Assembly: GCF_002925905.1 (NCBI RefSeq)
Contig: NZ_PRDB01000001.1
Span: 744,001 to 808,000, forward strand
Source: Klebsiella michiganensis
GTDB lineage: Bacteria; Pseudomonadota; Gammaproteobacteria; Enterobacterales; Enterobacteriaceae
Direction: 5' to 3'
DNA length: 64,000 bases
Part shown: in pieces, positions 1 through 64,000 of the stretch
Numbering within the stretch: the stretch's first letter is position 1
How the letters are laid out: each line of letters begins with the position of its first letter
Program-made: the position numbers and the translations under genes
The notes under the pieces: generated by a model
What the model saw: the letters and a program-made list of their open reading frames with translations, nothing else
Database searches by the model: none
What the model was told of the DNA's origin: nothing

Positions 1-1
1 T

Positions 2-1108
2 GGTGAAGGTAAAGCAGTCGAAATTGCGGAAGCCGTAAAAGCGACCGGTGCATCGGTCGTGCTCTTCGATCATGCCCTGAGTCCGGCACAGGAACGAAAC
101 CTGGAGCGCTTATGCGAATGTCGGGTTATCGATCGTACCGGCTTGATTTTAGATATTTTTGCCCAGCGAGCGCGTACCCACGAAGGGAAACTGCAGGTCG
201 AGCTGGCGCAGCTGCGCCACATGGCGACTCGCCTCGTTCGCGGCTGGACCCACCTTGAAAGACAGAAAGGCGGGATTGGTTTGCGCGGCCCGGGGGAAAC
301 CCAGCTCGAAACTGACCGCCGCTTGCTGCGTAACCGTATTATGCAGATCCTGGCGCGACTGGAAAAAGTTGAAAAACAGCGTGAGCAGGGACGGCGGTCA
401 CGCGCCAAAGCCGATATTCCAACCGTGTCGCTGGTCGGTTATACCAACGCCGGTAAATCCACGTTGTTCAATCAGATAACCGAAGCCGAGGTCTATGCTG
501 CGAACCAGCTGTTCGCCACTCTGGATCCGACGCTGCGCCGGATTGATGTCCCTGATGTCGGCGAAACCGTCCTGGCGGATACCGTAGGCTTTATTCGCCA
601 CCTGCCGCACGATCTGGTGGCCGCGTTTAAAGCGACGCTCCAGGAGACGCGCCAGGCGACGCTGTTGCTGCATATCATTGATGCGGCCGATGTGCGCGTG
701 CAGGAAAATATTGACGCAGTTAATACGGTGCTCGCGGAAATCGAAGCTGATGAGATCCCGGCGCTGCTGGTCATGAATAAAATCGACATGCTGGATGATT
801 TTGAGCCGCGTATCGATCGGGATGAAGAAAATAAACCGATTCGGGTCTGGCTTTCCGCCCAGACCGGGGTTGGCGTACCGCTGCTTTTTCAGGCTTTGAC
901 GGAACGGCTTTCTGGTGAAGTGGCCCAGCACACGCTGCGCCTGCCACCGCAGGAAGGTCGGTTGAGAAGCCGGTTCTATCAGCTTCAGGCGATAGAGAAA
1001 GAGTGGATGGAGGATGACGGTAGCGTTGGTCTGCAGGTGCGCATGCCGATCGTTGACTGGCGTCGCCTCTGTAAACAAGAGCCAGCGCTGGTTGAATACG
1101 TGATTTGA
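2..1108 (+). CDS. hflX: GTPase HflX, ribosome-splitting/rescue factor (5' end outside window)
   Basis: The reading frame is open from base 2, so the gene is cut by the window edge; 368 residues are visible against about 426 in E. coli. HflX is a translation-factor-class GTPase that binds the 50S subunit and splits stalled or heat-damaged ribosomes. The N-terminal HflX domain carries the [14 protein letters not shown] stretch. The G domain follows with P-loop GYTNAGKST, the switch region ending in DTVGF, and NKID for guanine recognition. The gene sits directly upstream of hflK, as in the E. coli hfq-hflX-hflK-hflC cluster. Identification is secure. Confidence 0.97.
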
Positions 1109-1173
1109 CCTTGCAGCTTGCCTGAAGATATTGACCCCTGTGGGGATATCAAAAACAAATATGGAGCATATAC

Positions 1174-2430
1174 ATGGCGTGGAATCAGCCCGGTAATAAC
1201 GGACAGGACCGCGACCCGTGGGGAAGCAGCAATAACCAAGGCGGCAACTCTGGGGGAAATGGCAACAAAGGCGGTCGCGAGCAGGGACCTCCCGATCTGG
1301 ATGATATCTTCCGTAAGCTAAGTAAAAAACTTGGCGGCCTGGGTGGCGGAAAAGGTGGACTGGGCGGCGGTAGCGGCTCTCAGGGACCTCGCGGGCCAAT
1401 GGGCGGACGTATCGTCGGCATCGTTGCCGCCGCTGCGGTTATTATCTGGGCAGCCAGCGGTTTCTATACCATTAAAGAAGCTGAACGTGGCGTCGTCACT
1501 CGCTTTGGTAAATTTAGCCATCTGGTTGAGCCTGGCCTTAACTGGAAACCTACTTTCATTGATAACGTTCAGGCGGTTAACGTTGAGTCGGTCCGCGAAC
1601 TGGCGGCTTCCGGCGTCATGCTGACGTCTGACGAAAACGTCGTGCGCGTTGAGATGAACGTGCAGTACCGCGTGACCGATCCGGAACGCTATCTGTTTAG
1701 CGTCACCAGCGCGGACGACAGCCTGCGTCAGGCCACCGACAGCGCCCTGCGTGGCGTGATCGGTAAATACACCATGGACCGTATCCTGACCGAAGGACGT
1801 ACCGTCATTCGTAGCGATACCCAGCGCGAGCTGGAAGAGACCATTCGTCCGTACAACATGGGTATCACCCTGCTCGACGTCAACTTCCAGACGGCGCGTC
1901 CGCCGGAGGAAGTAAAAGCCGCGTTTGATGATGCGATTGCCGCGCGTGAAAACGAACAGCAGTACATTCGTGAAGCGGAAGCTTACACCAACGAAGTCCA
2001 GCCGCGGGCTAACGGTCAGGCGCAGCGTATCCTTGAAGAGGCTCGCGCCTATAAGACCCAGACCGTTCTTGAAGCGCAGGGTGAAGTGGCTCGTTTTGCA
2101 AAAATTCTGCCTGAGTATAAAGCGGCTCCGGAAATTACCCGCGAGCGTCTGTATATCGAAACCATGGAAAAAGTGCTGAGCCATACGCGCAAAGTGCTGG
2201 TTAACGATAAGGGGAGCAACCTGATGGTTCTGCCTCTGGATCAGATGCTGAAAGGCGCCGGCGCGCCGGCGGCAAAGAGCGATAGCAGTGGCGCAAGCGA
2301 TCTGCTGCGTCTGCCGCCTGCAGCCAGCTCAAACAGCGCCAGTAACGCTTCTACCTCTACGGGAGGCACCATTATGGACCAACGCCGCGCCAACGCGCAG
2401 CGTAACGACTACCAGCGTCAGGGGGAATAA
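1174..2430 (+). CDS. hflK: HflK, modulator subunit of the FtsH protease complex
   Basis: 418 residues, close to the 419 of E. coli HflK. A Gly/Asn-rich cytoplasmic N-terminus (residues 1-75) is followed by one membrane segment near residues 80-98 and a periplasmic SPFH/prohibitin domain. A charged helical region rich in Glu/Ala/Arg comes next, and the tail is Ser/Ala-rich. With HflC it forms the large inner-membrane cage around FtsH that controls access of membrane-protein substrates. The start follows a GGAG motif at about 1163. hflC begins 2 bases after the stop, so the two genes are translationally coupled. Confidence 0.97.
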   Translation: MAWNQPGNNGQDRDPWGSSNNQGGNSGGNGNKGGREQGPPDLDDIFRKLSKKLGGLGGGKGGLGGGSGSQGPRGPMGGRIVGIVAAAAVIIWAASGFYTIKEAERGVVTRFGKFSHLVEPGLNWKPTFIDNVQAVNVESVRELAASGVMLTSDENVVRVEMNVQYRVTDPERYLFSVTSADDSLRQATDSALRGVIGKYTMDRILTEGRTVIRSDTQRELEETIRPYNMGITLLDVNFQTARPPEEVKAAFDDAIAARENEQQYIREAEAYTNEVQPRANGQAQRILEEARAYKTQTVLEAQGEVARFAKILPEYKAAPEITRERLYIETMEKVLSHTRKVLVNDKGSNLMVLPLDQMLKGAGAPAAKSDSSGASDLLRLPPAASSNSASNASTSTGGTIMDQRRANAQRNDYQRQGE

Positions 2431-2432
2431 CG

Positions 2433-3437
2433 ATGCGTAAATCTGTTATCGCGATAATTGTCATCGTGCTGGTGGTGCTCTACATGTCCATCTTTGTGGT
2501 CAAAGAGGGCGAGCGCGGCATTACGCTGCGTTTTGGTAAAGTTCTGCGCGACGATGAAAACAAACCGCTGGTGTACGCGCCTGGCCTTCACTTCAAGATT
2601 CCTTTTATTGAATCCGTGAAGATGCTTGATGCGCGTATCCAGACGATGGACAACCAGGCCGACCGCTTTGTTACCAAAGAGAAGAAGGACCTGATTGTTG
2701 ACTCTTACATCAAGTGGCGCATCAGCGACTTTAGCCGTTACTACCTGGCAACCGGCGGCGGTGACGTTTCCCAGGCCGAGGTGCTGCTGAAGCGTAAATT
2801 CTCTGACCGTCTACGTTCTGAAATTGGCCGTCTGGATGTGAAAGACATCGTGACCGACTCCCGCGGCCGTCTGACCCTGGAAGTCCGCGATGCGCTGAAC
2901 TCAGGTTCTGCGGGCACAGAAGATGAAGTCAGTACGCCGGCTGCCGATGACGCGATTGCTAAAGCGGCGGAGCGTGTTGAAGCAGAAACGAACGGTAAGG
3001 TTCAGGTGATCAACCCGAACAGTATGGCGGCGCTGGGTATTGAAGTCGTCGACGTGCGTATTAAACAGATCAACCTGCCTGCCGAAGTGTCTGAAGCGAT
3101 CTACAACCGTATGCGCGCCGAGCGTGAAGCGGTAGCGCGTCGTCACCGTTCACAGGGTCAGGAAGAAGCTGAAAAACTGCGCGCGACCGCGGATTATGAA
3201 GTGACCAAAACGCTGGCGGAAGCCGAGCGTCAGGGGCGTATTCTGCGCGGTGAAGGCGATGCTGAATCGGCGAAACTGTTTGCTGATGCATTCAGCCAGG
3301 ATCCAGGCTTCTATGCCTTTATCCGTAGCCTGCGTGCGTATGAGAACAGCTTCCAGAGCAATCAGGATGTGATGGTTCTCAGCCCGGACAGCGATTTCTT
3401 CCGCTATATGAAATCACCCGCGTCAGCGACCCGCTGA
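2433..3437 (+). CDS. hflC: HflC, modulator subunit of the FtsH protease complex
   Basis: 334 residues, the family's normal length. An N-terminal membrane anchor (about residues 4-22, hydrophobic VIAIIVIVLVVLYMSIFVV) is followed by an SPFH/band-7 domain starting at KEGERGITLRFGKV and by a long charged helix (about residues 235-280). It partners HflK in a periplasm-facing ring around FtsH. The gene is the last of the hfl run: a rho-independent terminator lies 17 bases after its stop codon. Confidence 0.97.
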   Translation: MRKSVIAIIVIVLVVLYMSIFVVKEGERGITLRFGKVLRDDENKPLVYAPGLHFKIPFIESVKMLDARIQTMDNQADRFVTKEKKDLIVDSYIKWRISDFSRYYLATGGGDVSQAEVLLKRKFSDRLRSEIGRLDVKDIVTDSRGRLTLEVRDALNSGSAGTEDEVSTPAADDAIAKAAERVEAETNGKVQVINPNSMAALGIEVVDVRIKQINLPAEVSEAIYNRMRAEREAVARRHRSQGQEEAEKLRATADYEVTKTLAEAERQGRILRGEGDAESAKLFADAFSQDPGFYAFIRSLRAYENSFQSNQDVMVLSPDSDFFRYMKSPASATR

Positions 3438-3453
3438 TAAGCAATGAGTAAGC

Positions 3454-3483
3454 AAAAAGGCGCCCGTTGAGGCGCCTTTTTTT
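3454..3483 (+). terminator. Rho-independent terminator after hflC
   Basis: The perfect 6-bp stem GGCGCC (3459-3464 and 3471-3476) has a 6-base loop. It is preceded by five A and followed by seven T, so the outer A:T pairs can lengthen the stem. It ends the hflX-hflK-hflC transcript. Confidence 0.9.
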
Positions 3484-3635
3484 ACAATGTTCGCAGCGGA
3501 TTTGGGTTCGCCAATGGGTTATGTATTTTGTTTCATAAAGCCGGTTCATAACAATGATGAAATACCGGAGAATATGAATTGAGCAACGACTCACAGGGGT
3601 GAGCGACGGTGGCTGTACTTAAATAAAGGTGAATA

Positions 3636-3833
3636 ATGAACTCAACAATCTGGCTGGCACTGGCGCTGGTTTTAGTACTTGAAGGGCTTGGGCCGCTGCT
3701 TTATCCGCGCGCGTGGCGTCGAATGGTCGCCACGATGAGCCAATTACCGGATAATTTATTACGCCGGTTTGGCGGAGGTCTTGTGGTTGCCGGTATCGTC
3801 ATCTACTACATGTTGAGGAAAACGATTGGCTGA
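3636..3833 (+). CDS. yjeT: Small DUF2065 inner-membrane protein YjeT
   Basis: 65 residues, identical in length to E. coli YjeT and nearly identical in sequence from MNSTIWLALALVLVLEGLGP on. Two hydrophobic segments (about residues 4-22 and 45-60) are separated by a short basic stretch, consistent with a two-span membrane protein. It belongs to family DUF2065, whose function is unknown. It lies between the hfl operon and purA in the conserved order. An AAAGGTG motif precedes the ATG. The 150 bases between the hflC terminator and this gene hold no other gene and probably its promoter. Confidence 0.9.
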   Translation: MNSTIWLALALVLVLEGLGPLLYPRAWRRMVATMSQLPDNLLRRFGGGLVVAGIVIYYMLRKTIG

Positions 3834-3913
3834 GCGTAAAGTAGACTAATTTCCCGCCTTTTGAGTGCAAAAAGTGCTGTAACTCTGAAAAAGCGATGGT
3901 AGAATCCATTTTT

Positions 3914-3929
3914 AAGCAAACGGTGATTT
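3914..3929 (+). promoter_or_regulatory. Possible PurR operator overlapping the purA translation start region
   Basis: AAGCAAACGGTGATTT matches the PurR consensus ACGCAAACGTTTTCGT at 10 of 16 positions, including the core GCAAACG. purA is a known PurR target in E. coli. The site sits only 7 bases upstream of the ATG and overlaps the weak ribosome-binding region. The second half-site is poor, so this is a candidate only. Confidence 0.35.
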
Positions 3930-3932
3930 TGA

Positions 3933-5234
<1,302 letters not shown>

Positions 5235-5242
5235 CGATCTCC

Positions 5243-5272
5243 AGGGGCGCCGTTAAGGCGCCTCTTGTTTTT
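5243..5272 (+). terminator. Rho-independent terminator after purA
   Basis: A GGCGCC stem (5246-5251, 5257-5262) with GTTAA loop is extended by flanking AGG/CCT pairs. It is followed by the T-rich tract TCTTGTTTTT and starts 8 bases after the purA stop. Confidence 0.85.
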
Positions 5273-5383
5273 GCTGTTCGCCCGCCCCATTTAAATAAAT
5301 TAGCGGCCTGAGCGCTGGCTGGTTTATCATCAATAGTAATTGTCTACCGACGCACTCTGTTTTTCTTTTCCCTGAGGTTGATT

Positions 5384-5809
5384 GTGCAGTTAACGAGTTT
5401 CACTGATTACGGATTACGCGCGCTGATTTATATGGCGTCGCTACCGGATGGAAGAATGACCAGCATCTCCGAAGTGACGGAGGTTTACGGCGTTTCCCGT
5501 AATCATATGGTTAAAATAATCAATCAGCTAAGTCGCGTGGGGTACGTGACGGCGGTACGGGGAAAAAACGGGGGAATTCGTCTGGGGAAACCGGCAAATA
5601 TGATTCGCGTGGGTGATGTTGTTCGCGATCTGGAGCCGCTCTCGTTGGTCAACTGCAGCAGCGAATTTTGCCATATTACGCCCGCCTGTCGTCTGAAACA
5701 GGCGCTTGCTGAAGCCGCGCAAAGTTTTCTCAAGGAACTGGATAACTACACGCTGGCCGATTTGGTTGAAAAGAATCAACCGCTTTATAAATTATTGCTG
5801 GTGGAGTGA
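5384..5809 (+). CDS. nsrR: Nitric-oxide-sensing repressor NsrR (Rrf2 family)
   Basis: 141 residues with a GTG start; an in-frame TTG two codons upstream is less likely because the family begins [14 protein letters not shown]. An N-terminal winged helix (residues 1-60, recognition segment around [15 protein letters not shown]) is followed by the [Fe-S]-cluster loop with Cys91, Cys96 and Cys102. Nitrosylation of the cluster relieves repression of NO-detoxification genes. One expected target, ytfE, lies in this window with an NsrR-like box upstream. nsrR heads the nsrR-rnr-rlmB gene run. Confidence 0.96.
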
Positions 5810-5846
5810 CGTAAACTTCACTGGAGATGACAACGGAGGAACCGAC

Positions 5847-8297
5847 ATGTCACAAGATCCTTTCCTGGACCGCGAATCTGAAAAATACGCTAATCCAATC
5901 CCGAGCCGGGAATTTATCCTCGATCATTTAGCAAAACGCGAAAAACCGGCTAGCCGAGATGAGCTGGCAATAGAGCTGAATATTGAAGGCGAAGAACAAC
6001 AAGAAGCATTGCGCCGCAGACTGCGCGCAATGGAACGCGATGGTCAACTGGTCTTTACGCGTCGTCAGTGCTATGCGCTGCCGGAACGTCTTGACCTGCT
6101 GAAAGGGACCGTTATCGGTCATCGCGATGGTTATGGCTTCCTGCGCGTTGAAGGCCGTAAAGATGACCTGTATCTGTCGTCCGAGCAGATGAAAACCTGT
6201 ATTCACGGCGATCAGGTGCTGGCGCAGCCGCTGGGCGCCGACCGTAAAGGCCGTCGCGAAGCGCGTATTGTCCGCGTACTGGTGCCAAAAACGGGCCAGA
6301 TTGTGGGTCGCTACTTTACCGATGCGGGCGTTGGCTTCGTGGTGCCGGATGACAGCCGCCTGAGCTTCGATATCCTGATCCCCCCGGAACAGATCATGGG
6401 CGCGCGAATGGGGTTTGTGGTGGTGGTTGAGCTGACCCAGCGCCCAACCCGCCGCACCAAAGCGGTCGGCAAGATCGTTGAGGTCCTCGGCGACAATATG
6501 GGTACCGGCATGGCGGTCGATATGGCCCTGCGCACCCATGAAATTCCCTACGTCTGGCCGCCAGCGGTCGAAAAGCAGGTCGCCGGCCTGAAAGAACAGG
6601 TACCGGAAGAGGCGAAACAGGGGCGCGTTGATTTACGTAGCCTGCCGCTGGTCACCATTGATGGCGAAGACGCCCGTGACTTTGATGATGCCGTGTACTG
6701 CGAGAAGAAACGCGGCGGTGGCTGGCGTCTGTGGGTGGCGATCGCCGATGTGAGCTACTACGTGCGTCCGGGTACGCCGCTGGATGGCGAAGCGCGCAGC
6801 CGCGGCACGTCGGTCTACTTCCCGTCTCAGGTGGTTCCGATGCTGCCTGAAGTGCTCTCTAACGGCCTGTGTTCACTGAATCCTCAGGTCGACAGGCTCT
6901 GTATGGTTTGTGAAATGACGATTTCGGCCAAGGGGCGTCTGACCGGCTTCAAATTCTACGAAGCGGTGATGAGCTCCCATGCCCGTCTGACCTATACCAA
7001 AGTCTGGCATATGCTGCAGGGCGACCAGGATCTGCGTGAGCAGTACGCGCCGCTGGTTAAGCATATTGAAGAGCTGCATAACCTCTACAAAGTGCTGGAC
7101 GGCGCGCGTGAAGAGCGCGGCGGTATCTCATTTGAGAGTGAAGAAGCTAAATTCATCTTTAATGCTGAACGCCGCATTGAACGTATTGAGCAGACTCAGC
7201 GTAACGACGCGCACAAGCTGATTGAAGAGTGCATGATCCTGGCGAACATCTCCGCTGCGCGCTTCGTTGAGAAGGCCGAGGAACCGGCGCTGTTCCGTAT
7301 CCATGACAAACCGAGTACGGAAGCGATTACCGCATTCCGTTCGGTGCTCGCGGAGCTGGGGCTTGAACTGCCTGGCGGCAACAAGCCGGAGCCGCGCGAC
7401 TATGCGGAATTACTGACCTCTATCGCCGATCGTCCGGATGCAGAGATGCTGCAAACCATGCTGCTGCGGTCGATGAAACAGGCGATATACGACCCGGAAA
7501 ACCGCGGCCACTTTGGTCTGGCGCTGCAATCCTATGCCCACTTCACCTCGCCGATTCGCCGCTATCCTGACCTTTCGCTGCATCGCGCAATCAAGTATTT
7601 ACTGGCGAAAGAGCAGGGACATAAAGGCAATAGCACCGAGACCGGCGGCTGGCACTACAGCATGGACGAGATGCTGCAGCTGGGGGCGCACTGTTCAATG
7701 ACCGAGCGTCGTGCTGATGAAGCGACGCGCGATGTTTCGGACTGGCTGAAGTGTGATTTCATGCTGGATCAGGTGGGTAACGTCTTTAAGGGCGTGATTG
7801 CCAGCGTGACCGGCTTTGGTTTCTTCGTCCGTCTGGATGAGCTGTTTATTGATGGTCTGGTGCACGTCTCTTCCCTCGATAACGACTACTACCGCTTCGA
7901 TCAGGTCGGACAGCGTCTGATTGGTGAATCCGGCGGCCAGACCTATCGACTGGGCGATCGCGTGGAAGTGCGCGTTGAAGCGGTCAACATGGACGAGCGT
8001 AAAATTGACTTCTCGCTTATCTCCAGCGAGCGCGCGCCGCGCAACGTCGGTAAGACCGAGCGTGAAAAAGCGAAGAAGGGCGGCGCAGGTAAATCTTCCG
8101 GACGTCGCCGTCAGGCGGGCAAGCAGGTAAACTTCGAGCCGGATAGCGCATTCCGCAAACAGAAAGGTCAGTCTCAGCCGAAAGCCGCTCAGCCAAAAGG
8201 CGAGAAGAAAGCGAAGAAGCCGTCGGAGAAAACCCAGAAGATAGCCGCAGCGACCAAAGCCAAGCGCGCGGCGAAGAAAAAGAATATCGCTGAGTAG
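5847..8297 (+). CDS. rnr: Exoribonuclease R (RNase R)
   Basis: 816 residues from the ATG that follows a strong GGAGGA site; the frame is open further upstream into nsrR, but that part does not belong to the family. This 3'-5' exoribonuclease of the RNase II/RNB family degrades structured RNA and takes part in trans-translation quality control. The order is N-terminal helix-turn-helix (about 20-90), two cold-shock domains, and the RNB catalytic domain with the acidic cluster in [13 protein letters not shown]. An S1 domain (about 640-730) and a Lys/Arg-rich disordered tail with KKAKKPSEK-type repeats end the protein. Confidence 0.97.
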
Positions 8298-8305
8298 TGC
8301 GATTC

Positions 8306-8353
8306 CCTTTCCCCCCGCGCCTCCCGACATCGTGGCGGGGCGGGGGGAAGGGA
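8306..8353. repeat. G+C-rich inverted repeat between rnr and rlmB
   Basis: CCCTTTCCCCCC on the left is complementary, with one bulged base, to GGGGGGAAGGG on the right. A further pairing potential (CCCCGCGCC with GGCGGGG) lies inside. There is no T-tract, so it is not a normal terminator. It could act as an RNA-processing or stabilising hairpin inside the nsrR-rnr-rlmB transcript. Confidence 0.55.
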
Positions 8354-8383
8354 ACGGATAACAGAACCTAAACGAGTAGATAA

Positions 8384-9115
8384 ATGAGTGAAATGATTTA
8401 CGGCATCCACGCGGTGCAGGCACTGCTGGAGCGCGCTCCTGAACGTTTTCAGGAAGTCTTTATTCTGAAAGGCCGTGAGGATAAGCGCCTTATGCCGCTG
8501 ATCCATGCCCTGGAAGCGCAGGGCGTGGTGATTCAGGTCGCCAGCCGCCAGTTTCTGGATGAGAAAAGCGAAGGCGCCGTTCATCAGGGAATTATTGCCC
8601 GCGTGAAGCCCGGACGTCAGTATCAGGAGAACGATCTGCCGGATCTGATCGCCTCTCTCGATCAGCCGTTCTTTTTGATCCTTGACGGCGTGACCGATCC
8701 GCACAACCTCGGCGCCTGTTTACGTAGTGCTGACGCCGCTGGCGTGCATGCGGTGATTGTCCCCAAAGATCGTTCTGCGCAGCTGAATGCCACGGCGAAA
8801 AAAGTGGCCTGCGGCGCGGCGGAAAACGTCCCGCTGATCCGCGTCACCAACCTGGCGCGTACCATGCGTCTGCTGCAGGAAGAGAACGTCTGGATCGTCG
8901 GTACCGCCGGTGAGGCCGATCATACGCTGTTCCAGAGCAAAATGACCGGATCGCTGGCGCTGGTCATGGGGGCGGAAGGCGAAGGCATGCGCCGCCTGAC
9001 CCGGGAGCACTGCGACGAGTTGATCAGCATCCCGATGGCCGGTAGCGTGTCGTCGCTGAACGTATCGGTAGCCACCGGTATTTGCCTGTTTGAAGCGGTA
9101 CGCCAGCGCAGCTAA
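8384..9115 (+). CDS. rlmB: 23S rRNA (guanosine-2251-2'-O)-methyltransferase RlmB
   Basis: 243 residues, the family length. It methylates the 2'-hydroxyl of G2251 in the peptidyl-transferase P-loop of 23S rRNA using S-adenosylmethionine. An N-terminal L30e-like substrate-binding domain (about 1-75) is followed by a SPOUT-fold catalytic domain. SPOUT motifs are visible: [20 protein letters not shown] (motif 1), [13 protein letters not shown] (motif 2) and [18 protein letters not shown] (motif 3, forming the knot). The gene is the third of the nsrR-rnr-rlmB run. Confidence 0.97.
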
Positions 9116-9160
9116 TCTCTTCTTTCCAAATAAGCCATTCTCTGGAATGGCTTATCTTCT

Positions 9161-9514
9161 TCAGTTCTGACCGCCTTCTCGCTCTATCCGACGGGCAATG
9201 TCGAGACCTCTTTCAACATAGTTCAGGACCTGGCTCAAGGGTAATTCCTCTCCCGGTTCATCTCCCGTTTGCTCGAGGAATTTAAGCTGCGCGCCTCGAT
9301 TCTTTAATACTTTGATGAGATTAAGAAAACTTCCAATAGGATTCTGCTCTTCCAGAATGTCATCGCAGATTTTGTTTTCATCAAATGAGGTGACGTAACC
9401 GGAAGCGTTCAGGTTCTGTTTGATAGCGCTCATCGCGAGATGAGGAAGATGGCGGTGGATAAGCGGAATATAGTTCGGCGCATTTTGCCGATCTTCAATA
9501 ATTAAATGAATCAT
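9161..9514 (-). CDS. Unrecognised 117-residue protein
   Basis: I do not recognise this protein. It begins MIHLIIEDRQNAPNYIPLIH after a good AAGGGA ribosome-binding site, has no signal peptide or membrane segment, and is acidic overall. The C-terminal half reads as alternating helices (FLNLIKVLKNRGAQL, LSQVLNYVERGLDIARRIERE). It has no metal or catalytic motif that I can name. It occupies the place of yjfI-yjfJ-yjfK-yjfL-yjfM-yjfC in E. coli, opposite to rlmB and divergent from aidB. Its A+T content appears higher than that of its neighbours. The good start site and clean frame support a real gene. Confidence 0.7.
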   Translation of the reverse strand: MIHLIIEDRQNAPNYIPLIHRHLPHLAMSAIKQNLNASGYVTSFDENKICDDILEEQNPIGSFLNLIKVLKNRGAQLKFLEQTGDEPGEELPLSQVLNYVERGLDIARRIEREGGQN

Positions 9515-9619
9515 GAAATTCCCTTTCTGATTGTGAGAGAACTTTATAACAGAGTTCTCTGACGGAAAGTGCGCCGTTGTCCATACTTATGGATAGAGCC
9601 ATTGAAGGAGGGAAACATA

Positions 9620-11257
9620 ATGCACTGGCAAACTCATACCGTATTTAATCAACCCTCGCCGCTATGTAACAGTAACTTATTCCTGTCCGATACCGCCCTG
9701 CGTGAAGCCGTCGTCCGCGAAGGCGCGGGCTGGGATAGCGATCTGCTGGCGAGCATTGGCCAACAGCTGGGGACGGCCGAATCGCTGGAGCTGGGGCGCC
9801 TGGCCAACAGCAATCCGCCGGAACTGCTGCGCTATGACGCAACGGGATCGCGTCTTGACGATGTTCGTTTCCATCCCGCCTGGCATTTACTGATGCAGGG
9901 GCTGTGCGCTAACCGGGTACATAATCTTGCCTGGCAGGAAGAGGCTCGTGAAGGCGCCTTCGTTGCCCGCGCTGCCCGCTTTATGCTGCATGCGCAGGTC
10001 GAGGCGGGCACCCTGTGTCCCACCACCATGACCTTTGCCGCGATTCCATTGCTGCAGCGCTCCTTACCCGAGACTTTTAGCGACTGGCTATCGCCGCTAT
10101 TAAGCGATCGCTACGATCCGCACCTTGTGCCGGGTAATCAGAAACGCGGGCTGCTTATCGGGATGGGGATGACGGAAAAGCAGGGCGGGTCCGATGTCCT
10201 GAGCAACACGACGCGAGCGGAGAAAAGCGCAGAAGGCTTTTATCATCTGATCGGACATAAATGGTTTTTCTCGGTACCGCAGAGCGATGCTCATCTGGTG
10301 CTGGCTCAGGCGCCGGCGGGCCTCTCCTGCTTTTTTGTTCCGCGCCTGTTGCCGGATGGCCAGCGTAACGGTGTACATCTGGAAAGGCTGAAAGATAAAT
10401 TAGGTAACCGCGCGAACGCCAGCAGCGAAGTCGAGTTTTTCAATGCCTGCGGCTGGCTGGTCGGAGAAGAGGGCGATGGCGTCCGGCAAATTCTCAAAAT
10501 GGGCGGCCTGACCCGTTTTGACTGCGCGCTGGGTAGCCATGCGCTGATGCGCCGGGCCTATTCGGTAGCGCTATACCATGCTCTGCAGCGTCAGGCATTT
10601 GGTAAAAATCTGGTCGATCAGCCGATAATGCGTCAGGTTCTGGGGCAGATGGCGCTGCGGCTGGAAGGGCAAACCGCCTTTCTGTTCCGCCTGGCGAGGG
10701 CCTGGGACAGGCGCGACGATGTGCAGGAAGCGCTATGGGCAAGGCTGTTCACGCCCGCCGCGAAATTTGCTGTCTGCAAATCCGGGATCGCGTTCGTCGC
10801 CGAGGCGATGGAGGTACTGGGCGGTTCAGGCTATTGTGAAGAGAGTGAATTACCGCGTTTGTACCGTGAAATGCCGGTAAACAGCATCTGGGAAGGTTCC
10901 GGTAATATTATGTGTCTGGACGTGATGCGGGTTCTGATGAAGCAGCCGGCGGCGCTCGAACTTCTGGCGGCGGAGTGCGCGGAAGTGAAAGGGCAAAATC
11001 GTCATTTCGATCGGACGTGGCGGCAGCTGCAGCAGTGGCTACGGCGGCCTCTGGAAGAGCAGGGGCGGGAGATTACCCGGCTGGTCTATATGCTGGGCGT
11101 TGGGGCGCAGCTATTACGCTTCGCGTCACCGCCGCTGGCAGAGGCCTGGTGCCGTATGATGCTCGACGCGCGCGGCGGCATGCGGCTGGATGAGCAGACG
11201 CTGGATGACTTACTGTTACGGGCAACGGGGCGTGGACGACAGGCGCCTCAGGCATAA
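9620..11257 (+). CDS. aidB: AidB, acyl-CoA-dehydrogenase-fold flavoprotein of the adaptive alkylation response
   Basis: 545 residues from MHWQTHTVFNQP (E. coli 541); the frame is open 17 codons further upstream, but AAGGAGGGAAA sits just before this ATG. AidB is an FAD-containing homotetramer that binds DNA and protects against alkylating agents; in E. coli it is Ada-controlled. Acyl-CoA dehydrogenase features include GMGMTEKQGGSDVLSNTT (flavin-binding loop), the HKWFFSVPQSDAHLVLAQ strand, EAMEVLGGSGY and the C-terminal DNA-binding extension. Its last 10 bases overlap the convergent yjfN. Confidence 0.96.
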   Translation: MHWQTHTVFNQPSPLCNSNLFLSDTALREAVVREGAGWDSDLLASIGQQLGTAESLELGRLANSNPPELLRYDATGSRLDDVRFHPAWHLLMQGLCANRVHNLAWQEEAREGAFVARAARFMLHAQVEAGTLCPTTMTFAAIPLLQRSLPETFSDWLSPLLSDRYDPHLVPGNQKRGLLIGMGMTEKQGGSDVLSNTTRAEKSAEGFYHLIGHKWFFSVPQSDAHLVLAQAPAGLSCFFVPRLLPDGQRNGVHLERLKDKLGNRANASSEVEFFNACGWLVGEEGDGVRQILKMGGLTRFDCALGSHALMRRAYSVALYHALQRQAFGKNLVDQPIMRQVLGQMALRLEGQTAFLFRLARAWDRRDDVQEALWARLFTPAAKFAVCKSGIAFVAEAMEVLGGSGYCEESELPRLYREMPVNSIWEGSGNIMCLDVMRVLMKQPAALELLAAECAEVKGQNRHFDRTWRQLQQWLRRPLEEQGREITRLVYMLGVGAQLLRFASPPLAEAWCRMMLDARGGMRLDEQTLDDLLLRATGRGRQAPQA

Positions 11258-11523
11258 AGAATGGCCTGTACCCGCCAGTTGTCCGGCTGCTGCTCCTCGT
11301 ACATCTGGACGATGCGATACCAGGAGGCGCCCTGCTCATCGGCCTGCACGGCGATAGCGTGTTCAACATCCTGCTGGCTGCCCGAGATGTTGTTAACGCA
11401 AATCAGGCCAATTTCGTTCAGGCCCGTTACGCAGTCAGCGCTGGCAAACTCCGCTGACTGCGCGGAAGTATTGGCCGTGACGGTGGTCAACATCAGGCTG
11501 GGTAGGGTAAAAGTTCGTTTCAT
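11248..11523 (-). CDS. yjfN: Small secreted DUF1471 protein YjfN
   Basis: 91 residues from the ATG preceded by GGAG; upstream codons in frame are not family-like. DUF1471 (YhcN/BhsA/McbA) proteins are small periplasmic proteins linked to stress and biofilm. The N-terminus is hydrophobic with an apparent signal peptide ending near ANTSA. The mature part carries the conserved SAEFASADCVTGLNEIG and the C-terminal motif DNWRVQAILYA. The stop codon overlaps the end of the convergent aidB. E. coli YjfN has been reported as a DegP protease activator; that role is transferred here by homology only. Confidence 0.9.
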   Translation of the reverse strand: MKRTFTLPSLMLTTVTANTSAQSAEFASADCVTGLNEIGLICVNNISGSQQDVEHAIAVQADEQGASWYRIVQMYEEQQPDNWRVQAILYA

Positions 11524-11660
11524 CGTCAGCTCCATTTCACATAGTCCTGAGGGCAGTCCGTTGCTAACGTTCTGCCAGGTTACAGCTGGCCGAACGTTAT
11601 TATGCACAGGAGAACGTGAATGGATGCAAAGCAGTGTAAAGCTGGCTTAAAGGTTGACCG

Positions 11661-11969
11661 CTATTTACGGTACAAAATTGCCTGCGAATACCACTGGCCC
11701 GGAACCATGGTGTCATCAATCATTATGATGACGTAGTAATCCGCTTTAGCCGCCTCAGCTTTGACCTTTAGCGCAGCCTCGACATCCATCGGTGAGCCGT
11801 ACATTAATACGCTCACCGTCCCCATCTTCTGCAGACCCGCCGTCTGATTACGCTGGATCTCTTGTGGATGGTCGGTTGCCGGCGGCGGCGCCTTTGGCGT
11901 CCCCTGTAGGGCGCTACAGCCGGTTAAAGCGATTGCCATTAACCACGGTGCAAACCTACGCATAACCAT
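11661..11969 (-). CDS. bsmA: BsmA, DUF1471 lipoprotein of biofilm stress response
   Basis: 102 residues from MVMRRF, chosen because AGGA lies at proper distance upstream; an in-frame ATG 7 codons earlier is less likely. A lipoprotein signal with lipobox LTGC (Cys about residue 18) is followed by a Pro-rich linker and a DUF1471 domain ending GQWYSQAILYRK. It is the orthologue of E. coli YjfO/BsmA, implicated in biofilm peroxide tolerance. It lies in the same direction as yjfN, 137 bases upstream of it. Confidence 0.9.
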   Translation of the reverse strand: MVMRRFAPWLMAIALTGCSALQGTPKAPPPATDHPQEIQRNQTAGLQKMGTVSVLMYGSPMDVEAALKVKAEAAKADYYVIIMIDDTMVPGQWYSQAILYRK

Positions 11970-12166
11970 ATCTCGTTTCCTGTTAGTCATAGTGTAGTGG
12001 TAGCCTGAATGTCATTTCCGGGGAATGTTCCCAAATTGTTATCCCGTACGCGATTTTCGAATGAAAATATCGTGAAAGCGTAATCTGGTTCTCAAGATTA
12101 TGAATCATGTGCGAACGAGCGACTTGAGTAATAACATAACATCACTTGAGAGAAAGGAGACGGTAA

Positions 12167-12883
12167 ATGATTGCATTAGAAATGCGTAACCTTGCGGGTG
12201 GGGAGGTTCTCCATGCATACCCGCAGGGCGCCGCAGATACGGCGCTGCCTTGCATTGTCTTTTATCATGGTTTTACCTCTTCTAAGCTGGTCTACAGCTA
12301 TTTTGCCGTTGCGCTTGCAGAGGCGGGGTTTCGGGTGATTATGCCTGATGCAGCGGAACACGGCGCGCGCTACCGGGGAGACGAGCAGGGGCGGATGCAG
12401 CGCTTCTGGCCGATTCTGATGAACAATTTTATTGAATTTCCGGCACTACAGGAGGCGATTCGGGATCGGGGATGGCTTGCTGACGACAGGCTGGCGGTGG
12501 CAGGCGCATCGATGGGCGGAATGACGGCATTAGGAATTATGACCCACCACCCGGAGCTGAAAAGCGTAGCCTGCCTGATGGGGTCAGGCTATTTCAGTTC
12601 GCTCTCGCAGGCGCTTTTCCCTTCGCCTTCGTTCGATGCAGAACAGCTGGTGGCGTGGGACGTCAGCCAGCAGCTGGCGACCCTGGCCAGCCGTCCGCTG
12701 CTGCTCTGGCACGGCGATGAAGATGATGTCGTGCCGCCGGGGGAAACCTTCCGCCTGCAGCAGGCGCTGCAGCAAAACGCGCTGGCCGACAATTTAACCT
12801 GCCTCTGGCAGAAAGGCGTCCGCCACCGCATTACGCCGGAAGCGTTAGCCGCGACGGTGGACTTTTTTCAACGTCACCTTTAA
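12167..12883 (+). CDS. yjfP: Alpha/beta-hydrolase YjfP (esterase)
   Basis: 238 residues, about 11 shorter than E. coli YjfP because of a gap after [12 protein letters not shown]. The oxyanion segment FYHGFTSSK comes first, then the nucleophile elbow GASMGG with catalytic Ser. The Asp is in [13 protein letters not shown] and the His in [10 protein letters not shown] near the C-terminus. The family is esterase-active on short acyl chains in E. coli; the physiological substrate is unknown. AAAGGAG precedes the ATG. Its stop codon overlaps that of the convergent ulaR by four bases. Confidence 0.93.
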
Positions 12884-13635
12884 ACGCGAATCACCTGCAC
12901 GCCCTGATCCTCAAGCTGCTTGAGGATCGCCTCATCCGCCTGTTTACCGGTAATCACCAGGTCGATTTGCCCGGCCTGGCTAAAGAGCATTCCGGCGCGT
13001 TCGCCGACTTTGCTGCTGTCGACCAGGACCGCGAGTTTGCCGACGACGTTAAGCATTTTTTGCTCCGCCATCGCCGTCAGCATATCGGTTTTATACAGCC
13101 CTTCGGCGGTCAACCCTTTGCCGCTGGTGAACATCCAGTGCCCGGCATACAGGCTGTTTTCGCTGCCCTGCGGGCTCAGGGTGATAGAGTGGCTGCGGTT
13201 ATACTGCCCGCCCATAATGATGACGCTGTCGTGTTCCTGATCGATCAGATAGTTGGCCAGCGGCAAATAGTTGGTGATGATCTGTACCGGTTTGCCGCAC
13301 AGCTCCTGCCCAAGCAGGAATGCGGTAGAGCCGCAGTTAATGACGATGCTTTCGCCAGGGTTGACCAGCTGCGAAGCCGCACGCGCAATCCGTACCTTCT
13401 CATCGTGGTTTTGCGCCTGGTGAATATTCATTGGCGACCAGCGCGGGCGCTGCTCGCTGATGGCTTCCGCGCCGTTGCGGACTTTTTTTAGCCTGCCGCT
13501 TTCGTCGAGTTTGTTGATATCGCGTCGTGCCGTCGCCGGAGAAATTCCCAGCCGGGAAATCACCTGCTCCACGGTGACAAATCCCGTTTGTGCCAGCAAA
13601 TCCAGTAAAATTTGATGTCTTTGCGCTTCCGTCAT
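12880..13635 (-). CDS. ulaR: L-ascorbate regulon repressor UlaR (DeoR family)
   Basis: 251 residues starting [11 protein letters not shown]; two extra in-frame codons upstream are probably not used. A DeoR-type winged helix-turn-helix (residues 1-55, [21 protein letters not shown]) is followed by a sugar-phosphate-isomerase-like sensor domain with [11 protein letters not shown]. UlaR represses ulaG and ulaABCDEF and is released by L-ascorbate 6-phosphate. It lies next to ulaG, and a matching inverted repeat is present in the ulaG-ulaA intergenic region. Confidence 0.96.
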
Positions 13636-13741
13636 GAGCAAATCCGATTAAAAGTGATAAGCAAAGATGATATTTGAAATCAGGTGAAAATACTAATGCT
13701 GACGGGGATAATTTCCGGCGGGCGGTCCCGCCGGAGAAGCC

Positions 13742-14806
13742 TTACAGGAACGACTTAAAGGGCAGGTCCGGTTCCATCGTGAAGCAATCGTCGAATCCGC
13801 GCGGATAATGGTATTCGAAGTTGTCTTTATCCAGCGGCCAGGTGAATTTTCCGCCCACCTGCCAGATGAAAGGCTTAAAGCCATACTGCAGACGATCTTT
13901 TTTCATCTCCCACAAAACGCGGATTTCCTGCGGATCGGCCTGGAAGTTTGACCAGATATCGTGATGGAACGGGATTACCACTTTAGCATTCAGCGACTCG
14001 GCCATGCGCAGGATATCGGCGCTGGTCATTTTGTCGGTGATACCGCGCGGGTTCTCGCCATAGGAGCCCAGCGCCACGTCGATCTGGTGTTCGTTACCGT
14101 GCTTCGCGTAGTAGTTGGAGTAGTGGGAATCGCCGCTGTGATACAGGTTGCCGCCCGGCGTTTTGAACAGGTAGTTCACCGCGCGCTGATCCATTCCGTC
14201 CGGCAGGACGCCTGCGGCTTTTTGATCCGCGGGTAAGGTGATGAGGGCCGTACGGTCAAAAGCGTCAAGCGCGTGGATTTCAACATCCTTTATTTTAACC
14301 ACATCCCCTGGTTTCATCACGATACAGCGCTCTTTTGGAACGCCCCAGCCCATCCACAGGTCGACGCAGGTTTGCGGGCCGATGAACGGCACGTCCTCGG
14401 CGCAGTTCTGCATGACCGCGGCGGCCACGTTCACATCAATATGATCGTTATGATCGTGAGTGGACAGTACGGCGTCGATCTGGCGAATAGCGAACGGATC
14501 GAGAACAAACGGAGTGGTGCGCAGGTTTGGCTGGAGCTTCTTCACGCCGGCCATACGCTGCATCTGGTGGCCCGTTTTCATCAGCGGGTTCCCGTGGCTT
14601 TGCTTGCCGGTACCGCACCAGAAATCGACGCAGATATTGGCTCCGCCTTCGGATTTCAGCCAGATGCCCGTACAACCCAACCACCACATGGCAAAGGTGC
14701 CCGGCGCAACCTGCTCTTGTTCAATTTCTTCGTTCAGCCAGCTACCCCACTCCGGAAAAGTGTTCAGGATCCATGATTCGCGGGTGATGGTTTGTACTTT
14801 ACTCAT
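13742..14806 (-). CDS. ulaG: L-ascorbate-6-phosphate lactonase UlaG
   Basis: 354 residues from [10 protein letters not shown] (five in-frame codons upstream are not family-like). A metallo-beta-lactamase-fold enzyme, it hydrolyses L-ascorbate 6-phosphate to 3-keto-L-gulonate 6-phosphate after PTS uptake. The metal motif is [10 protein letters not shown], with further ligands in [13 protein letters not shown] and [11 protein letters not shown]. It is transcribed divergently from ulaABCDEF across a 364-base regulatory region. Confidence 0.97.
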
Positions 14807-16571
<1,765 letters not shown>

Positions 16572-16583
16572 GGAGTTTCGACT

Positions 16584-16889
16584 ATGACCGTACGTATTCT
16601 GGCTGTATGTGGCAACGGGCAAGGCAGTTCCATGATCATGAAGATGAAGGTGGACCAGTTTTTGACCCAGTCAAATATCGATCACACGGTAAACAGCTGC
16701 GCGGTGGGGGAATACAAAAGTGAACTCAACGGCGCGGACATCATCATCGCCTCCACCCATATCGCCGGTGAGATTAGCGTCTCCGGCAATAAATACGTGG
16801 TTGGCGTGCGCAACATGCTCTCGCCTGCGGATTTTGGCCCGAAACTGCTGGAGGTGATCAAAGCGCACTTCCCGCAGGATGTGAAGTAA
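16584..16889 (+). CDS. ulaB: L-ascorbate PTS, EIIB component UlaB
   Basis: 101 residues, the E. coli length. The phosphocysteine loop VCGNGQGSS near the N-terminus carries Cys9, which accepts phosphate from UlaC and passes it to the incoming ascorbate. It is a small cytosolic Rossmann-like EIIB of the lactose/ascorbate type. AAGGAG precedes the start, and ulaC starts 9 bases after the stop. Confidence 0.97.
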
Positions 16890-16898
16890 GGACGCCAA

Positions 16899-17366
16899 AT
16901 GAAATTACGTGATTCGCTGGTGGAGAACAACTCCATCCTTTTACAGGCCGACGCCAGCACCTGGCAGGAAGCCGTCAAGCTGAGCGTTGATTTACTGGTG
17001 AAGGCGGATGTCGTGGAGCCGCGCTACTACCAGGCCATTCTGGATGGCGTTGCTCAGCACGGCCCTTATTTTGTGATTGCTCCCGGTCTGGCGATGCCGC
17101 ACGGTCGGCCGGAAGAGGGGGTGAAGAAAACGGGCTTTGCGCTGGTTACGCTGAAAACGCCGCTGGTTTTCAATCATGAGGATAACGACCCGGTCGACAT
17201 CCTGATCACCATGGCGGCCGTGGATGCCAATACCCATCAGGAAGTCGGCATCATGCAGATCGTCAACCTGTTTGAAGATGAAGCCAATTTTGACCGTTTA
17301 CGCGCCTGCCGCTCCGCGCAGGAAGTTCTGGAATTAATTGATAACGCTACGGCAGCGGCCGTTTAA
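16899..17366 (+). CDS. ulaC: L-ascorbate PTS, EIIA component UlaC
   Basis: 155 residues (E. coli 154). The fructose/mannitol-type EIIA fold has the phosphorylated His68 in [14 protein letters not shown]. It receives phosphate from HPr and gives it to UlaB Cys9. TNF-like strands [27 protein letters not shown] are typical of the family. The gene lies inside the ulaABCDEF run with 9- and 13-base gaps to its neighbours. Confidence 0.96.
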
Positions 17367-17379
17367 AAGGAACACCAAA

Positions 17380-18030
17380 ATGTCATTACCTATGTTGCAG
17401 GTTGCGCTCGATAACCAATCTATGTCTTCCGCGTATGAAACGACGCGCCTGATTGCCGATGAAGTGGACATTATTGAAGTCGGTACCATTCTCTGCGTGG
17501 CTGAGGGCGTACGCGCCGTTCGCGACCTGAAGGCGCTCTATCCCAACAAAATCGTGCTGGCGGACGCCAAAATCGCCGATGCCGGTAAAATTCTCTCCCG
17601 CATGTGCTTTGAAGCCAACGCCGACTGGGTCACCGTGATCTGCTGCGCGGACATCAACACCACCAAAGGCGCGCTGGACGTGGCGAAAGAGTTCAACGGC
17701 GACGTCCAGATCGAACTGACCGGCTACTGGACCTGGGAGCAGGCGCAGGAGTGGCGTGAAGCGGGCGTTCAGCAGGTGGTTTATCACCGCAGCCGCGATG
17801 CCCAGGCCGCCGGCGTAGCGTGGGGCGATGCGGATATCAGCGCGATCAAACGCCTGTCCGGGATGGGCTTTAAAGTCACCGTCACCGGCGGCCTGGCGCT
17901 GGAGGATTTGCCGCTGTTCCAGGGGATTCCGATCCACGTCTTTATCGCCGGTCGCAGCATTCGCGACGCCGCTTCCCCGGTGGAAGCCGCGCGGCAGTTT
18001 AAACGTTCGATCGCCCAGCTGTGGGGCTAA
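17380..18030 (+). CDS. ulaD: 3-keto-L-gulonate-6-phosphate decarboxylase UlaD
   Basis: 216 residues from [13 protein letters not shown], preceded by AAAGGA; the frame reads further upstream into ulaC, but that part is not the protein. This Mg-dependent TIM barrel of the OMP-decarboxylase suprafamily converts 3-keto-L-gulonate 6-phosphate to L-xylulose 5-phosphate. Family residues Asp11, Glu33, Asp62, Lys64 and Asp67 (the [10 protein letters not shown] signature) are all present. The phosphate-binding motif [10 protein letters not shown] and IAGRSI lie near the C-terminus. Confidence 0.97.
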
Positions 18031-18039
18031 GGAGCGGCT

Positions 18040-18894
18040 ATGCTGTCGAAACCTATTCCGCTCGGCATCTATGAAAAAGCGCTCCCCGCCGGGGAGTGCT
18101 GGCTGGAACGTCTGCGGCTGGCTAAGGCGCTCGGTTTTGATTTCGTCGAAATGTCGGTCGATGAAACTGACGACCGCCTGGCCCGGCTCGACTGGAGCCG
18201 GGAGCAGCGCTTCGCGCTGGTTAACGCGATTGCGGAAACCGGGGTGCGCGTGCCCTCAATGTGCCTGAGCGCCCATCGGCGCTTCCCGCTCGGTAGCGAA
18301 GACGACGCGGTACGGGCGCAGGGCCTGGAGATTATGCGCAAAGCGATTCGGCTGGCGCAGGATGTGGGGATTCGCGTAATCCAGCTGGCGGGCTACGACG
18401 TCTACTACCAGGAAGCCAATAACGAGACGCGTCGTCGTTTCCGCGATGGGCTAAAAGAGAGCGTTGAAATGGCCAGCCGCGCGCAGGTAACGCTGGCGAT
18501 GGAAATTATGGACTACCCGCTGATGAACTCGATCAGCAAGGCGCTGGGCTACGCCCACTACCTGAATAATCCGTGGTTCCAGCTCTATCCGGACATCGGC
18601 AACCTTTCCGCCTGGGATAACGACGTACAGATGGAGCTTCAGGCCGGGATGGGGCATATCGTGGCGGTGCATATAAAAGACACGAAACCCGGCGTATTTA
18701 AAAACGTGCCGTTCGGCGAAGGCGTCGTCGATTTTGAACGTTGTTTCGAAACGCTCAAGCAGACGGGCTACTGCGGCCCGTATCTAATTGAAATGTGGAG
18801 CGAAACGACCGACGATCCCGCCGCCGAGGTCGCGAAAGCGCGCGATTGGGTGAAGGCGCGGATGGCCAGCGCCGGTCTGCTGGAGGTGGCATAA
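18040..18894 (+). CDS. ulaE: L-xylulose-5-phosphate 3-epimerase UlaE
   Basis: 284 residues, the family length. This xylose-isomerase-like TIM barrel converts L-xylulose 5-phosphate to L-ribulose 5-phosphate. Candidate metal ligands are in AMEIMDYPL (Glu), [11 protein letters not shown] (Asp), [11 protein letters not shown] (His) and LIEMWSE (Glu). Its TAA stop shares one base with the ATG of ulaF, so the last two steps of the pathway are translationally coupled. Confidence 0.97.
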
Positions 18895-19580
18895 TGCAAA
18901 CGCTGAAACGGCAGGTTTTCGACGCCAATATGGATTTACCGCGCTACGGCCTGGTCACTTTTACCTGGGGTAACGTCAGCGCTATCGACCGCGAACGGGG
19001 GCTGGTGGCGATTAAGCCCAGCGGCGTCGCCTACGAGACCATGAAAGCGGACGATATGGTGGTCGTGGATCTCGAAGGGAACGTGGTGGAAGGACGCTAT
19101 CGTCCTTCTTCCGATACCGCCACGCATCTGGCGCTGTATCGCCGCTATCCGAGCCTTGGCGGCGTGGTGCATACCCACTCGACGCACGCGACGGCCTGGG
19201 CGCAGGCGGGTCTGGCTATTCCCGCTCTGGGGACGACCCACGCGGACTACTTCTTTGGCGACATTCCCTGCACCCGGGCGTTAAGCGCGCAGGAAGTGGC
19301 GGAGGCTTATGAGCTGAACACGGGCCACGTGATTATCGAAACGCTGGGTGACGTTGAGCCGCTGCATACGCCGGGCATCGTGGTCTATCAGCACGGGCCT
19401 TTTGCCTGGGGCAAGGATGCGCACGATGCGGTGCATAACGCGGTGGTGATGGAAGAGGTGGCGCGGATGGCGTGGATTGCTCGCGCGATCAATCCGCAGC
19501 TGAAGCCCATCGATAGCTGGCTGATGGACAAGCATTTTATGCGCAAGCACGGGCCAGATGCCTATTACGGGCAAAAGTGA
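18894..19580 (+). CDS. ulaF: L-ribulose-5-phosphate 4-epimerase UlaF
   Basis: 228 residues; the ATG at 18894 overlaps the ulaE stop (TAATG) and follows GGAGG. A zinc-dependent class II aldolase-fold enzyme, it forms D-xylulose 5-phosphate, which enters the pentose phosphate pathway. Zinc ligands His93 and His95 ([10 protein letters not shown]), Asp74 (PSSDTATH) and a C-terminal His ([10 protein letters not shown]) are visible. It ends the ascorbate operon; two palindromes follow. Confidence 0.97.
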
Positions 19581-19586
19581 AACAGG

Positions 19587-19638
19587 TGCTCCGGAGCATT
19601 TCATCTTTATGATGAATCAACCGGTCTGCTCCGGAGCC
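19587..19638. repeat. Two copies of the TGCTCCGGAGCA palindrome after ulaF
   Basis: TGCTCCGGAGCA at 19587-19598 and TGCTCCGGAGCC at 19627-19638 are nearly identical 12-base palindromes 40 bases apart, followed by CATTTTTAG. Each can form its own hairpin, or the two can pair with each other. They lie between the convergent ulaF and the MFS gene, so a termination role is plausible but the T-tract is short. Confidence 0.5.
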
Positions 19639-19642
19639 ATTT

Positions 19643-20836
19643 TTAGTTTTGCTGATAAGCCGACGGCATGCAGCGCATGCCAACCAGCGTCACAACGCAG
19701 ATTATCGCGCCGGCGTAAAACGTCGAGGCGGCGCCCAGAACTTCCCACAGCACGCCCGCACCTGCGCTGGCCAGCAGCAGGGCGATGCCGCTCATTAGGT
19801 TGAACATCCCGAACGCTGTTCCGCGCAGTTCAGGCGGGGCGGTGTGCGCCACCATCGCCGCCAGCAGACCCTGCGTCATGCCCATATGAATACCCCACAG
19901 CGCGACGCCGGCTAAAAGCGTGCTCCAGTGGCTGCTGAGCGCCAGCACGATATCGGCGGCGATCAGCACCAGCAGGCCCCACTGCAGCATTTTGCTGTGG
20001 CTCATGCTGTCCGATAGTTTCCCGAATGGATAGGCGGTCAGGCTGTAAACCAGATTCATGGCGACCATCACCAGCGGAATAGCGAACAGCGGGATCGCCA
20101 TCTGCTGGGCGCGCAGGACCAGAAAGGCTTCGCTGAAGCGGGCGAGGGTAAAAATCGAGCCGATAGCCACCACCCACCAGTAGGCGGCGGAAAGCTTCTT
20201 GAGATTCTCGCGGCGCAGGGGGTTAGTGCGTTTCTGGACGATCGCCGTCCTGGGCTCTTTTAATCCAAAGCCCAGTAAAGCGATAGAGAGAACGGCGGGG
20301 ATCGCCTCGACCCAAAAAATAGACTGGAAATCGTTATCCCAGAGAAACATCAGCGCGACGGCAAGCAGCGGCCCCAGAAAAGCGCCGATGGTATCCAGCG
20401 ACTGGCGCAGCCCGTAGGCGGCTCCGCGAATTTCCGGCGGGGTGACGTCGGCGACCAGCGCATCCCGCGGCGCGCCGCGTATCCCTTTGCCCACGCGGTC
20501 GATCATCCGGGCGCTAAACATCACGCCTGAGGTGGGCGCGATGGCGAAAAGAGGCTTGCTCAGCGCACCCAGGCCATAGCCGAGCAGCGCCAGCCCTTTA
20601 CGCTTGCCGACATAATCGCTGATGACGCCGGAAAACACCTTCAGTATCAGCGCGGTGGCTTCCGCGACGCCTTCGATAATGCCGATAATAATGACGCTGG
20701 CTCCCAGCGTGGTGGCCATAAATAGAGGGAGCAGGCTGTGGATCATTTCCGAGGAAACATCCATCAGCAGGCTAACGCCGCCAAGAACCCAAACCCCTTT
20801 TGGGATACGGCTTAGCGTGGCAAAACGCGGAACCAT
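19643..20836 (-). CDS. Major facilitator superfamily transporter, substrate unknown
   Basis: 397 residues, about 12 hydrophobic segments. MFS motif A appears as GVISDYVGKRKGLALLGYG between helices 2 and 3. ARMIDRVGKGIRGAPRDALVADV in the helix 4-5 loop is typical of a distinct group of bacterial MFS proteins annotated only as permeases. The start has GGAG 6 bases upstream. It is not part of the E. coli ula region; it lies convergent to ulaF, and nothing links it functionally to ascorbate. I cannot name a substrate. Confidence 0.85.
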   Translation of the reverse strand: MVPRFATLSRIPKGVWVLGGVSLLMDVSSEMIHSLLPLFMATTLGASVIIIGIIEGVAEATALILKVFSGVISDYVGKRKGLALLGYGLGALSKPLFAIAPTSGVMFSARMIDRVGKGIRGAPRDALVADVTPPEIRGAAYGLRQSLDTIGAFLGPLLAVALMFLWDNDFQSIFWVEAIPAVLSIALLGFGLKEPRTAIVQKRTNPLRRENLKKLSAAYWWVVAIGSIFTLARFSEAFLVLRAQQMAIPLFAIPLVMVAMNLVYSLTAYPFGKLSDSMSHSKMLQWGLLVLIAADIVLALSSHWSTLLAGVALWGIHMGMTQGLLAAMVAHTAPPELRGTAFGMFNLMSGIALLLASAGAGVLWEVLGAASTFYAGAIICVVTLVGMRCMPSAYQQN

Positions 20837-21016
20837 GAAGCACTCCGGATAATCATGCGGTTAAAGAGTGATTAAATCAGGTTACGCTGGCGCTGATAAG
20901 TCACGAGAAAAAATAATTCTCAATTGCATTAAGGCGCGATTGTGCGGGTATGACCGCCGGGCAATGCCATCGCTGGCTTCCCCCTGCAACGGGAAGAAGC
21001 CAACGATCCGGGAAAA

Positions 21017-21292
21017 CTAGCGGTAAATGGCGGCACTGGCGTGAATGGCGCCGTCGCTTCCCGGTTCATGAATGAGGATCGGCTGGAAGTACTTCGCTCC
21101 CTGAGCATCGCTCTGCTGGCTAAGCGCCTGGTCGGCTTCCTGCTCGGTGGCGATGTTGTGGTTGATATAGATAACGCCGAGGCTCTGCACATCGTCCATG
21201 TTGCGGGCCTGGCGGGCATCGATTTTAATAGCAGCCAGCGCGTTGGCGCTCAACAAAAGCGCTGCCATCATGGTTATGAGGATGTATTTCAT
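21017..21292 (-). CDS. yjfY: Small secreted DUF1471 protein YjfY
   Basis: 91 residues from the ATG with AGGAGG upstream; a GTG codon immediately before it is a less likely start. A signal peptide (MKYILITMMAALLLSANALA) is followed by a mature DUF1471 domain: IKIDARQARNMDDVQSLG and a C-terminus ending AIHASAAIYR. Orthologue of E. coli YjfY, function unknown. It is the third DUF1471 protein in this window, beside yjfN and bsmA. Confidence 0.9.
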   Translation of the reverse strand: MKYILITMMAALLLSANALAAIKIDARQARNMDDVQSLGVIYINHNIATEQEADQALSQQSDAQGAKYFQPILIHEPGSDGAIHASAAIYR

Positions 21293-21500
21293 CACCTACC
21301 TCCTTATGACGCTCCTGACGTTCACCCGCTTCCCTGGGGTATGGATTGCTTCTGATCTAAGTGTAATCTCTGCCTGTCTGGCGTATCGCGACCATTTCTG
21401 ATGCAGTTGTTCAAAAAATTGTCGCTTCCGTCGTTGATTAATTTTAAATCACCGGCTTAAGGCCACTTCGCGCTTAGTGCGAATTATTTGCACAATTCAC

Positions 21501-21529
21501 TTGTCTTAAACCCCGCTCGCCCGTATTAT
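21501..21529 (+). promoter_or_regulatory. Sigma-70 promoter of the rpsF operon
   Basis: The -35 hexamer TTGTCT (21501-21506) and -10 hexamer TATTAT (21524-21529) are separated by exactly 17 bases, followed by a G+C-containing discriminator (GACGCG). Transcription should begin near 21536, about 93 bases before the rpsF start. It lies in the 336-base gap between yjfY and rpsF, which holds no other gene. Confidence 0.75.
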
Positions 21530-21539
21530 GACGCGTCAA

Positions 21540-22024
<485 letters not shown>

Positions 22025-22029
22025 TCCTG

Positions 22030-22576
<547 letters not shown>

Positions 22577-22605
22577 TCGGTCACGGTCCATTAATACGAC
22601 TTTGA

Positions 22606-23067
<462 letters not shown>

Positions 23068-23090
23068 TTTTTTACTCAACTCACGTCGAG

Positions 23091-23120
23091 ACGCCGGCCT
23101 TGTGCCGGCGTTTTGCTTTT
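23091..23120 (+). terminator. Rho-independent terminator of the rpsF-rplI operon
   Basis: The 8-bp stem ACGCCGGC / GCCGGCGT (23091-23098 and 23104-23111) has loop CTTGT and is followed by TTTTGCTTTT. It starts 24 bases after the rplI stop. Confidence 0.9.
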
Positions 23121-23213
23121 CTGTCTTTGTCGAATCTTTTCCTGGTATGGTGGCTATTCTTAGCAACTTTCTGGATAATAAAATAAAACACTATTTTATT
23201 TCTGGTGAAGTGA

Positions 23214-24164
23214 ATGGACGCACCCTCGATTTTTTCCCGCAAGAAAGTGGCTTATGCCTGCGCAACCCTCTGCTGTCTGCTGTGGGGAAGCTCCTATCCG
23301 GCGATTAAAAGCGGCTATGAACTGTTTCAGATTGCCACTGATGATGTGCCGTCTAAAATCGTCTTTGCTGGCTATCGCTTTCTGTTTGCCGGCGCGCTGC
23401 TGCTGCTCTTCGCGCTGGTGCAGCGTAAGCCGATTGCCCGCTTGAATCCCCGTCAGTGCGGGCAACTGGCGATACTTGGCGTCACGCAAACCTCTATCCA
23501 GTACGTTTTCTTCTACGTTGGCCTGGCGTTTACCACCGGCGTGAAGGGATCGATTATGAACGCCACCGGTACCTTCTTCAGCGTTCTGCTGGCGCACTTT
23601 ATCTATCAGAATGACAGGCTGAGCTACAACAAAGCCATCGGCTGTATTGTCGGCTTTGCCGGCGTAATGCTGGTGAATGTTAATCGTTCATTGAGCGATT
23701 TTAGCTTTGTCTGGCAGGGTGACGGCTTTGTGGTGCTGGCGGCGTTTATCCTGTCGGCGGCGACGCTGTACGGGAAGCGCATTTCGCAGACGGTTGACCC
23801 GACGGTGATGACCGGCTGGCAGCTGGCGTTTGGCGGCCTGGTACTGGTCGGCGGCGGCTATCTGACCGGCGGCACCCTTGAGGTTCACAGCGCCGCTGCT
23901 GCGCTGGTTCTGGCTTATTTGACGCTGCTCTCTTCCATCGCCTTTGCGCTATGGAGCGTGCTGCTCAAGCATAACCGGGTGAGCATGATTGCGCCGTTCA
24001 ACTTTGTGGTCCCGGTCGCCGGCACCGTACTGTCGGCCATCTTCCTCGGCGAGAATATTCTTGAACTGAAATATGCGGTTGCGCTGGCGCTGGTGTGCGC
24101 CGGGATCTGGTGGGTGAATAAGCCGGGGACAACATCCGGGAAATCGCCACAGCAGGCCGGGTAA
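23214..24164 (+). CDS. DMT-superfamily (EamA) transporter, substrate unknown
   Basis: 316 residues with ten hydrophobic segments arranged as two EamA repeats (about 12-145 and 165-300). The first-repeat signature WGSSYPAIKSGYE and the second-repeat LLSSIAFALWSVLLKHNRVS are typical of drug/metabolite exporters. The ribosome-binding site is weak (GTGAAGTG) and a very A+T-rich stretch (23160-23205) upstream probably holds the promoter. In E. coli this place, between rplI and ytfB, carries other genes (yjfZ, ytfA, ytfC), so this is a lineage-specific replacement. The substrate cannot be read from the sequence. Confidence 0.88.
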   Translation: MDAPSIFSRKKVAYACATLCCLLWGSSYPAIKSGYELFQIATDDVPSKIVFAGYRFLFAGALLLLFALVQRKPIARLNPRQCGQLAILGVTQTSIQYVFFYVGLAFTTGVKGSIMNATGTFFSVLLAHFIYQNDRLSYNKAIGCIVGFAGVMLVNVNRSLSDFSFVWQGDGFVVLAAFILSAATLYGKRISQTVDPTVMTGWQLAFGGLVLVGGGYLTGGTLEVHSAAAALVLAYLTLLSSIAFALWSVLLKHNRVSMIAPFNFVVPVAGTVLSAIFLGENILELKYAVALALVCAGIWWVNKPGTTSGKSPQQAG

Positions 24165-24183
24165 GCTACCCGGCCGTGAGGCC

Positions 24184-24840
24184 TTAACGGACGCGAATAA
24201 AGCTGCCGTTCGACTGGCGGGTAAATAGCACCTGCTGGCCGCCGCCGGTATCGATAGTCAGCCCGGTGACCACGCCGCTGGCGTTCTGACGGATCTGGAC
24301 CGTCTGCCCGGTCTGCAGTGAGCTTAGCGGTTTACCGGCGCCTTCCACCTGGGCCATGGCGTAAACGTCGGTCGGCGGCAGGTTGTGGTCGCGGAACAGC
24401 TGCGCGAGAGTTTTCCCCGATTCAATACGGTAGGTCCGCCACTGCTGCTCGATGCCGGGAGTCGACTGCGGCTCCTGATAAGGCTGAGATGCGGTCTGCT
24501 GCGGCTGATCCGGCTGCTCATCCTGAATCGGCTCCGGTGCGACCGGCGCCACCTGATCGGCATCGTTGACCGGCGGCGTGTTGGTGATGGGCGGCAGCGG
24601 GACCGCCTGATTGCCGGAAGAGGGCTGCGACTGGGATTGCAGGTTGAGATTCGCCTCGCGGCTGGCCTGAACCGGGCTGCTGTTATCCTCGGAAGGGAGC
24701 AGAACGCCGATAATTACCAGCAGCGCCCCGGCAATGATGCCGCGGCGGTGCATCGGCGGTAGCGGATCCATGAGGCGAAAATGATCCGGGGCGTGCCAGA
24801 TCTTCGCCAGGGTAGATGTCAGTTCAAAGCGCCCGGGCAT
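24184..24840 (-). CDS. ytfB: Cell-division-associated LysM-like/OapA protein YtfB
   Basis: 218 residues from MPGRFELTST, preceded by GCAGGAGG; the frame is open 67 codons further upstream, but that part runs through an ERIC element. A short cytoplasmic N-terminus is followed by one membrane helix (about residues 31-50, IIAGALLVIIGVLLP), a Pro/Gln-rich linker, and a C-terminal OapA/LysM-like domain (WRTYRIESGKTLAQLFRDHNLP onward). E. coli YtfB localises to the septum and binds N-acetylglucosamine-containing glycans; that role is transferred by homology. Confidence 0.92.
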   Translation of the reverse strand: MPGRFELTSTLAKIWHAPDHFRLMDPLPPMHRRGIIAGALLVIIGVLLPSEDNSSPVQASREANLNLQSQSQPSSGNQAVPLPPITNTPPVNDADQVAPVAPEPIQDEQPDQPQQTASQPYQEPQSTPGIEQQWRTYRIESGKTLAQLFRDHNLPPTDVYAMAQVEGAGKPLSSLQTGQTVQIRQNASGVVTGLTIDTGGGQQVLFTRQSNGSFIRVR

Positions 24841-24884
24841 GGCTTTCCTCCTGCTCCGCATATTTTTATCCTGTAAATAAAGTA

Positions 24885-25072
24885 TATACCCTAAATAATT
24901 TAAGTCGCAGGACAAGGTTTGCCTTGAACAGCGCTTGCGCTGGCCCCGTAGGGGCGAGGCCGCAGGCCGAGTAACGCGGCAAGCCAGTAAGTTCCCAGGA
25001 GCATAGATAACTATGTGACTGGGGCGCGCTGGCGAAGCCAACGCTCCTGCAACTTAAAGTATGACGGGTATA
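24885..25072. repeat. ERIC element, long form with about 60-base insertion
   Basis: The ends are TATACCCTAAATAATT (24885) and AAGTATGACGGGTATA (to 25072), the inverted termini of the enterobacterial repetitive intergenic consensus. The core CCCAGGAGCATAGATAACTA (about 24993) followed by TGTGACTGGGG matches the ERIC centre. The canonical element is about 127 bases; this one is 188. The extra bases (about 24917-24975) carry small hairpins (GCCCCGTAGGGGC, GGCCGCAGGCC). It fills most of the 451-base gap between ytfB and fklB; the remaining 220 bases hold only the presumed divergent promoters. Confidence 0.88.
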
Positions 25073-25291
25073 GATGGCTAACTTCCTGAAGGACGAGACA
25101 AAGCTATGTTTCGTGAGGTTAACCTTATCTCTCTATTGTTTCTGTTTCCCTTAGATTTGTCATCATCCAGGCGACAAAGTTTTACCCGTCGTGCTATGGC
25201 TGATATGCTTCCCACCTCTTTTCTCCGCTCGCCGCCTTTCGCAATTTGAAGGCCCGGGAGCATGAGAATCCCCACCAAAAAAGGAACAAAG

Positions 25292-25912
25292 ATGGCAACC
25301 CCAACTTTTGACACGATCGAAGCACAGGCAAGTTACGGTATCGGCTTGCAGGTTGGACAACAGCTGAGCGAATCTGGCCTGCAGGGGCTGCTGCCGGAAG
25401 CGCTGGTCGCGGGTATTGCTGACGCGCTGGAAGGTCAACAGCCGCAGGTGCCGGTGGAAGCCGTTCACCGCGCGCTGCGCGAAATCCACGAACGCGCTGA
25501 CGCCGTGCGTCGCGAGCGTTTCCAGGAAATGGCCGCGGATGGCGAGAAATACCTGGAAGAAAACCGCGAGCGCGAAGGCGTGAACAGCACCGAGTCTGGC
25601 CTGCAGTTCCGCGTTCTGACCCAGGGCGAAGGCCCGATCCCGGCGCGTACTGACCGCGTTCGCGTTCACTACACCGGCAAGCTGATCGACGGCACCGTCT
25701 TCGATAGCTCCGTTGCGCGCGGCGAACCGGCTGAATTCCCGGTGACCGGGGTGATCGGCGGCTGGATTGAAGCGCTGACTCTGATGCCGGTGGGTTCCAA
25801 ATGGGAACTGACGATTCCGCACAGCCTGGCCTACGGCGAGCGCGGCGCGGGCGCATCCATTCCTCCGTTCAGCACCCTGATTTTTGAAGTTGAACTGCTG
25901 GATATTATCTAA
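25292..25912 (+). CDS. fklB: FKBP-type peptidyl-prolyl cis-trans isomerase FklB (FKBP22)
   Basis: 206 residues from [10 protein letters not shown], the family start; AAAGGAAC lies upstream, and an in-frame ATG ten codons earlier is less likely. The N-terminal dimerisation domain (about 1-90, helical) leads into an FKBP domain with [20 protein letters not shown], the active-site strand and [24 protein letters not shown]. One difference from E. coli is VIGGWIEAL where E. coli has VIPGW. The protein is a cytosolic or periplasm-associated folding catalyst. Confidence 0.96.
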
Positions 25913-26218
25913 ACAGCAGGTGCTTCCTCTCCCGTACGGGGGAGGGAGCCGCTTTAAATAGTGTAAAACCCTTAAGTTGAGCGTTTGGTGGAGCTTTATA
26001 TTGCATATCTGCTTAATGGGTGTATTTTTGTGAGCTGTTTCGCGTAACCGGAGTGATATAACACTCACTTTAAACATAAAATTAACATTATATCTAAATC
26101 ATAGTATTCATCCCTCCGATTCTTACCTAATATCGATAAACCCTCGTTCCGGGGTTAATACGAATGAAGGGCCAGTAGAGCCCGAACAACACAGACAGGT
26201 ACAACAGGAAAAAATCAC
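25913..26218. promoter_or_regulatory. fklB-cycA intergenic region with cycA control sequences
   Basis: This 306-base stretch has no gene. A G+C hairpin (CTCCC...GGGAG, about 25927-25948) follows fklB without a T-tract. The middle (26040-26150) is very A+T-rich and likely holds the cycA promoter. CCTCGTTCCGGGG near 26142 can form a small hairpin in the leader. The CA-rich leader end is listed separately as a GcvB-type target. Confidence 0.6.
26184..26206 (+). promoter_or_regulatory. cycA: CA-rich cycA leader, likely GcvB small-RNA target
   Basis: The leader just upstream of the cycA ribosome-binding site reads GAACAACACAGACAGGTACA, C/A-rich like known GcvB targets whose pairing partner is the G/U-rich R1 region. 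In E. coli, cycA is repressed by GcvB. The gene for GcvB is not in this window, so the assignment rests on composition and homology. Confidence 0.45.
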
Positions 26219-27622
26219 ATGGTAGATCAGGTCAAAGTCGCTGCCGACGAACAGGCTCCGACTGAACAATCGCTGCGGCGAAATCTCACTAACCGGCATA
26301 TTCAGCTTATTGCTATCGGTGGTGCGATTGGCACCGGGCTGTTTATGGGCTCAGGCAAAACCATCAGCCTTGCCGGGCCGTCAATTATTTTTGTTTATAT
26401 GATCATCGGCTTTATGCTGTTTTTCGTCATGCGCGCCATGGGCGAACTGCTGCTGTCGAATCTCGAATACAAGTCGTTCAGCGATTTTGCCGCCGACCTG
26501 CTGGGCCCCTGGGCAGGCTATTTTACCGGCTGGACCTACTGGTTCTGCTGGGTGGTAACCGGGATGGCGGACGTGGTGGCGATCACCGCCTACGCGCAGT
26601 TCTGGTTCCCGGGACTCTCCGACTGGGTCGCCTCGCTGGCGGTCATCCTGCTGCTGCTGGGCCTTAACCTCGCCACCGTGAAGATGTTCGGCGAGATGGA
26701 GTTCTGGTTTGCGATGATCAAAATCGTCGCTATCGTGGCGCTGATTGTCGTCGGCCTGGTGATGGTGATGATGCACTTCCAGTCACCGACCGGCGTAGAG
26801 GCCTCTTTCGCCCATCTGTGGAATGACGGCGGCTGGTTCCCGAAAGGCATCAGCGGATTCTTTGCCGGGTTCCAGATAGCGGTCTTCGCCTTTGTGGGCA
26901 TCGAACTGGTGGGAACCACGGCGGCGGAAACCAAAGATCCTGAGAAATCCCTGCCGCGGGCGATTAACTCAATTCCAATCCGCATCATTATGTTCTACGT
27001 CTTTGCGCTGATCGTGATTATGTCAGTGACGCCGTGGAGCTCCGTCGTGCCGTCAAAGAGCCCGTTCGTTGAGCTGTTTGTGCTGGTCGGGCTGCCGGCG
27101 GCGGCAAGCCTGATCAACTTCGTGGTGCTGACCTCGGCGGCCTCTTCCGCTAACAGCGGCGTGTTTTCCACCAGCCGTATGCTGTTCGGTCTGGCGCAGG
27201 ACGGACAGGCGCCGAAAATGTTCGCCAAGCTGTCGAAGCGCGCGGTACCGGCGAAAGGCCTGACCTTCTCCTGTATGTGTCTGCTGGGCGGCGTGGTCAT
27301 GCTGATGGTCAATCCAAGCGTGATCGCGGCGTTTACCATGATTACCACGGTGTCGGCGATCCTGTTTATGTTCGTCTGGACGATTATCCTGTGCTCGTAT
27401 CTGGCCTATCGCAGAAAGCGTCCGCAGCTGCATGAGCAGTCCAAATATAAGATGCCGCTGGGCAAACTGATGTGCTGGGTGTGCATGGCATTCTTCGTCT
27501 TTGTGCTGGTCCTGCTGACGCTGGAAGCCGATACCCGCGAAGCGCTGATGGTGACCCCGCTGTGGTTTGTGCTGCTCGGCGCGGGCTGGCTGTTTGCCGG
27601 CAAGAAGCGCCTGGCGAAATAA
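26219..27622 (+). CDS. cycA: D-serine/D-alanine/glycine:proton symporter CycA
   Basis: 467 residues (E. coli 470), 12 membrane segments, of the amino-acid-polyamine-organocation family. It takes up glycine, D-alanine, D-serine and D-cycloserine across the inner membrane. Helix 1 shows the substrate-binding break IAIGGAIGTGLFMGSG. FVGIELVGTTAAETKDPEKSLP lies between helices 6 and 7. CAGGAAA precedes the ATG. A terminator follows about 90 bases later. Confidence 0.96.
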   Translation: MVDQVKVAADEQAPTEQSLRRNLTNRHIQLIAIGGAIGTGLFMGSGKTISLAGPSIIFVYMIIGFMLFFVMRAMGELLLSNLEYKSFSDFAADLLGPWAGYFTGWTYWFCWVVTGMADVVAITAYAQFWFPGLSDWVASLAVILLLLGLNLATVKMFGEMEFWFAMIKIVAIVALIVVGLVMVMMHFQSPTGVEASFAHLWNDGGWFPKGISGFFAGFQIAVFAFVGIELVGTTAAETKDPEKSLPRAINSIPIRIIMFYVFALIVIMSVTPWSSVVPSKSPFVELFVLVGLPAAASLINFVVLTSAASSANSGVFSTSRMLFGLAQDGQAPKMFAKLSKRAVPAKGLTFSCMCLLGGVVMLMVNPSVIAAFTMITTVSAILFMFVWTIILCSYLAYRRKRPQLHEQSKYKMPLGKLMCWVCMAFFVFVLVLLTLEADTREALMVTPLWFVLLGAGWLFAGKKRLAK

Positions 27623-27667
27623 AAAATCTTCGGCAGCGGTTTTTAACGTTGCTTGCAACGGTCCGTC

Positions 27668-27692
27668 ATAAAAAAGGCCACCCGGGGTGGCC
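27668..27692 (-). terminator. Terminator of ytfE (minus strand)
   Basis: The stem GGCCACCC/GGGTGGCC (27676-27692) is preceded on the plus strand by a run of A (27669-27675), which reads as a T-tract on the minus strand. It lies 45 bases downstream of the ytfE stop. Confidence 0.75.
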
Positions 27693-27713
27693 AATAAGAC
27701 TGACAATGTCGAG

Positions 27714-27735
27714 GGCGCCTGCGGGCGCCTTTTTA
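27714..27735 (+). terminator. Terminator of cycA (plus strand)
   Basis: The GGCGCC stem (27714-27719, 27724-27729) with TGCG loop is followed by TTTTT. It abuts the stop codon of the convergent ytfE. Confidence 0.8.
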
Positions 27736-27736
27736 T

Positions 27737-28399
27737 TTACTTTCCGGCGAGGGCACGCGGGAACAGTACGTTATTTTCAAGGCTGATGTGCTCCATCAGG
27801 TCATCAATCAGCTCGTTGATGCCGTTGTACATCGCTTTCCAGGTAGTGCAGGCTTCCGCCGGCGGCGTCACGTTCTGCGTGATGTGCTTAATCACCTCCA
27901 GCAGCTCGCCCGCTTCATCATGCTCGCTTTCCATGACGCTGATAGGACCGCCGGCCTGCGTTCCCATGCCCTGTTTGATCATCGGGAACAGAATCTGCTC
28001 CTCTTTCATCATATGGCTGGAAAGCTCCTGGTGCAGCATGGTCAGATACTTGGTTAAGCCTTTCGGAACGTTGGGCTTGTCGGCGTGAACGCGCTCGACT
28101 TTAGTGGCCTGTAAAATCAGCTCCGGCAGCTGCTCGCGATGCCGGTCGTGATAGCGAACGATAATGTGATCGATGATTTCCGCATAGGGCGCAGCCCGCC
28201 AGTCGCGCTCTACCGGCTCTTCCGCCAGTTTGGCCAGCTCGGCTTCAATCACCGCGACGTCCAGTTCTTTGCGAGACGCCGCGCGCTCCAGCGTCTGTTT
28301 GCCGCCGCAGCAGTAGTCCATATCGTATTGACGGAACAGCGCGGAGGCGCGCGGAATCGTCAGCGCCAGCTCGCCTAAAGGTTGGTCACGGAAAGCCAT
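27737..28399 (-). CDS. ytfE: Iron-sulfur cluster repair protein YtfE (RIC)
   Basis: 220 residues, the E. coli length. A di-iron protein, it repairs [Fe-S] clusters damaged by nitric oxide and oxidative stress. The N-terminal ScdA_N domain carries the Cys-Cys pair in [11 protein letters not shown] (Cys30-Cys31). The C-terminal hemerythrin-like four-helix bundle has His/Glu ligands in [42 protein letters not shown] and [14 protein letters not shown]. An NsrR-like palindrome is centred about 38 bases upstream of the start codon, linking it to nsrR in this window. Confidence 0.97.
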
Positions 28400-28425
28400 A
28401 GCAGTTACCTCGTCATCAAGAATAT

Positions 28426-28448
28426 AAGTTGTATTTTAAATGCATCTT
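28426..28448 (-). promoter_or_regulatory. NsrR-binding site upstream of ytfE
   Basis: The 23-base palindrome has half-sites AAGTTGTATTT and AAATGCATCTT around one central T. The second half-site is the NsrR consensus half (AAGATGCATTT reversed), and 9 of 11 positions are symmetrical. It lies 27-49 bases upstream of the ytfE start codon, where repression is expected. Confidence 0.82.
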
Positions 28449-28481
28449 ATGTTCCTGGGAATACCCCTTTAGGATACCAGG

Positions 28482-29453
28482 CTATTTTTTCTCGCTGACC
28501 AGCTCCTGCAGCGCGGGCTTTTCCGGGCGGGCACGCACGGCGGACACCACGCCGAGCACCAGCAGCAGGATACCGCTGAAGGTGAGAAGCGGGGGCAGGC
28601 TCTGGCGCAGAATAAAGGTATACAGCAGTCCGGCAAGGGTTTCGAAGACGATCAGCGGCCCGAGGATCACCGTTGGCAGACGCTGGCTGGCAACGTTCCA
28701 GCACCACGCGCCGACCCATGAACAGAAGATAGCGATCGCCAGCATCAGGGTGACAAACACCGCCGGGCGCGGGCCGAAGGGGAGCGGAAAGTCCGCGTGC
28801 TGGCCGTGCAGCCACCCGCAGGCGATAAGGTATCCGGCCAGGGATACCGGCAGGGTCACCAGCGCCTGCGCGGTGGCCCACATCATCGGCGGTTTATCCG
28901 GATTTTCCCGCAGCCAGCGGGCGTTGCGCAGCGCGTACCAGGCCCAGCATACCACCGAGATCAGCGCCAGCGCGATACCGGAGCCGTAGCGCCACGGGCT
29001 GAAATCGGGTAAGCCCTGATGCAGCTCGGCGATATTGACGCACGCCAAGCCGAGGGCAATACAGACCAGCGCCGGGAACAGGCGTCGCCACGGCAGCTTG
29101 CCGTCGCGCTGGCTATAGAGCAGGTTGGCGAAAACCGGCAGCACGACCGGCAGGGTGCCGATAATCATCGTCGATACCGGCGCGCCGGTACGCTGAATCG
29201 CGCTGGCCAGGCAGACGTAATAGATTAAGTTGCCCATCATGGTCAGCCCCAGCGCCGTCCACCAGTCTTTCCCGGTGAGCTGGCGCAGCCGCGCGCGGCC
29301 CAGCCAGGCCAGCGGCAGGGCGATCAGCCCCAGCGCCAGATAGCGCCCCATCGACTGTAAAACCGCCGGGTATTCCGGCACCAGTAAAGGACCCACGAAT
29401 ATCAATCCCCACATCAGCCCTGCCAGCAGGGCGTACAGCACACCACTAATCAT
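28482..29453 (-). CDS. ytfF: EamA/DMT-family inner-membrane transporter YtfF
   Basis: 323 residues from MISGVLYALLAGLMWG; the ATG four codons upstream is rejected because GGAAGG lies 8 bases before the chosen one. Ten hydrophobic segments form two EamA repeats, with GNLIYYVCLASAIQRTGAPVSTMIIGTLPVVLP in the first and VASQRLPTVILGPLIVFETLAGLLYTF in the second. Substrate unknown. It follows an AraC-family gene in the same direction after 75 bases, suggesting co-transcription or control by that regulator. Confidence 0.9.
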   Translation of the reverse strand: MISGVLYALLAGLMWGLIFVGPLLVPEYPAVLQSMGRYLALGLIALPLAWLGRARLRQLTGKDWWTALGLTMMGNLIYYVCLASAIQRTGAPVSTMIIGTLPVVLPVFANLLYSQRDGKLPWRRLFPALVCIALGLACVNIAELHQGLPDFSPWRYGSGIALALISVVCWAWYALRNARWLRENPDKPPMMWATAQALVTLPVSLAGYLIACGWLHGQHADFPLPFGPRPAVFVTLMLAIAIFCSWVGAWCWNVASQRLPTVILGPLIVFETLAGLLYTFILRQSLPPLLTFSGILLLVLGVVSAVRARPEKPALQELVSEKK

Positions 29454-29528
29454 CACGCCTTCCATTACTTTTTTCGTTGGCGACAGTGTAGGCGAGGCAA
29501 AAGCGGGAATATTGTATGAGGTTGCGCA

Positions 29529-30353
29529 TTAGCGCGGGAGAACCTGCTTTTGATAACGTACCGGCGTAATGCCGTAGCGGCGGGTGAACGCGCGCGTCAG
29601 GTGCGACTGGTCGGTCAGCCCGGCGGCGAGAGCAACGTCGGCGGCGGGCATGCCGTGGGTGAGAAACGCTTTGGCGCGCCACAGGCGAATCGCCATCAGC
29701 ATCTGGTGCGGCGTAACGTGGAAGTGCGCTTTGAACTGGCGCTGGAAATGGTACGGGCTCAGCGCCGCCACCTGCGCCAGCTCATCGAGGGTCACCGTAC
29801 GCATATAGTTGTCGTGCAGATAGTCGCGCACCCGCTCGAAGCGGTGGCGGGCTTCGGGCAGCGCAGCGGCGTGATGGGCAAACGGGCGGAAGGTATCGAT
29901 CAAATCCAGCAGCAGGCCCTGCTGCGCCAGCGGATCGTCAGTATGCCACAGGCCGTAGATGAGATTGCCGATTTGCCGGGAGCGCAGGGGATCCTGGCGA
30001 ACCACCTCGCTGAACCACCAGTGGCGTTCGCCGGTCACCTCTTCCAGCGTATCCGGGTCGAGATAAATCATCCGATAGCGCCAGCCGTCGGCGGTCTCTG
30101 CCTCGCCGGTGTGCAGCTCATCGGGGTTCATGGTGACGATCGAGTTAACCGAAGCCACGTGCTGGCTGCCGCGATAGCGAAAACGCTCGGCGCCGAGCTC
30201 GATCGCGCCGATACCAAAGGCTTCATGGGTGTGCGGTTCAAAGGCGTAGCGGGAGATATGGGCATGGTACAGCTCAACGCCGGGCAGCTGCGCCAGATGG
30301 CGAAAGCGCGCGCTGTCTCTTTCATCACTGAACTGTTCTGGTACGCCTTGCAT
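29529..30353 (-). CDS. AraC-family transcriptional regulator, cupin sensor
   Basis: 274 residues from MQGVPEQFSDERD, chosen because GGGAG sits 8 bases upstream; an ATG seven codons earlier has no ribosome-binding site. The N-terminal cupin (AraC_binding-like, about 20-110, HAHISRYAFEPHTHEAFGIG and MNPDELHTGEA) precedes two helix-turn-helix motifs (LDELAQVAALSPYHFQRQFKAHF and AADVALAAGLTDQSHLTRAF). The His-rich cupin motif could bind a metal or small polar ligand. E. coli lacks this gene next to ytfF. AraC-EamA pairs are common, so control of ytfF is likely but unproven. Confidence 0.88.
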   Translation of the reverse strand: MQGVPEQFSDERDSARFRHLAQLPGVELYHAHISRYAFEPHTHEAFGIGAIELGAERFRYRGSQHVASVNSIVTMNPDELHTGEAETADGWRYRMIYLDPDTLEEVTGERHWWFSEVVRQDPLRSRQIGNLIYGLWHTDDPLAQQGLLLDLIDTFRPFAHHAAALPEARHRFERVRDYLHDNYMRTVTLDELAQVAALSPYHFQRQFKAHFHVTPHQMLMAIRLWRAKAFLTHGMPAADVALAAGLTDQSHLTRAFTRRYGITPVRYQKQVLPR

Positions 30354-30433
30354 GCGATAACTCCCGACGGACATCCGTGCATTATTGAGGATGGCCCGCC
30401 GGGATGCTACAAAAATTAACCACTATGTAACAG

Positions 30434-31282
30434 TTACAGAATGCCTTTGACGCTCTCTGCCAGCGTCGTGGTTGGGCGACCGATGAGCTTACTCAGGGTG
30501 CGGCTATCGTCGAACAGACCGCCTTTGGACGCGCCGGTATCAGAATCCGCCAGCATGTCAGCCAGGCCAGCGGGCAGGCCTACGCCCTTCAGCGCGGCGG
30601 CGAAGTCGGCTTCGCTGAGGTTTTGATACACCACGTTTTTACCGCTTTGTTTGCTCAGCTCAGCGGCCAGTTCGCTCAGCGTCCACGCTTCATCGCCCGC
30701 CAGCTCGTACACTTTTCCGGCATGGCCCTCTTCGGCGATAACGCGAGCGGCGGCGGCGGCGTAGTCCGCGCGGGTGGCGGAGGCGATTTTGCCGTTACCG
30801 GCCGCGCCGATAAATACGCCATGCTCAATCGACGGCGGCGCGCTGGCAAGGTAGTTTTCGGTGTACCAGCCGTTGCGCAGCAGGGCATACGCAATGCCGG
30901 AGTCGGCGAGCATTTTCTCGGTGGCGATATGCTCATCCGCCAGCCCCAGCGGGGAGGTATCGGCGTGCAGCAGGCTGGTGTAGGCGATAAATTTCACGCC
31001 GGCGGCTTTCGCCGCGTTAATCACGTTGCTGTGCTGGACGGCGCGCTGGCCGACTTCGCTGGACGAGATCAGCAGGAGTTTGTCCACGCCCTGCAGGGCG
31101 GCGGTCAGCGCGGCTTCATCGCTGTAGTCGGCCTGACGAACCACTACGCCCTTTTGGCTCAGCGATTCGGCCTTCGCCGGGTTGCGCACGATAGCCACAA
31201 CCTGGCCTGCGGGGACGGTAGTTAACAGATTTTCCAGGACGTGCTGGCCAAGCTGGCCGGTTGCGCCGGTAATTGCGATCAT
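30434..31282 (-). CDS. qorB: NAD(P)H:quinone oxidoreductase 2, QorB
   Basis: 282 residues (E. coli 286). An NmrA-like atypical short-chain dehydrogenase fold has the Rossmann motif GATGQLGQHV at the N-terminus and NADPH specificity from the RNPAK segment. It reduces quinones with NADPH. SSSEVGQRA and AYTSLLHADTSPLGLADEH surround the active site. AAGGAG lies 8 bases before the ATG. It is divergent from the HxlR regulator qorR, which is expected to control it. Confidence 0.95.
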   Translation of the reverse strand: MIAITGATGQLGQHVLENLLTTVPAGQVVAIVRNPAKAESLSQKGVVVRQADYSDEAALTAALQGVDKLLLISSSEVGQRAVQHSNVINAAKAAGVKFIAYTSLLHADTSPLGLADEHIATEKMLADSGIAYALLRNGWYTENYLASAPPSIEHGVFIGAAGNGKIASATRADYAAAAARVIAEEGHAGKVYELAGDEAWTLSELAAELSKQSGKNVVYQNLSEADFAAALKGVGLPAGLADMLADSDTGASKGGLFDDSRTLSKLIGRPTTTLAESVKGIL

Positions 31283-31366
31283 AGGTCTTCTCCTTCGTGT
31301 TCATTGGCAGTTGTGGTAAGCTAACACCTTAACTAACTTTTAGTAAGTACGTACAAAAAGGTAAGT
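31283..31366. promoter_or_regulatory. Divergent qorB/qorR control region
   Basis: This 84-base gap carries ACTTTTAGTAAGTACGTACAAAAA, with the perfect palindrome GTACGTAC and a longer imperfect dyad around AGTAAGTACGTAC. An HxlR-family redox regulator encoded beside it probably binds here. The exact operator cannot be fixed from one sequence. Confidence 0.45.
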
Positions 31367-31750
31367 ATGAATATGGCGAATCTGACGCTGAGCGAGCAGC
31401 TACGCAACGGCAACCTGTTTGCCGAACAGTGCCCCTCGCGGGAAGTGCTCAAGCACGTGACCAGCCGCTGGGGCGTACTGATTTTGGTGTCCCTGCGCGA
31501 TGGCACCCATCGGTTTAGCGATCTGCGGCGTAAGATCGGCGGCGTCAGCGAAAAGATGCTGGCCCAGTCGCTCCAGGCGCTGGAGCAGGATGGCTTTCTT
31601 AACCGCGTGTCGTACCCGGTGGTACCGCCGCACGTTGAATATAGTCTGACTCCGCTCGGTGAGCAGGTGAGCGAGAAGGTGGCGGCGCTGGCGGACTGGA
31701 TTGAGCTGAACCTGCCCGCGGTTCTGGCGAACCACGAACAGGTAGCCTGA
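31367..31750 (+). CDS. ytfH: HxlR-family redox-sensing regulator YtfH (QorR)
   Basis: 127 residues (E. coli 126). A winged helix-turn-helix of the HxlR/DUF24 type: CPSREVLKHVTSRWGVLILVSL, then FSDLRRKIGGVSEKMLAQSLQALEQDGF as recognition helix and wing. The conserved N-terminal Cys (FAEQCPSR) is the likely thiol switch for quinones or electrophiles. It is divergent from qorB. AAAGGTAAGT precedes the ATG; another ATG two codons in is possible. Confidence 0.93.
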   Translation: MNMANLTLSEQLRNGNLFAEQCPSREVLKHVTSRWGVLILVSLRDGTHRFSDLRRKIGGVSEKMLAQSLQALEQDGFLNRVSYPVVPPHVEYSLTPLGEQVSEKVAALADWIELNLPAVLANHEQVA

Positions 31751-31802
31751 GGGTGATGCCAGGGTAGCCCCGGTAAGCGCAGCACAACCGGGGAACCGGC
31801 AA

Positions 31803-33746
31803 TTATTTACTCAAATCCAGCTGATAAATGGCAAAGCCGATATCGTCGGTAGCCACCTGGCGCATCGGGTATTGCGCTTTCTCTTTGATAAACGCCGCGG
31901 CCTTATCGCCTGGTGAGGTTTCAAAGCGAATATCCAGCGGTACGGTGCTGTGGATCGGCGCCAGGCGCCAGTTGTTATCCGCCGCCGGATGGATCTCGCC
32001 GTTTTTCTTCGACTCCGCGCCAATCCACGCCGCCAGCACCGAGCGGTTTTCATCCGGCGAGGCGAACGCGATATGATCCTCACCGGTGCCCTGGAATTTA
32101 CCGCCGTAAGCGCGGTAGTTATTGGTCGCGACGAGGAAAGTGGCGTTCGGATCGATTGGCTTGCCGTTAAAGGTCAGGTTTTTAATTCGCTCGGCCTGCG
32201 GATTAACGGGCTGACATTCGCCGTCATAGCGCGCCGGCTGGGTGATATCGATCTGGTAGTTCACGCCATCGATGACATCGAAGTTGTAGGTGCGAAAGCC
32301 GTCCCAGTTAATCAGCGACTGCGGCTTGCTGCTGCCGGGGTCAATCTGATTGAACTGCCCGGCGGAGCACTCCAGCCACTCTTTAACCTCTTTACCGCTG
32401 ACTTTCATCACCACCAGGGTGTTGGGATACAGGTAGAGGTCGGCGGCGTTGCGGAAGGTGAGCTGCCCTTTTTCCACTTCAACAAAGCTGGCGGGGTCAT
32501 TTTTGCGTCCGCCGACTTTAAACGGCGCGGCGGCGGAGAGTACCGGCAGTTTCGCCAGATCCGGGTCGCCCTGAATATAGTGCTCAACGTAGGCCTTCTG
32601 GGCCATATTGACCACCTGTACGGTCGGATCGTCCTGCACCAGCGCCAGATAGCTGTACATATTGTCCGAGGATTGACCAATCGGTTTGCCGACAAACTCG
32701 CGGGTGGCGTCATGGTCGGCTTTTAGTACCGCCACCATGTTGCTGTCTTCTGCCGCCAGCGATTTCTTCGCCACCGAGTCGTAGATCGGCCGCGCTTCGG
32801 CTTTCGCTGCGCTGACCTGCCATTTACCGCTGTCGTTGTTCAGAACCAGATCGACCACCCCAAGGTGATCGCCCCACATGCCCGGCATCACTGCCGGTAC
32901 GCCGTTCAGCGTACCTTTCGCGATATCTGCGCCTTTGATACCGGCAAAATCTTTGCTCGGGAAGACGGCGTGCGCGTGGCCGAACATAATGGCATCGACC
33001 CCAGGCACCTGGCTTAAATAATAAACGGAGTTCTCCGCCATGGCCTGATACGGGTCGGCGGAAAGGCCGGAGTGGGCAATGACCACCACCACGTCCGCGC
33101 CTTTCTCACGCATTTCCGGGACAAACTTGCGCGCGGTAGCGGTAATGTCATTGACGGTGACTTTGCCGCTGAGATTGGCTTTATCCCAGGTCATAATCTG
33201 CGGCGGTACGAAGCCGATATAGCCAATGCGCAGGGTCTGCGTTTTGCCGTCGCTATCCTGTACCTGGGTATCCTGAATCAGATAAGGCGTAAACATCGGT
33301 TGGCCGGTTTTGGCGTCAATAATATTGGCGTTCACGTAGGGGAATTTTGCCCCGGCCAGCGCTTTGTGCAGGAAGTCGAGCCCGTAGTTAAACTCGTGGT
33401 TGCCGAGGTTACCTACGACATAATCCAGGGTATTCATCGCCTTGTAGACCGGGTGAACATCGCCTTCTTTCAGTCCCTTCGCCGCCATATAGTCGCCCAG
33501 CGGGCTGCCCTGAATAACGTCGCCGTTATCGACCAGCACGCTGTTTTTGGCTTCCTGGCGCGCTTTCTCAATCAGGGTTGCGGTGCGCACCAGGCCAAAT
33601 TTTTCCGTGGCGCTGTCTTTGTAATAGTCAAAGTCCATCATATTACTGTGCAGATCGGTGGTTTCCATGATCCGCAAATCGACCGTCGCCGCATTTACGC
33701 TGGCGGCGATCAGCGTGGCCAGCAGCGTTGCGCTAAACTTAATCAT
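31803..33746 (-). CDS. cpdB: Periplasmic 2',3'-cyclic-nucleotide 2'-phosphodiesterase/3'-nucleotidase CpdB
   Basis: 647 residues, exactly the E. coli length. A signal peptide (cleavage after SVNA) leads into a metallophosphoesterase domain with [30 protein letters not shown] and FGHAHAVFP motifs that bind two metals. The C-terminal 5'-nucleotidase domain binds the base. The enzyme lets the cell use extracellular 2',3'-cyclic nucleotides and 3'-nucleotides. AAGGA precedes the ATG. It is divergent from cysQ. Confidence 0.97.
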
Positions 33747-33937
33747 CAGTGGCGTCCTTTTTTATGAGCAATGGCACAGAAGAAAATGTATTTACATTCT
33801 GTTGCTTACAGAAATGTGAATCATGCCAGAAAAGCGGTGAAGGAAACCGCCATCGTTATCACAGATAGCGGAACTCACAATGATGCGATATAAATAAAAC
33901 AACGAGTTAACGCCACTGTAACCAGACGAGGTGGAGA

Positions 33938-34681
33938 ATGTTAGAACAAGTATGTCAGCTAGCACGGAACGCGGGCGATGCCATCATGGAAGTTTACGAT
34001 GGAAAACAGCCGATGGACGTTGCCAGCAAGAAGGACGATTCTCCGGTCACGGCCGCGGATATTGCGGCACACAAGGTGATTATCAGCGGCCTGCTGGCGC
34101 TGACGCCCGATATTCCGGTTCTGTCGGAAGAGGACCCGCCGGCCTGGGAGGTACGCCAGCACTGGCAGCGCTACTGGCTGGTGGACCCGCTGGACGGCAC
34201 CAAAGAGTTTATCAAGCGCAACGGCGAGTTTACCGTCAATATCGCCTTGATTGAAAACGGGAAGCCGATCCTTGGCGTGGTCTACGCGCCGGTGATGAAG
34301 GTGATGTACAGCGCGGAAAAGGGCAAAGCGTGGAAAGAGGAGTGCGGCGTTCGCAAGCAGATTCAGGTCCGCGATGCGCGTCCGCCGCTGGTGGTGATTA
34401 GCCGCTCCCACGGCAATGACCCGGAGCTGCAGGAGTATCTGGAGCAGCTTGGCGAACACCAGACCACCTCAATCGGTTCATCGCTGAAGTTCTGTCTGGT
34501 CGCCGAAGGGCAGGCCCAGCTTTATCCGCGCTTCGGGCCGACCTCCACCTGGGACACCGCGGCCGGTCATGCGGTCGCCAGCGCCGCCGGGGCGCACGTT
34601 CACGACTGGCAGGGGCGTACCCTTGATTACACGCCGCGTGAATCGTTCCTCAACCCCGGCTTCCGGGTCTCTATTTATTGA
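33938..34681 (+). CDS. cysQ: 3'(2'),5'-bisphosphate nucleotidase CysQ
   Basis: 247 residues (E. coli 246). An inositol-monophosphatase-fold, Mg-dependent, Li-sensitive enzyme, it removes the 3'-phosphate of PAP formed in sulfate assimilation. Metal-site motifs are [38 protein letters not shown] and [21 protein letters not shown] precedes the ATG. Its last 11 bases overlap the end of the convergent ytfJ. Confidence 0.97.
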
Positions 34682-35225
34682 GCAGCTTGTGCAGCAGGGC
34701 AACCACCTGCTGCACCTCTTCCTGGCTAAGCGCGCCGTCTTTAGCCCACTGTACGCGGCCATCTTTATCCAGCACCACGATGGCCGAACTCTCTTCATTA
34801 AGCTGCCACGCTTTGCGGACCACACCGTTGCTGTCGACGATAAACTGCGACCAGGGGTAGAGCTGCTTGTTGCTCTCAATACTGCTGCGGACAAACATGC
34901 CTGAACCCGGGATAGCGTCATCGGTATTGACGATTGTGGTGGTTTGATAGCGATCGTGCGGGAGCTTCGCGCTTTTAATCGCTTCAATCAGGGTCGCGTT
35001 TTTTTCTTTTGCCGACGAGCGCCCGGCAATATGCTGCACGACGTGCACTTTCCCCACCAGCTGCGCGCTATTCCAGCTTTTATAGCTAAACTTATCGTTG
35101 CTCAGTACCAGCTCCCCCCGATCCGCGACGCCGACCGGCGCAACGCGCTGACCATCGACAAAGTTATGCGCCGACGCCATCAGCGGGAACAGGAGACATG
35201 AAACGGCCAGTAATCTACGTAGGGT
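34671..35225 (-). CDS. ytfJ: Periplasmic thioredoxin-fold protein YtfJ
   Basis: 184 residues from [11 protein letters not shown], the E. coli length; a longer frame upstream lacks a suitable start. A signal peptide (cleavage after MASA) is followed by a thioredoxin-like fold with the family pattern [26 protein letters not shown] and [21 protein letters not shown], but without a CxxC active site. Function unknown. Its stop lies inside the end of the convergent cysQ. Confidence 0.92.
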
Positions 35226-35550
35226 CATGGTGTTTCCTTTTATTATCTGTGCAGGTGATCCGACCACTTGGTCTGCTTTAATCATAAGTGCGATTTATGG
35301 GCATTACCCGCAATGATGGTGCCAGTTTGCGTGTTGACGCACAATTCCGTCTAAAATCGGCGACTTATACTACCTTCATCGGATGCCTGAAACGAAAACT
35401 CTGAATTATTGTCATCATAAGGTAAATAAACTTATACAAACTGGGTATCACTCAGATTCTGGACTATAGTTTCAGGGCATTAAAATTTGCGATTCCGGTA
35501 CGTGGGCTAACTGTGGCACCACAGGAGCGTAACCCTGGCAGGAGACAACA
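35226..35550. promoter_or_regulatory. Divergent ytfJ-ytfK intergenic region
   Basis: This 325-base stretch has no gene. TATAGT at 35465-35470 is a good -10 candidate for ytfK without a recognisable -35, consistent with an activator-dependent promoter. E. coli ytfK is PhoB-dependent, and TTGTCATCATAAGGTAA (about 35409-35425) is the only vaguely pho-box-like stretch. GTGTTGACGCACA at about 35332 may be part of the ytfJ promoter region. An AGGAG site precedes ytfK. Confidence 0.4.
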
Positions 35551-35757
35551 ATGAAAATTTTCCAACGCTACAACCCGCTACAAGTAGCGAAGTACGTGAA
35601 GATCCTGTTCCGTGGACGTTTGTATATCAAGGACGTTGGCGCTTTTGAGTTTGATAAGGGCAAAATCCTTATCCCGAAGGTTAAGGACAAGCTGCATTTG
35701 TCAGTGATGTCTGAAGTCAACCGCCAGGTGAGCCGTCTGCAAACAGAGATGGCATAA
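35551..35757 (+). CDS. ytfK: Stringent-response modulator YtfK (SatS)
   Basis: 68 residues, the E. coli length with only a few substitutions. It is a small basic cytosolic protein ([20 protein letters not shown]). In E. coli, YtfK promotes SpoT-dependent (p)ppGpp accumulation under phosphate and fatty-acid starvation; this is transferred by homology. GGCAGGAG precedes the ATG. It is isolated between ytfJ and the inserted sugar operon. Confidence 0.93.
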
Positions 35758-35783
35758 CCTGAAAAGAGGTATGACTACACGGT

Positions 35784-35809
35784 AAAAAGGCGGCTCCCTA
35801 AGGGAGCCG
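35784..35809. terminator. Bidirectional terminator between ytfK and the GH42 operon
   Basis: The stem CGGCTCCC/GGGAGCCG (35791-35798, 35802-35809) has a three-base loop. On the minus strand it is followed by CCTTTTTACC, a good terminator for the AraC-GH42-permease operon. On the plus strand the T-tract is weak (TTGATGTTT). Confidence 0.75.
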
Positions 35810-35824
35810 TTGATGTTTCTGGAC

Positions 35825-36697
35825 CTATCCCTTCATTTCCGCATAGCGTTTACGGTACTCTCCCGGGGGAATGCCGTTATGTTTACGGAAAATGCGCGTG
35901 AAATAGACCGGGTCTCCGTAACCTACCGACAGGGCGATTTTGTTAAGCGGCAGGGAGGTGCTCTGGATCAGCCACCTCGCGCGGTTGATGCGCTGCGCCT
36001 CGCGCCAGGCGTAAACCGTTTGCCCCAGCTCATTTTTGAACAAATGCGCCAGCCGCGAAGGGGAGAGAAAAACCATCGCCGCCAGGGTCTCGATCTTCAT
36101 CTCCTGGGCAATATGTTCGTTAAGATAGTCGCACACCGCGTTAATCCGCGGGTCGTGGGCGTGGCGGTTGCTGATCGGCTGTCGCTGAAAGCAGTTCAGG
36201 ATCAGGCGCTCCAGCGCATTCATCGCCAGCGCCTCCGACAGCGGGGCGGAAGCGGAGTGGTGGCGGATAACTTCATAGAACAGATCGCGCAGACTCTGCA
36301 GCTGCTCAGGATCGTTGACCGTGGTTTTACCAATGCCGTGGGTCGTTTGATCCCATTTTAGCCAGTCTATCCAGTAGGGCCGGGGGATGAAGTAGATCCA
36401 TAAATGATCCCAGTATTCGCTGTGTTCGTCCCGTCCGTAATGGTGCGGAACGCCGGGCGGGAAGAGCAGCAGATCGTTTTCACGACACAGAAGGGAGCCG
36501 TCTCCCGCTTTCGCGCGCGCCTGGCCGCGAAGCGTCAGATTGATGATGTAACCTTTCATCCCCTGCGGGCGGTTTATGTAGTAGTCCAGCTTTGAGCCGC
36601 GGGTGATGGGGGTAAAGCCGGCGACGACCCAGGCGTTGAAGGTAAAGGTCTTCATCAATGGCGAGAAGTTCAGTAGCTCATTGATATCCAGTTCCAT
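35825..36697 (-). CDS. AraC-like regulator of the GH42/permease operon
   Basis: 290 residues, close to true AraC in length and layout: an N-terminal arm, sugar cupin (about 20-170) and two helix-turn-helix motifs (IETLAAMVFLSPSRLAHLFKNEL and LNKIALSVGYGDPVYFTRIF). Residues equivalent to the arabinose contacts of AraC are kept at a constant +5 offset: Thr29, Arg43, Tyr87, His98, Trp100 for Thr24, Arg38, Tyr82, His93, Trp95. The effector is therefore probably L-arabinose or a close pyranose. It is the last gene of a minus-strand run, 30 bases after the GH42 gene. The comparison was by eye from memory of AraC. Confidence 0.88.
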   Translation of the reverse strand: MELDINELLNFSPLMKTFTFNAWVVAGFTPITRGSKLDYYINRPQGMKGYIINLTLRGQARAKAGDGSLLCRENDLLLFPPGVPHHYGRDEHSEYWDHLWIYFIPRPYWIDWLKWDQTTHGIGKTTVNDPEQLQSLRDLFYEVIRHHSASAPLSEALAMNALERLILNCFQRQPISNRHAHDPRINAVCDYLNEHIAQEMKIETLAAMVFLSPSRLAHLFKNELGQTVYAWREAQRINRARWLIQSTSLPLNKIALSVGYGDPVYFTRIFRKHNGIPPGEYRKRYAEMKG

Positions 36698-36727
36698 CGT
36701 TTCTCCCGCCCGAGCGCCGCCGCCCGC

Positions 36728-38737
36728 TTAACTTTCGATGATAGTAAATTCCCATGCTTTGAGGCGCAACGGCTGGCCGCAGCTAACTTTTTCCCCGCTC
36801 AACAGCGCGTTGCCCGATGTCTCGCTGATAAACGCCTGCGGTTCGCCGGAGTAGTTGAACAGGAAGTGGATGCTGTTGCCGTCGCGGTTGCGCATCTTTT
36901 TGACCACCAGCGGATAGCGGTAGGCCGATGTACGTGAACGCAGATCCAGTCCTGCGGTCAGCCGATCGAACAGCTGGCTAATCAGCGTTTTCTGCGGCAG
37001 GAAGCCAACGTAAATCGCCCGACCCTGAGCGTAATCCGCCTCGGTGGCGGCGGCATAGTCGCCCCATGCCGGATGCTGATAGCGCAGTAGCGTACGGGTA
37101 CCGGCGTCCGGCGTCAGCAGCTCCATCCACAGCTCGGCCTGATTGTCTTGACGGCAATCAATGTCAGCGCTGCAGGCGCTTACCGTGGTTTCTTCCGGCA
37201 GGGTGAATTGACTGTAGCTCACGCCGCAGCTCTCGCGCAAAATTCCCGGCTGCGCGCCGCTGCGCACCTTCACGTTTTCATCGCTAAAGCCTGATTTAAA
37301 GCCGATCAGCGCTCTGCCGCCCTGCTCAATATAGCGGTTGATGCGCGTCAGCAGGCCATCATCGGCGGCGTAGAGTCCGGGTACGATCAGCGCGCGGTAG
37401 CGCGCGGTTTCCTCGTTAACGTCGTGGATAATATCGAGGCTGATATTGTGGTCGTACAGCGCATCGTGGAAGCGGCGGAAAATATCGTTATAAATATTGC
37501 CCTGCGCGTCGCCGGGACGGAACTGGTTAAGGGCGTCCATCGCCTCATTGCTTATCAGCAGCGCGACGTCGTTTTCTGCCTTCAGCTCCGCCAGCTGTGG
37601 CGACAGGCGGGAAAAGTCAGCCCCGATAGTGGTGGCCTCCTGCCAGGTCGCGTTGCGTGAGAAGTCGTGGCTTAACAGCCCCTTCCAGTAGGTCTCGAAC
37701 GCGTTATGAATCGAATGCCAGTGCCAGTAAGAGACCATTGCCGCCCCCGATGCCACGTGGCTAAAAGCCTGCAGGCGCAGCTGGCCCGGATAAGGTGTCC
37801 ACTGGGCAAAGCCCTGCGCCTGGGTTTCCAGCACGAAGTAATTCTTACCCTGCTTTAGCGAACGCGTAATGGCGCCGCCAAACGCGATTTCTCGCCCGGT
37901 CAGGTGTTTCTGGCTCGGATGATAGATATCGACTCCGGCAATATCCAGCGTCTGCGCCGCCGCAAAATGGTCAACTCGCGGCTGCACGCCGTAGGAGTAG
38001 CCGCGCCATTCAAAATCGAAGTTGTGGGTGACGAACTGATGCGGCTGGGCATATTCGCGCACGATCTCCGCCTGCCAGGCGAGATACTCCGTCACCTGCT
38101 GGCGCTGGTAGCGGGAGAACGCGCAGGCGAGGCTGGCGTTGATAGTGTTTTCGACCGGCGGAAAATCCTGCCAGCTATCGATGCGGTTGCTCCAGTAGTC
38201 CAGACCAAAATCGTTATTCAACCGGTCAAGGTCGGGGTATTTTTCCTGCAGGCTGCGTACAAAACCCTCCTGCATATGGCGGCCGATATTATCGTAATGC
38301 TTGGTTTCGTTATCCAGCTGCCAGCCAATAATCGCCGGATGGTGCTGCACGTGCGCCATTAGCGTACGGATAATCTTTTCGGCATAGCGGCGAAAGGTCG
38401 GGTTGACGATATCCATAATCTGGCGCGGGCCATATTTTTGCTGCCCGTTGACGGTAGTGACCAGAATATCCGGGTGCTTCGCCGCCAGCCAGGCCGGGAC
38501 GGCGTAGGTTGGCGTGCCGATAATCACCGCGATCCCCGCTTTATGCATGGCATTCAGCACCCGGTCGATATGGTAGAAGTTATATTCGCCCTCCCGGGGC
38601 TCCAGCGTACTCCAGGTCGATTCGGCAATCCGCACCACGTTAATGCCCGTTTCCTGCATTAAGGCGATATCTTTCGCCAGCCGATCTTCCGGCATATATT
38701 CATCGTAATAGGCCACGCCATAAAATAAATCAGACAT
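36728..38737 (-). CDS. GH42 glycosidase (beta-galactosidase or alpha-L-arabinopyranosidase)
   Basis: 669 residues, the normal GH42 length; no signal peptide, so cytosolic. An N-terminal TIM barrel (about 1-380), a class-I-amidotransferase-like trimerisation domain (about 385-600) and a small C-terminal beta domain follow in order. The acid/base Glu144 is in IIGWQLDNETKH and the nucleophile Glu304 in YFVLETQAQGF. The Trp-rich SYWHWHSIHNAFETYWKGLL stretch is typical. AAGGAGG precedes the ATG. It lies 18 bases after the LacY-like permease gene, so it should hydrolyse what that permease imports. GH42 members cleave beta-D-galactosides and, in some cases, alpha-L-arabinopyranosides. Confidence 0.93.
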   Translation of the reverse strand: MSDLFYGVAYYDEYMPEDRLAKDIALMQETGINVVRIAESTWSTLEPREGEYNFYHIDRVLNAMHKAGIAVIIGTPTYAVPAWLAAKHPDILVTTVNGQQKYGPRQIMDIVNPTFRRYAEKIIRTLMAHVQHHPAIIGWQLDNETKHYDNIGRHMQEGFVRSLQEKYPDLDRLNNDFGLDYWSNRIDSWQDFPPVENTINASLACAFSRYQRQQVTEYLAWQAEIVREYAQPHQFVTHNFDFEWRGYSYGVQPRVDHFAAAQTLDIAGVDIYHPSQKHLTGREIAFGGAITRSLKQGKNYFVLETQAQGFAQWTPYPGQLRLQAFSHVASGAAMVSYWHWHSIHNAFETYWKGLLSHDFSRNATWQEATTIGADFSRLSPQLAELKAENDVALLISNEAMDALNQFRPGDAQGNIYNDIFRRFHDALYDHNISLDIIHDVNEETARYRALIVPGLYAADDGLLTRINRYIEQGGRALIGFKSGFSDENVKVRSGAQPGILRESCGVSYSQFTLPEETTVSACSADIDCRQDNQAELWMELLTPDAGTRTLLRYQHPAWGDYAAATEADYAQGRAIYVGFLPQKTLISQLFDRLTAGLDLRSRTSAYRYPLVVKKMRNRDGNSIHFLFNYSGEPQAFISETSGNALLSGEKVSCGQPLRLKAWEFTIIES

Positions 38738-38755
38738 ACAGGTTACCTCCTTAAA

Positions 38756-39988
38756 TTAATGCGCGGGCGCCGGCTGCGGGGCAAAAGCGCGCGCTTTGTC
38801 CAGCGTAATAAATGAAATCAGCGTAAAGCACAGGGCGATACCGCCGAGCACGATATAGCTGCTGGTAAAGCCCATGCTCTGGTACATATGACCGATGCCG
38901 GTAGAAAGGAAAATAGAGCTAAAGCTTTTCGAAAACTGGAAGCCGATTAAATAAACCGTGGCCGAAAGCAGCGGGTTGAAGTTGGCAGTAATATATTTCA
39001 GCGCGGCGACGAGTAATACCGAGCTCTCAAAACCGTGCAGCAGTTTAATCAGGCTAATGGACACCGGACCGATAGCCCAGGCCGAGCCGATAATGCGCAG
39101 ACTCATAATCATTCCGCAGTACAGCAGAGCATTTTTCGGGCCGATTTTATTCACGAACCATGGGGCGAAAAACATCACTACCGCATCAAGGAAAATCTGA
39201 CCTGTGGTTAAATAGCCGAAGACTTCCGCGCCGCGCGCTTTGCTCTCAAAGAAGTGGCTGTAATAGATGGCGAACTGCTGGTCGTAGGTTTCATATACCG
39301 CGCCGACGCCGATCGTGTAGATCGCGAAGAACCAGAATTTCTTCATTTTCAGCAGCGAGGTGGCGTCGCTCAGGGTGACCGGCGAGGCTTTACTGCTGTG
39401 TATCGCGCCTTGTTTATTCGCGCTAATCTGCATTTTCCAGACAATGACCAGCAGGCATACGCCGGCACCGCTGGCCAGCCAGAAAATCATGTTCTGGTCG
39501 ATCCCGTAGAGCTTGCCTGCCGCGAAGGTGCCGATAGCCGCGCCAATGCCGCCAAACATTCTGGCGCGACCAAACTCAAAACCGGAAGCGCGGCTGACTT
39601 TATCAATGTAAGCTTCGCAAATACCGCAGCCTGCGCCGTAGGCCATGCCAATATAGATGCCGCCCGCCAGCGCCCCGAGAAAAACGTTAACTTTTAATAA
39701 TGGCGCAAAGACGTAGATCCAGTAGGGGGCAAAGAGGGTAATAATGATGGCCAGCAGCCACATCAGGTTTTTACGATAGACCAGCCTGTCGGATATAAAA
39801 CCGAATAGTGGTTGAACGCAAACGGCAATAATCGCGGTAAAGGAATAAACCAGACCGACGTCAGTGTAATTAATGCCGATGGTTTCCGTTAACCACAATG
39901 ATAAATAAGGATAGCAGCATCCCCAGCCAATAAAGAAGAACAGGAAGAACAGACAGCTTATATAGTAGTTTTTATTTGATTCTATCAT
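38756..39988 (-). CDS. LacY-family oligosaccharide:proton symporter
   Basis: 410 residues, 12 membrane segments, clearly of the LacY/RafB/CscB group (FEFGRARMFG, YDQQFA, KNALLYCGMIMSLRIIGSAW). Proton-coupling residues of LacY are kept: Arg298 (R302), His318 (H322), Glu321 (E325), with Lys315 (K319). Sugar-site Glu125 (E126) and Arg143 (R144) are kept as well. Two galactopyranoside-recognition residues are not: LacY Trp151 aligns with Ala150 and Glu269 with Ile265. The substrate may thus differ from lactose. First gene of the permease-GH42-araC run. Alignment is by eye. Confidence 0.9.
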   Translation of the reverse strand: MIESNKNYYISCLFFLFFFIGWGCCYPYLSLWLTETIGINYTDVGLVYSFTAIIAVCVQPLFGFISDRLVYRKNLMWLLAIIITLFAPYWIYVFAPLLKVNVFLGALAGGIYIGMAYGAGCGICEAYIDKVSRASGFEFGRARMFGGIGAAIGTFAAGKLYGIDQNMIFWLASGAGVCLLVIVWKMQISANKQGAIHSSKASPVTLSDATSLLKMKKFWFFAIYTIGVGAVYETYDQQFAIYYSHFFESKARGAEVFGYLTTGQIFLDAVVMFFAPWFVNKIGPKNALLYCGMIMSLRIIGSAWAIGPVSISLIKLLHGFESSVLLVAALKYITANFNPLLSATVYLIGFQFSKSFSSIFLSTGIGHMYQSMGFTSSYIVLGGIALCFTLISFITLDKARAFAPQPAPAH

Positions 39989-40084
39989 GATAACCCTCGC
40001 TTCCTTTATTCAGGAATATGATCGTGTAGACGCGAGCAAAGTTACCTTTTTGCGCAGAGGGGAGTCATGAACGTTTCGCTGTGG

Positions 40085-40101
40085 AGCAGTAAAAATCTGC
40101 T
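40085..40101 (-). promoter_or_regulatory. Candidate operator upstream of the GH42 operon
   Basis: AGCAG and CTGCT flank TAAAAAT, giving a 17-base palindrome about 100 bases upstream of the permease start. On the minus strand it reads TAGCAGATTTTTACTGC, which recalls the TAGC-T-rich start of AraC half-sites, though the spacing is not that of araI. A weak candidate only. Confidence 0.3.
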
Positions 40102-40137
40102 ATTGCCCGAGGGGCGTGAGCAGCCTCACATTCGGAC

Positions 40138-40166
40138 AATAAAAAAGGCGGATTTTCATCCGCCTT
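40138..40166 (-). terminator. Terminator of ytfL (minus strand)
   Basis: The perfect 9-bp stem AAGGCGGAT/ATCCGCCTT (40145-40153, 40158-40166) has a 4-base loop. A-run 40139-40146 reads as a T-tract on the minus strand. It lies 18 bases after the ytfL stop. Confidence 0.88.
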
Positions 40167-40184
40167 GTCGGTTCGTCAACGGTT

Positions 40185-41528
40185 TTACGCTGACTCTTTA
40201 TCGCTGTTGGCCGCATCCGGCAGCTTGGGCACCAGCACCGTCGGCTTATTGTCGATACGGGTCACCAGCAGCTGATCGATGCGGTAGTTGTCGATATCCA
40301 CCACTTCGAACTTATAGCCGGAGAATTTCACCGCGTCGGTGCGCTTGGGAATTTTACGCAGCATAAACATCATAAAGCCGCCGATGGTCTCGTAATTGCC
40401 GGACTGCGGGAAATCATCGATATCCAGCACCCGCATCACGTCGTCGATCGGCGTTCCGCCGTCAATGAGCCAGGAGTTTTCATCGCGCGCGACGATCTGC
40501 TCTTCCAGCCCCTGGCCGACGAGGTCGCCCATCAGGGTGGTCATCACGTCGTTCAGGGTGATAATCCCGACCACCAGCGCATATTCGTTCATGATCACGG
40601 CGAAGTCTTCACCGGCGGTTTTAAAGCTTTCCAGCGCTTCAGACAGCGTCAGGGTATCCGGGACAATCAGCGTATTGCGAATCTGCACGCCGCCGGTCAG
40701 CACCAGACTCTGGTTTGCCAGCACGCGGTTCAGCAGGTCTTTGGAATCAACGTAGCCGATGATGTGGTCGATATCTTCATTACAGACCAGGAACTTGGAG
40801 TGCGGATGCTCCGCGACCTTATTCTTCAGGCTCTGTTCATCTTCGTGAAGATCGAACCAGATGACGTTTTCACGCGAGGTCATCGATGAAGGCACGGTGC
40901 GCGATTCCAGTTCGAACACGTTCTCAATCAGCTCATGCTCCTGCTTACGCAGCACCCCTGCCAGCGCGCCGGCTTCCACCACGGCGTAAATATCATCGGA
41001 GGTAATGTCGTCTTTACGCACCATCGGAATTTTGAACAGGCGGAAGATATTGTTGGCCATGCCGTTAAACAACCACACCAGCGGGCGGAAGAGAAACAGG
41101 CAGAAGCGCATCGGGTTGATGATGCGTAAAGCGACGGCTTCAGGCGCGATCATACCGATGCGTTTCGGAGTCAGGTCAGCAAACAGAATGAACAGGCTGG
41201 TGACCAGGGTAAAGGAGATAATAAAGCTCAGCTGCTCGGAGAGCTCCGGGGACATATAGCGGCTAAAGAGACTATTAAACGCCGGCGAAAATGCCGCATC
41301 GCCGACGATACCGCCGAGAATCGCTACCGCGTTGAGGCCGATTTGCACCACGGTAAAGAACATCCCGGGGTTTTCCTGCATCTTCAGCACGCGTTGAGCG
41401 TTGATGTTGCCGTCATCGGCCAGCAGCTTGAGTTTGATTTTACGTGATGCGGCCAGCGAGATTTCCGATATCGAAAAGAACGCACTGACGGCTATCAGAC
41501 AAAGTATTACTAAAATACTGTTTAACAT
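40185..41528 (-). CDS. ytfL: CNNM/CorC-family inner-membrane protein YtfL (PaeA)
   Basis: 447 residues, the E. coli length. An N-terminal DUF21/CNNM transmembrane domain (about 1-190) with VVQIGLNAVAILGGIVGDAAF and ILFADLTPKRIGM is followed by two CBS motifs (about 215-330) and a CorC_HlyC C-terminal domain. Homologues in Salmonella/E. coli have been described as cadaverine/putrescine exporters (PaeA). The start has only a weak ribosome-binding site (AAGAT), as in relatives. Confidence 0.94.
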   Translation of the reverse strand: MLNSILVILCLIAVSAFFSISEISLAASRKIKLKLLADDGNINAQRVLKMQENPGMFFTVVQIGLNAVAILGGIVGDAAFSPAFNSLFSRYMSPELSEQLSFIISFTLVTSLFILFADLTPKRIGMIAPEAVALRIINPMRFCLFLFRPLVWLFNGMANNIFRLFKIPMVRKDDITSDDIYAVVEAGALAGVLRKQEHELIENVFELESRTVPSSMTSRENVIWFDLHEDEQSLKNKVAEHPHSKFLVCNEDIDHIIGYVDSKDLLNRVLANQSLVLTGGVQIRNTLIVPDTLTLSEALESFKTAGEDFAVIMNEYALVVGIITLNDVMTTLMGDLVGQGLEEQIVARDENSWLIDGGTPIDDVMRVLDIDDFPQSGNYETIGGFMMFMLRKIPKRTDAVKFSGYKFEVVDIDNYRIDQLLVTRIDNKPTVLVPKLPDAANSDKESA

Positions 41529-41712
41529 ATCTTATCTGACCGTTGAGATCAGATCCTCGGAAGGGAAGTGGATAACGCTAAGTGGAATTCACAAAAAGCC
41601 GGTCCGAAGGCTCTGGACCGGCGATAGCACGGCGTAGTATAGCGTAAGGTACTGTAAAGCCGCCAGAGCGTAAATTATTCAATCCGGCGGCCTGCCCTAC
41701 GGTGCAGCCGCA

Positions 41713-42351
41713 TCAGGCCTGCGGCGGCAAACAAACCCCAATTCCGCCAATGCCGCAGTATCCGTACGGATTTTTATGCAGATACTGTTGATGATCGTCT
41801 TCCGCATAGTAGAACGGCTTCGCCGTCGCGATCTCGGTGGTGATAGTGCGCGGGTCGTTGGCTTCATTCATTGCCGCCTGGAAACGCGTCAGGCTGGCCT
41901 TCGCCGCCTCGCTCTGCTCAGGCGTTAGCGGATAAATCGCGGAGCGATACTGCGTTCCGCGGTCGTTACCCTGCTGCATGCCCTGCGCCGGGTCGTGATT
42001 TTCCCAGAATACCTGGAGCAGCTGCTCATAGCTGATAACCTGCGGATCGTAGACCACGCGCACGGCTTCAGCATGGCCAGTCTCGCCGCTGCAGACTTCG
42101 CGGTAGGTCGGGTTGGGCGTATAGCCGCCGGTGTAGCCAGCGGCGGTGCTATAAACGCCGGGCAGCTGCCAGAACAGGCGTTCAACGCCCCAGAAGCAGC
42201 CCATGGCGAACAGGGCGACTTCCATTCCTGCGGGAACGTTGGTCATCGAGTGACCATTGACGGCGTGGAGCGTAGCCACCGGCATCGGCGTGTTGCGTCC
42301 CGGCAGCGCGTCCGCTTGGGCGACAAGATGCGTTTTATCAAATAGACTCAC
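41713..42351 (-). CDS. msrA: Peptide methionine sulfoxide reductase MsrA
   Basis: 212 residues with a GTG start at 42351, preceded by AGAGG; the frame is open 20 codons further but only this start matches the family (SLFDKTHLV). It reduces the S-epimer of methionine sulfoxide with thioredoxin. The catalytic Cys is in [14 protein letters not shown], and resolving Cys residues lie in the C-terminal [16 protein letters not shown]. It is divergent from tamA. Confidence 0.96.
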
Positions 42352-42560
42352 GGTGGGCCTCTCAAAACAGAAAATGTGGTTAAGGTTGTAACCAAGCGTG
42401 TCTTTGAACACAATAAACGCGCTTAATACGTCTAGATTTAAACATAAGAATTATTTGGGATAACGTCTATTTTTCAACCCTTAGTTGTTAGGGTTTTGTT
42501 AAGCCGTGGAGCGGCACTTTCGTTTCCTTCGGGGGGAAACAAGGATATTCAGGAGAAAAA

Positions 42561-44294
42561 GTGCTACAAATCCGCCAGTTATGTATCGCCAGCGTTTTGC
42601 TGGTCAGCGGGGTCGCCAGCGCAGCGAGCGTGCGTTTGCAGGTTGAGGGACTATCCGGGGAACTGGAAAAAAACGTCCGCGCCCAACTCTCTACGATCCA
42701 GAGCGATGAAGTCACGCCGGACCGGCGCTTTCGCGCGCGCGTTGATGATGCTATCCGCGAAGGACTGAAAGCGCTGGGCTACTACGAACCCACGATTGAT
42801 TTTGATTTACGTCCGCCGCCGGCGAGGGGGCGTCAGGTGCTGATCGCCAAAGTCACGCCCGGCGAACCGGTGCGCATTGGCGGCACTGACGTGATTTTAC
42901 GCGGCGGCGCCCGAACCGATCGCGACTATCTGGATTTGCTAAACACGCGCCCGGCGATCGGCACGGTCCTCAATCACGGTGATTATGACAGTTTTAAAAG
43001 CTCTCTGACCCGGGTTGCGCTGCGTAAGGGCTACTTTGACAGCGAGTTTAATAAAAGCCAGCTTGGCGTTTCCCTCGACCGGCATCAGGCCTTCTGGGAT
43101 ATCGACTACAACAGCGGCGAGCGCTACCGCTTTGGCCCGGTCACTTTTGAAGGCTCGCAAATTCGCGACGAATATCTGCAAAACCTGGTGCCGTTTAAGC
43201 AGGGCGACTACTACACCTCGCAGGATTTAGCCGAACTTAACCGCCGCCTGGCGGCAACCGGCTGGTTTAGCTCCGTCGTGGTGGCGCCGCAGTTTGACAA
43301 GTCCCGTCAGACGAAAGTGCTGCCTCTGCAGGGCGTGGTCTCTCCGCGTAAAGAGAACACCGTGGAAACCGGGGTTGGCTACTCAACCGATGTCGGGCCG
43401 CGCGTCAAAGGCACCTGGAGAAAGCCGTGGATGAACTCCTACGGCCACAGCCTCACTTCCAGCCTCAGCCTTTCCGCCCCTGAACAGCAGCTTGATTTCA
43501 GCTACAAGGTACCGCTGTTAAAAAGCCCCCTGGAGCAGTACTACCTGATGCAGGGCGGCTTTAAACGTACGGATCTCAACGATACCAAATCTGACTCCAC
43601 CACCCTGGCCGTTTCGCGCTACTGGGAGATGTCGAGCGGCTGGCAGCGCGCGCTGAACCTGCGCTGGAGTCTTGACCACTTTACCCAGGCCAACGTCACC
43701 AACACCACCATGCTGATCTATCCCGGCGTGTCGGTGAACCGTACCCGTTCGCGCGGCGGCCTGATGCCGACCTGGGGCGATTCGCAGCGCTATTCGGTGG
43801 ACTACTCCAACACCATGTGGGGCTCGGATATTAACTTTATTGTGATGCAGGCGCAGGACGTCTGGATCCGTACCCTTTATGACCGCCACCGCTTCGTGGT
43901 GCGCGGCAACCTCGGCTGGATTGAGGCCGATAACTTCAGCAAAGTCCCGCCGGATCTGCGTTTCTTCGCCGGCGGCGACCGCAGCATTCGCGGTTATAAA
44001 TACAAATCTATCTCGCCAAAAGATGACGACGGCAAACTGATGGGGGCCTCGAAGCTGGCTACCGGCTCGCTGGAGTATCAGTACAACGTGAGCGGCAAGT
44101 GGTGGGGCGCGGTGTTCGTCGATAGCGGTGAAGCGGTAAGCGATATCCGCGAAAGCAACTTTAAAACCGGCGCCGGCCTCGGCGTGCGCTGGCAGTCTCC
44201 GGTCGGGCCAATCAAGCTGGATATCGCCAGACCGATCGGCGACAAAGAAGAGCACGGTTTACAGTTTTACATCGGTCTGGGGCCTGAATTATGA
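42561..44294 (+). CDS. tamA: Translocation and assembly module outer-membrane subunit TamA
   Basis: 577 residues, the E. coli length, with a GTG start 8 bases after AGGAG. A signal peptide (cleavage near GVASA) leads into three POTRA domains (about 22-265) and a 16-strand Omp85 beta-barrel with the VRGY-type loop [14 protein letters not shown]. It assists assembly of autotransporters and, with TamB, lipid transport to the outer membrane. Its stop overlaps the tamB start (ATGA). Confidence 0.97.
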
Positions 44295-47200
44295 GTTTAT
44301 GGAAGAAGATAAGCCTCGGCGTACTGATTTTTCTGCTGCTGCTGCTGGGGACGGTAGGATTCCTGGTGGGGACGACGACCGGTCTGCATCTGGTTATCAA
44401 AGCCGCCGATCGCTGGGTCCCGGGGCTGGAAATCGGTAAAGCCACCGGCGGCTGGCGCGATCTGACGCTGGAGAACGTGCGCTTTGAGCAGCCGGGCGTG
44501 GCGGTCACCGCCGGCCAGTTCCATCTGGGCGTTAAGCTGCGCTGCCTGTGGGACAGCAGCCTGTGCGTCAACGATATCTCCCTGCGCGATATCTATGTGG
44601 CGATCGATACCAGCAAGATGCCGCCAGCGGCGCCGGTTGAAGAAGAAGAGAGCGGGCCGCTGAATCTCTCCACGCCTTATCCCGTCACCCTGAGCCGGGT
44701 GGCGCTGCATAACGTCAACGTGAAAATTGACGATACCGCCGTCTCGGTGCGCGACTTTTCCACGGGGCTCAACTGGCAGGAGAAAAACCTCACCCTGACG
44801 CCGACCTCGCTGCAGGGGTTGCTCATCGCGCTGCCGAAGGTGGCGAAGGTGGCCCAGGAGCAGGTCGTCGAGCCGAAAATTGACAACCCGCAGCCGGAAG
44901 AAAAGCCGCTCGGCGAGACGATGAAAGATCTGTTCTCGAAACCGGTGCTGCCGGAAATGACCGACGTCCATCTGCCGTTGAATCTTAATATTCAGGCGTT
45001 CCGCGGCGAGCAGCTGCGTCTCACCGGCGATACCGATATAACCATCTACAATCTGCTGCTTAAAGTCAGCAGCATCGATGGGCAGATGAAGCTGGACGCG
45101 CTGGACGTGGACTCCGACCAGGGGAAAGTCACGGCTTCCGGTAACGCGCAGCTGCAGGATAACTGGCCGGTCGATATCACCCTCAACGGTACGCTGAATA
45201 TTGACCCCCTGAAGGGCGAGAAAGTGCAGCTAAAAGTGGGCGGCGAAGTGCGTAAAAAGCTCACGGTCGGCGTGGATCTGAATGGGCCAGTCGCGATGAC
45301 GCTGCGCGCCGAAACGCAGCTGGCGGAGGCCGGCCTGCCGCTGGATATGGAGGTGAAAAGCAAGCAGCTCTACTGGCCGTTTACCGGCGAGAAAGCGTAT
45401 CAGGCTGACGATCTTCTGCTGAAATTTAACGGCAAGATGACTGACTACACCCTGGCCTTTAGCACCGCGGTGAAAGGGCAGTCGCTGCCGCCAGCGAAGA
45501 TTAACCTGAACGCGAAGGGCAACGAGCAGCAGGTGAATCTCGATAAGCTCACCGTCGCCGCCCTCGAAGGGAAAACCGAACTGAAGGCGCTGCTCGACTG
45601 GCAGCAGGCGATCAGCTGGCGCGGCGAACTGACGCTTGACGGTATCAACACCGCTAAAGAGGTCCCGGACTGGCCGTCGAAGCTCAACGGTCTGATTAAG
45701 ACCCAGGGCAGCCTGTACGGCGGCAGCTGGCAGATGTCGGTGCCGGAGCTGAAAATCACCGGTAACGTGAAGCAAAACAAAGTCGATGTGAGCGGATCGC
45801 TGCAGGGCAACAGCTATATGCAGTGGAAAATCCCCGGCCTGCATCTGGCTTTAGGCCCTAACAGCGCCGACGTGAAAGGCGAGCTGGGGGTCAAAGACCT
45901 AAACCTCGACGCCACCATTGACGCGCCGCATCTCGATAACGCCCTGCCGGGCCTGGGCGGGACGGCGAAAGGGCTGGTGAAGGTTCGCGGCACCGTCGAC
46001 GCGCCGCAGCTGCTGGCGGATATCACCGCCCGGGCGCTGCGCTGGCAGGAGCTGTCGGTGGCTCAGGTGAACGTGAAGGGCGATGTGAAATCCACCGACC
46101 AGATTGGCGGTAACCTTGACGTACGCGTTGACCGTATTAGCCAGCCGGGCGTGAATATCAGCCTGGTGCAGCTCAATGCGAAGGGCAATGAGAAGCAGCA
46201 CGACCTGCAGCTGCGGGTGCAGGGCGATCCGGTCTCCGGGCAGCTCTCGCTGGCGGGGAGCTTTGACCGCAAAGCGGAGCGCTGGAAAGGCACGCTGAGC
46301 AATACCCGTTTCCAGACACCGGTGGGGCCGGTGGCGCTGACGCGTGATATCGCGCTGGATTACCGCAACCTTGAGCAGAAAATCAGCATCGGGCCGCACT
46401 GCTGGACTAACCCGAACGCCGAGCTGTGCGTACCGCAGACCATCGACGCCGGCGCGAGCGGGCGCGCGGTGGTGAACCTCAACCGTTTCGATCTCGCGAT
46501 GCTCAAGCCCTTTATGCCGGAAGCGACACAGGCCAGCGGCGTGTTTAGCGGTAATGCCGATGTGAGCTGGGACACCACCAAAGAGGGGCTGCCGCAGGGT
46601 AAGGTCACCCTGAGCGGGCGTAACGTGAAGGTGACGCAGACGGTCAACGACGCGCCGCTGCCGGTGGCTTTCGATACCCTGAACCTCACGGCCGATCTGC
46701 ACAATAACCGCGCCCAGCTGGGCTGGCTGATTCGCCTGACCAACAATGGCCAGCTGGACGGACAGGTGCAGGTCACCGATCCCCAGGGCCGACGCAATCT
46801 GGGCGGTAACGTCAATATCAGCAACTTCTCGCTGGCGATGATCAACCCTATCTTCTCGCGCGGTGAAAAGGCGGAAGGGAGACTGAACGCGCGTCTGACA
46901 CTGGGCGGTAACGTCCAGAGCCCGCAGCTTTTCGGTCAGATGCAGCTGAACGGCGTGGATATTGACGGTAACTTTATGCCGTTTGATATGCAGCCGAGCC
47001 AGCTGGCGATGAATTTTACCGGTACCCGTTCGACCCTGCAGGGGACGGTGAACACTCGCCAGGGACAGATTGCGCTCAGCGGCAACGCCGACTGGACGCA
47101 GATTGACAACTGGCGCGCGCAGATTGCGGCGAAGGGCAGCCGGGTGCGGATAACCGTGCCGCCGATGGTGCGCCTGGATGTGTCGCCGGACGTGGTCTTT

Positions 47201-48067
47201 ACCGCCACGCCAAGCCTGTTTAACCTGGATGGCAGCGTTGACGTACCCTGGGCGCGTATCGTCGTCAACGAAGTGCCGGAAAGCGCCGTTGGGGTCTCAT
47301 CTGACGAAGTGATGCTGGATAAAAATCTGCAGCCGATTAAGCAGCAGAGCGCCGGTATCCCTATCAACAGCAATCTGACGATTCACGTGGGCAACAACGT
47401 TCGTCTCGACGCCTTTGGTCTGAAAGCGCGTCTGACCGGCGATTTGAAAGTGGCGCAGGACAAACAGGGGCTGGGGCTCAACGGGCAGATCAACATCCCG
47501 GAAGGGCGTTTCCATGCCTACGGCCAGGATCTGATCGTGCGTAAAGGCGAGCTGCTGTTCTCTGGTCCGCCGGATCAGCCGCTGCTGAATATCGAAGCCA
47601 TTCGTAATCCGGACGCCACCGAGGACGACGTTATCGCCGGCGTTCGCGTGACCGGCTCGGCCGATCAGCCGAAAGCGGAGATTTTCTCCGATCCGGCGAT
47701 GTCGCAGCAGGAAGCGCTCTCTTACCTGCTACGCGGGCAGGGTTTAGGCAGCGGACAGAGCGATAGCGCAGCCATGACTTCAATGCTTATTGGTATGGGG
47801 GTTGCACAAAGTGGTCAGGTTGTGGGTAAAATCGGCGAGACGTTTGGCGTAAGCAATCTGGCGCTGGATACCGAGGGAGTGGGCGACTCCTCCCAGGTGG
47901 TGGTCAGCGGCTATGTACTGCCGGGTCTGCAGGTAAAATATGGGGTAGGGATCTTTGACTCCCTGGCGACGTTGACGTTACGCTATCGCCTGATGCCTAA
48001 GCTATATATGGAAGCTGTGTCTGGCGTAGACCAGGCTCTCGATTTGCTCTATCAGTTTGAGTTTTAG
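44291..48067 (+). CDS. tamB: Translocation and assembly module inner-membrane subunit TamB
   Basis: 1258 residues (E. coli 1259). An N-terminal signal anchor (about residues 5-28, rich in Leu/Gly) is followed by a very long periplasmic beta-helical region of the AsmA-like/VPS13-like bridge type. The C-terminal DUF490 domain (about 920-1258, ending LLYQFEF) contacts TamA. It spans the periplasm and helps move phospholipids to the outer membrane. The ATGA overlap with tamA couples translation. Confidence 0.97.
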
Positions 48068-48069
48068 CA

Positions 48070-48414
48070 ATGCGAATATTTGTTTACGGCAGTTTACGAC
48101 GCAAACAAGGCAACAGCCACTGGATGACCAACGCTCAGTGGCTGGGCGATCATAGTGTCAATGATTATCAACTGTACAGCCTGGGCCACTATCCAGGCGC
48201 GGTGCCCGGCGATGGCACGGTACATGGTGAGGTCTATCGTATTGACGCATCGACGCTGGCTGAATTGGATGCGCTGCGTACCAAAGGCGGCGAGTACGCT
48301 CGTCACCTGATCCAGACGCCCTACGGTAGCGCCTGGATGTATGTCTATCAGCGCCCCGTTGAGGGCTTCACGCTGATAGAAAGCGGCAACTGGTTGGATA
48401 AAGACCAGTATTAA
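48070..48414 (+). CDS. ytfP: Gamma-glutamylcyclotransferase-like protein YtfP
   Basis: 114 residues (E. coli 113). A GGCT/AIG2-like fold has the N-terminal substrate loop FVYGSLRRKQGN and the acidic residue in LRTKGGEYARHLI, where the GGCT catalytic Glu lies. It likely acts on a gamma-glutamyl-amine-type compound, but no activity is established for the E. coli homologue. It starts 2 bases after tamB, as third gene of tamA-tamB-ytfP. Confidence 0.92.
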   Translation: MRIFVYGSLRRKQGNSHWMTNAQWLGDHSVNDYQLYSLGHYPGAVPGDGTVHGEVYRIDASTLAELDALRTKGGEYARHLIQTPYGSAWMYVYQRPVEGFTLIESGNWLDKDQY

Positions 48415-48421
48415 TAACGAT

Positions 48422-48450
48422 AACGCCACCTTCGGGTGGCGTTGTTTTTT
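48422..48450 (+). terminator. Terminator of tamA-tamB-ytfP
   Basis: An 8-bp stem ACGCCACC/GGTGGCGT with a TTCG tetraloop is followed by TGTTTTTT, 8 bases after the ytfP stop. Confidence 0.9.
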
Positions 48451-48512
48451 GTGGCGTTAGGTGCTGTCGCCGGCTAAGGCGTCAGCCGCCGCTCGGGCAT
48501 GGATCAACGGCC

Positions 48513-48542
48513 AAAAAAACACCGCCCGGAGGCGGTGTTTTT
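48513..48542 (-). terminator. Terminator of ppa (minus strand; may work both ways)
   Basis: The stem CACCGCC/GGCGGTG (48520-48526, 48531-48537) has loop CGGA, flanked by seven A on the left and five T on the right. It lies 21 bases downstream of the ppa stop. Confidence 0.88.
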
Positions 48543-48563
48543 GCGAACCTGAGTGCGGCTGAA

Positions 48564-49091
48564 TTACTTCTTAGCGCGCTCGAAGGAAGCCACGATTTCA
48601 GCTTTCGCCGCTTCAGCGTTGTCCCAGCCGTCAACCTTAACCCATTTGCCCGCTTCGAGGTCTTTATAGTGCTCGAAGAAGTGGGTGATCTGCGCTTTCA
48701 GCAGTTCCGGCAGGTCGTTCACATCTTTAATGTGATCGTACTCTTTGCTCAGCTTGGTGTGCGGTACCGCAACCAGTTTCGCATCTTCACCGGATTCGTC
48801 GGTCATTTTCAGCACGCCAACCGGACGGCAGCGGATGACTGAACCTGGCTCCAGCGGGTACGGCGTCGGGACCAGAACGTCAACCGGGTCGCCGTCCAGG
48901 GACAGGGTGTGGTTGATGTAGCCGTAGTTGCACGGATAGAACATCGCCGTGGACATGAAACGGTCAACGAACAGTGCACCGCTCTCTTTGTCGACTTCGT
49001 ATTTGATAGGATCTGCGTTCGCCGGGATCTCGATCACGACGTAGATGTCTTCCGGCAGATCTTTGCCCGCAGGTACGTTGAGTAAGCTCAT
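48564..49091 (-). CDS. ppa: Inorganic pyrophosphatase
   Basis: 175 residues from [15 protein letters not shown] (E. coli 176); AAGGAAAC lies before this ATG, and the 17 in-frame codons upstream are not family-like. This cytosolic family I enzyme hydrolyses pyrophosphate with Mg. The signature is DGDPVDVLV with three catalytic Asp; [14 protein letters not shown] and YPCNYGYI contribute to the active site. The tail ends ERAKK, one residue shorter than E. coli. Confidence 0.98.
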
Positions 49092-49494
49092 GTCTGTTTC
49101 CTTTAAAATGTATGGCAAACAAGTGCCCGGTATTATAGCCAACTCACATCGAATGTCTTCGCTTCTTTTTCCCCAGAACGGGTGGGTGGAGTCTGAATTT
49201 TTCAGCGTAAGACAGCCTGAAAATCCATAAACATAGCCGCATACTGAATAAAATTATGTAACCGTTTTCATTGCATATGCTTGATATCTCAAAGTGTGCA
49301 AAATTTCGTCATAAACGGCGAAGCTCGCGCGGCTCGCGAAGCCTCACCGGCTCTCCGCTGGTGAGATGGCCGCTGATTAACATCTAATTAACTTTTTTGA
49401 AGTGTGATGTAACGCATTCAGTTACATCTCCGATTGTCTATAGTTTGTCCGCAGGTGAGGCTTTAACCAACAATAACCCTACGAGGATCCTCTT
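49092..49494. promoter_or_regulatory. Divergent ppa-ytfQ intergenic region
   Basis: This 403-base stretch has no gene. It holds a hairpin CTCACC...GGTGAG (49343-49365) preceded by the G+C repeat GCTCGCGCGGCTCGCGAAGC. The 8-base inverted repeat listed separately is at 49406-49428, and a candidate -10 TATAGT for ytfQ is at 49439-49444. The ppa promoter should lie in the first 150 bases. ACGAGGATCC provides a ribosome-binding site for ytfQ. Confidence 0.55.
49406..49428 (+). promoter_or_regulatory. Putative operator of the ytfQRT-yjfF operon
   Basis: GATGTAAC and GTTACATC are perfect inverted 8-base arms around GCATTCA. The site lies 11 bases upstream of the candidate -10 of ytfQ, where a repressor or activator would act. 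No regulator gene is next to the operon, so the binder is unknown. Confidence 0.5.
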
Positions 49495-50451
49495 ATGTGG
49501 AAGCGCTTACTTCTTGTCACAGCAGTTTCCGCAGCTATGTCGTCTATGGTCATGGCTGCCCCTCTTACCGTAGGTTTTTCGCAGGTCGGTTCTGAATCCG
49601 GCTGGCGCGCGGCCGAAACTAACGTCGCGAAAGAGGAGGCCGCGAAGCGCGGCATCACTCTGAAGATTGCCGACGCGCAACAAAAACAGGAAAACCAGAT
49701 TAAAGCCGTACGCTCCTTTATCGCTCAGGGCGTCGATGCCATCTTCATCGCGCCGGTCGTAGCGACCGGCTGGGAGCCGGTACTGAAAGAAGCGAAAGAG
49801 GCCAAAATCCCGGTATTCCTGCTCGACCGCTCAATTGATGTTAAAGACAAAGATCTCTACATGACCACCGTTACCGCGAACAACGTGCTGGAAGGCCAGC
49901 TGATCGGCGAGTGGCTGGTCAAAACCGTCGACGGTAAGCCGTGTAACGTTGTTGAACTGCAGGGCACCGTGGGGGCCAGCGTGGCGATTGACCGCAAGAA
50001 AGGCTTCGCTGAGGCCATTTCTAAAGCCTCTAATATCAAAATTATCCGCTCCCAGTCCGGCGACTTTACCCGCAGCAAGGGCAAAGAAGTCATGGAGAGC
50101 TTTATCAAAGCGGAAAACAACGGCAAGAACATCTGCATGGTTTACGCCCATAACGACGATATGGTGATTGGCGCCATTCAGGCGATTAAAGAGGCCGGGC
50201 TGAAGCCGGGCAAAGATATCCTCACCGGCTCTATCGACGGCGTGCCGGATATCTATAAAGCGATGATGGCCGGCGAGGCCAATGCCAGCGTCGAACTGAC
50301 GCCGAATATGGCCGGTCCGGCGTTCGATGCGCTGGAGAAATACAAAAAAGACGGCACCCTGCCTGAAAAAGTCACCATCACCAAATCGACCCTCTACCTG
50401 CCGGATACGGCGAAAGAAGAGTTAGAGAAGAAGAAAAATATGGGCTACTGA
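49495..50451 (+). CDS. ytfQ: Galactofuranose ABC transporter, periplasmic binding protein YtfQ
   Basis: 318 residues. A signal peptide (cleavage near SSMVMA-A) is followed by a type I sugar-binding fold (ribose/galactose-binding family): VGFSQVGSESGWRAAETNVAKE, QGVDAIFIAPVVATGWEPVLKEA and SIDGVPDIYKAMMAGEANASVELTPN. E. coli YtfQ binds galactofuranose, with lower affinity for galactopyranose. First gene of ytfQ-ytfR-ytfT-yjfF. Confidence 0.96.
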   Translation: MWKRLLLVTAVSAAMSSMVMAAPLTVGFSQVGSESGWRAAETNVAKEEAAKRGITLKIADAQQKQENQIKAVRSFIAQGVDAIFIAPVVATGWEPVLKEAKEAKIPVFLLDRSIDVKDKDLYMTTVTANNVLEGQLIGEWLVKTVDGKPCNVVELQGTVGASVAIDRKKGFAEAISKASNIKIIRSQSGDFTRSKGKEVMESFIKAENNGKNICMVYAHNDDMVIGAIQAIKEAGLKPGKDILTGSIDGVPDIYKAMMAGEANASVELTPNMAGPAFDALEKYKKDGTLPEKVTITKSTLYLPDTAKEELEKKKNMGY

Positions 50452-50513
50452 GTAGCCGAATGACAGGTTCACCGCCGCCTCCGGGATGTCCCCGGTCGCT
50501 AAAGCGCGGCTGA

Positions 50514-50557
50514 TTTCCCTCTCCTCCCATCGGGGAGAGGGCAAAGGTGAGGGGGAG
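50514..50557 (+). repeat. G+C-rich hairpin repeat in the ytfQ-ytfR gap
   Basis: CCCTCTCC (50518) and GGGGAGAGGG (about 50532-50541) form a hairpin, followed by CAAAGGTGAGGGGGAGAGC. This matches, inverted, the common enterobacterial intergenic repeat of the form CCCTCACCCTAACCCTCTCCCC. Its GGGGGAG end forms the ribosome-binding site of ytfR. An REP-like fragment (CGCCGCCTCCGGG) precedes it at about 50471. Confidence 0.6.
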
Positions 50558-50560
50558 AGC

Positions 50561-52063
50561 ATGAACGGCGAATTACATCAGGAAATCCTTCGTACTGAAG
50601 GGCTTAGCAAATTTTTCCCCGGCGTGAAGGCGCTGGATAACGTTAATTTTAGCCTGCGCCGGGGCGAAATCATGGCTCTGTTAGGCGAAAACGGCGCGGG
50701 TAAATCCACCCTGATCAAAGCGCTGACCGGCGTCTATCATGCCGATCGCGGGGCCATCTGGCTGGAAGGGCGGGAGATCGCGCCGAAAAATACCGCTCAC
50801 GCCCAGCAGCTGGGGATCGGCACCGTCTATCAGGAAGTGAACCTGCTGCCTAATATGTCGGTGGCGGATAATCTGTTTATCGGCCGCGAGCCCAGACGCT
50901 TTGGCCTGCTGCGGCGTAAAGAGATGGAAAAGCGCGCTACCGCGCTGATGGCGTCCTACGGTTTTTCTCTTGATGTCCGTGAACCGCTGAACCGCTTTTC
51001 GGTGGCGATGCAGCAGATTGTCGCGATCTGCCGGGCGATCGACCTGTCAGCAAAAGTGTTAATTCTTGATGAACCGACCGCCAGCCTGGATACCCAGGAG
51101 GTGGAAATGCTCTTTACCCTGATGCGCCAGCTGCGCGATAGCGGGGTCAGCCTGATTTTCGTCACCCACTTCCTCGACCAGGTGTATGCCGTCAGCGATC
51201 GCATCACCGTGCTGCGTAACGGCGGTTTTGTCGGCTGCCGGGAAACCCGCGAGCTGCCGCAAATTGAACTGGTGAAGATGATGCTGGGCCGTGAGCTGGA
51301 GCATAACGCCCTGCAGCGCGCGGGCCGCACCCTGCTGAGCGATAAGCCGGTGGCCGCCTTCGAAGATTTTGGCAAAAAAGGCACCATCGCACCGTTTAGT
51401 CTGCAGGTCCGTCCCGGTGAAATCGTCGGCCTGGCGGGGCTGTTAGGCTCGGGACGTACGGAAACGGCGGAGGTGATCTTCGGCATTAAACCCGCCGACA
51501 GCGGCAAAGCGTGGATCAAAGGCAAGCCGCAAACCCTGCGCTCGCCGCATCAGGCATCCTGCCTCGGGATCGGCTTCTGTCCGGAAGATCGTAAAACCGA
51601 CGGCATTATCGCCGCCGCCTCGGTGCGGGAAAATATCGTTCTGGCGCTACAGGCGCAGCGCGGCTGGCTGCGGCCGATTGGTCGGCGCGAACAAAATGAG
51701 ATTGCTGAACGTTTCATTCGCCAACTGGGTATTCGTACCCCCAGCGCTGAACAGCCGATCGAATTTCTCTCCGGCGGTAATCAGCAGAAGGTGCTGCTCT
51801 CCCGGTGGCTGCTGACGAAGCCGCAGTTCTTGATCCTTGATGAACCGACTCGCGGTATTGACGTTGGCGCCCACGCCGAAATCATCCGCCTGATTGAAAC
51901 CCTGTGCGCCGATGGTCTGGCGCTGCTGGTCATTTCTTCAGAGCTGGAAGAGCTGGTGGGTTACGCCGATCGGGTGATTATCATGCGCGATCGCCAGCAG
52001 GTGGCGGAGCTGGCTCTGAGCGAGCTCTCCGTGCCGGCGATCATGAACGCTATTGCGGCATAA
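50561..52063 (+). CDS. ytfR: Galactofuranose ABC transporter, ATP-binding protein YtfR
   Basis: 500 residues from MNGELHQEIL, the E. coli length; the frame is open 25 codons further, through an intergenic repeat. There are two fused ABC ATPase domains. The first has Walker A LLGENGAGKSTL and Walker B VLILDEPTASLD with a degenerate signature (FSVAMQQ). The second has a degenerate P-loop (GLLGSGRTE), signature LSGGNQQK and Walker B FLILDEPTRGID. This layout is normal for sugar importers of the RbsA/MglA type. Confidence 0.96.
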   Translation: MNGELHQEILRTEGLSKFFPGVKALDNVNFSLRRGEIMALLGENGAGKSTLIKALTGVYHADRGAIWLEGREIAPKNTAHAQQLGIGTVYQEVNLLPNMSVADNLFIGREPRRFGLLRRKEMEKRATALMASYGFSLDVREPLNRFSVAMQQIVAICRAIDLSAKVLILDEPTASLDTQEVEMLFTLMRQLRDSGVSLIFVTHFLDQVYAVSDRITVLRNGGFVGCRETRELPQIELVKMMLGRELEHNALQRAGRTLLSDKPVAAFEDFGKKGTIAPFSLQVRPGEIVGLAGLLGSGRTETAEVIFGIKPADSGKAWIKGKPQTLRSPHQASCLGIGFCPEDRKTDGIIAAASVRENIVLALQAQRGWLRPIGRREQNEIAERFIRQLGIRTPSAEQPIEFLSGGNQQKVLLSRWLLTKPQFLILDEPTRGIDVGAHAEIIRLIETLCADGLALLVISSELEELVGYADRVIIMRDRQQVAELALSELSVPAIMNAIAA

Positions 52064-52073
52064 GGAGTAACCG

Positions 52074-53099
52074 ATGATGCCTCAATCTGTTCCGAAAACC
52101 GGCCAGCCGAAACGGCGCTTTAACTGGCCAAAAGGGATGCCGCAAATTATTGCGCTGCTGCTGGTACTGGTCGTTGACAGCCTGGTCGCCCCGCATTTCT
52201 ACCAGATCGTGCTCCAGGACGGGCGACTGTTCGGCAGCCCGATAGATATTTTGAACCGCGCCGCACCGGTGGCGCTGCTGGCGATTGGCATGACGCTGGT
52301 TATCGCCACCGGCGGGATTGATCTCTCCGTCGGGGCGGTGATGGCGATTGCCGGCGCAACGGCGGCGTCAATGACCGTGGCGGGGCACAGCCTGACGGTT
52401 GTGCTGCTCGCATCGCTGGGGGCCGGCGCGCTGGCCGGTCTGTGGAACGGCATTCTGGTGGCGGTGCTGAAGATCCAGCCGTTCGTCGCCACGCTGATCC
52501 TGATGGTCGCCGGACGCGGCGTGGCGCAGCTGATCACCTCCGGGCAGATCGTGACCTTTGACTCTCCGCATCTGGCGTGGCTCGGCAGCGGATCGCTACT
52601 GCTGTTCCCGACGCCGGTGATTATCGCGATCGTGACGCTGGTGCTGTTCTGGCTGTTTACCCGCAAAACCGCGCTGGGGATGTTTATCGAAGCGGTGGGG
52701 ATTAACATTCGTGCGGCGAAAAACGCCGGGGTAAATACCCGCATCGTCGTGATGTTGGCCTACGTGCTGAGCGGCGTTTGCGCGGCGATTGCCGGGATTA
52801 TCGTTGCGGCGGATATTCGCGGCGCGGATGCCAATAATGCCGGGCTATGGCTGGAGCTGGACGCCATCCTGGCGGTGGTTATCGGCGGCGGCTCGCTGAT
52901 GGGCGGGCGTTTTAACCTGCTGCTCTCGGTCGTCGGGGCGCTGATTATCCAGGGGATGAATACCGGGATCCTGCTGTCAGGATTCCCGCCGGAGCTTAAT
53001 CAGGTAGTCAAAGCGGTGGTGGTGCTGTGCGTACTGATCGTCCAGTCGCCGCGCTTTATCAGCATACTGAAGGGGATGCGCGGCCATGATAAAACGTAA
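52074..53099 (+). CDS. ytfT: Galactofuranose ABC transporter permease YtfT
   Basis: 341 residues, the E. coli length. The membrane permease of the RbsC/BPD_transp_2 family has 8-10 helices; conserved loop segments are LAIGMTLVIATGGIDLSVGAVMA, KIQPFVATLILMVAGRG and LWLELDAILAVVIGGGSLMGG. It works with YjfF as a heterodimer. It starts 10 bases after ytfR and overlaps yjfF by 14 bases. Confidence 0.96.
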   Translation: MMPQSVPKTGQPKRRFNWPKGMPQIIALLLVLVVDSLVAPHFYQIVLQDGRLFGSPIDILNRAAPVALLAIGMTLVIATGGIDLSVGAVMAIAGATAASMTVAGHSLTVVLLASLGAGALAGLWNGILVAVLKIQPFVATLILMVAGRGVAQLITSGQIVTFDSPHLAWLGSGSLLLFPTPVIIAIVTLVLFWLFTRKTALGMFIEAVGINIRAAKNAGVNTRIVVMLAYVLSGVCAAIAGIIVAADIRGADANNAGLWLELDAILAVVIGGGSLMGGRFNLLLSVVGALIIQGMNTGILLSGFPPELNQVVKAVVVLCVLIVQSPRFISILKGMRGHDKT

Positions 53100-54072
53100 T
53101 TTACCGTTAATGATTACCCTCGCGGTCTTCGTACTGGGATACCTTTACTGCCTGACCCAGTTTCCCGGCTTTGCCTCGACGCGGGTGATCTGCAATATCC
53201 TGACCGACAATGCCTTTCTTGGGATCATCGCCGTCGGCATGACCTTCGTGATCCTCTCCGGCGGGATCGATCTGTCGGTCGGGTCGGTGATCGCCTTTAC
53301 CGGCGTATTTCTCGCTAAAGCGATCGGTTTCTGGGGGATTTCGCCGCTGGTGGCGTTTCCGCTGGTGCTGGTGATGGGCTGCGCCTTTGGCGCGTTTATG
53401 GGCCTGCTTATTGATGCGCTGAAGATCCCGGCGTTTATCATCACCCTCGCCGGGATGTTTTTCCTGCGCGGCGTCAGCTACCTGGTCTCGGAAGAGTCGA
53501 TTCCCATTAATCATCCGGTGTATGACGCGCTGTCAGGACTGGCATGGACCATCCCCGGCGGCGGGCGTCTGAGCGCGATGGGGCTGTTGATGCTGCTGGT
53601 GGTGATCGGCGGAATTTTTATGGCCCACCGCACCCGCTTTGGCAATCAGGTTTATGCCATCGGCGGTAATGCGACTTCGGCGAACCTGATGGGGATTTCC
53701 ACGCGGAGCACGACGATCCGCATTTATATGCTCTCTACCGGGCTGGCGACGCTGGCGGGGATCGTTTTCTCCATCTATACCCAGGCGGGCTATGCGCTGG
53801 CGGGCGTTGGCGTTGAACTGGACGCGATTGCATCGGTGGTTATCGGCGGTACGCTGTTGAGCGGTGGGGTGGGGACGGTTCTCGGCACGTTGTTTGGCGT
53901 CGCCATTCAGGGGCTGATTCAAACCTACATCAACTTCGATGGTACGCTGAGTTCATGGTGGACCAAGATCGCTATCGGTATCCTTCTGTTCATCTTTATC
54001 GCGCTGCAGCGCGGCCTGACGGTGCTGTGGGAGAATCGGCAGAGTTCGCCGGTGACAAGGGTGGGGCACTGA
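53086..54072 (+). CDS. yjfF: Galactofuranose ABC transporter permease YjfF
   Basis: 328 residues (E. coli 331; the C-terminus is three residues shorter). Second permease of the ytfQRT-yjfF importer: IAVGMTFVILSGGIDLSVGSVIAF, KIPAFIITLAGMFFLRGVSYL and VGVELDAIASVVIGGTLLSGG. The start lies inside the end of ytfT, so translation is coupled. A hairpin without T-tract follows (54082-54108). Confidence 0.96.
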   Translation: MIKRNLPLMITLAVFVLGYLYCLTQFPGFASTRVICNILTDNAFLGIIAVGMTFVILSGGIDLSVGSVIAFTGVFLAKAIGFWGISPLVAFPLVLVMGCAFGAFMGLLIDALKIPAFIITLAGMFFLRGVSYLVSEESIPINHPVYDALSGLAWTIPGGGRLSAMGLLMLLVVIGGIFMAHRTRFGNQVYAIGGNATSANLMGISTRSTTIRIYMLSTGLATLAGIVFSIYTQAGYALAGVGVELDAIASVVIGGTLLSGGVGTVLGTLFGVAIQGLIQTYINFDGTLSSWWTKIAIGILLFIFIALQRGLTVLWENRQSSPVTRVGH

Positions 54073-54081
54073 TGGAAGGAT

Positions 54082-54108
54082 TTCCCCTCCCGTAAGGCGG
54101 GAGGGGAA
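54082..54108. repeat. G+C-rich hairpin between yjfF and fbp
   Basis: TTCCCCTCCCG and CGGGAGGGGAA are perfect 11-base inverted arms around TAAGG, between convergent genes. There is no clear T-tract on either strand. It resembles the other C/G-rich hairpins in this window (8306, 25927, 50514) and may protect or end transcripts. Confidence 0.65.
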
Positions 54109-54116
54109 GAGGCGGG

Positions 54117-55115
54117 TTACGCGTCCGGGAACTCTTTAATAAAGTTTTCGACGTCTTCAACCATATGGTTGTTGCCGACGAAGAAAGAACGGCGCTGATG
54201 CAGGCTTTCCGGGATGATATCCAGAATACGCTCTTTACCATCGCTGGCCTTACCGCCCGCCTGTTCCGCAAGGAACGCCATCGGGTTGCATTCGTACAGC
54301 AGGCGCAGTTTACCGTCCGGGTGGCTGGCGGTGCTCGGATAGAGATAGATGCCGCCTTTAAGCAGGTTGCGGTGGAAATCCGCCACCAGAGAGCCGATGT
54401 AGCGTGAGGTATACGGGCGCTGGGTCTCTTTATCTTCTTCCTGGCAGTGCTTAATGTACTTCTTCACACCCATCGGGAACTTAATGTAGTTACCTTCGTT
54501 AATCGAGTAGGTGTTGCCTTTTTCCGGGAAGCGCATGCGCTCCTGGCACAGGCAGAAGACGCCAAGGGAGGGGTCATAGGTAAAGGCGTGGACGCCGCAG
54601 CCGGTAGTGTAAACCAGCATCGTCGAGGAGCCATACACCACATAGCCCGCGGCGACCTGTCGGTTGCCCGGTTGCAGGAAATCTTCTTCGGTAACGGGGG
54701 TGCCCACCGGCGTGACGCGGCGGTAAATAGAGAAGATCGTGCCAACAGAGACGTTAACGTCGATGTTAGAAGATCCATCCAGCGGGTCCATCAGCACCAC
54801 GTATTTGGCGTGTTCGCATCCTTCAAAGACGACGATCTCATCTTCTTCTTCAGAGGCGATCCCGGCAACAATATCGCGTGCTCGCAGTGCGGCTTTCAAC
54901 TTTTCATTGGCAAACAGGTCGAGTTTTTGCTGAACCTCGCCCTGAACGTTTTCAGCACCGCTGGCACCCAGGATATCGACCAGGCCGGCCTTGTTGATAT
55001 CGCGGTGGATGATCTTGGCGCCTAACTTTATCGCCGACAACAAAGCAGTAAGCTCGCCGGTTGCGTGAGAGAACTCGTGCTGCTTTTCGACAATAAATTC
55101 ACCTAACGTTTTCAT
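54117..55115 (-). CDS. fbp: Fructose-1,6-bisphosphatase class I
   Basis: 332 residues, the E. coli length. It catalyses the gluconeogenic step from fructose 1,6-bisphosphate to fructose 6-phosphate. The Mg site is in ASEEEDE and the signature [51 protein letters not shown] forms the substrate pocket. AGGGAACGGG precedes the ATG. It is convergent with yjfF and divergent from mpl. Confidence 0.98.
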
Positions 55116-55290
55116 AACCCGTTCCCTGCATGTTTATGTGAAGTAAAACGAACATAACAATCTTAACAAAGAATAAAAAAAGTTCGCACTGGTGAATCGC
55201 GCCAGCAAAATACGGATTCGCCTGAAATGCATTTCTTTCCCCCCCAACATCCCGGTAAACTGTGCTTCAGATAAGAGAAGGAAATGACGA

Positions 55291-56664
55291 ATGCGCATTC
55301 ATATTTTAGGAATCTGTGGCACGTTTATGGGGGGGCTGGCGATGCTGGCGCGTTCCCTCGGTCATGAGGTAACGGGGTCGGATGCGAACGTCTATCCGCC
55401 AATGAGTACCCTGCTGGAAAACCAGGGAATTGAGTTAATTCAAGGATATGATGCCAGCCAGCTGGATCCGCAGCCGGACCTGGTGATCATCGGTAACGCA
55501 ATGACGCGCGGAAACCCGTGCGTGGAAGCGGTGCTGGAAAATAATATCCCTTACATGTCCGGTCCCCAGTGGCTGCACGATTTCGTGCTGCGCGATCGCT
55601 GGGTGCTGGCGGTTGCCGGAACGCACGGAAAAACCACCACTGCCGGCATGGCGACCTGGATCCTCGAAGCCTGCGGCTACAAGCCGGGCTTTGTTATCGG
55701 CGGCGTTCCGGGCAACTTCGATGTTTCCGCGCGCCTCGGCGACAGCCCGTTCTTCGTGATTGAAGCCGATGAATACGACTGCGCTTTCTTCGATAAACGT
55801 TCCAAATTTGTTCATTACTGCCCGCGCACGTTGATTCTCAATAACCTTGAATTCGACCACGCGGACATCTTTGACGATCTAAAAGCTATCCAGAAGCAAT
55901 TTCATCATCTGGTGCGTATTGTGCCGGGCAAAGGCAAGATTATCCTGCCGGAGAACGACATCAATTTGAAGCAGACGATGGCGATGGGCTGCTGGAGCGA
56001 GCAGGAGCTGGTTGGCGAACAGGGGCACTGGCAGGCGAAAAAGCTCACCACCGATGCTTCCTCCTGGGAAGTGTGGCTGGACGGCGAGAAAGTCGGCGAA
56101 GTGAAGTGGGCGCTGGTCGGCGAGCATAATATGCATAATGGCCTGATGGCCATCGCCGCCGCCCGGCATGTCGGCGTGCTGCCTGCCGATGCGGCCAACG
56201 CGCTGGGCAGCTTTATCAACGCCCGCCGCCGTCTGGAGCTGCGCGGCGAAGCCAACGGCGTGACCGTATACGATGATTTCGCCCACCACCCGACGGCGAT
56301 TCTGGCGACCCTGCAGGCGCTACGCGGCAAAGTTGGCGGTACCGCGCGTATTCTTGCCGTGCTTGAACCCCGTTCTAACACCATGAAAATGGGCATTTGC
56401 AAAGACGACCTGGCGCCGTCTCTCGGTCGCGCGGACGAGGTCTTCCTGCTGCAGCCGCAGCATATCCCGTGGCAGGTTGCTGAAGTGGCTGATGCTTGCG
56501 TACAGCCTGCGCACTGGAGCGCCGATGTCGATGCGCTGGTGGATATGATTGTTAAAACCGCCCATCCTGGCGACCACATTCTGGTGATGAGCAACGGTGG
56601 ATTTGGCGGCATTCATCAGAAGCTGCTCGATAAGCTGGCGAAAAAAGCCGAGGCGGCCGAGTAG
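55291..56664 (+). CDS. mpl: UDP-N-acetylmuramate:L-alanyl-gamma-D-glutamyl-meso-diaminopimelate ligase Mpl
   Basis: 457 residues, the E. coli length. This Mur-ligase-family enzyme recycles the murein tripeptide by joining it to UDP-MurNAc with ATP. MRIHILGICGTFMGGLAMLARSLGHEVTGSD is the N-terminal Rossmann segment, AGTHGKTTTAGMATWIL the ATP loop, and EADEYDCAFFDKRSKFVHY and DDFAHHPTAI typical Mur motifs. AGAAGGAAATG precedes the start. A terminator lies 15 bases downstream. Confidence 0.98.
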   Translation: MRIHILGICGTFMGGLAMLARSLGHEVTGSDANVYPPMSTLLENQGIELIQGYDASQLDPQPDLVIIGNAMTRGNPCVEAVLENNIPYMSGPQWLHDFVLRDRWVLAVAGTHGKTTTAGMATWILEACGYKPGFVIGGVPGNFDVSARLGDSPFFVIEADEYDCAFFDKRSKFVHYCPRTLILNNLEFDHADIFDDLKAIQKQFHHLVRIVPGKGKIILPENDINLKQTMAMGCWSEQELVGEQGHWQAKKLTTDASSWEVWLDGEKVGEVKWALVGEHNMHNGLMAIAAARHVGVLPADAANALGSFINARRRLELRGEANGVTVYDDFAHHPTAILATLQALRGKVGGTARILAVLEPRSNTMKMGICKDDLAPSLGRADEVFLLQPQHIPWQVAEVADACVQPAHWSADVDALVDMIVKTAHPGDHILVMSNGGFGGIHQKLLDKLAKKAEAAE

Positions 56665-56679
56665 GCTATTCTCCTCGTT

Positions 56680-56712
56680 TATCCGCCCTCCGCGTGAGGG
56701 CGGATAGTTTTT
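56680..56712 (+). terminator. Rho-independent terminator after mpl
   Basis: The 11-bp stem TATCCGCCCTC/GAGGGCGGATA (56680-56690, 56696-56706) with loop CGCGT is followed by GTTTTTG. It separates mpl from the acetyltransferase gene. Confidence 0.9.
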
Positions 56713-56728
56713 GTGGCCAGGAGGGTTC

Positions 56729-57274
56729 ATGTTGAATTCAGAAAGAGTGACCTCTACCGATTCCGCGCATTTTCCCGCGCTTGATGCGCTGTACGGCAGG
56801 GCCTTCCCGTGGCACGAGCAGCGTGAAGCCGAGGCTAAGCAGCAGGCGCTTGATAATCCGCATTATGAACTGGAAGCCTGGTTCGATGATGGCCAGTTTA
56901 TTGGCCTGAGCGGCTGCTGGCGGTTTGCTGACTATCGCTACGTTGAACATCTGGCCATCGACGATACCTTGCGATCGCGCGGCTACGGCAAGCGGCTGTT
57001 AGCTGAAATACTTCAGCGCGCGCCGCTGACCGTTCTGGAAATCGATCCGCTGACCAGCGAAGTTGCCCATAAGCGCCTGCGCTTTTATGAAACCATGGGC
57101 TTTTGCGCGAACCCCTGGGCGCATCGCCATCCGACCTATCATCAGGGCATCGCCGATCATGAACTGATCGTGTTGAGCTATCCGCTGCCGATTAATGAGG
57201 CGCAGTACCAGCGCTTTGCGCAGGATTTGCGTTTGGTGGTCATGGAGCAGGCTGGCGCGGTCAAGGTTTTGTAG
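56729..57274 (+). CDS. GNAT-family N-acetyltransferase, substrate unknown
   Basis: 181 residues from the ATG right after AGGAGG (spacing only four bases; a TTG one codon later would be better spaced). A GNAT fold has the acetyl-CoA loop in LRSRGYGKRLLAEIL (Arg/Gln-x-x-Gly-x-Gly/Ala pattern) preceded by the strand YVEHLAID, and the C-terminal RLRFYETMGFCANPWAHRHP. I cannot name the substrate. It is the first gene of the block that is absent between mpl and yjgA in E. coli. Its TAG stop codon is part of the first REP of the following array. Confidence 0.85.
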   Translation: MLNSERVTSTDSAHFPALDALYGRAFPWHEQREAEAKQQALDNPHYELEAWFDDGQFIGLSGCWRFADYRYVEHLAIDDTLRSRGYGKRLLAEILQRAPLTVLEIDPLTSEVAHKRLRFYETMGFCANPWAHRHPTYHQGIADHELIVLSYPLPINEAQYQRFAQDLRLVVMEQAGAVKVL

Positions 57275-57796
57275 CCCGGACAAGGCGCGTCAAGCGCCGC
57301 CTCCGGGAAGCAGCGCGCAATGTCATCTCCGCTTTTTTCCCGGCTCGCGCTGCGCTTGGCCGGGCTACGGGTTCAGCGCCGTCTGCGGGCCGGTAGCCCG
57401 GACAAGGCGCGTCAAGCGCCGCCTCCGGGAGGCAGCGCGCAATGTCATCTCCGCTTTTCTCCCGGCTCGCGCTGCGCTTAGCCGGGCTACGGGTTCAGCG
57501 CCGTCTGCGGGCCGGTAGCCCGGGTCAGGCGCGTCAAGCGCCGCCTCCGGGAAGCAGCGCGCAATGTCATCTCCGCTTTTCTTCCGGCTCGCGCTGCGCT
57601 TAGCCGGGCTACGGGTTTACCGTCGTCTGCGGGCCGGTAGCCCGGGTCAGGCGCGTCAAGCGCCGCCTCCGGGAGGCAGCGCGCAATGTCATCTCCGCTT
57701 TTTTCCCGGCTCGCGCTGCGCTTAGCCGGGCTACGGGTTCAGCGCCGTCTGCGGGCCGGTAGCCCGGGTCAGGCGTTACGCCGCAACCCGGGATGG
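57271..57796. repeat. Tandem REP/BIME array: four exact 122-base units plus a partial fifth
   Basis: Units start at 57271, 57393, 57515 and 57637 and a truncated one at 57759, a constant 122-base period. Each unit has a REP (GTAGCCCGGACAAGG..., 37 bases) and an inverted REP (CCCGGCTCGCGCTG...GGGCTAC, 30 bases), separated by AGCAGCGCGCAATGTCATCT-type spacer and followed by a 25-base linker. Units differ at only a few positions (GACAAGG/GGTCAGG, AAGC/AGGC, TTTTTT/TTTCTC). The array fills the 536-base gap between the convergent GNAT and epimerase-like genes; nothing else is there. Confidence 0.95.
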
Positions 57797-57810
57797 GCTC
57801 AAAGCTTACG

Positions 57811-59019
57811 CTACTCCTTCGCGATAGGCGTTTCGTTTTCCGCCACTTTGGTATCGCCCTGAATGGCCGCGATTTTCTTCTCCACGTCGGCAACCTGCTC
57901 GCTGCTGTGCAGCAGCGTATAGGTCAGATCAAACTGGGTGCTTGCCCCGGGCTGAAGCTGCTTAACGCGTTTTTGCTCGCGCTCGATGGTTACCGGATAG
58001 GCGTAGCTGGTACCCGGCTCAATACCGGTCACGTAACCCTGTTTCTCGGTATCGGTGTTTTTCCACAGCGTCAGCACCGGCAGCTGGCGGGTATCAAACT
58101 GAATCGATGCCCCTTTGTCGCCGGCTTTGTTGACCACGGCGGCCAGCGTTTGATGATTTTCGTCCGCCAGCGGCTGCATGTTAAACACCATTTCATCGAA
58201 ACCTTTGGTTGGACCGGCGTAGGTTTGCCAGGTTTTTAAGCCGGCTTTGGCGTAGTCATTGAACGGGCTGATGCTGGCGATCGGCGCCATAAAGCGGGCC
58301 CCCTCTTCGAGGATCGGCTTGCCAAAGTTGCTGTGATAGATAATCTGATAGTCATGCGGATAGTCAGCATGGTTGGTTAAGACATCGTGCAGGCTGAAGC
58401 TGTTGCTGCCGGGTACATAGCGCAGCTCGGTCATGGTCTGCAGATCCGCTTTCTTAAACGTGCTCTCCTTCACCAGCCCGCGAACGCGAATTTCATACGG
58501 CGCGGTGTCCGCGACTTCCACTTCCACCTGTGAAGCCGGCGTGTTGCCGACTTTACCGTGCAGGGTATAAATCTGCCCGTCTGCGGTTACCGGGTGGCCG
58601 GTCCATTCATAGCCGCAGCGCACCATCATTTCATTGAAGCCTTCCAGCCAGCCCAGCCCGTTGCGGCTTTCGAGGTTAATAAAGGCCGGGTTGACCACCT
58701 CTTTTACCGGTGAGTCCCAGCCCATCCGTGAACCAAAACCTTCGATTTTCAGCAGATTCATGCCGCGAGTCGGGCTCAAGGTAATCGTCAGGCCGTCTTT
58801 GCTGTGGATCACGAGGATTTTGCTGCCTTCCTGTTTCCCGCCGTGAAGGACTTTTTGCTCAATGCTGAAGTTATGATCTTTTATCTTCAGCTGGTCGCTG
58901 GTTATCTGCCAGTTTCCTTTATCCATACCGCTTTCAGCGCTTGTCAGCACCCATGTTTTCGCGACTACAGGCCCAGAAACAAGCATAGCGATTGCTGTTA
59001 AAGCTAATGTTTTTTTCAT
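57811..59019 (-). CDS. Periplasmic aldose-1-epimerase-like (DUF4432-type) protein
   Basis: 402 residues. A clear signal peptide (MKKTLALTAIAMLVSGPVVA) means export. The mature protein looks like the galactose-mutarotase beta-sandwich: LTITLSPTRGMNLLKIEGFGSRMGWDSP, then RCGYEWTGHPVTADGQIYTLHGKVGN with a conserved His, and a late Glu in GIEPGTSYAYPVTIERE where the epimerase catalytic base is expected. Family DUF4432 proteins are of unknown sugar specificity. AAGGG precedes the ATG. It lies in the same direction as the dehydrogenase genes but 326 bases away. Confidence 0.8.
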   Translation of the reverse strand: MKKTLALTAIAMLVSGPVVAKTWVLTSAESGMDKGNWQITSDQLKIKDHNFSIEQKVLHGGKQEGSKILVIHSKDGLTITLSPTRGMNLLKIEGFGSRMGWDSPVKEVVNPAFINLESRNGLGWLEGFNEMMVRCGYEWTGHPVTADGQIYTLHGKVGNTPASQVEVEVADTAPYEIRVRGLVKESTFKKADLQTMTELRYVPGSNSFSLHDVLTNHADYPHDYQIIYHSNFGKPILEEGARFMAPIASISPFNDYAKAGLKTWQTYAGPTKGFDEMVFNMQPLADENHQTLAAVVNKAGDKGASIQFDTRQLPVLTLWKNTDTEKQGYVTGIEPGTSYAYPVTIEREQKRVKQLQPGASTQFDLTYTLLHSSEQVADVEKKIAAIQGDTKVAENETPIAKE

Positions 59020-59345
59020 TTTTTAACCCTTTTGCTGAATCGATTGTGTTGCTGATGCAGGGAATTTAGTTGTAAGTGGATTATGAAAATGTGAAGTGTC
59101 TCACCTGGTGAGAAAACGGCCGTTTTTATATTTTTAAATGAGATTTAAATCGCTTTTTTTAAGTAATTATAAAAGTTGTTGCTAAAAAAATGTGAATCAA
59201 GATGATTTTAGCTTTAACGATTCAGCTATTACTGGCTACGGCTATGATGAAGCCTTTAGAAACGACAGGGCCGCCGGGCTTTGGTGGCCCAGGCGGCTCT
59301 GGTTGAAGCGGCTTTACCGTTTAAAAAAACGCAGCGGGGAGGTTA
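59020..59345. promoter_or_regulatory. Intergenic region upstream of the epimerase-like gene
   Basis: This 326-base gap has no gene I can support. The first 170 bases are A+T-rich and should hold the promoter of the epimerase-like gene. An imperfect hairpin (AGGGCCGCC...GGCGGCTCT, about 59267-59300) lies 46 bases downstream of the alcohol dehydrogenase and may end its transcript, although its T-tract is weak. Confidence 0.45.
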
Positions 59346-60488
59346 TCAAGCGCCGTAGAACGCTTTGGTATAGAGCCCTTTGACATCCTGAACGGACGGA
59401 TAGTTAGGATTCGTTAATGTGCAGGGATCGTCAACGGCATGGTGACTCATTCTGTCGAGGACGTTCACAAAGGTGATTTCATTGATTTCAACTTCGCCGC
59501 ACTGGCTTAGCGTTTTCGGCACGCCCAGACGTTGATTCAGCGCGTTGATCGCTTCAATCAGGTTTTTGATGCCTAACGCCGCTTCCAGCTGACGGTATTT
59601 TTTGGTGAACTTCGCATTATATTGAATGATATAAGGCAGCATAATCGCGTTTGCCAGACCGTGGGTAATACCAAACTCGCCGCCAATCTTGTGCGCCATT
59701 GAATGAACTAACCCCAGCGAGGCGTTGGTGAAGGCGATTCCCGCCAGCGCAGAAGCATTGTGCATATGCATGCGGGCGTTTAAATCATCAGGTGAGCGCC
59801 AGGCGATTTCCAGATACGTAAACACCAGCCGAATCGCTTCTACCGCATAGGGGTCAGTAAACGAGTTGGCCGCGGTGGACACATAGGCTTCAATGGCGTG
59901 GGTCAGAACGTCCATTCCGGTATGAACGGTAACGTGCGGCGGCATTTTTGCCGGAATGGTGGGGTCGAGAATGGCGATATCCGGTACCAGATCGGCGGCA
60001 ACAATCGGGTATTTGATATGATTTGCCGTGTCGGTGATCACTGAAAATGCGGTGATCTCAGAGGCGCTGCCGCTGGTGGAAGGGATCGCCACAAATCGGG
60101 CTTTATTGCGTAGCGCCGGAATGGAACCGACCGGAAGAATATCCTCGAACTTCAGCTGCGGATGCTCGTAGAAACACCACATCACTTTTGCGGCATCAAG
60201 CGCGGAGCCGCCGCCAATCGCCACTATCCAGTCCGGTTCAAAAGCCTGCATCGCTTTTGCGCCGCGCCAGACGGTTTTAATGGACGGATTGGGTTCGACA
60301 TTATCGATAATAATGCACTCCATACCCGCTTTATTAAGTTCGCTGACGGCTTTATCCAGAAAGCCAAAACGCTTCATGGAACTTCCGCCAGTGACTAACG
60401 CGGCTTTTTTGCCGCTCAGCGTGGAAAGATGTTCTAAAGCATTTTCGCCATAAATAATACTGCGAGGAATTGAGAAGGCCTGGGTCAT
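59346..60488 (-). CDS. Iron-type (group III) alcohol dehydrogenase
   Basis: 380 residues from MTQAFSIPRS, with GGAG at the right distance upstream; an ATG four codons earlier is less likely. An N-terminal NAD-binding domain with GGGSALDAAK (residues 92-101) is followed by a helical metal domain. The metal ligands Asp193, His197, His262 and His276 have the same spacing as in lactaldehyde reductase FucO. Substrate unknown; probably a short-chain alcohol or hydroxy acid. It follows the methylmalonate-semialdehyde dehydrogenase gene after 194 bases, so it may interconvert an alcohol and the semialdehyde that enzyme oxidises. Confidence 0.88.
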   Translation of the reverse strand: MTQAFSIPRSIIYGENALEHLSTLSGKKAALVTGGSSMKRFGFLDKAVSELNKAGMECIIIDNVEPNPSIKTVWRGAKAMQAFEPDWIVAIGGGSALDAAKVMWCFYEHPQLKFEDILPVGSIPALRNKARFVAIPSTSGSASEITAFSVITDTANHIKYPIVAADLVPDIAILDPTIPAKMPPHVTVHTGMDVLTHAIEAYVSTAANSFTDPYAVEAIRLVFTYLEIAWRSPDDLNARMHMHNASALAGIAFTNASLGLVHSMAHKIGGEFGITHGLANAIMLPYIIQYNAKFTKKYRQLEAALGIKNLIEAINALNQRLGVPKTLSQCGEVEINEITFVNVLDRMSHHAVDDPCTLTNPNYPSVQDVKGLYTKAFYGA

Positions 60489-60617
60489 AGGAAACTCCAT
60501 TTAATATTAAGGATTTTTTTAGTGTGCATTCGTCATTTACGATTCAGCGACACGTGCAGAGTAAAAAAATCGAATTAATGCTCCAGATATTGCTGAAGCA
60601 ATATCTGGAGGGAGTTG

Positions 60618-60674
60618 ACCGTCATACTTCGAGCGGCTGGTGCGTTGACTGCAACTTGAATTATTTGGGGTATT
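60618..60674. repeat. Internally deleted ERIC remnant
   Basis: ACCGTCATACTTCGAG at the left and CAACTTGAATTATTTGGGGTAT at the right match the two termini of an ERIC element, but the central 70 or so bases are missing. A perfect hairpin CCAGATATTGCT/AGCAATATCTGG lies just left of it (about 60582-60608) and may be the terminator of the dehydrogenase gene at its right. Confidence 0.7.
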
Positions 60675-60682
60675 AGCGGCGT

Positions 60683-62194
60683 TTAAATCGTACCGTCCCA
60701 GGAGTCGACTTTTTCGCGTTTCGCTTCCTCTTCATCAAACCAGCGCGAGGTCACGCATTTTGATTCGGTGTAGAAACGGACGCCGTCTTTGCCCAGGCAG
60801 TGCAGGTCGCCGAAGAAGGACTGCTTATGGCCTGAGAACGGGAATACGCCGACCGGCACCGGAATACCGACGTTGATACCGACCATGCCGCCGTGGGTGC
60901 GTTTCTGGAATTCGCGGGCGTAGTAGCCGCTTTGGGTGAAAATAACCGAGCCGTTGGCAAACGGGTTATTGTTCATAAGTTGCAGACCTTCCTCGAAGGT
61001 TTTGACCCGCTTAAAGCACAGCACCGGCCCGAAAATTTCCTGCGTGCCGACGCTCATCTCTTCGGTTACGCGATCCAGGATGGTTGGCCCGACGTAGAAG
61101 CCATTTTCCTGGCCCGGCACCTGAATAGCGCGACCGTCGAGCACCAGCTTTGCCCCCTCCTCAATGCCTTTATTAATCCAGTTGATGACCGATTGCTTAT
61201 GATCTTTAGAAATCACCGGACCCATATCGGTATCGCGCAGATAGCCGGGGCCGATTTTCAGCTGTTTGGCTTTCTCGGCGACGGCGGCAATCAGCTTATC
61301 AGCGATCTCTTCCTGCACCACGACAACCGGCAGCGCCATGCAGCGTTCGCCCGCGCAGCCAAACGCGGCGTTGATAATCCCCGCTGCGGTACGGTTAATT
61401 GGCGCATCGGCCAGCACCAGGGCATGGTTTTTCGCTTCGCACAGCGCCTGAACGCGCTTGCCGTGAGCGGCGGCTTTGGAGTAAACGTGCAGGCCCACGG
61501 AGGTTGAGCCGACGAAGGAGACGCCGTTGACGTCCGGGTGGGTCAGCAAGATATCGGCTTCATTGCGTGAGCAGGTCACGACGTTAATCACCCCATCCGG
61601 CACCCCTGCTTCCTGATAGAGTTTGGTGATTTCCATACAGGTCATCGGCGTCATACTGGCCGCTTTAATCACCATGGTATTACCGGAGGCGACGCATAAT
61701 GGCGCCATCCATCCCATCGGGATCATTGCCGGGAAGTTAAACGGCACAATACCGGCGAACACGCCAATTGGCTCACGATAAAGGTTGGTGTCGATCCCGG
61801 CAGAGGCGTCCATCAGGTTTTCACCGGCCATGAGAGTGGGAATCGAGCAGGCAAGCTCGGTACCTTCTTTCGCTTTTAATACATCGCCCTGGGCGTCGCC
61901 CCAGGCTTTACCGTTTTCTTTTGCCACCAGCTCGGTTAAGCGGTCCTGATGCTGGATTAATAATTCGCGAACGCGGAACATAATTTGCGAGCGTTTAATG
62001 GCCGGCGTATCTGACCACGCCGGAAAGGCTTTGCGCGCCGCGGCAACGGCATCCAGCACTTCTTGCTCGGTGCAGCAGGGGGCCTGAGCCATGACTTCCC
62101 CGGTACTTGGGTTATAGACGTCCATATAGCGTTCGGTCTGCGATACGCGCCATTGACCATCAACGAAATATTTCAGCCTTGGTACAGTAGTCAT
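60683..62194 (-). CDS. mmsA: CoA-acylating (methyl)malonate-semialdehyde dehydrogenase
   Basis: 503 residues from MTTVPRLKYFVDG, preceded by GGAG; the frame is open 47 codons further upstream without a fitting start. ALDH superfamily, MmsA/IolA branch: catalytic Cys285 in GCAGERCMALP, the coenzyme-binding GSTSVG, and EIFGPVL. The family makes propionyl-CoA or acetyl-CoA from methylmalonate or malonate semialdehyde, NAD and CoA. The E. coli chromosome lacks it. ALCEAKNH occurs where other members have a Gly-Ala-Lys-Asn-His. No iol or valine genes are near, so the true substrate is open. Confidence 0.9.
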   Translation of the reverse strand: MTTVPRLKYFVDGQWRVSQTERYMDVYNPSTGEVMAQAPCCTEQEVLDAVAAARKAFPAWSDTPAIKRSQIMFRVRELLIQHQDRLTELVAKENGKAWGDAQGDVLKAKEGTELACSIPTLMAGENLMDASAGIDTNLYREPIGVFAGIVPFNFPAMIPMGWMAPLCVASGNTMVIKAASMTPMTCMEITKLYQEAGVPDGVINVVTCSRNEADILLTHPDVNGVSFVGSTSVGLHVYSKAAAHGKRVQALCEAKNHALVLADAPINRTAAGIINAAFGCAGERCMALPVVVVQEEIADKLIAAVAEKAKQLKIGPGYLRDTDMGPVISKDHKQSVINWINKGIEEGAKLVLDGRAIQVPGQENGFYVGPTILDRVTEEMSVGTQEIFGPVLCFKRVKTFEEGLQLMNNNPFANGSVIFTQSGYYAREFQKRTHGGMVGINVGIPVPVGVFPFSGHKQSFFGDLHCLGKDGVRFYTESKCVTSRWFDEEEAKREKVDSWDGTI

Positions 62195-62830
62195 ATTTTT
62201 CTCCATGATGATAGCTGTCGACTCTCTAAAATCTGGCTCCGGTCGGCGGCAAATAACCGACCGCCGGGTTAGCCCCTCTCGTGAAAAGTGAATTCCTGCT
62301 TCTTGCCGGACGATGGCCTCCGCTGGGCGATTCACCTGCGGCGGTGCGGATGATTTTGTCGACTTTCTGCTGAGGAAAGCCTGCAGACGCCAGGTTTTAA
62401 TGAACAGAACTCACTGGCCAAAAATACGCGCACGCACCGTTTCGGTTCTTGTACTTTAATGAAATTTATTTTTCATTATAATAATGTATGAAATAACAAA
62501 ACCGTTTTGAGAGGTGGATCAAAGATAAGCAAATTGCTGATAAAGTCAGCGCCCTAAAGGCAGGGTTATATTGTTTTATTTAATAAAGTTAACAGGTTGT
62601 GTTGATGGCATTGGCGTTGATGGCGAGGGGAGATTGCCAGCCGGATTGCAATGGAACGGCTTTCTTGTGAAATAAAAGTTAAATATAAGCGCGAAATCGA
62701 ATGAAAATGAAAAATTAAAACCGATTTAAATGCAGGGAAAATTCGAATTGACCATTGTCCATGGCATTGCGTTCGAGGGAGTGGGTCGCCCGGATCGGGC
62801 AACAGCCGTAATCCGGGGAGTCATACAGAA
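62195..62830. promoter_or_regulatory. 636-base region upstream of mmsA
   Basis: I see no supported gene here; frames on both strands lack ribosome-binding sites and family features. The first 200 bases (62200-62400) are G+C-rich and contain the inverted GGTCGGCGGC/GACCGCCGGG at 62244-62272. From 62450 to 62740 it is very A+T-rich. The best regulatory candidate is the TGAAAT-type dyad at 62460-62493. The end of yjgA at 62831 has no clear terminator. Confidence 0.5.
62460..62493 (-). promoter_or_regulatory. TGAAAT/TTTCAT repeat cluster, possible operator of mmsA
   Basis: TGAAATTTATTTTTCA (62460-62475) is a near-palindrome. TTTCAT (62471-62476) and ATGAAA (62488-62493) form a second inverted pair 11 bases apart. 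RpiR-type IolR regulators of related dehydrogenase genes bind TGAAA/TTTCA sequences, so a similar regulator is possible. It lies about 270 bases from the mmsA start, and no regulator gene is adjacent. Confidence 0.35.
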
Positions 62831-63382
62831 TTAGCCTTCGCTTTCGGCCAGTTCGCGCAGGTACTGGAAGATAAGACGCGCGGACTTCGGCGGCTTGTTG
62901 CCTTCTTTCTCTTTTTTGGCGTTGCGGATCAGCGAACGCAACTGCTGACGATCGGCATCTGGCCACAGGTTCAGCACTTCAGCCACGGCATCATCACCAT
63001 TATCAATCAGACGATCGCGGATCTGCTCAAGCTTATGGAACAGCGCAACCTGCTGGTTGTGGCGGTTCTTCAGCTTGTCCAGCGCCTGACGAATCGGCTC
63101 GACGTCGCGGCTGCGCAGCATTTTACCAATCAGCTGCATCTGGCGGCGGCGGCCTTCTTTCTTGATACGCTGGGCGAGTTCAATCGCGTCGCGCAGGTCG
63201 GTATCCAGCGGGATTTTATCGAGCGCGTTTTTACCCAGCTCGACCATTTCCGCGCCAAGACGCTTCAGTTCTTCGGCGTCACGCTTAATTTCACTTTTAC
63301 TGACCCAGATAATTTCATCGTCTTCATCTTCGACGTCATCACCAGGGACGTCGTCGAGCCAGTCTTCGGGCTGCTTTGTCAT
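62831..63382 (-). CDS. darP: 50S-associated ribosome biogenesis factor YjgA (DarP)
   Basis: 183 residues from [16 protein letters not shown], the E. coli length, preceded by AAGGAG; the frame is open 16 codons upstream without family match. An acidic N-terminus ([17 protein letters not shown]) precedes two helical bundles rich in Lys/Arg/Leu ([23 protein letters not shown]). It is a DUF615 protein that binds late 50S precursors and supports peptidyl-transferase-centre maturation. It is divergent from pmbA. Confidence 0.95.
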
Positions 63383-63476
63383 CTCAGGCTCCTTAAAAAA
63401 GAGACTAATGTTACCAGTTAAGGCGCGCACTGAAAAACGGTTCTCTGTTAGACTTCAGTTAACTCCTTCTTACATT

Positions 63477-64000
63477 ATGGCATTAGCGATGAAAGTCATC
63501 TCTCAAGTTGCACAACAGCGTAAGACGCTGGAAGAGGCCGTGACCACGGCGCTGGAACTGGCGGCAGGCAAATCCGACGGCGCGGAAGTCTCCGTCAGTA
63601 AAACTACCGGTATCGGCGTGAGCACCCGCTACGGCGAAGTGGAGAACGTAGAATTCAACAGCGATGGTGCTCTCGGCATCACCGTTTATCACCAGAATCG
63701 CAAAGGCAGCGCGTCTTCGACCGATCTCAGCCCGCAGGCTATTGCCCGCACGGTGCAGGCGGCGCTGGATATCGCCCGCTATACCTCGCCGGACCCGTGC
63801 GCGGGCGTGGCGGATAAAGAACTGCTGGCTTTTGAAGCCCCGGATCTTGACCTGTTCCATCCGGCGGAAGTTTCCCCGGATGAAGCCATCGAGCTGGCCT
63901 CCCGCGCTGAACAGGCGGCGCTAAAAGCCGATAAACGCATCAGCAATACCGAAGGCGGCAGCTTTAACAGCCACTACGGCATTAAAGTGTTCGGCAACAG
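63477..64000 (+). CDS. pmbA: Metalloprotease subunit PmbA/TldE (3' end outside window)
   Basis: 174 codons are visible from [14 protein letters not shown]; the gene runs off the window end. An ATG four codons in (MKVISQ) is an alternative start; neither has a strong ribosome-binding site. PmbA (TldE) pairs with TldD to form a zinc protease that matures microcin B17 and degrades CcdA; PmbA itself has no metal site. The visible part contains the family pattern [38 protein letters not shown]. Divergent from yjgA as in E. coli. Confidence 0.95.

Follow-up and report, generated by a model that had tools for sequence, protein, structure and literature searches.

A predicted alpha-L-arabinopyranoside operon with its own AraC paralogue and an araBAD-like promoter in Klebsiella michiganensis and other Enterobacterales

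The arabinose regulator AraC of E. coli is encoded by a gene transcribed divergently from araBAD, and its arabinose contacts are taken to be Thr24, Arg38, Tyr82, His93 and Trp95; two recognition helices bind its DNA sites. Individual residues of the lactose permease LacY have assigned functional roles, and LacY-type symporters carry disaccharide-sized sugars. The mechanism by which AraC acts through the half-sites I1 and I2 is described in the available text of PMC6018408. Among GH42 enzymes, BlArap42B from Bifidobacterium animalis subsp. lactis (structure 5xb7) is an alpha-L-arabinopyranosidase, in which the His that binds the C6-OH of the sugar in beta-galactosidases is replaced by Trp358, filling that space; the enzyme releases arabinopyranose (Arap) from ginsenoside Rb2 and similar plant glycosides (PMC8106489).

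The stretch of DNA analyzed here, referred to as the window, comprises 64,000 nucleotides of Klebsiella michiganensis (contig NZ_PRDB01000001.1, positions 744,001 to 808,000) from a genome of 6.19 Mb. The sequence itself shows the genes and their families, the residues of the active site and the pocket, the layout of the promoter and the conservation; the features concerned are as follows (positions are those of the window):

40114..40132, minus strand: CRP-like site, TGTGA-N6-TCACG, by consensus match
40086..40102, minus strand: araI1-like AraC half-site TAGCAGATTTTTACTGC, first copy of a YAGCR repeat
40065..40081, minus strand: araI2-like AraC half-site CAGCGAAACGTTCATGA, 21 bp from the first and overlapping the expected -35
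38756..39988, minus strand: LacY-family proton/sugar symporter, 410 aa
36728..38737, minus strand: GH42 enzyme, predicted alpha-L-arabinopyranosidase, 669 aa, catalytic Glu144 and Glu304
37685..37687, minus strand: codon of GH42 Trp351, aligned with Trp358 of BlArap42B
35825..36697, minus strand: AraC paralogue, 290 aa, model NF007860, arabinose pocket intact and second helix-turn-helix changed
35784..35811, minus strand: terminator-like hairpin and T run, by eye, 3' of the regulator towards the convergent ytfK

The operon consists of three co-directional genes, in the order permease, GH42 enzyme and AraC-like regulator, separated by gaps of 18 and 30 bases and preceded by Shine-Dalgarno-like stretches recognized by eye. 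It is flanked by ytfK (start at 35551, plus strand) and ytfL (41528..40185), and the arrangement agrees with the coordinates of the original prediction. That prediction had also stated that E. coli has no genes at this junction, which accords with strain PapM-32-1, the single E. coli junction viewed, where paeA(ytfL) adjoins ytfK, and with a megablast search of the whole operon (roughly at least 85% identity), which found nothing among 20,395 records of E. coli. Within the genus of the window, the permease adjoins ytfL in 10 of 20 genomes (the present one included); in the other 10, ytfL and ytfK are separated by 54 to 278 bases. The genes flanking the operon on both sides are those found in E. 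coli and K. pneumoniae records. Because these flanking genes are conserved and the operon is present or absent at the ytfL-ytfK junction across the genus, it looks like a cassette acquired or lost at one place. A mobile island was considered and set aside, given E. coli- and K. pneumoniae-like flanks and the 10 versus 10 distribution at the junction.

The GH42 enzyme exceeds the cut-offs of both Pfam models of the family, PF02449 (catalytic, 275.2 bits) and PF08532 (trimerization, 104.6 bits). When compared with solved structures, it matched 5xb7 best by a wide score (663.8 bits, the next being 192), with 47.8% identity over the aligned row (307 of 642 columns). BlArap42B and the window enzyme have in common both catalytic glutamates, which the original prediction had reported and which the alignment places at Glu144 and Glu304, as well as the tryptophan that blocks the C6 position. 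The comparison with characterized members proposed at that time gave an alpha-L-arabinopyranosidase as the closest structure, with its specificity tryptophan present. This residue separates the family: Trp occupies the C6 position in all 96 distinct rows above 45% identity (103 in total, two of which are the window's own gene, so that the window copy is included), and His occupies it in all 13 distinct rows below 40% identity (14 in total, including the other GH42 of the same genome). Both catalytic glutamates are present in every row compared; rows with less than 90% query coverage, among them that of the split L133 gene as well as weak partial matches, were excluded. A tree built from 34 chosen rows places 5xb7 and the window enzyme on one side of a 100/100 branch and the two beta-galactosidase rows on the other; the root serves for drawing only, and the tree tool flagged long rows, 5xb7 among them, as unsure. 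On these residues and relationships, the window enzyme is predicted to be an alpha-L-arabinopyranosidase in which the space for the C6-OH would be blocked. Unlike BlArap42B, whose activity is described, the window enzyme has a predicted activity, occurs in Enterobacterales and shares its operon with a permease of the LacY family and a paralogue of AraC.

The host's other full-length GH42 (C5:131524) belongs to the same family and also has the catalytic glutamates, but it is only 25.7% identical and carries His at the C6 position. Its gene adjoins those of a maltoporin and of a protein resembling the galactooligosaccharide-binding GanS (509.7 bits, below the cut-off of 700). Mixed specificity of the window enzyme may be possible by analogy, because another GH42 enzyme, which shares 66% identity with a beta-galactosidase from B. 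circulans, is termed a beta-galactosidase/alpha-L-arabinopyranosidase in PMC10673005.

The permease belongs to the LacY symporter family, with 43% identity to E. coli LacY and a score above the cut-off of the galactoside permease model. Its proton machinery, which the original prediction had reported as kept, is indeed conserved: Y236, D240, R302, K319, H322 and E325 (LacY numbering) are present in 27 of 27 distinct permease rows, and E126 and R144 are also retained. Meanwhile, the same 27 rows share the changes W151A, E269I, N272D, A122C, C148G, M23W and D237E, so that the galactoside-site positions W151, E269 and N272 are occupied by Ala, Ile and Asp throughout. The host encodes five other LacY-family permeases (L127 to L131), all of which keep W151, with two lacking E269 and N272; judged by these residues, W151 is the one position whose loss sets the operon group apart from the host's other LacY-family permeases. 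One of the five, L129, is 99% identical to E. coli LacY. From its residues, the operon permease is a LacY-family symporter with a sugar site unlike that of the lactose permease, and it is not classed here as a galactoside permease.

The regulator scores 427.8 bits against the AraC equivalog model NF007860 (cut-off 208), is 41% identical to E. coli AraC, and is labeled AraC in public records of its relatives. The original prediction had noted that five arabinose contacts of AraC recur in this protein at a constant offset of +5. Alignment with E. coli AraC, which it had also suggested, agrees: Thr29, Arg43, Tyr87, His98 and Trp100 fall on the contact positions, and all five are invariant in 35 of 35 distinct regulator rows, three of which are canonical-type AraC. 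The equivalent of AraC Pro8 is present in 32 of the 35 rows and gapped in three shorter ones, and that of His80 in 34 of 35. The host possesses a separate araBAD-araC locus with a canonical AraC at C4:1149895, and in a 30-row tree, from which five near-copies were omitted, the operon regulators separate from the three canonical AraC proteins. Unlike E. coli AraC, the paralogue is encoded by the last gene of the operon that it presumably controls, and its second helix-turn-helix is changed.

The region upstream of the permease appears to copy the CRP-I1-I2 layout of the araBAD promoter, which makes the sites listed above candidate AraC and CRP sites. To examine conservation, we collected 30 upstream regions, namely that of the window and that of each permease row above 60% identity on the plus strand of its locus. 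A direct repeat of the form YAGCR-N16-YAGCR, spaced by exactly 21 bp, occurs in 29 of the 30; these correspond to 25 distinct site regions, and because some rows are related to one another, fewer separate events lie behind the count than it implies. Other spacings in the range 10 to 32 were each found in 0 to 3 regions, and dinucleotide shuffles gave the repeat in 0.185 of 30 regions on average, or 0.005 of 30 when an upstream TCAC was also required. In those 29 regions, a CRP-like palindrome that matches 8 to 10 of 10 consensus letters begins 28 or 29 bases upstream of the repeat; it was chosen as the closest match to the consensus within 60 bases and scored without a control of its own. The layout is retained in the divergent loci L044 to L053, which have other surroundings. 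In the thirtieth region (G007), the site is present but stands farther from the gene, owing to an insert of roughly 250 bases. This insert, between promoter and permease (L167, about 2700-2950), has TATACCC/GGGTATA ends and looks ERIC- or MITE-like by eye. Five further upstream regions, viewed by eye and outside the count, contain degenerate sites (L116, L117 and L136) or no clear repeat (L059 and L024).

The E. coli araBAD promoter has the same order and spacing of elements, with a CRP-like site counted at 29 bases before the repeat, and the host's own araBAD promoter shares the layout of a CRP-like site and 21-bp repeat. The TGAC found by the -35 region of E. coli araBAD also stands, by eye, at the equivalent place in the window promoter. 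A stricter form of the site, written from that of the window, occurs once in the genome, at this position, and its reversed control not at all. When positions 38501-41600 of the window were scanned with a half-site matrix for a distal operator of the kind used in looping repression, no good distal half-site appeared: the two sites scored 29.0 and 27.9 and the best other matches 6.0 and 8.9, although the matrix was derived from the strong sites and a weak distal site could be missed.

The first recognition helix of the regulator, which reads SPSRL.HLF in most rows, has changed little, as has the TAGC box. In the second helix, the three canonical-type rows and L050 to L053 retain Gln258 of E. 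coli; the first half-site of these four loci ends in TTCATA or TTCATG, compared with TCCATA in E. coli. In the other 28 regulator rows this position is Pro or Ala (Pro263 in the window), and the half-site ends seen among them include TCTATG, TACAGG, TACTGC and similar; in the window the second half of I1 is TACTGC, against TCCATA in E. coli. This correlation, which covers few lineages, suggests a joint change of regulator helix and half-site and, with it, insulation from the canonical AraC.

Taken as a whole, these features very probably describe an inducible operon for small alpha-L-arabinopyranosides under the control of a local AraC and CRP. We infer substrate, inducer, activation and feedback from the sequence as follows. 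The LacY-family symporter would import a disaccharide-sized glycoside ending in alpha-L-arabinopyranose, for which vicianose (Arap-(1-6)-Glc) and an Arap-capped galacto-oligosaccharide from pectic galactan are candidates. Inside the cell, the GH42 enzyme would cleave off L-arabinose, with the side chain of Trp351 occupying the space of the galactose C6-OH, and the free sugar would enter the host's own AraBAD pathway. L-arabinose would also bind the AraC paralogue of the operon, which together with CRP-cAMP may activate the promoter from the two adjacent half-sites, in the manner of AraC at araBAD. Activation would be self-reinforcing, unlike that of E. coli araC, because the regulator gene is the last of its own operon. 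As for the source of such compounds in plants, vicianosides are a plausible one. Arap ends of pectic galactan are a plausible source as well; GALS1 adds such ends, with the linkage unstated in the available text of PMC6646851. A more specific form of this proposal carries slightly better than even confidence, namely that the operon embodies a second, insulated arabinose switch: an AraC paralogue reading the same sugar with shifted DNA specificity, a positive loop, possibly no looping operator, and a re-specialized permease.

The original prediction had left two substrates open, an arabinopyranoside and an arabino- or galacto-oligosaccharide. The arabinopyranoside reading gains from the closest structure, the C6 tryptophan, the AraC pocket and the araBAD-like promoter, while a galacto-oligosaccharide appears less likely because the enzyme probably has no room for a C6-OH and because W151, E269 and N272 are missing from the permease. 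Beyond that prediction, the present analysis adds the promoter, the tryptophan at the C6 position, the altered sugar site of the permease and the conserved linkage of GH42 and AraC. An accessory beta-galactoside operon, with a GH42 enzyme acting mainly as a beta-galactosidase and a paralogue answering a galactose-like sugar, would fit the annotation of the enzyme as beta-galactosidase in public records (plasmid records included) and the score of the permease against the galactoside model. It is nevertheless quite improbable, as the enzyme carries Trp at the C6 position in place of His, all 27 permeases have Ala for W151 whereas the host's five other LacY-family permeases keep this residue, the arabinose pocket of the regulator is unchanged, and the host already possesses a GH42 of the His type as well as a permease with 99% identity to LacY. 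The beta-galactosidase reading was therefore set aside on the C6 tryptophan and the changed permease, and retained as a rival.

The remaining alternatives concern the regulator and the exact substrate. Control by the canonical AraC is suggested by the TAGC box and 21-bp spacing, which are those of araBAD sites, and the local paralogue would then be redundant, or else tuned to the intact glycoside instead of free arabinose, since the identity of the pocket is compatible with a slightly larger ligand. We regard this as unlikely: the second half of I1 and the residue at Gln258 are both changed in the window lineage, rows that keep the glutamine (L050 to L053) retain TTCATA or TTCATG, and the paralogue occurs in 20 of 20 loci (L034 to L053) whatever their surroundings. 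A variant of the favored explanation, with an aryl or triterpene arabinopyranoside as natural substrate in place of a free disaccharide, is rather unlikely. LacY-type symporters take disaccharide-sized sugars, and no additional gene of the operon encodes an outer-membrane or secreted partner; on the other side, BlArap42B frees arabinopyranose from plant glycosides such as ginsenoside Rb2, according to the available part of PMC8106489.

If the arabinopyranoside reading is true, genes annotated as "beta-galactosidase" and second araC genes would together mark a route for plant arabinopyranosides in Klebsiella, Raoultella, Rahnella, Erwinia and relatives, and an annotated araC need not mark araBAD. 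The operon would also provide two natural AraC switches that share an inducer and apparently use different DNA sites, a model for the insulation of paralogues, as well as a natural LacY relative without the galactoside-stacking tryptophan. The parts are known, and we infer that their combination, a second arabinose-type switch for arabinopyranosides in Enterobacterales, is new; no description of the operon was found in the titles or shown abstracts among the literature matches listed, which does not prove its absence from print.

The distribution of the genes was followed by a contig scan, which confirmed 319 relatives, of which 80 were kept for locus comparison. The nearest named relative of the GH42 enzyme among the loci kept is from Klebsiella grimontii (97%). 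The order permease-GH42-regulator is identical in all of the best 20 of the 80 (L034 to L053, all Enterobacterales), with the operon at ytfL in some and at other sites in others; in other genera it sits elsewhere in the genome, away from this junction. Among the 60 lower-ranked loci, 59 (L054 to L113 without L059) have no regulator of at least 130 bits in the DNA fetched, and L076 has a weaker AraC relative (30%). Since most lower-ranked loci are without it, the GH42 clade does not need this regulator. Three Erwinia and Pantoea plasmids carry the GH42 gene followed by a GPH symporter and an AraC gene, and K. spallanzanii (L059, 7001-11460) has a second GH42 copy (60%) with an AraC paralogue (51%) and an MFS_1 gene downstream. 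GH42 and AraC thus stay linked while the transporter varies (LacY-family, GPH or MFS_1). In Klebsiella sp. BIGb0407 (L038, 3281-12112), a gene encoding FGGY-kinase domains is located upstream of the operon, which is directly followed by genes for a canonical-type AraC (75% to E. coli) and an MFS protein. The arabinose isomerase gene araA was found in 5 of 5 genomes queried.

Several related arrangements were also observed. As in L059, a second GH42 (60%) is accompanied by an AraC paralogue (51%) in three further genus members (L024, L025 and L026), and two loci (L014 and L027, in genomes G008 and G017) hold yet another GH42 (about 49%) next to a GPH symporter. In the case of Brenneria roseae (L070, 3410-9007), a GH42 gene (55%) stands beside those of a GH1 enzyme and a LamB-type porin, with no AraC match at that locus. 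Two K. pneumoniae records in the plasmid collection carry the operon and look chromosomal, namely NZ_CP129856.1 (5.37 Mb) and CP125156.1 (550 kb), the latter with the operon amid tamAB, msrA, ytfL and cysQ.
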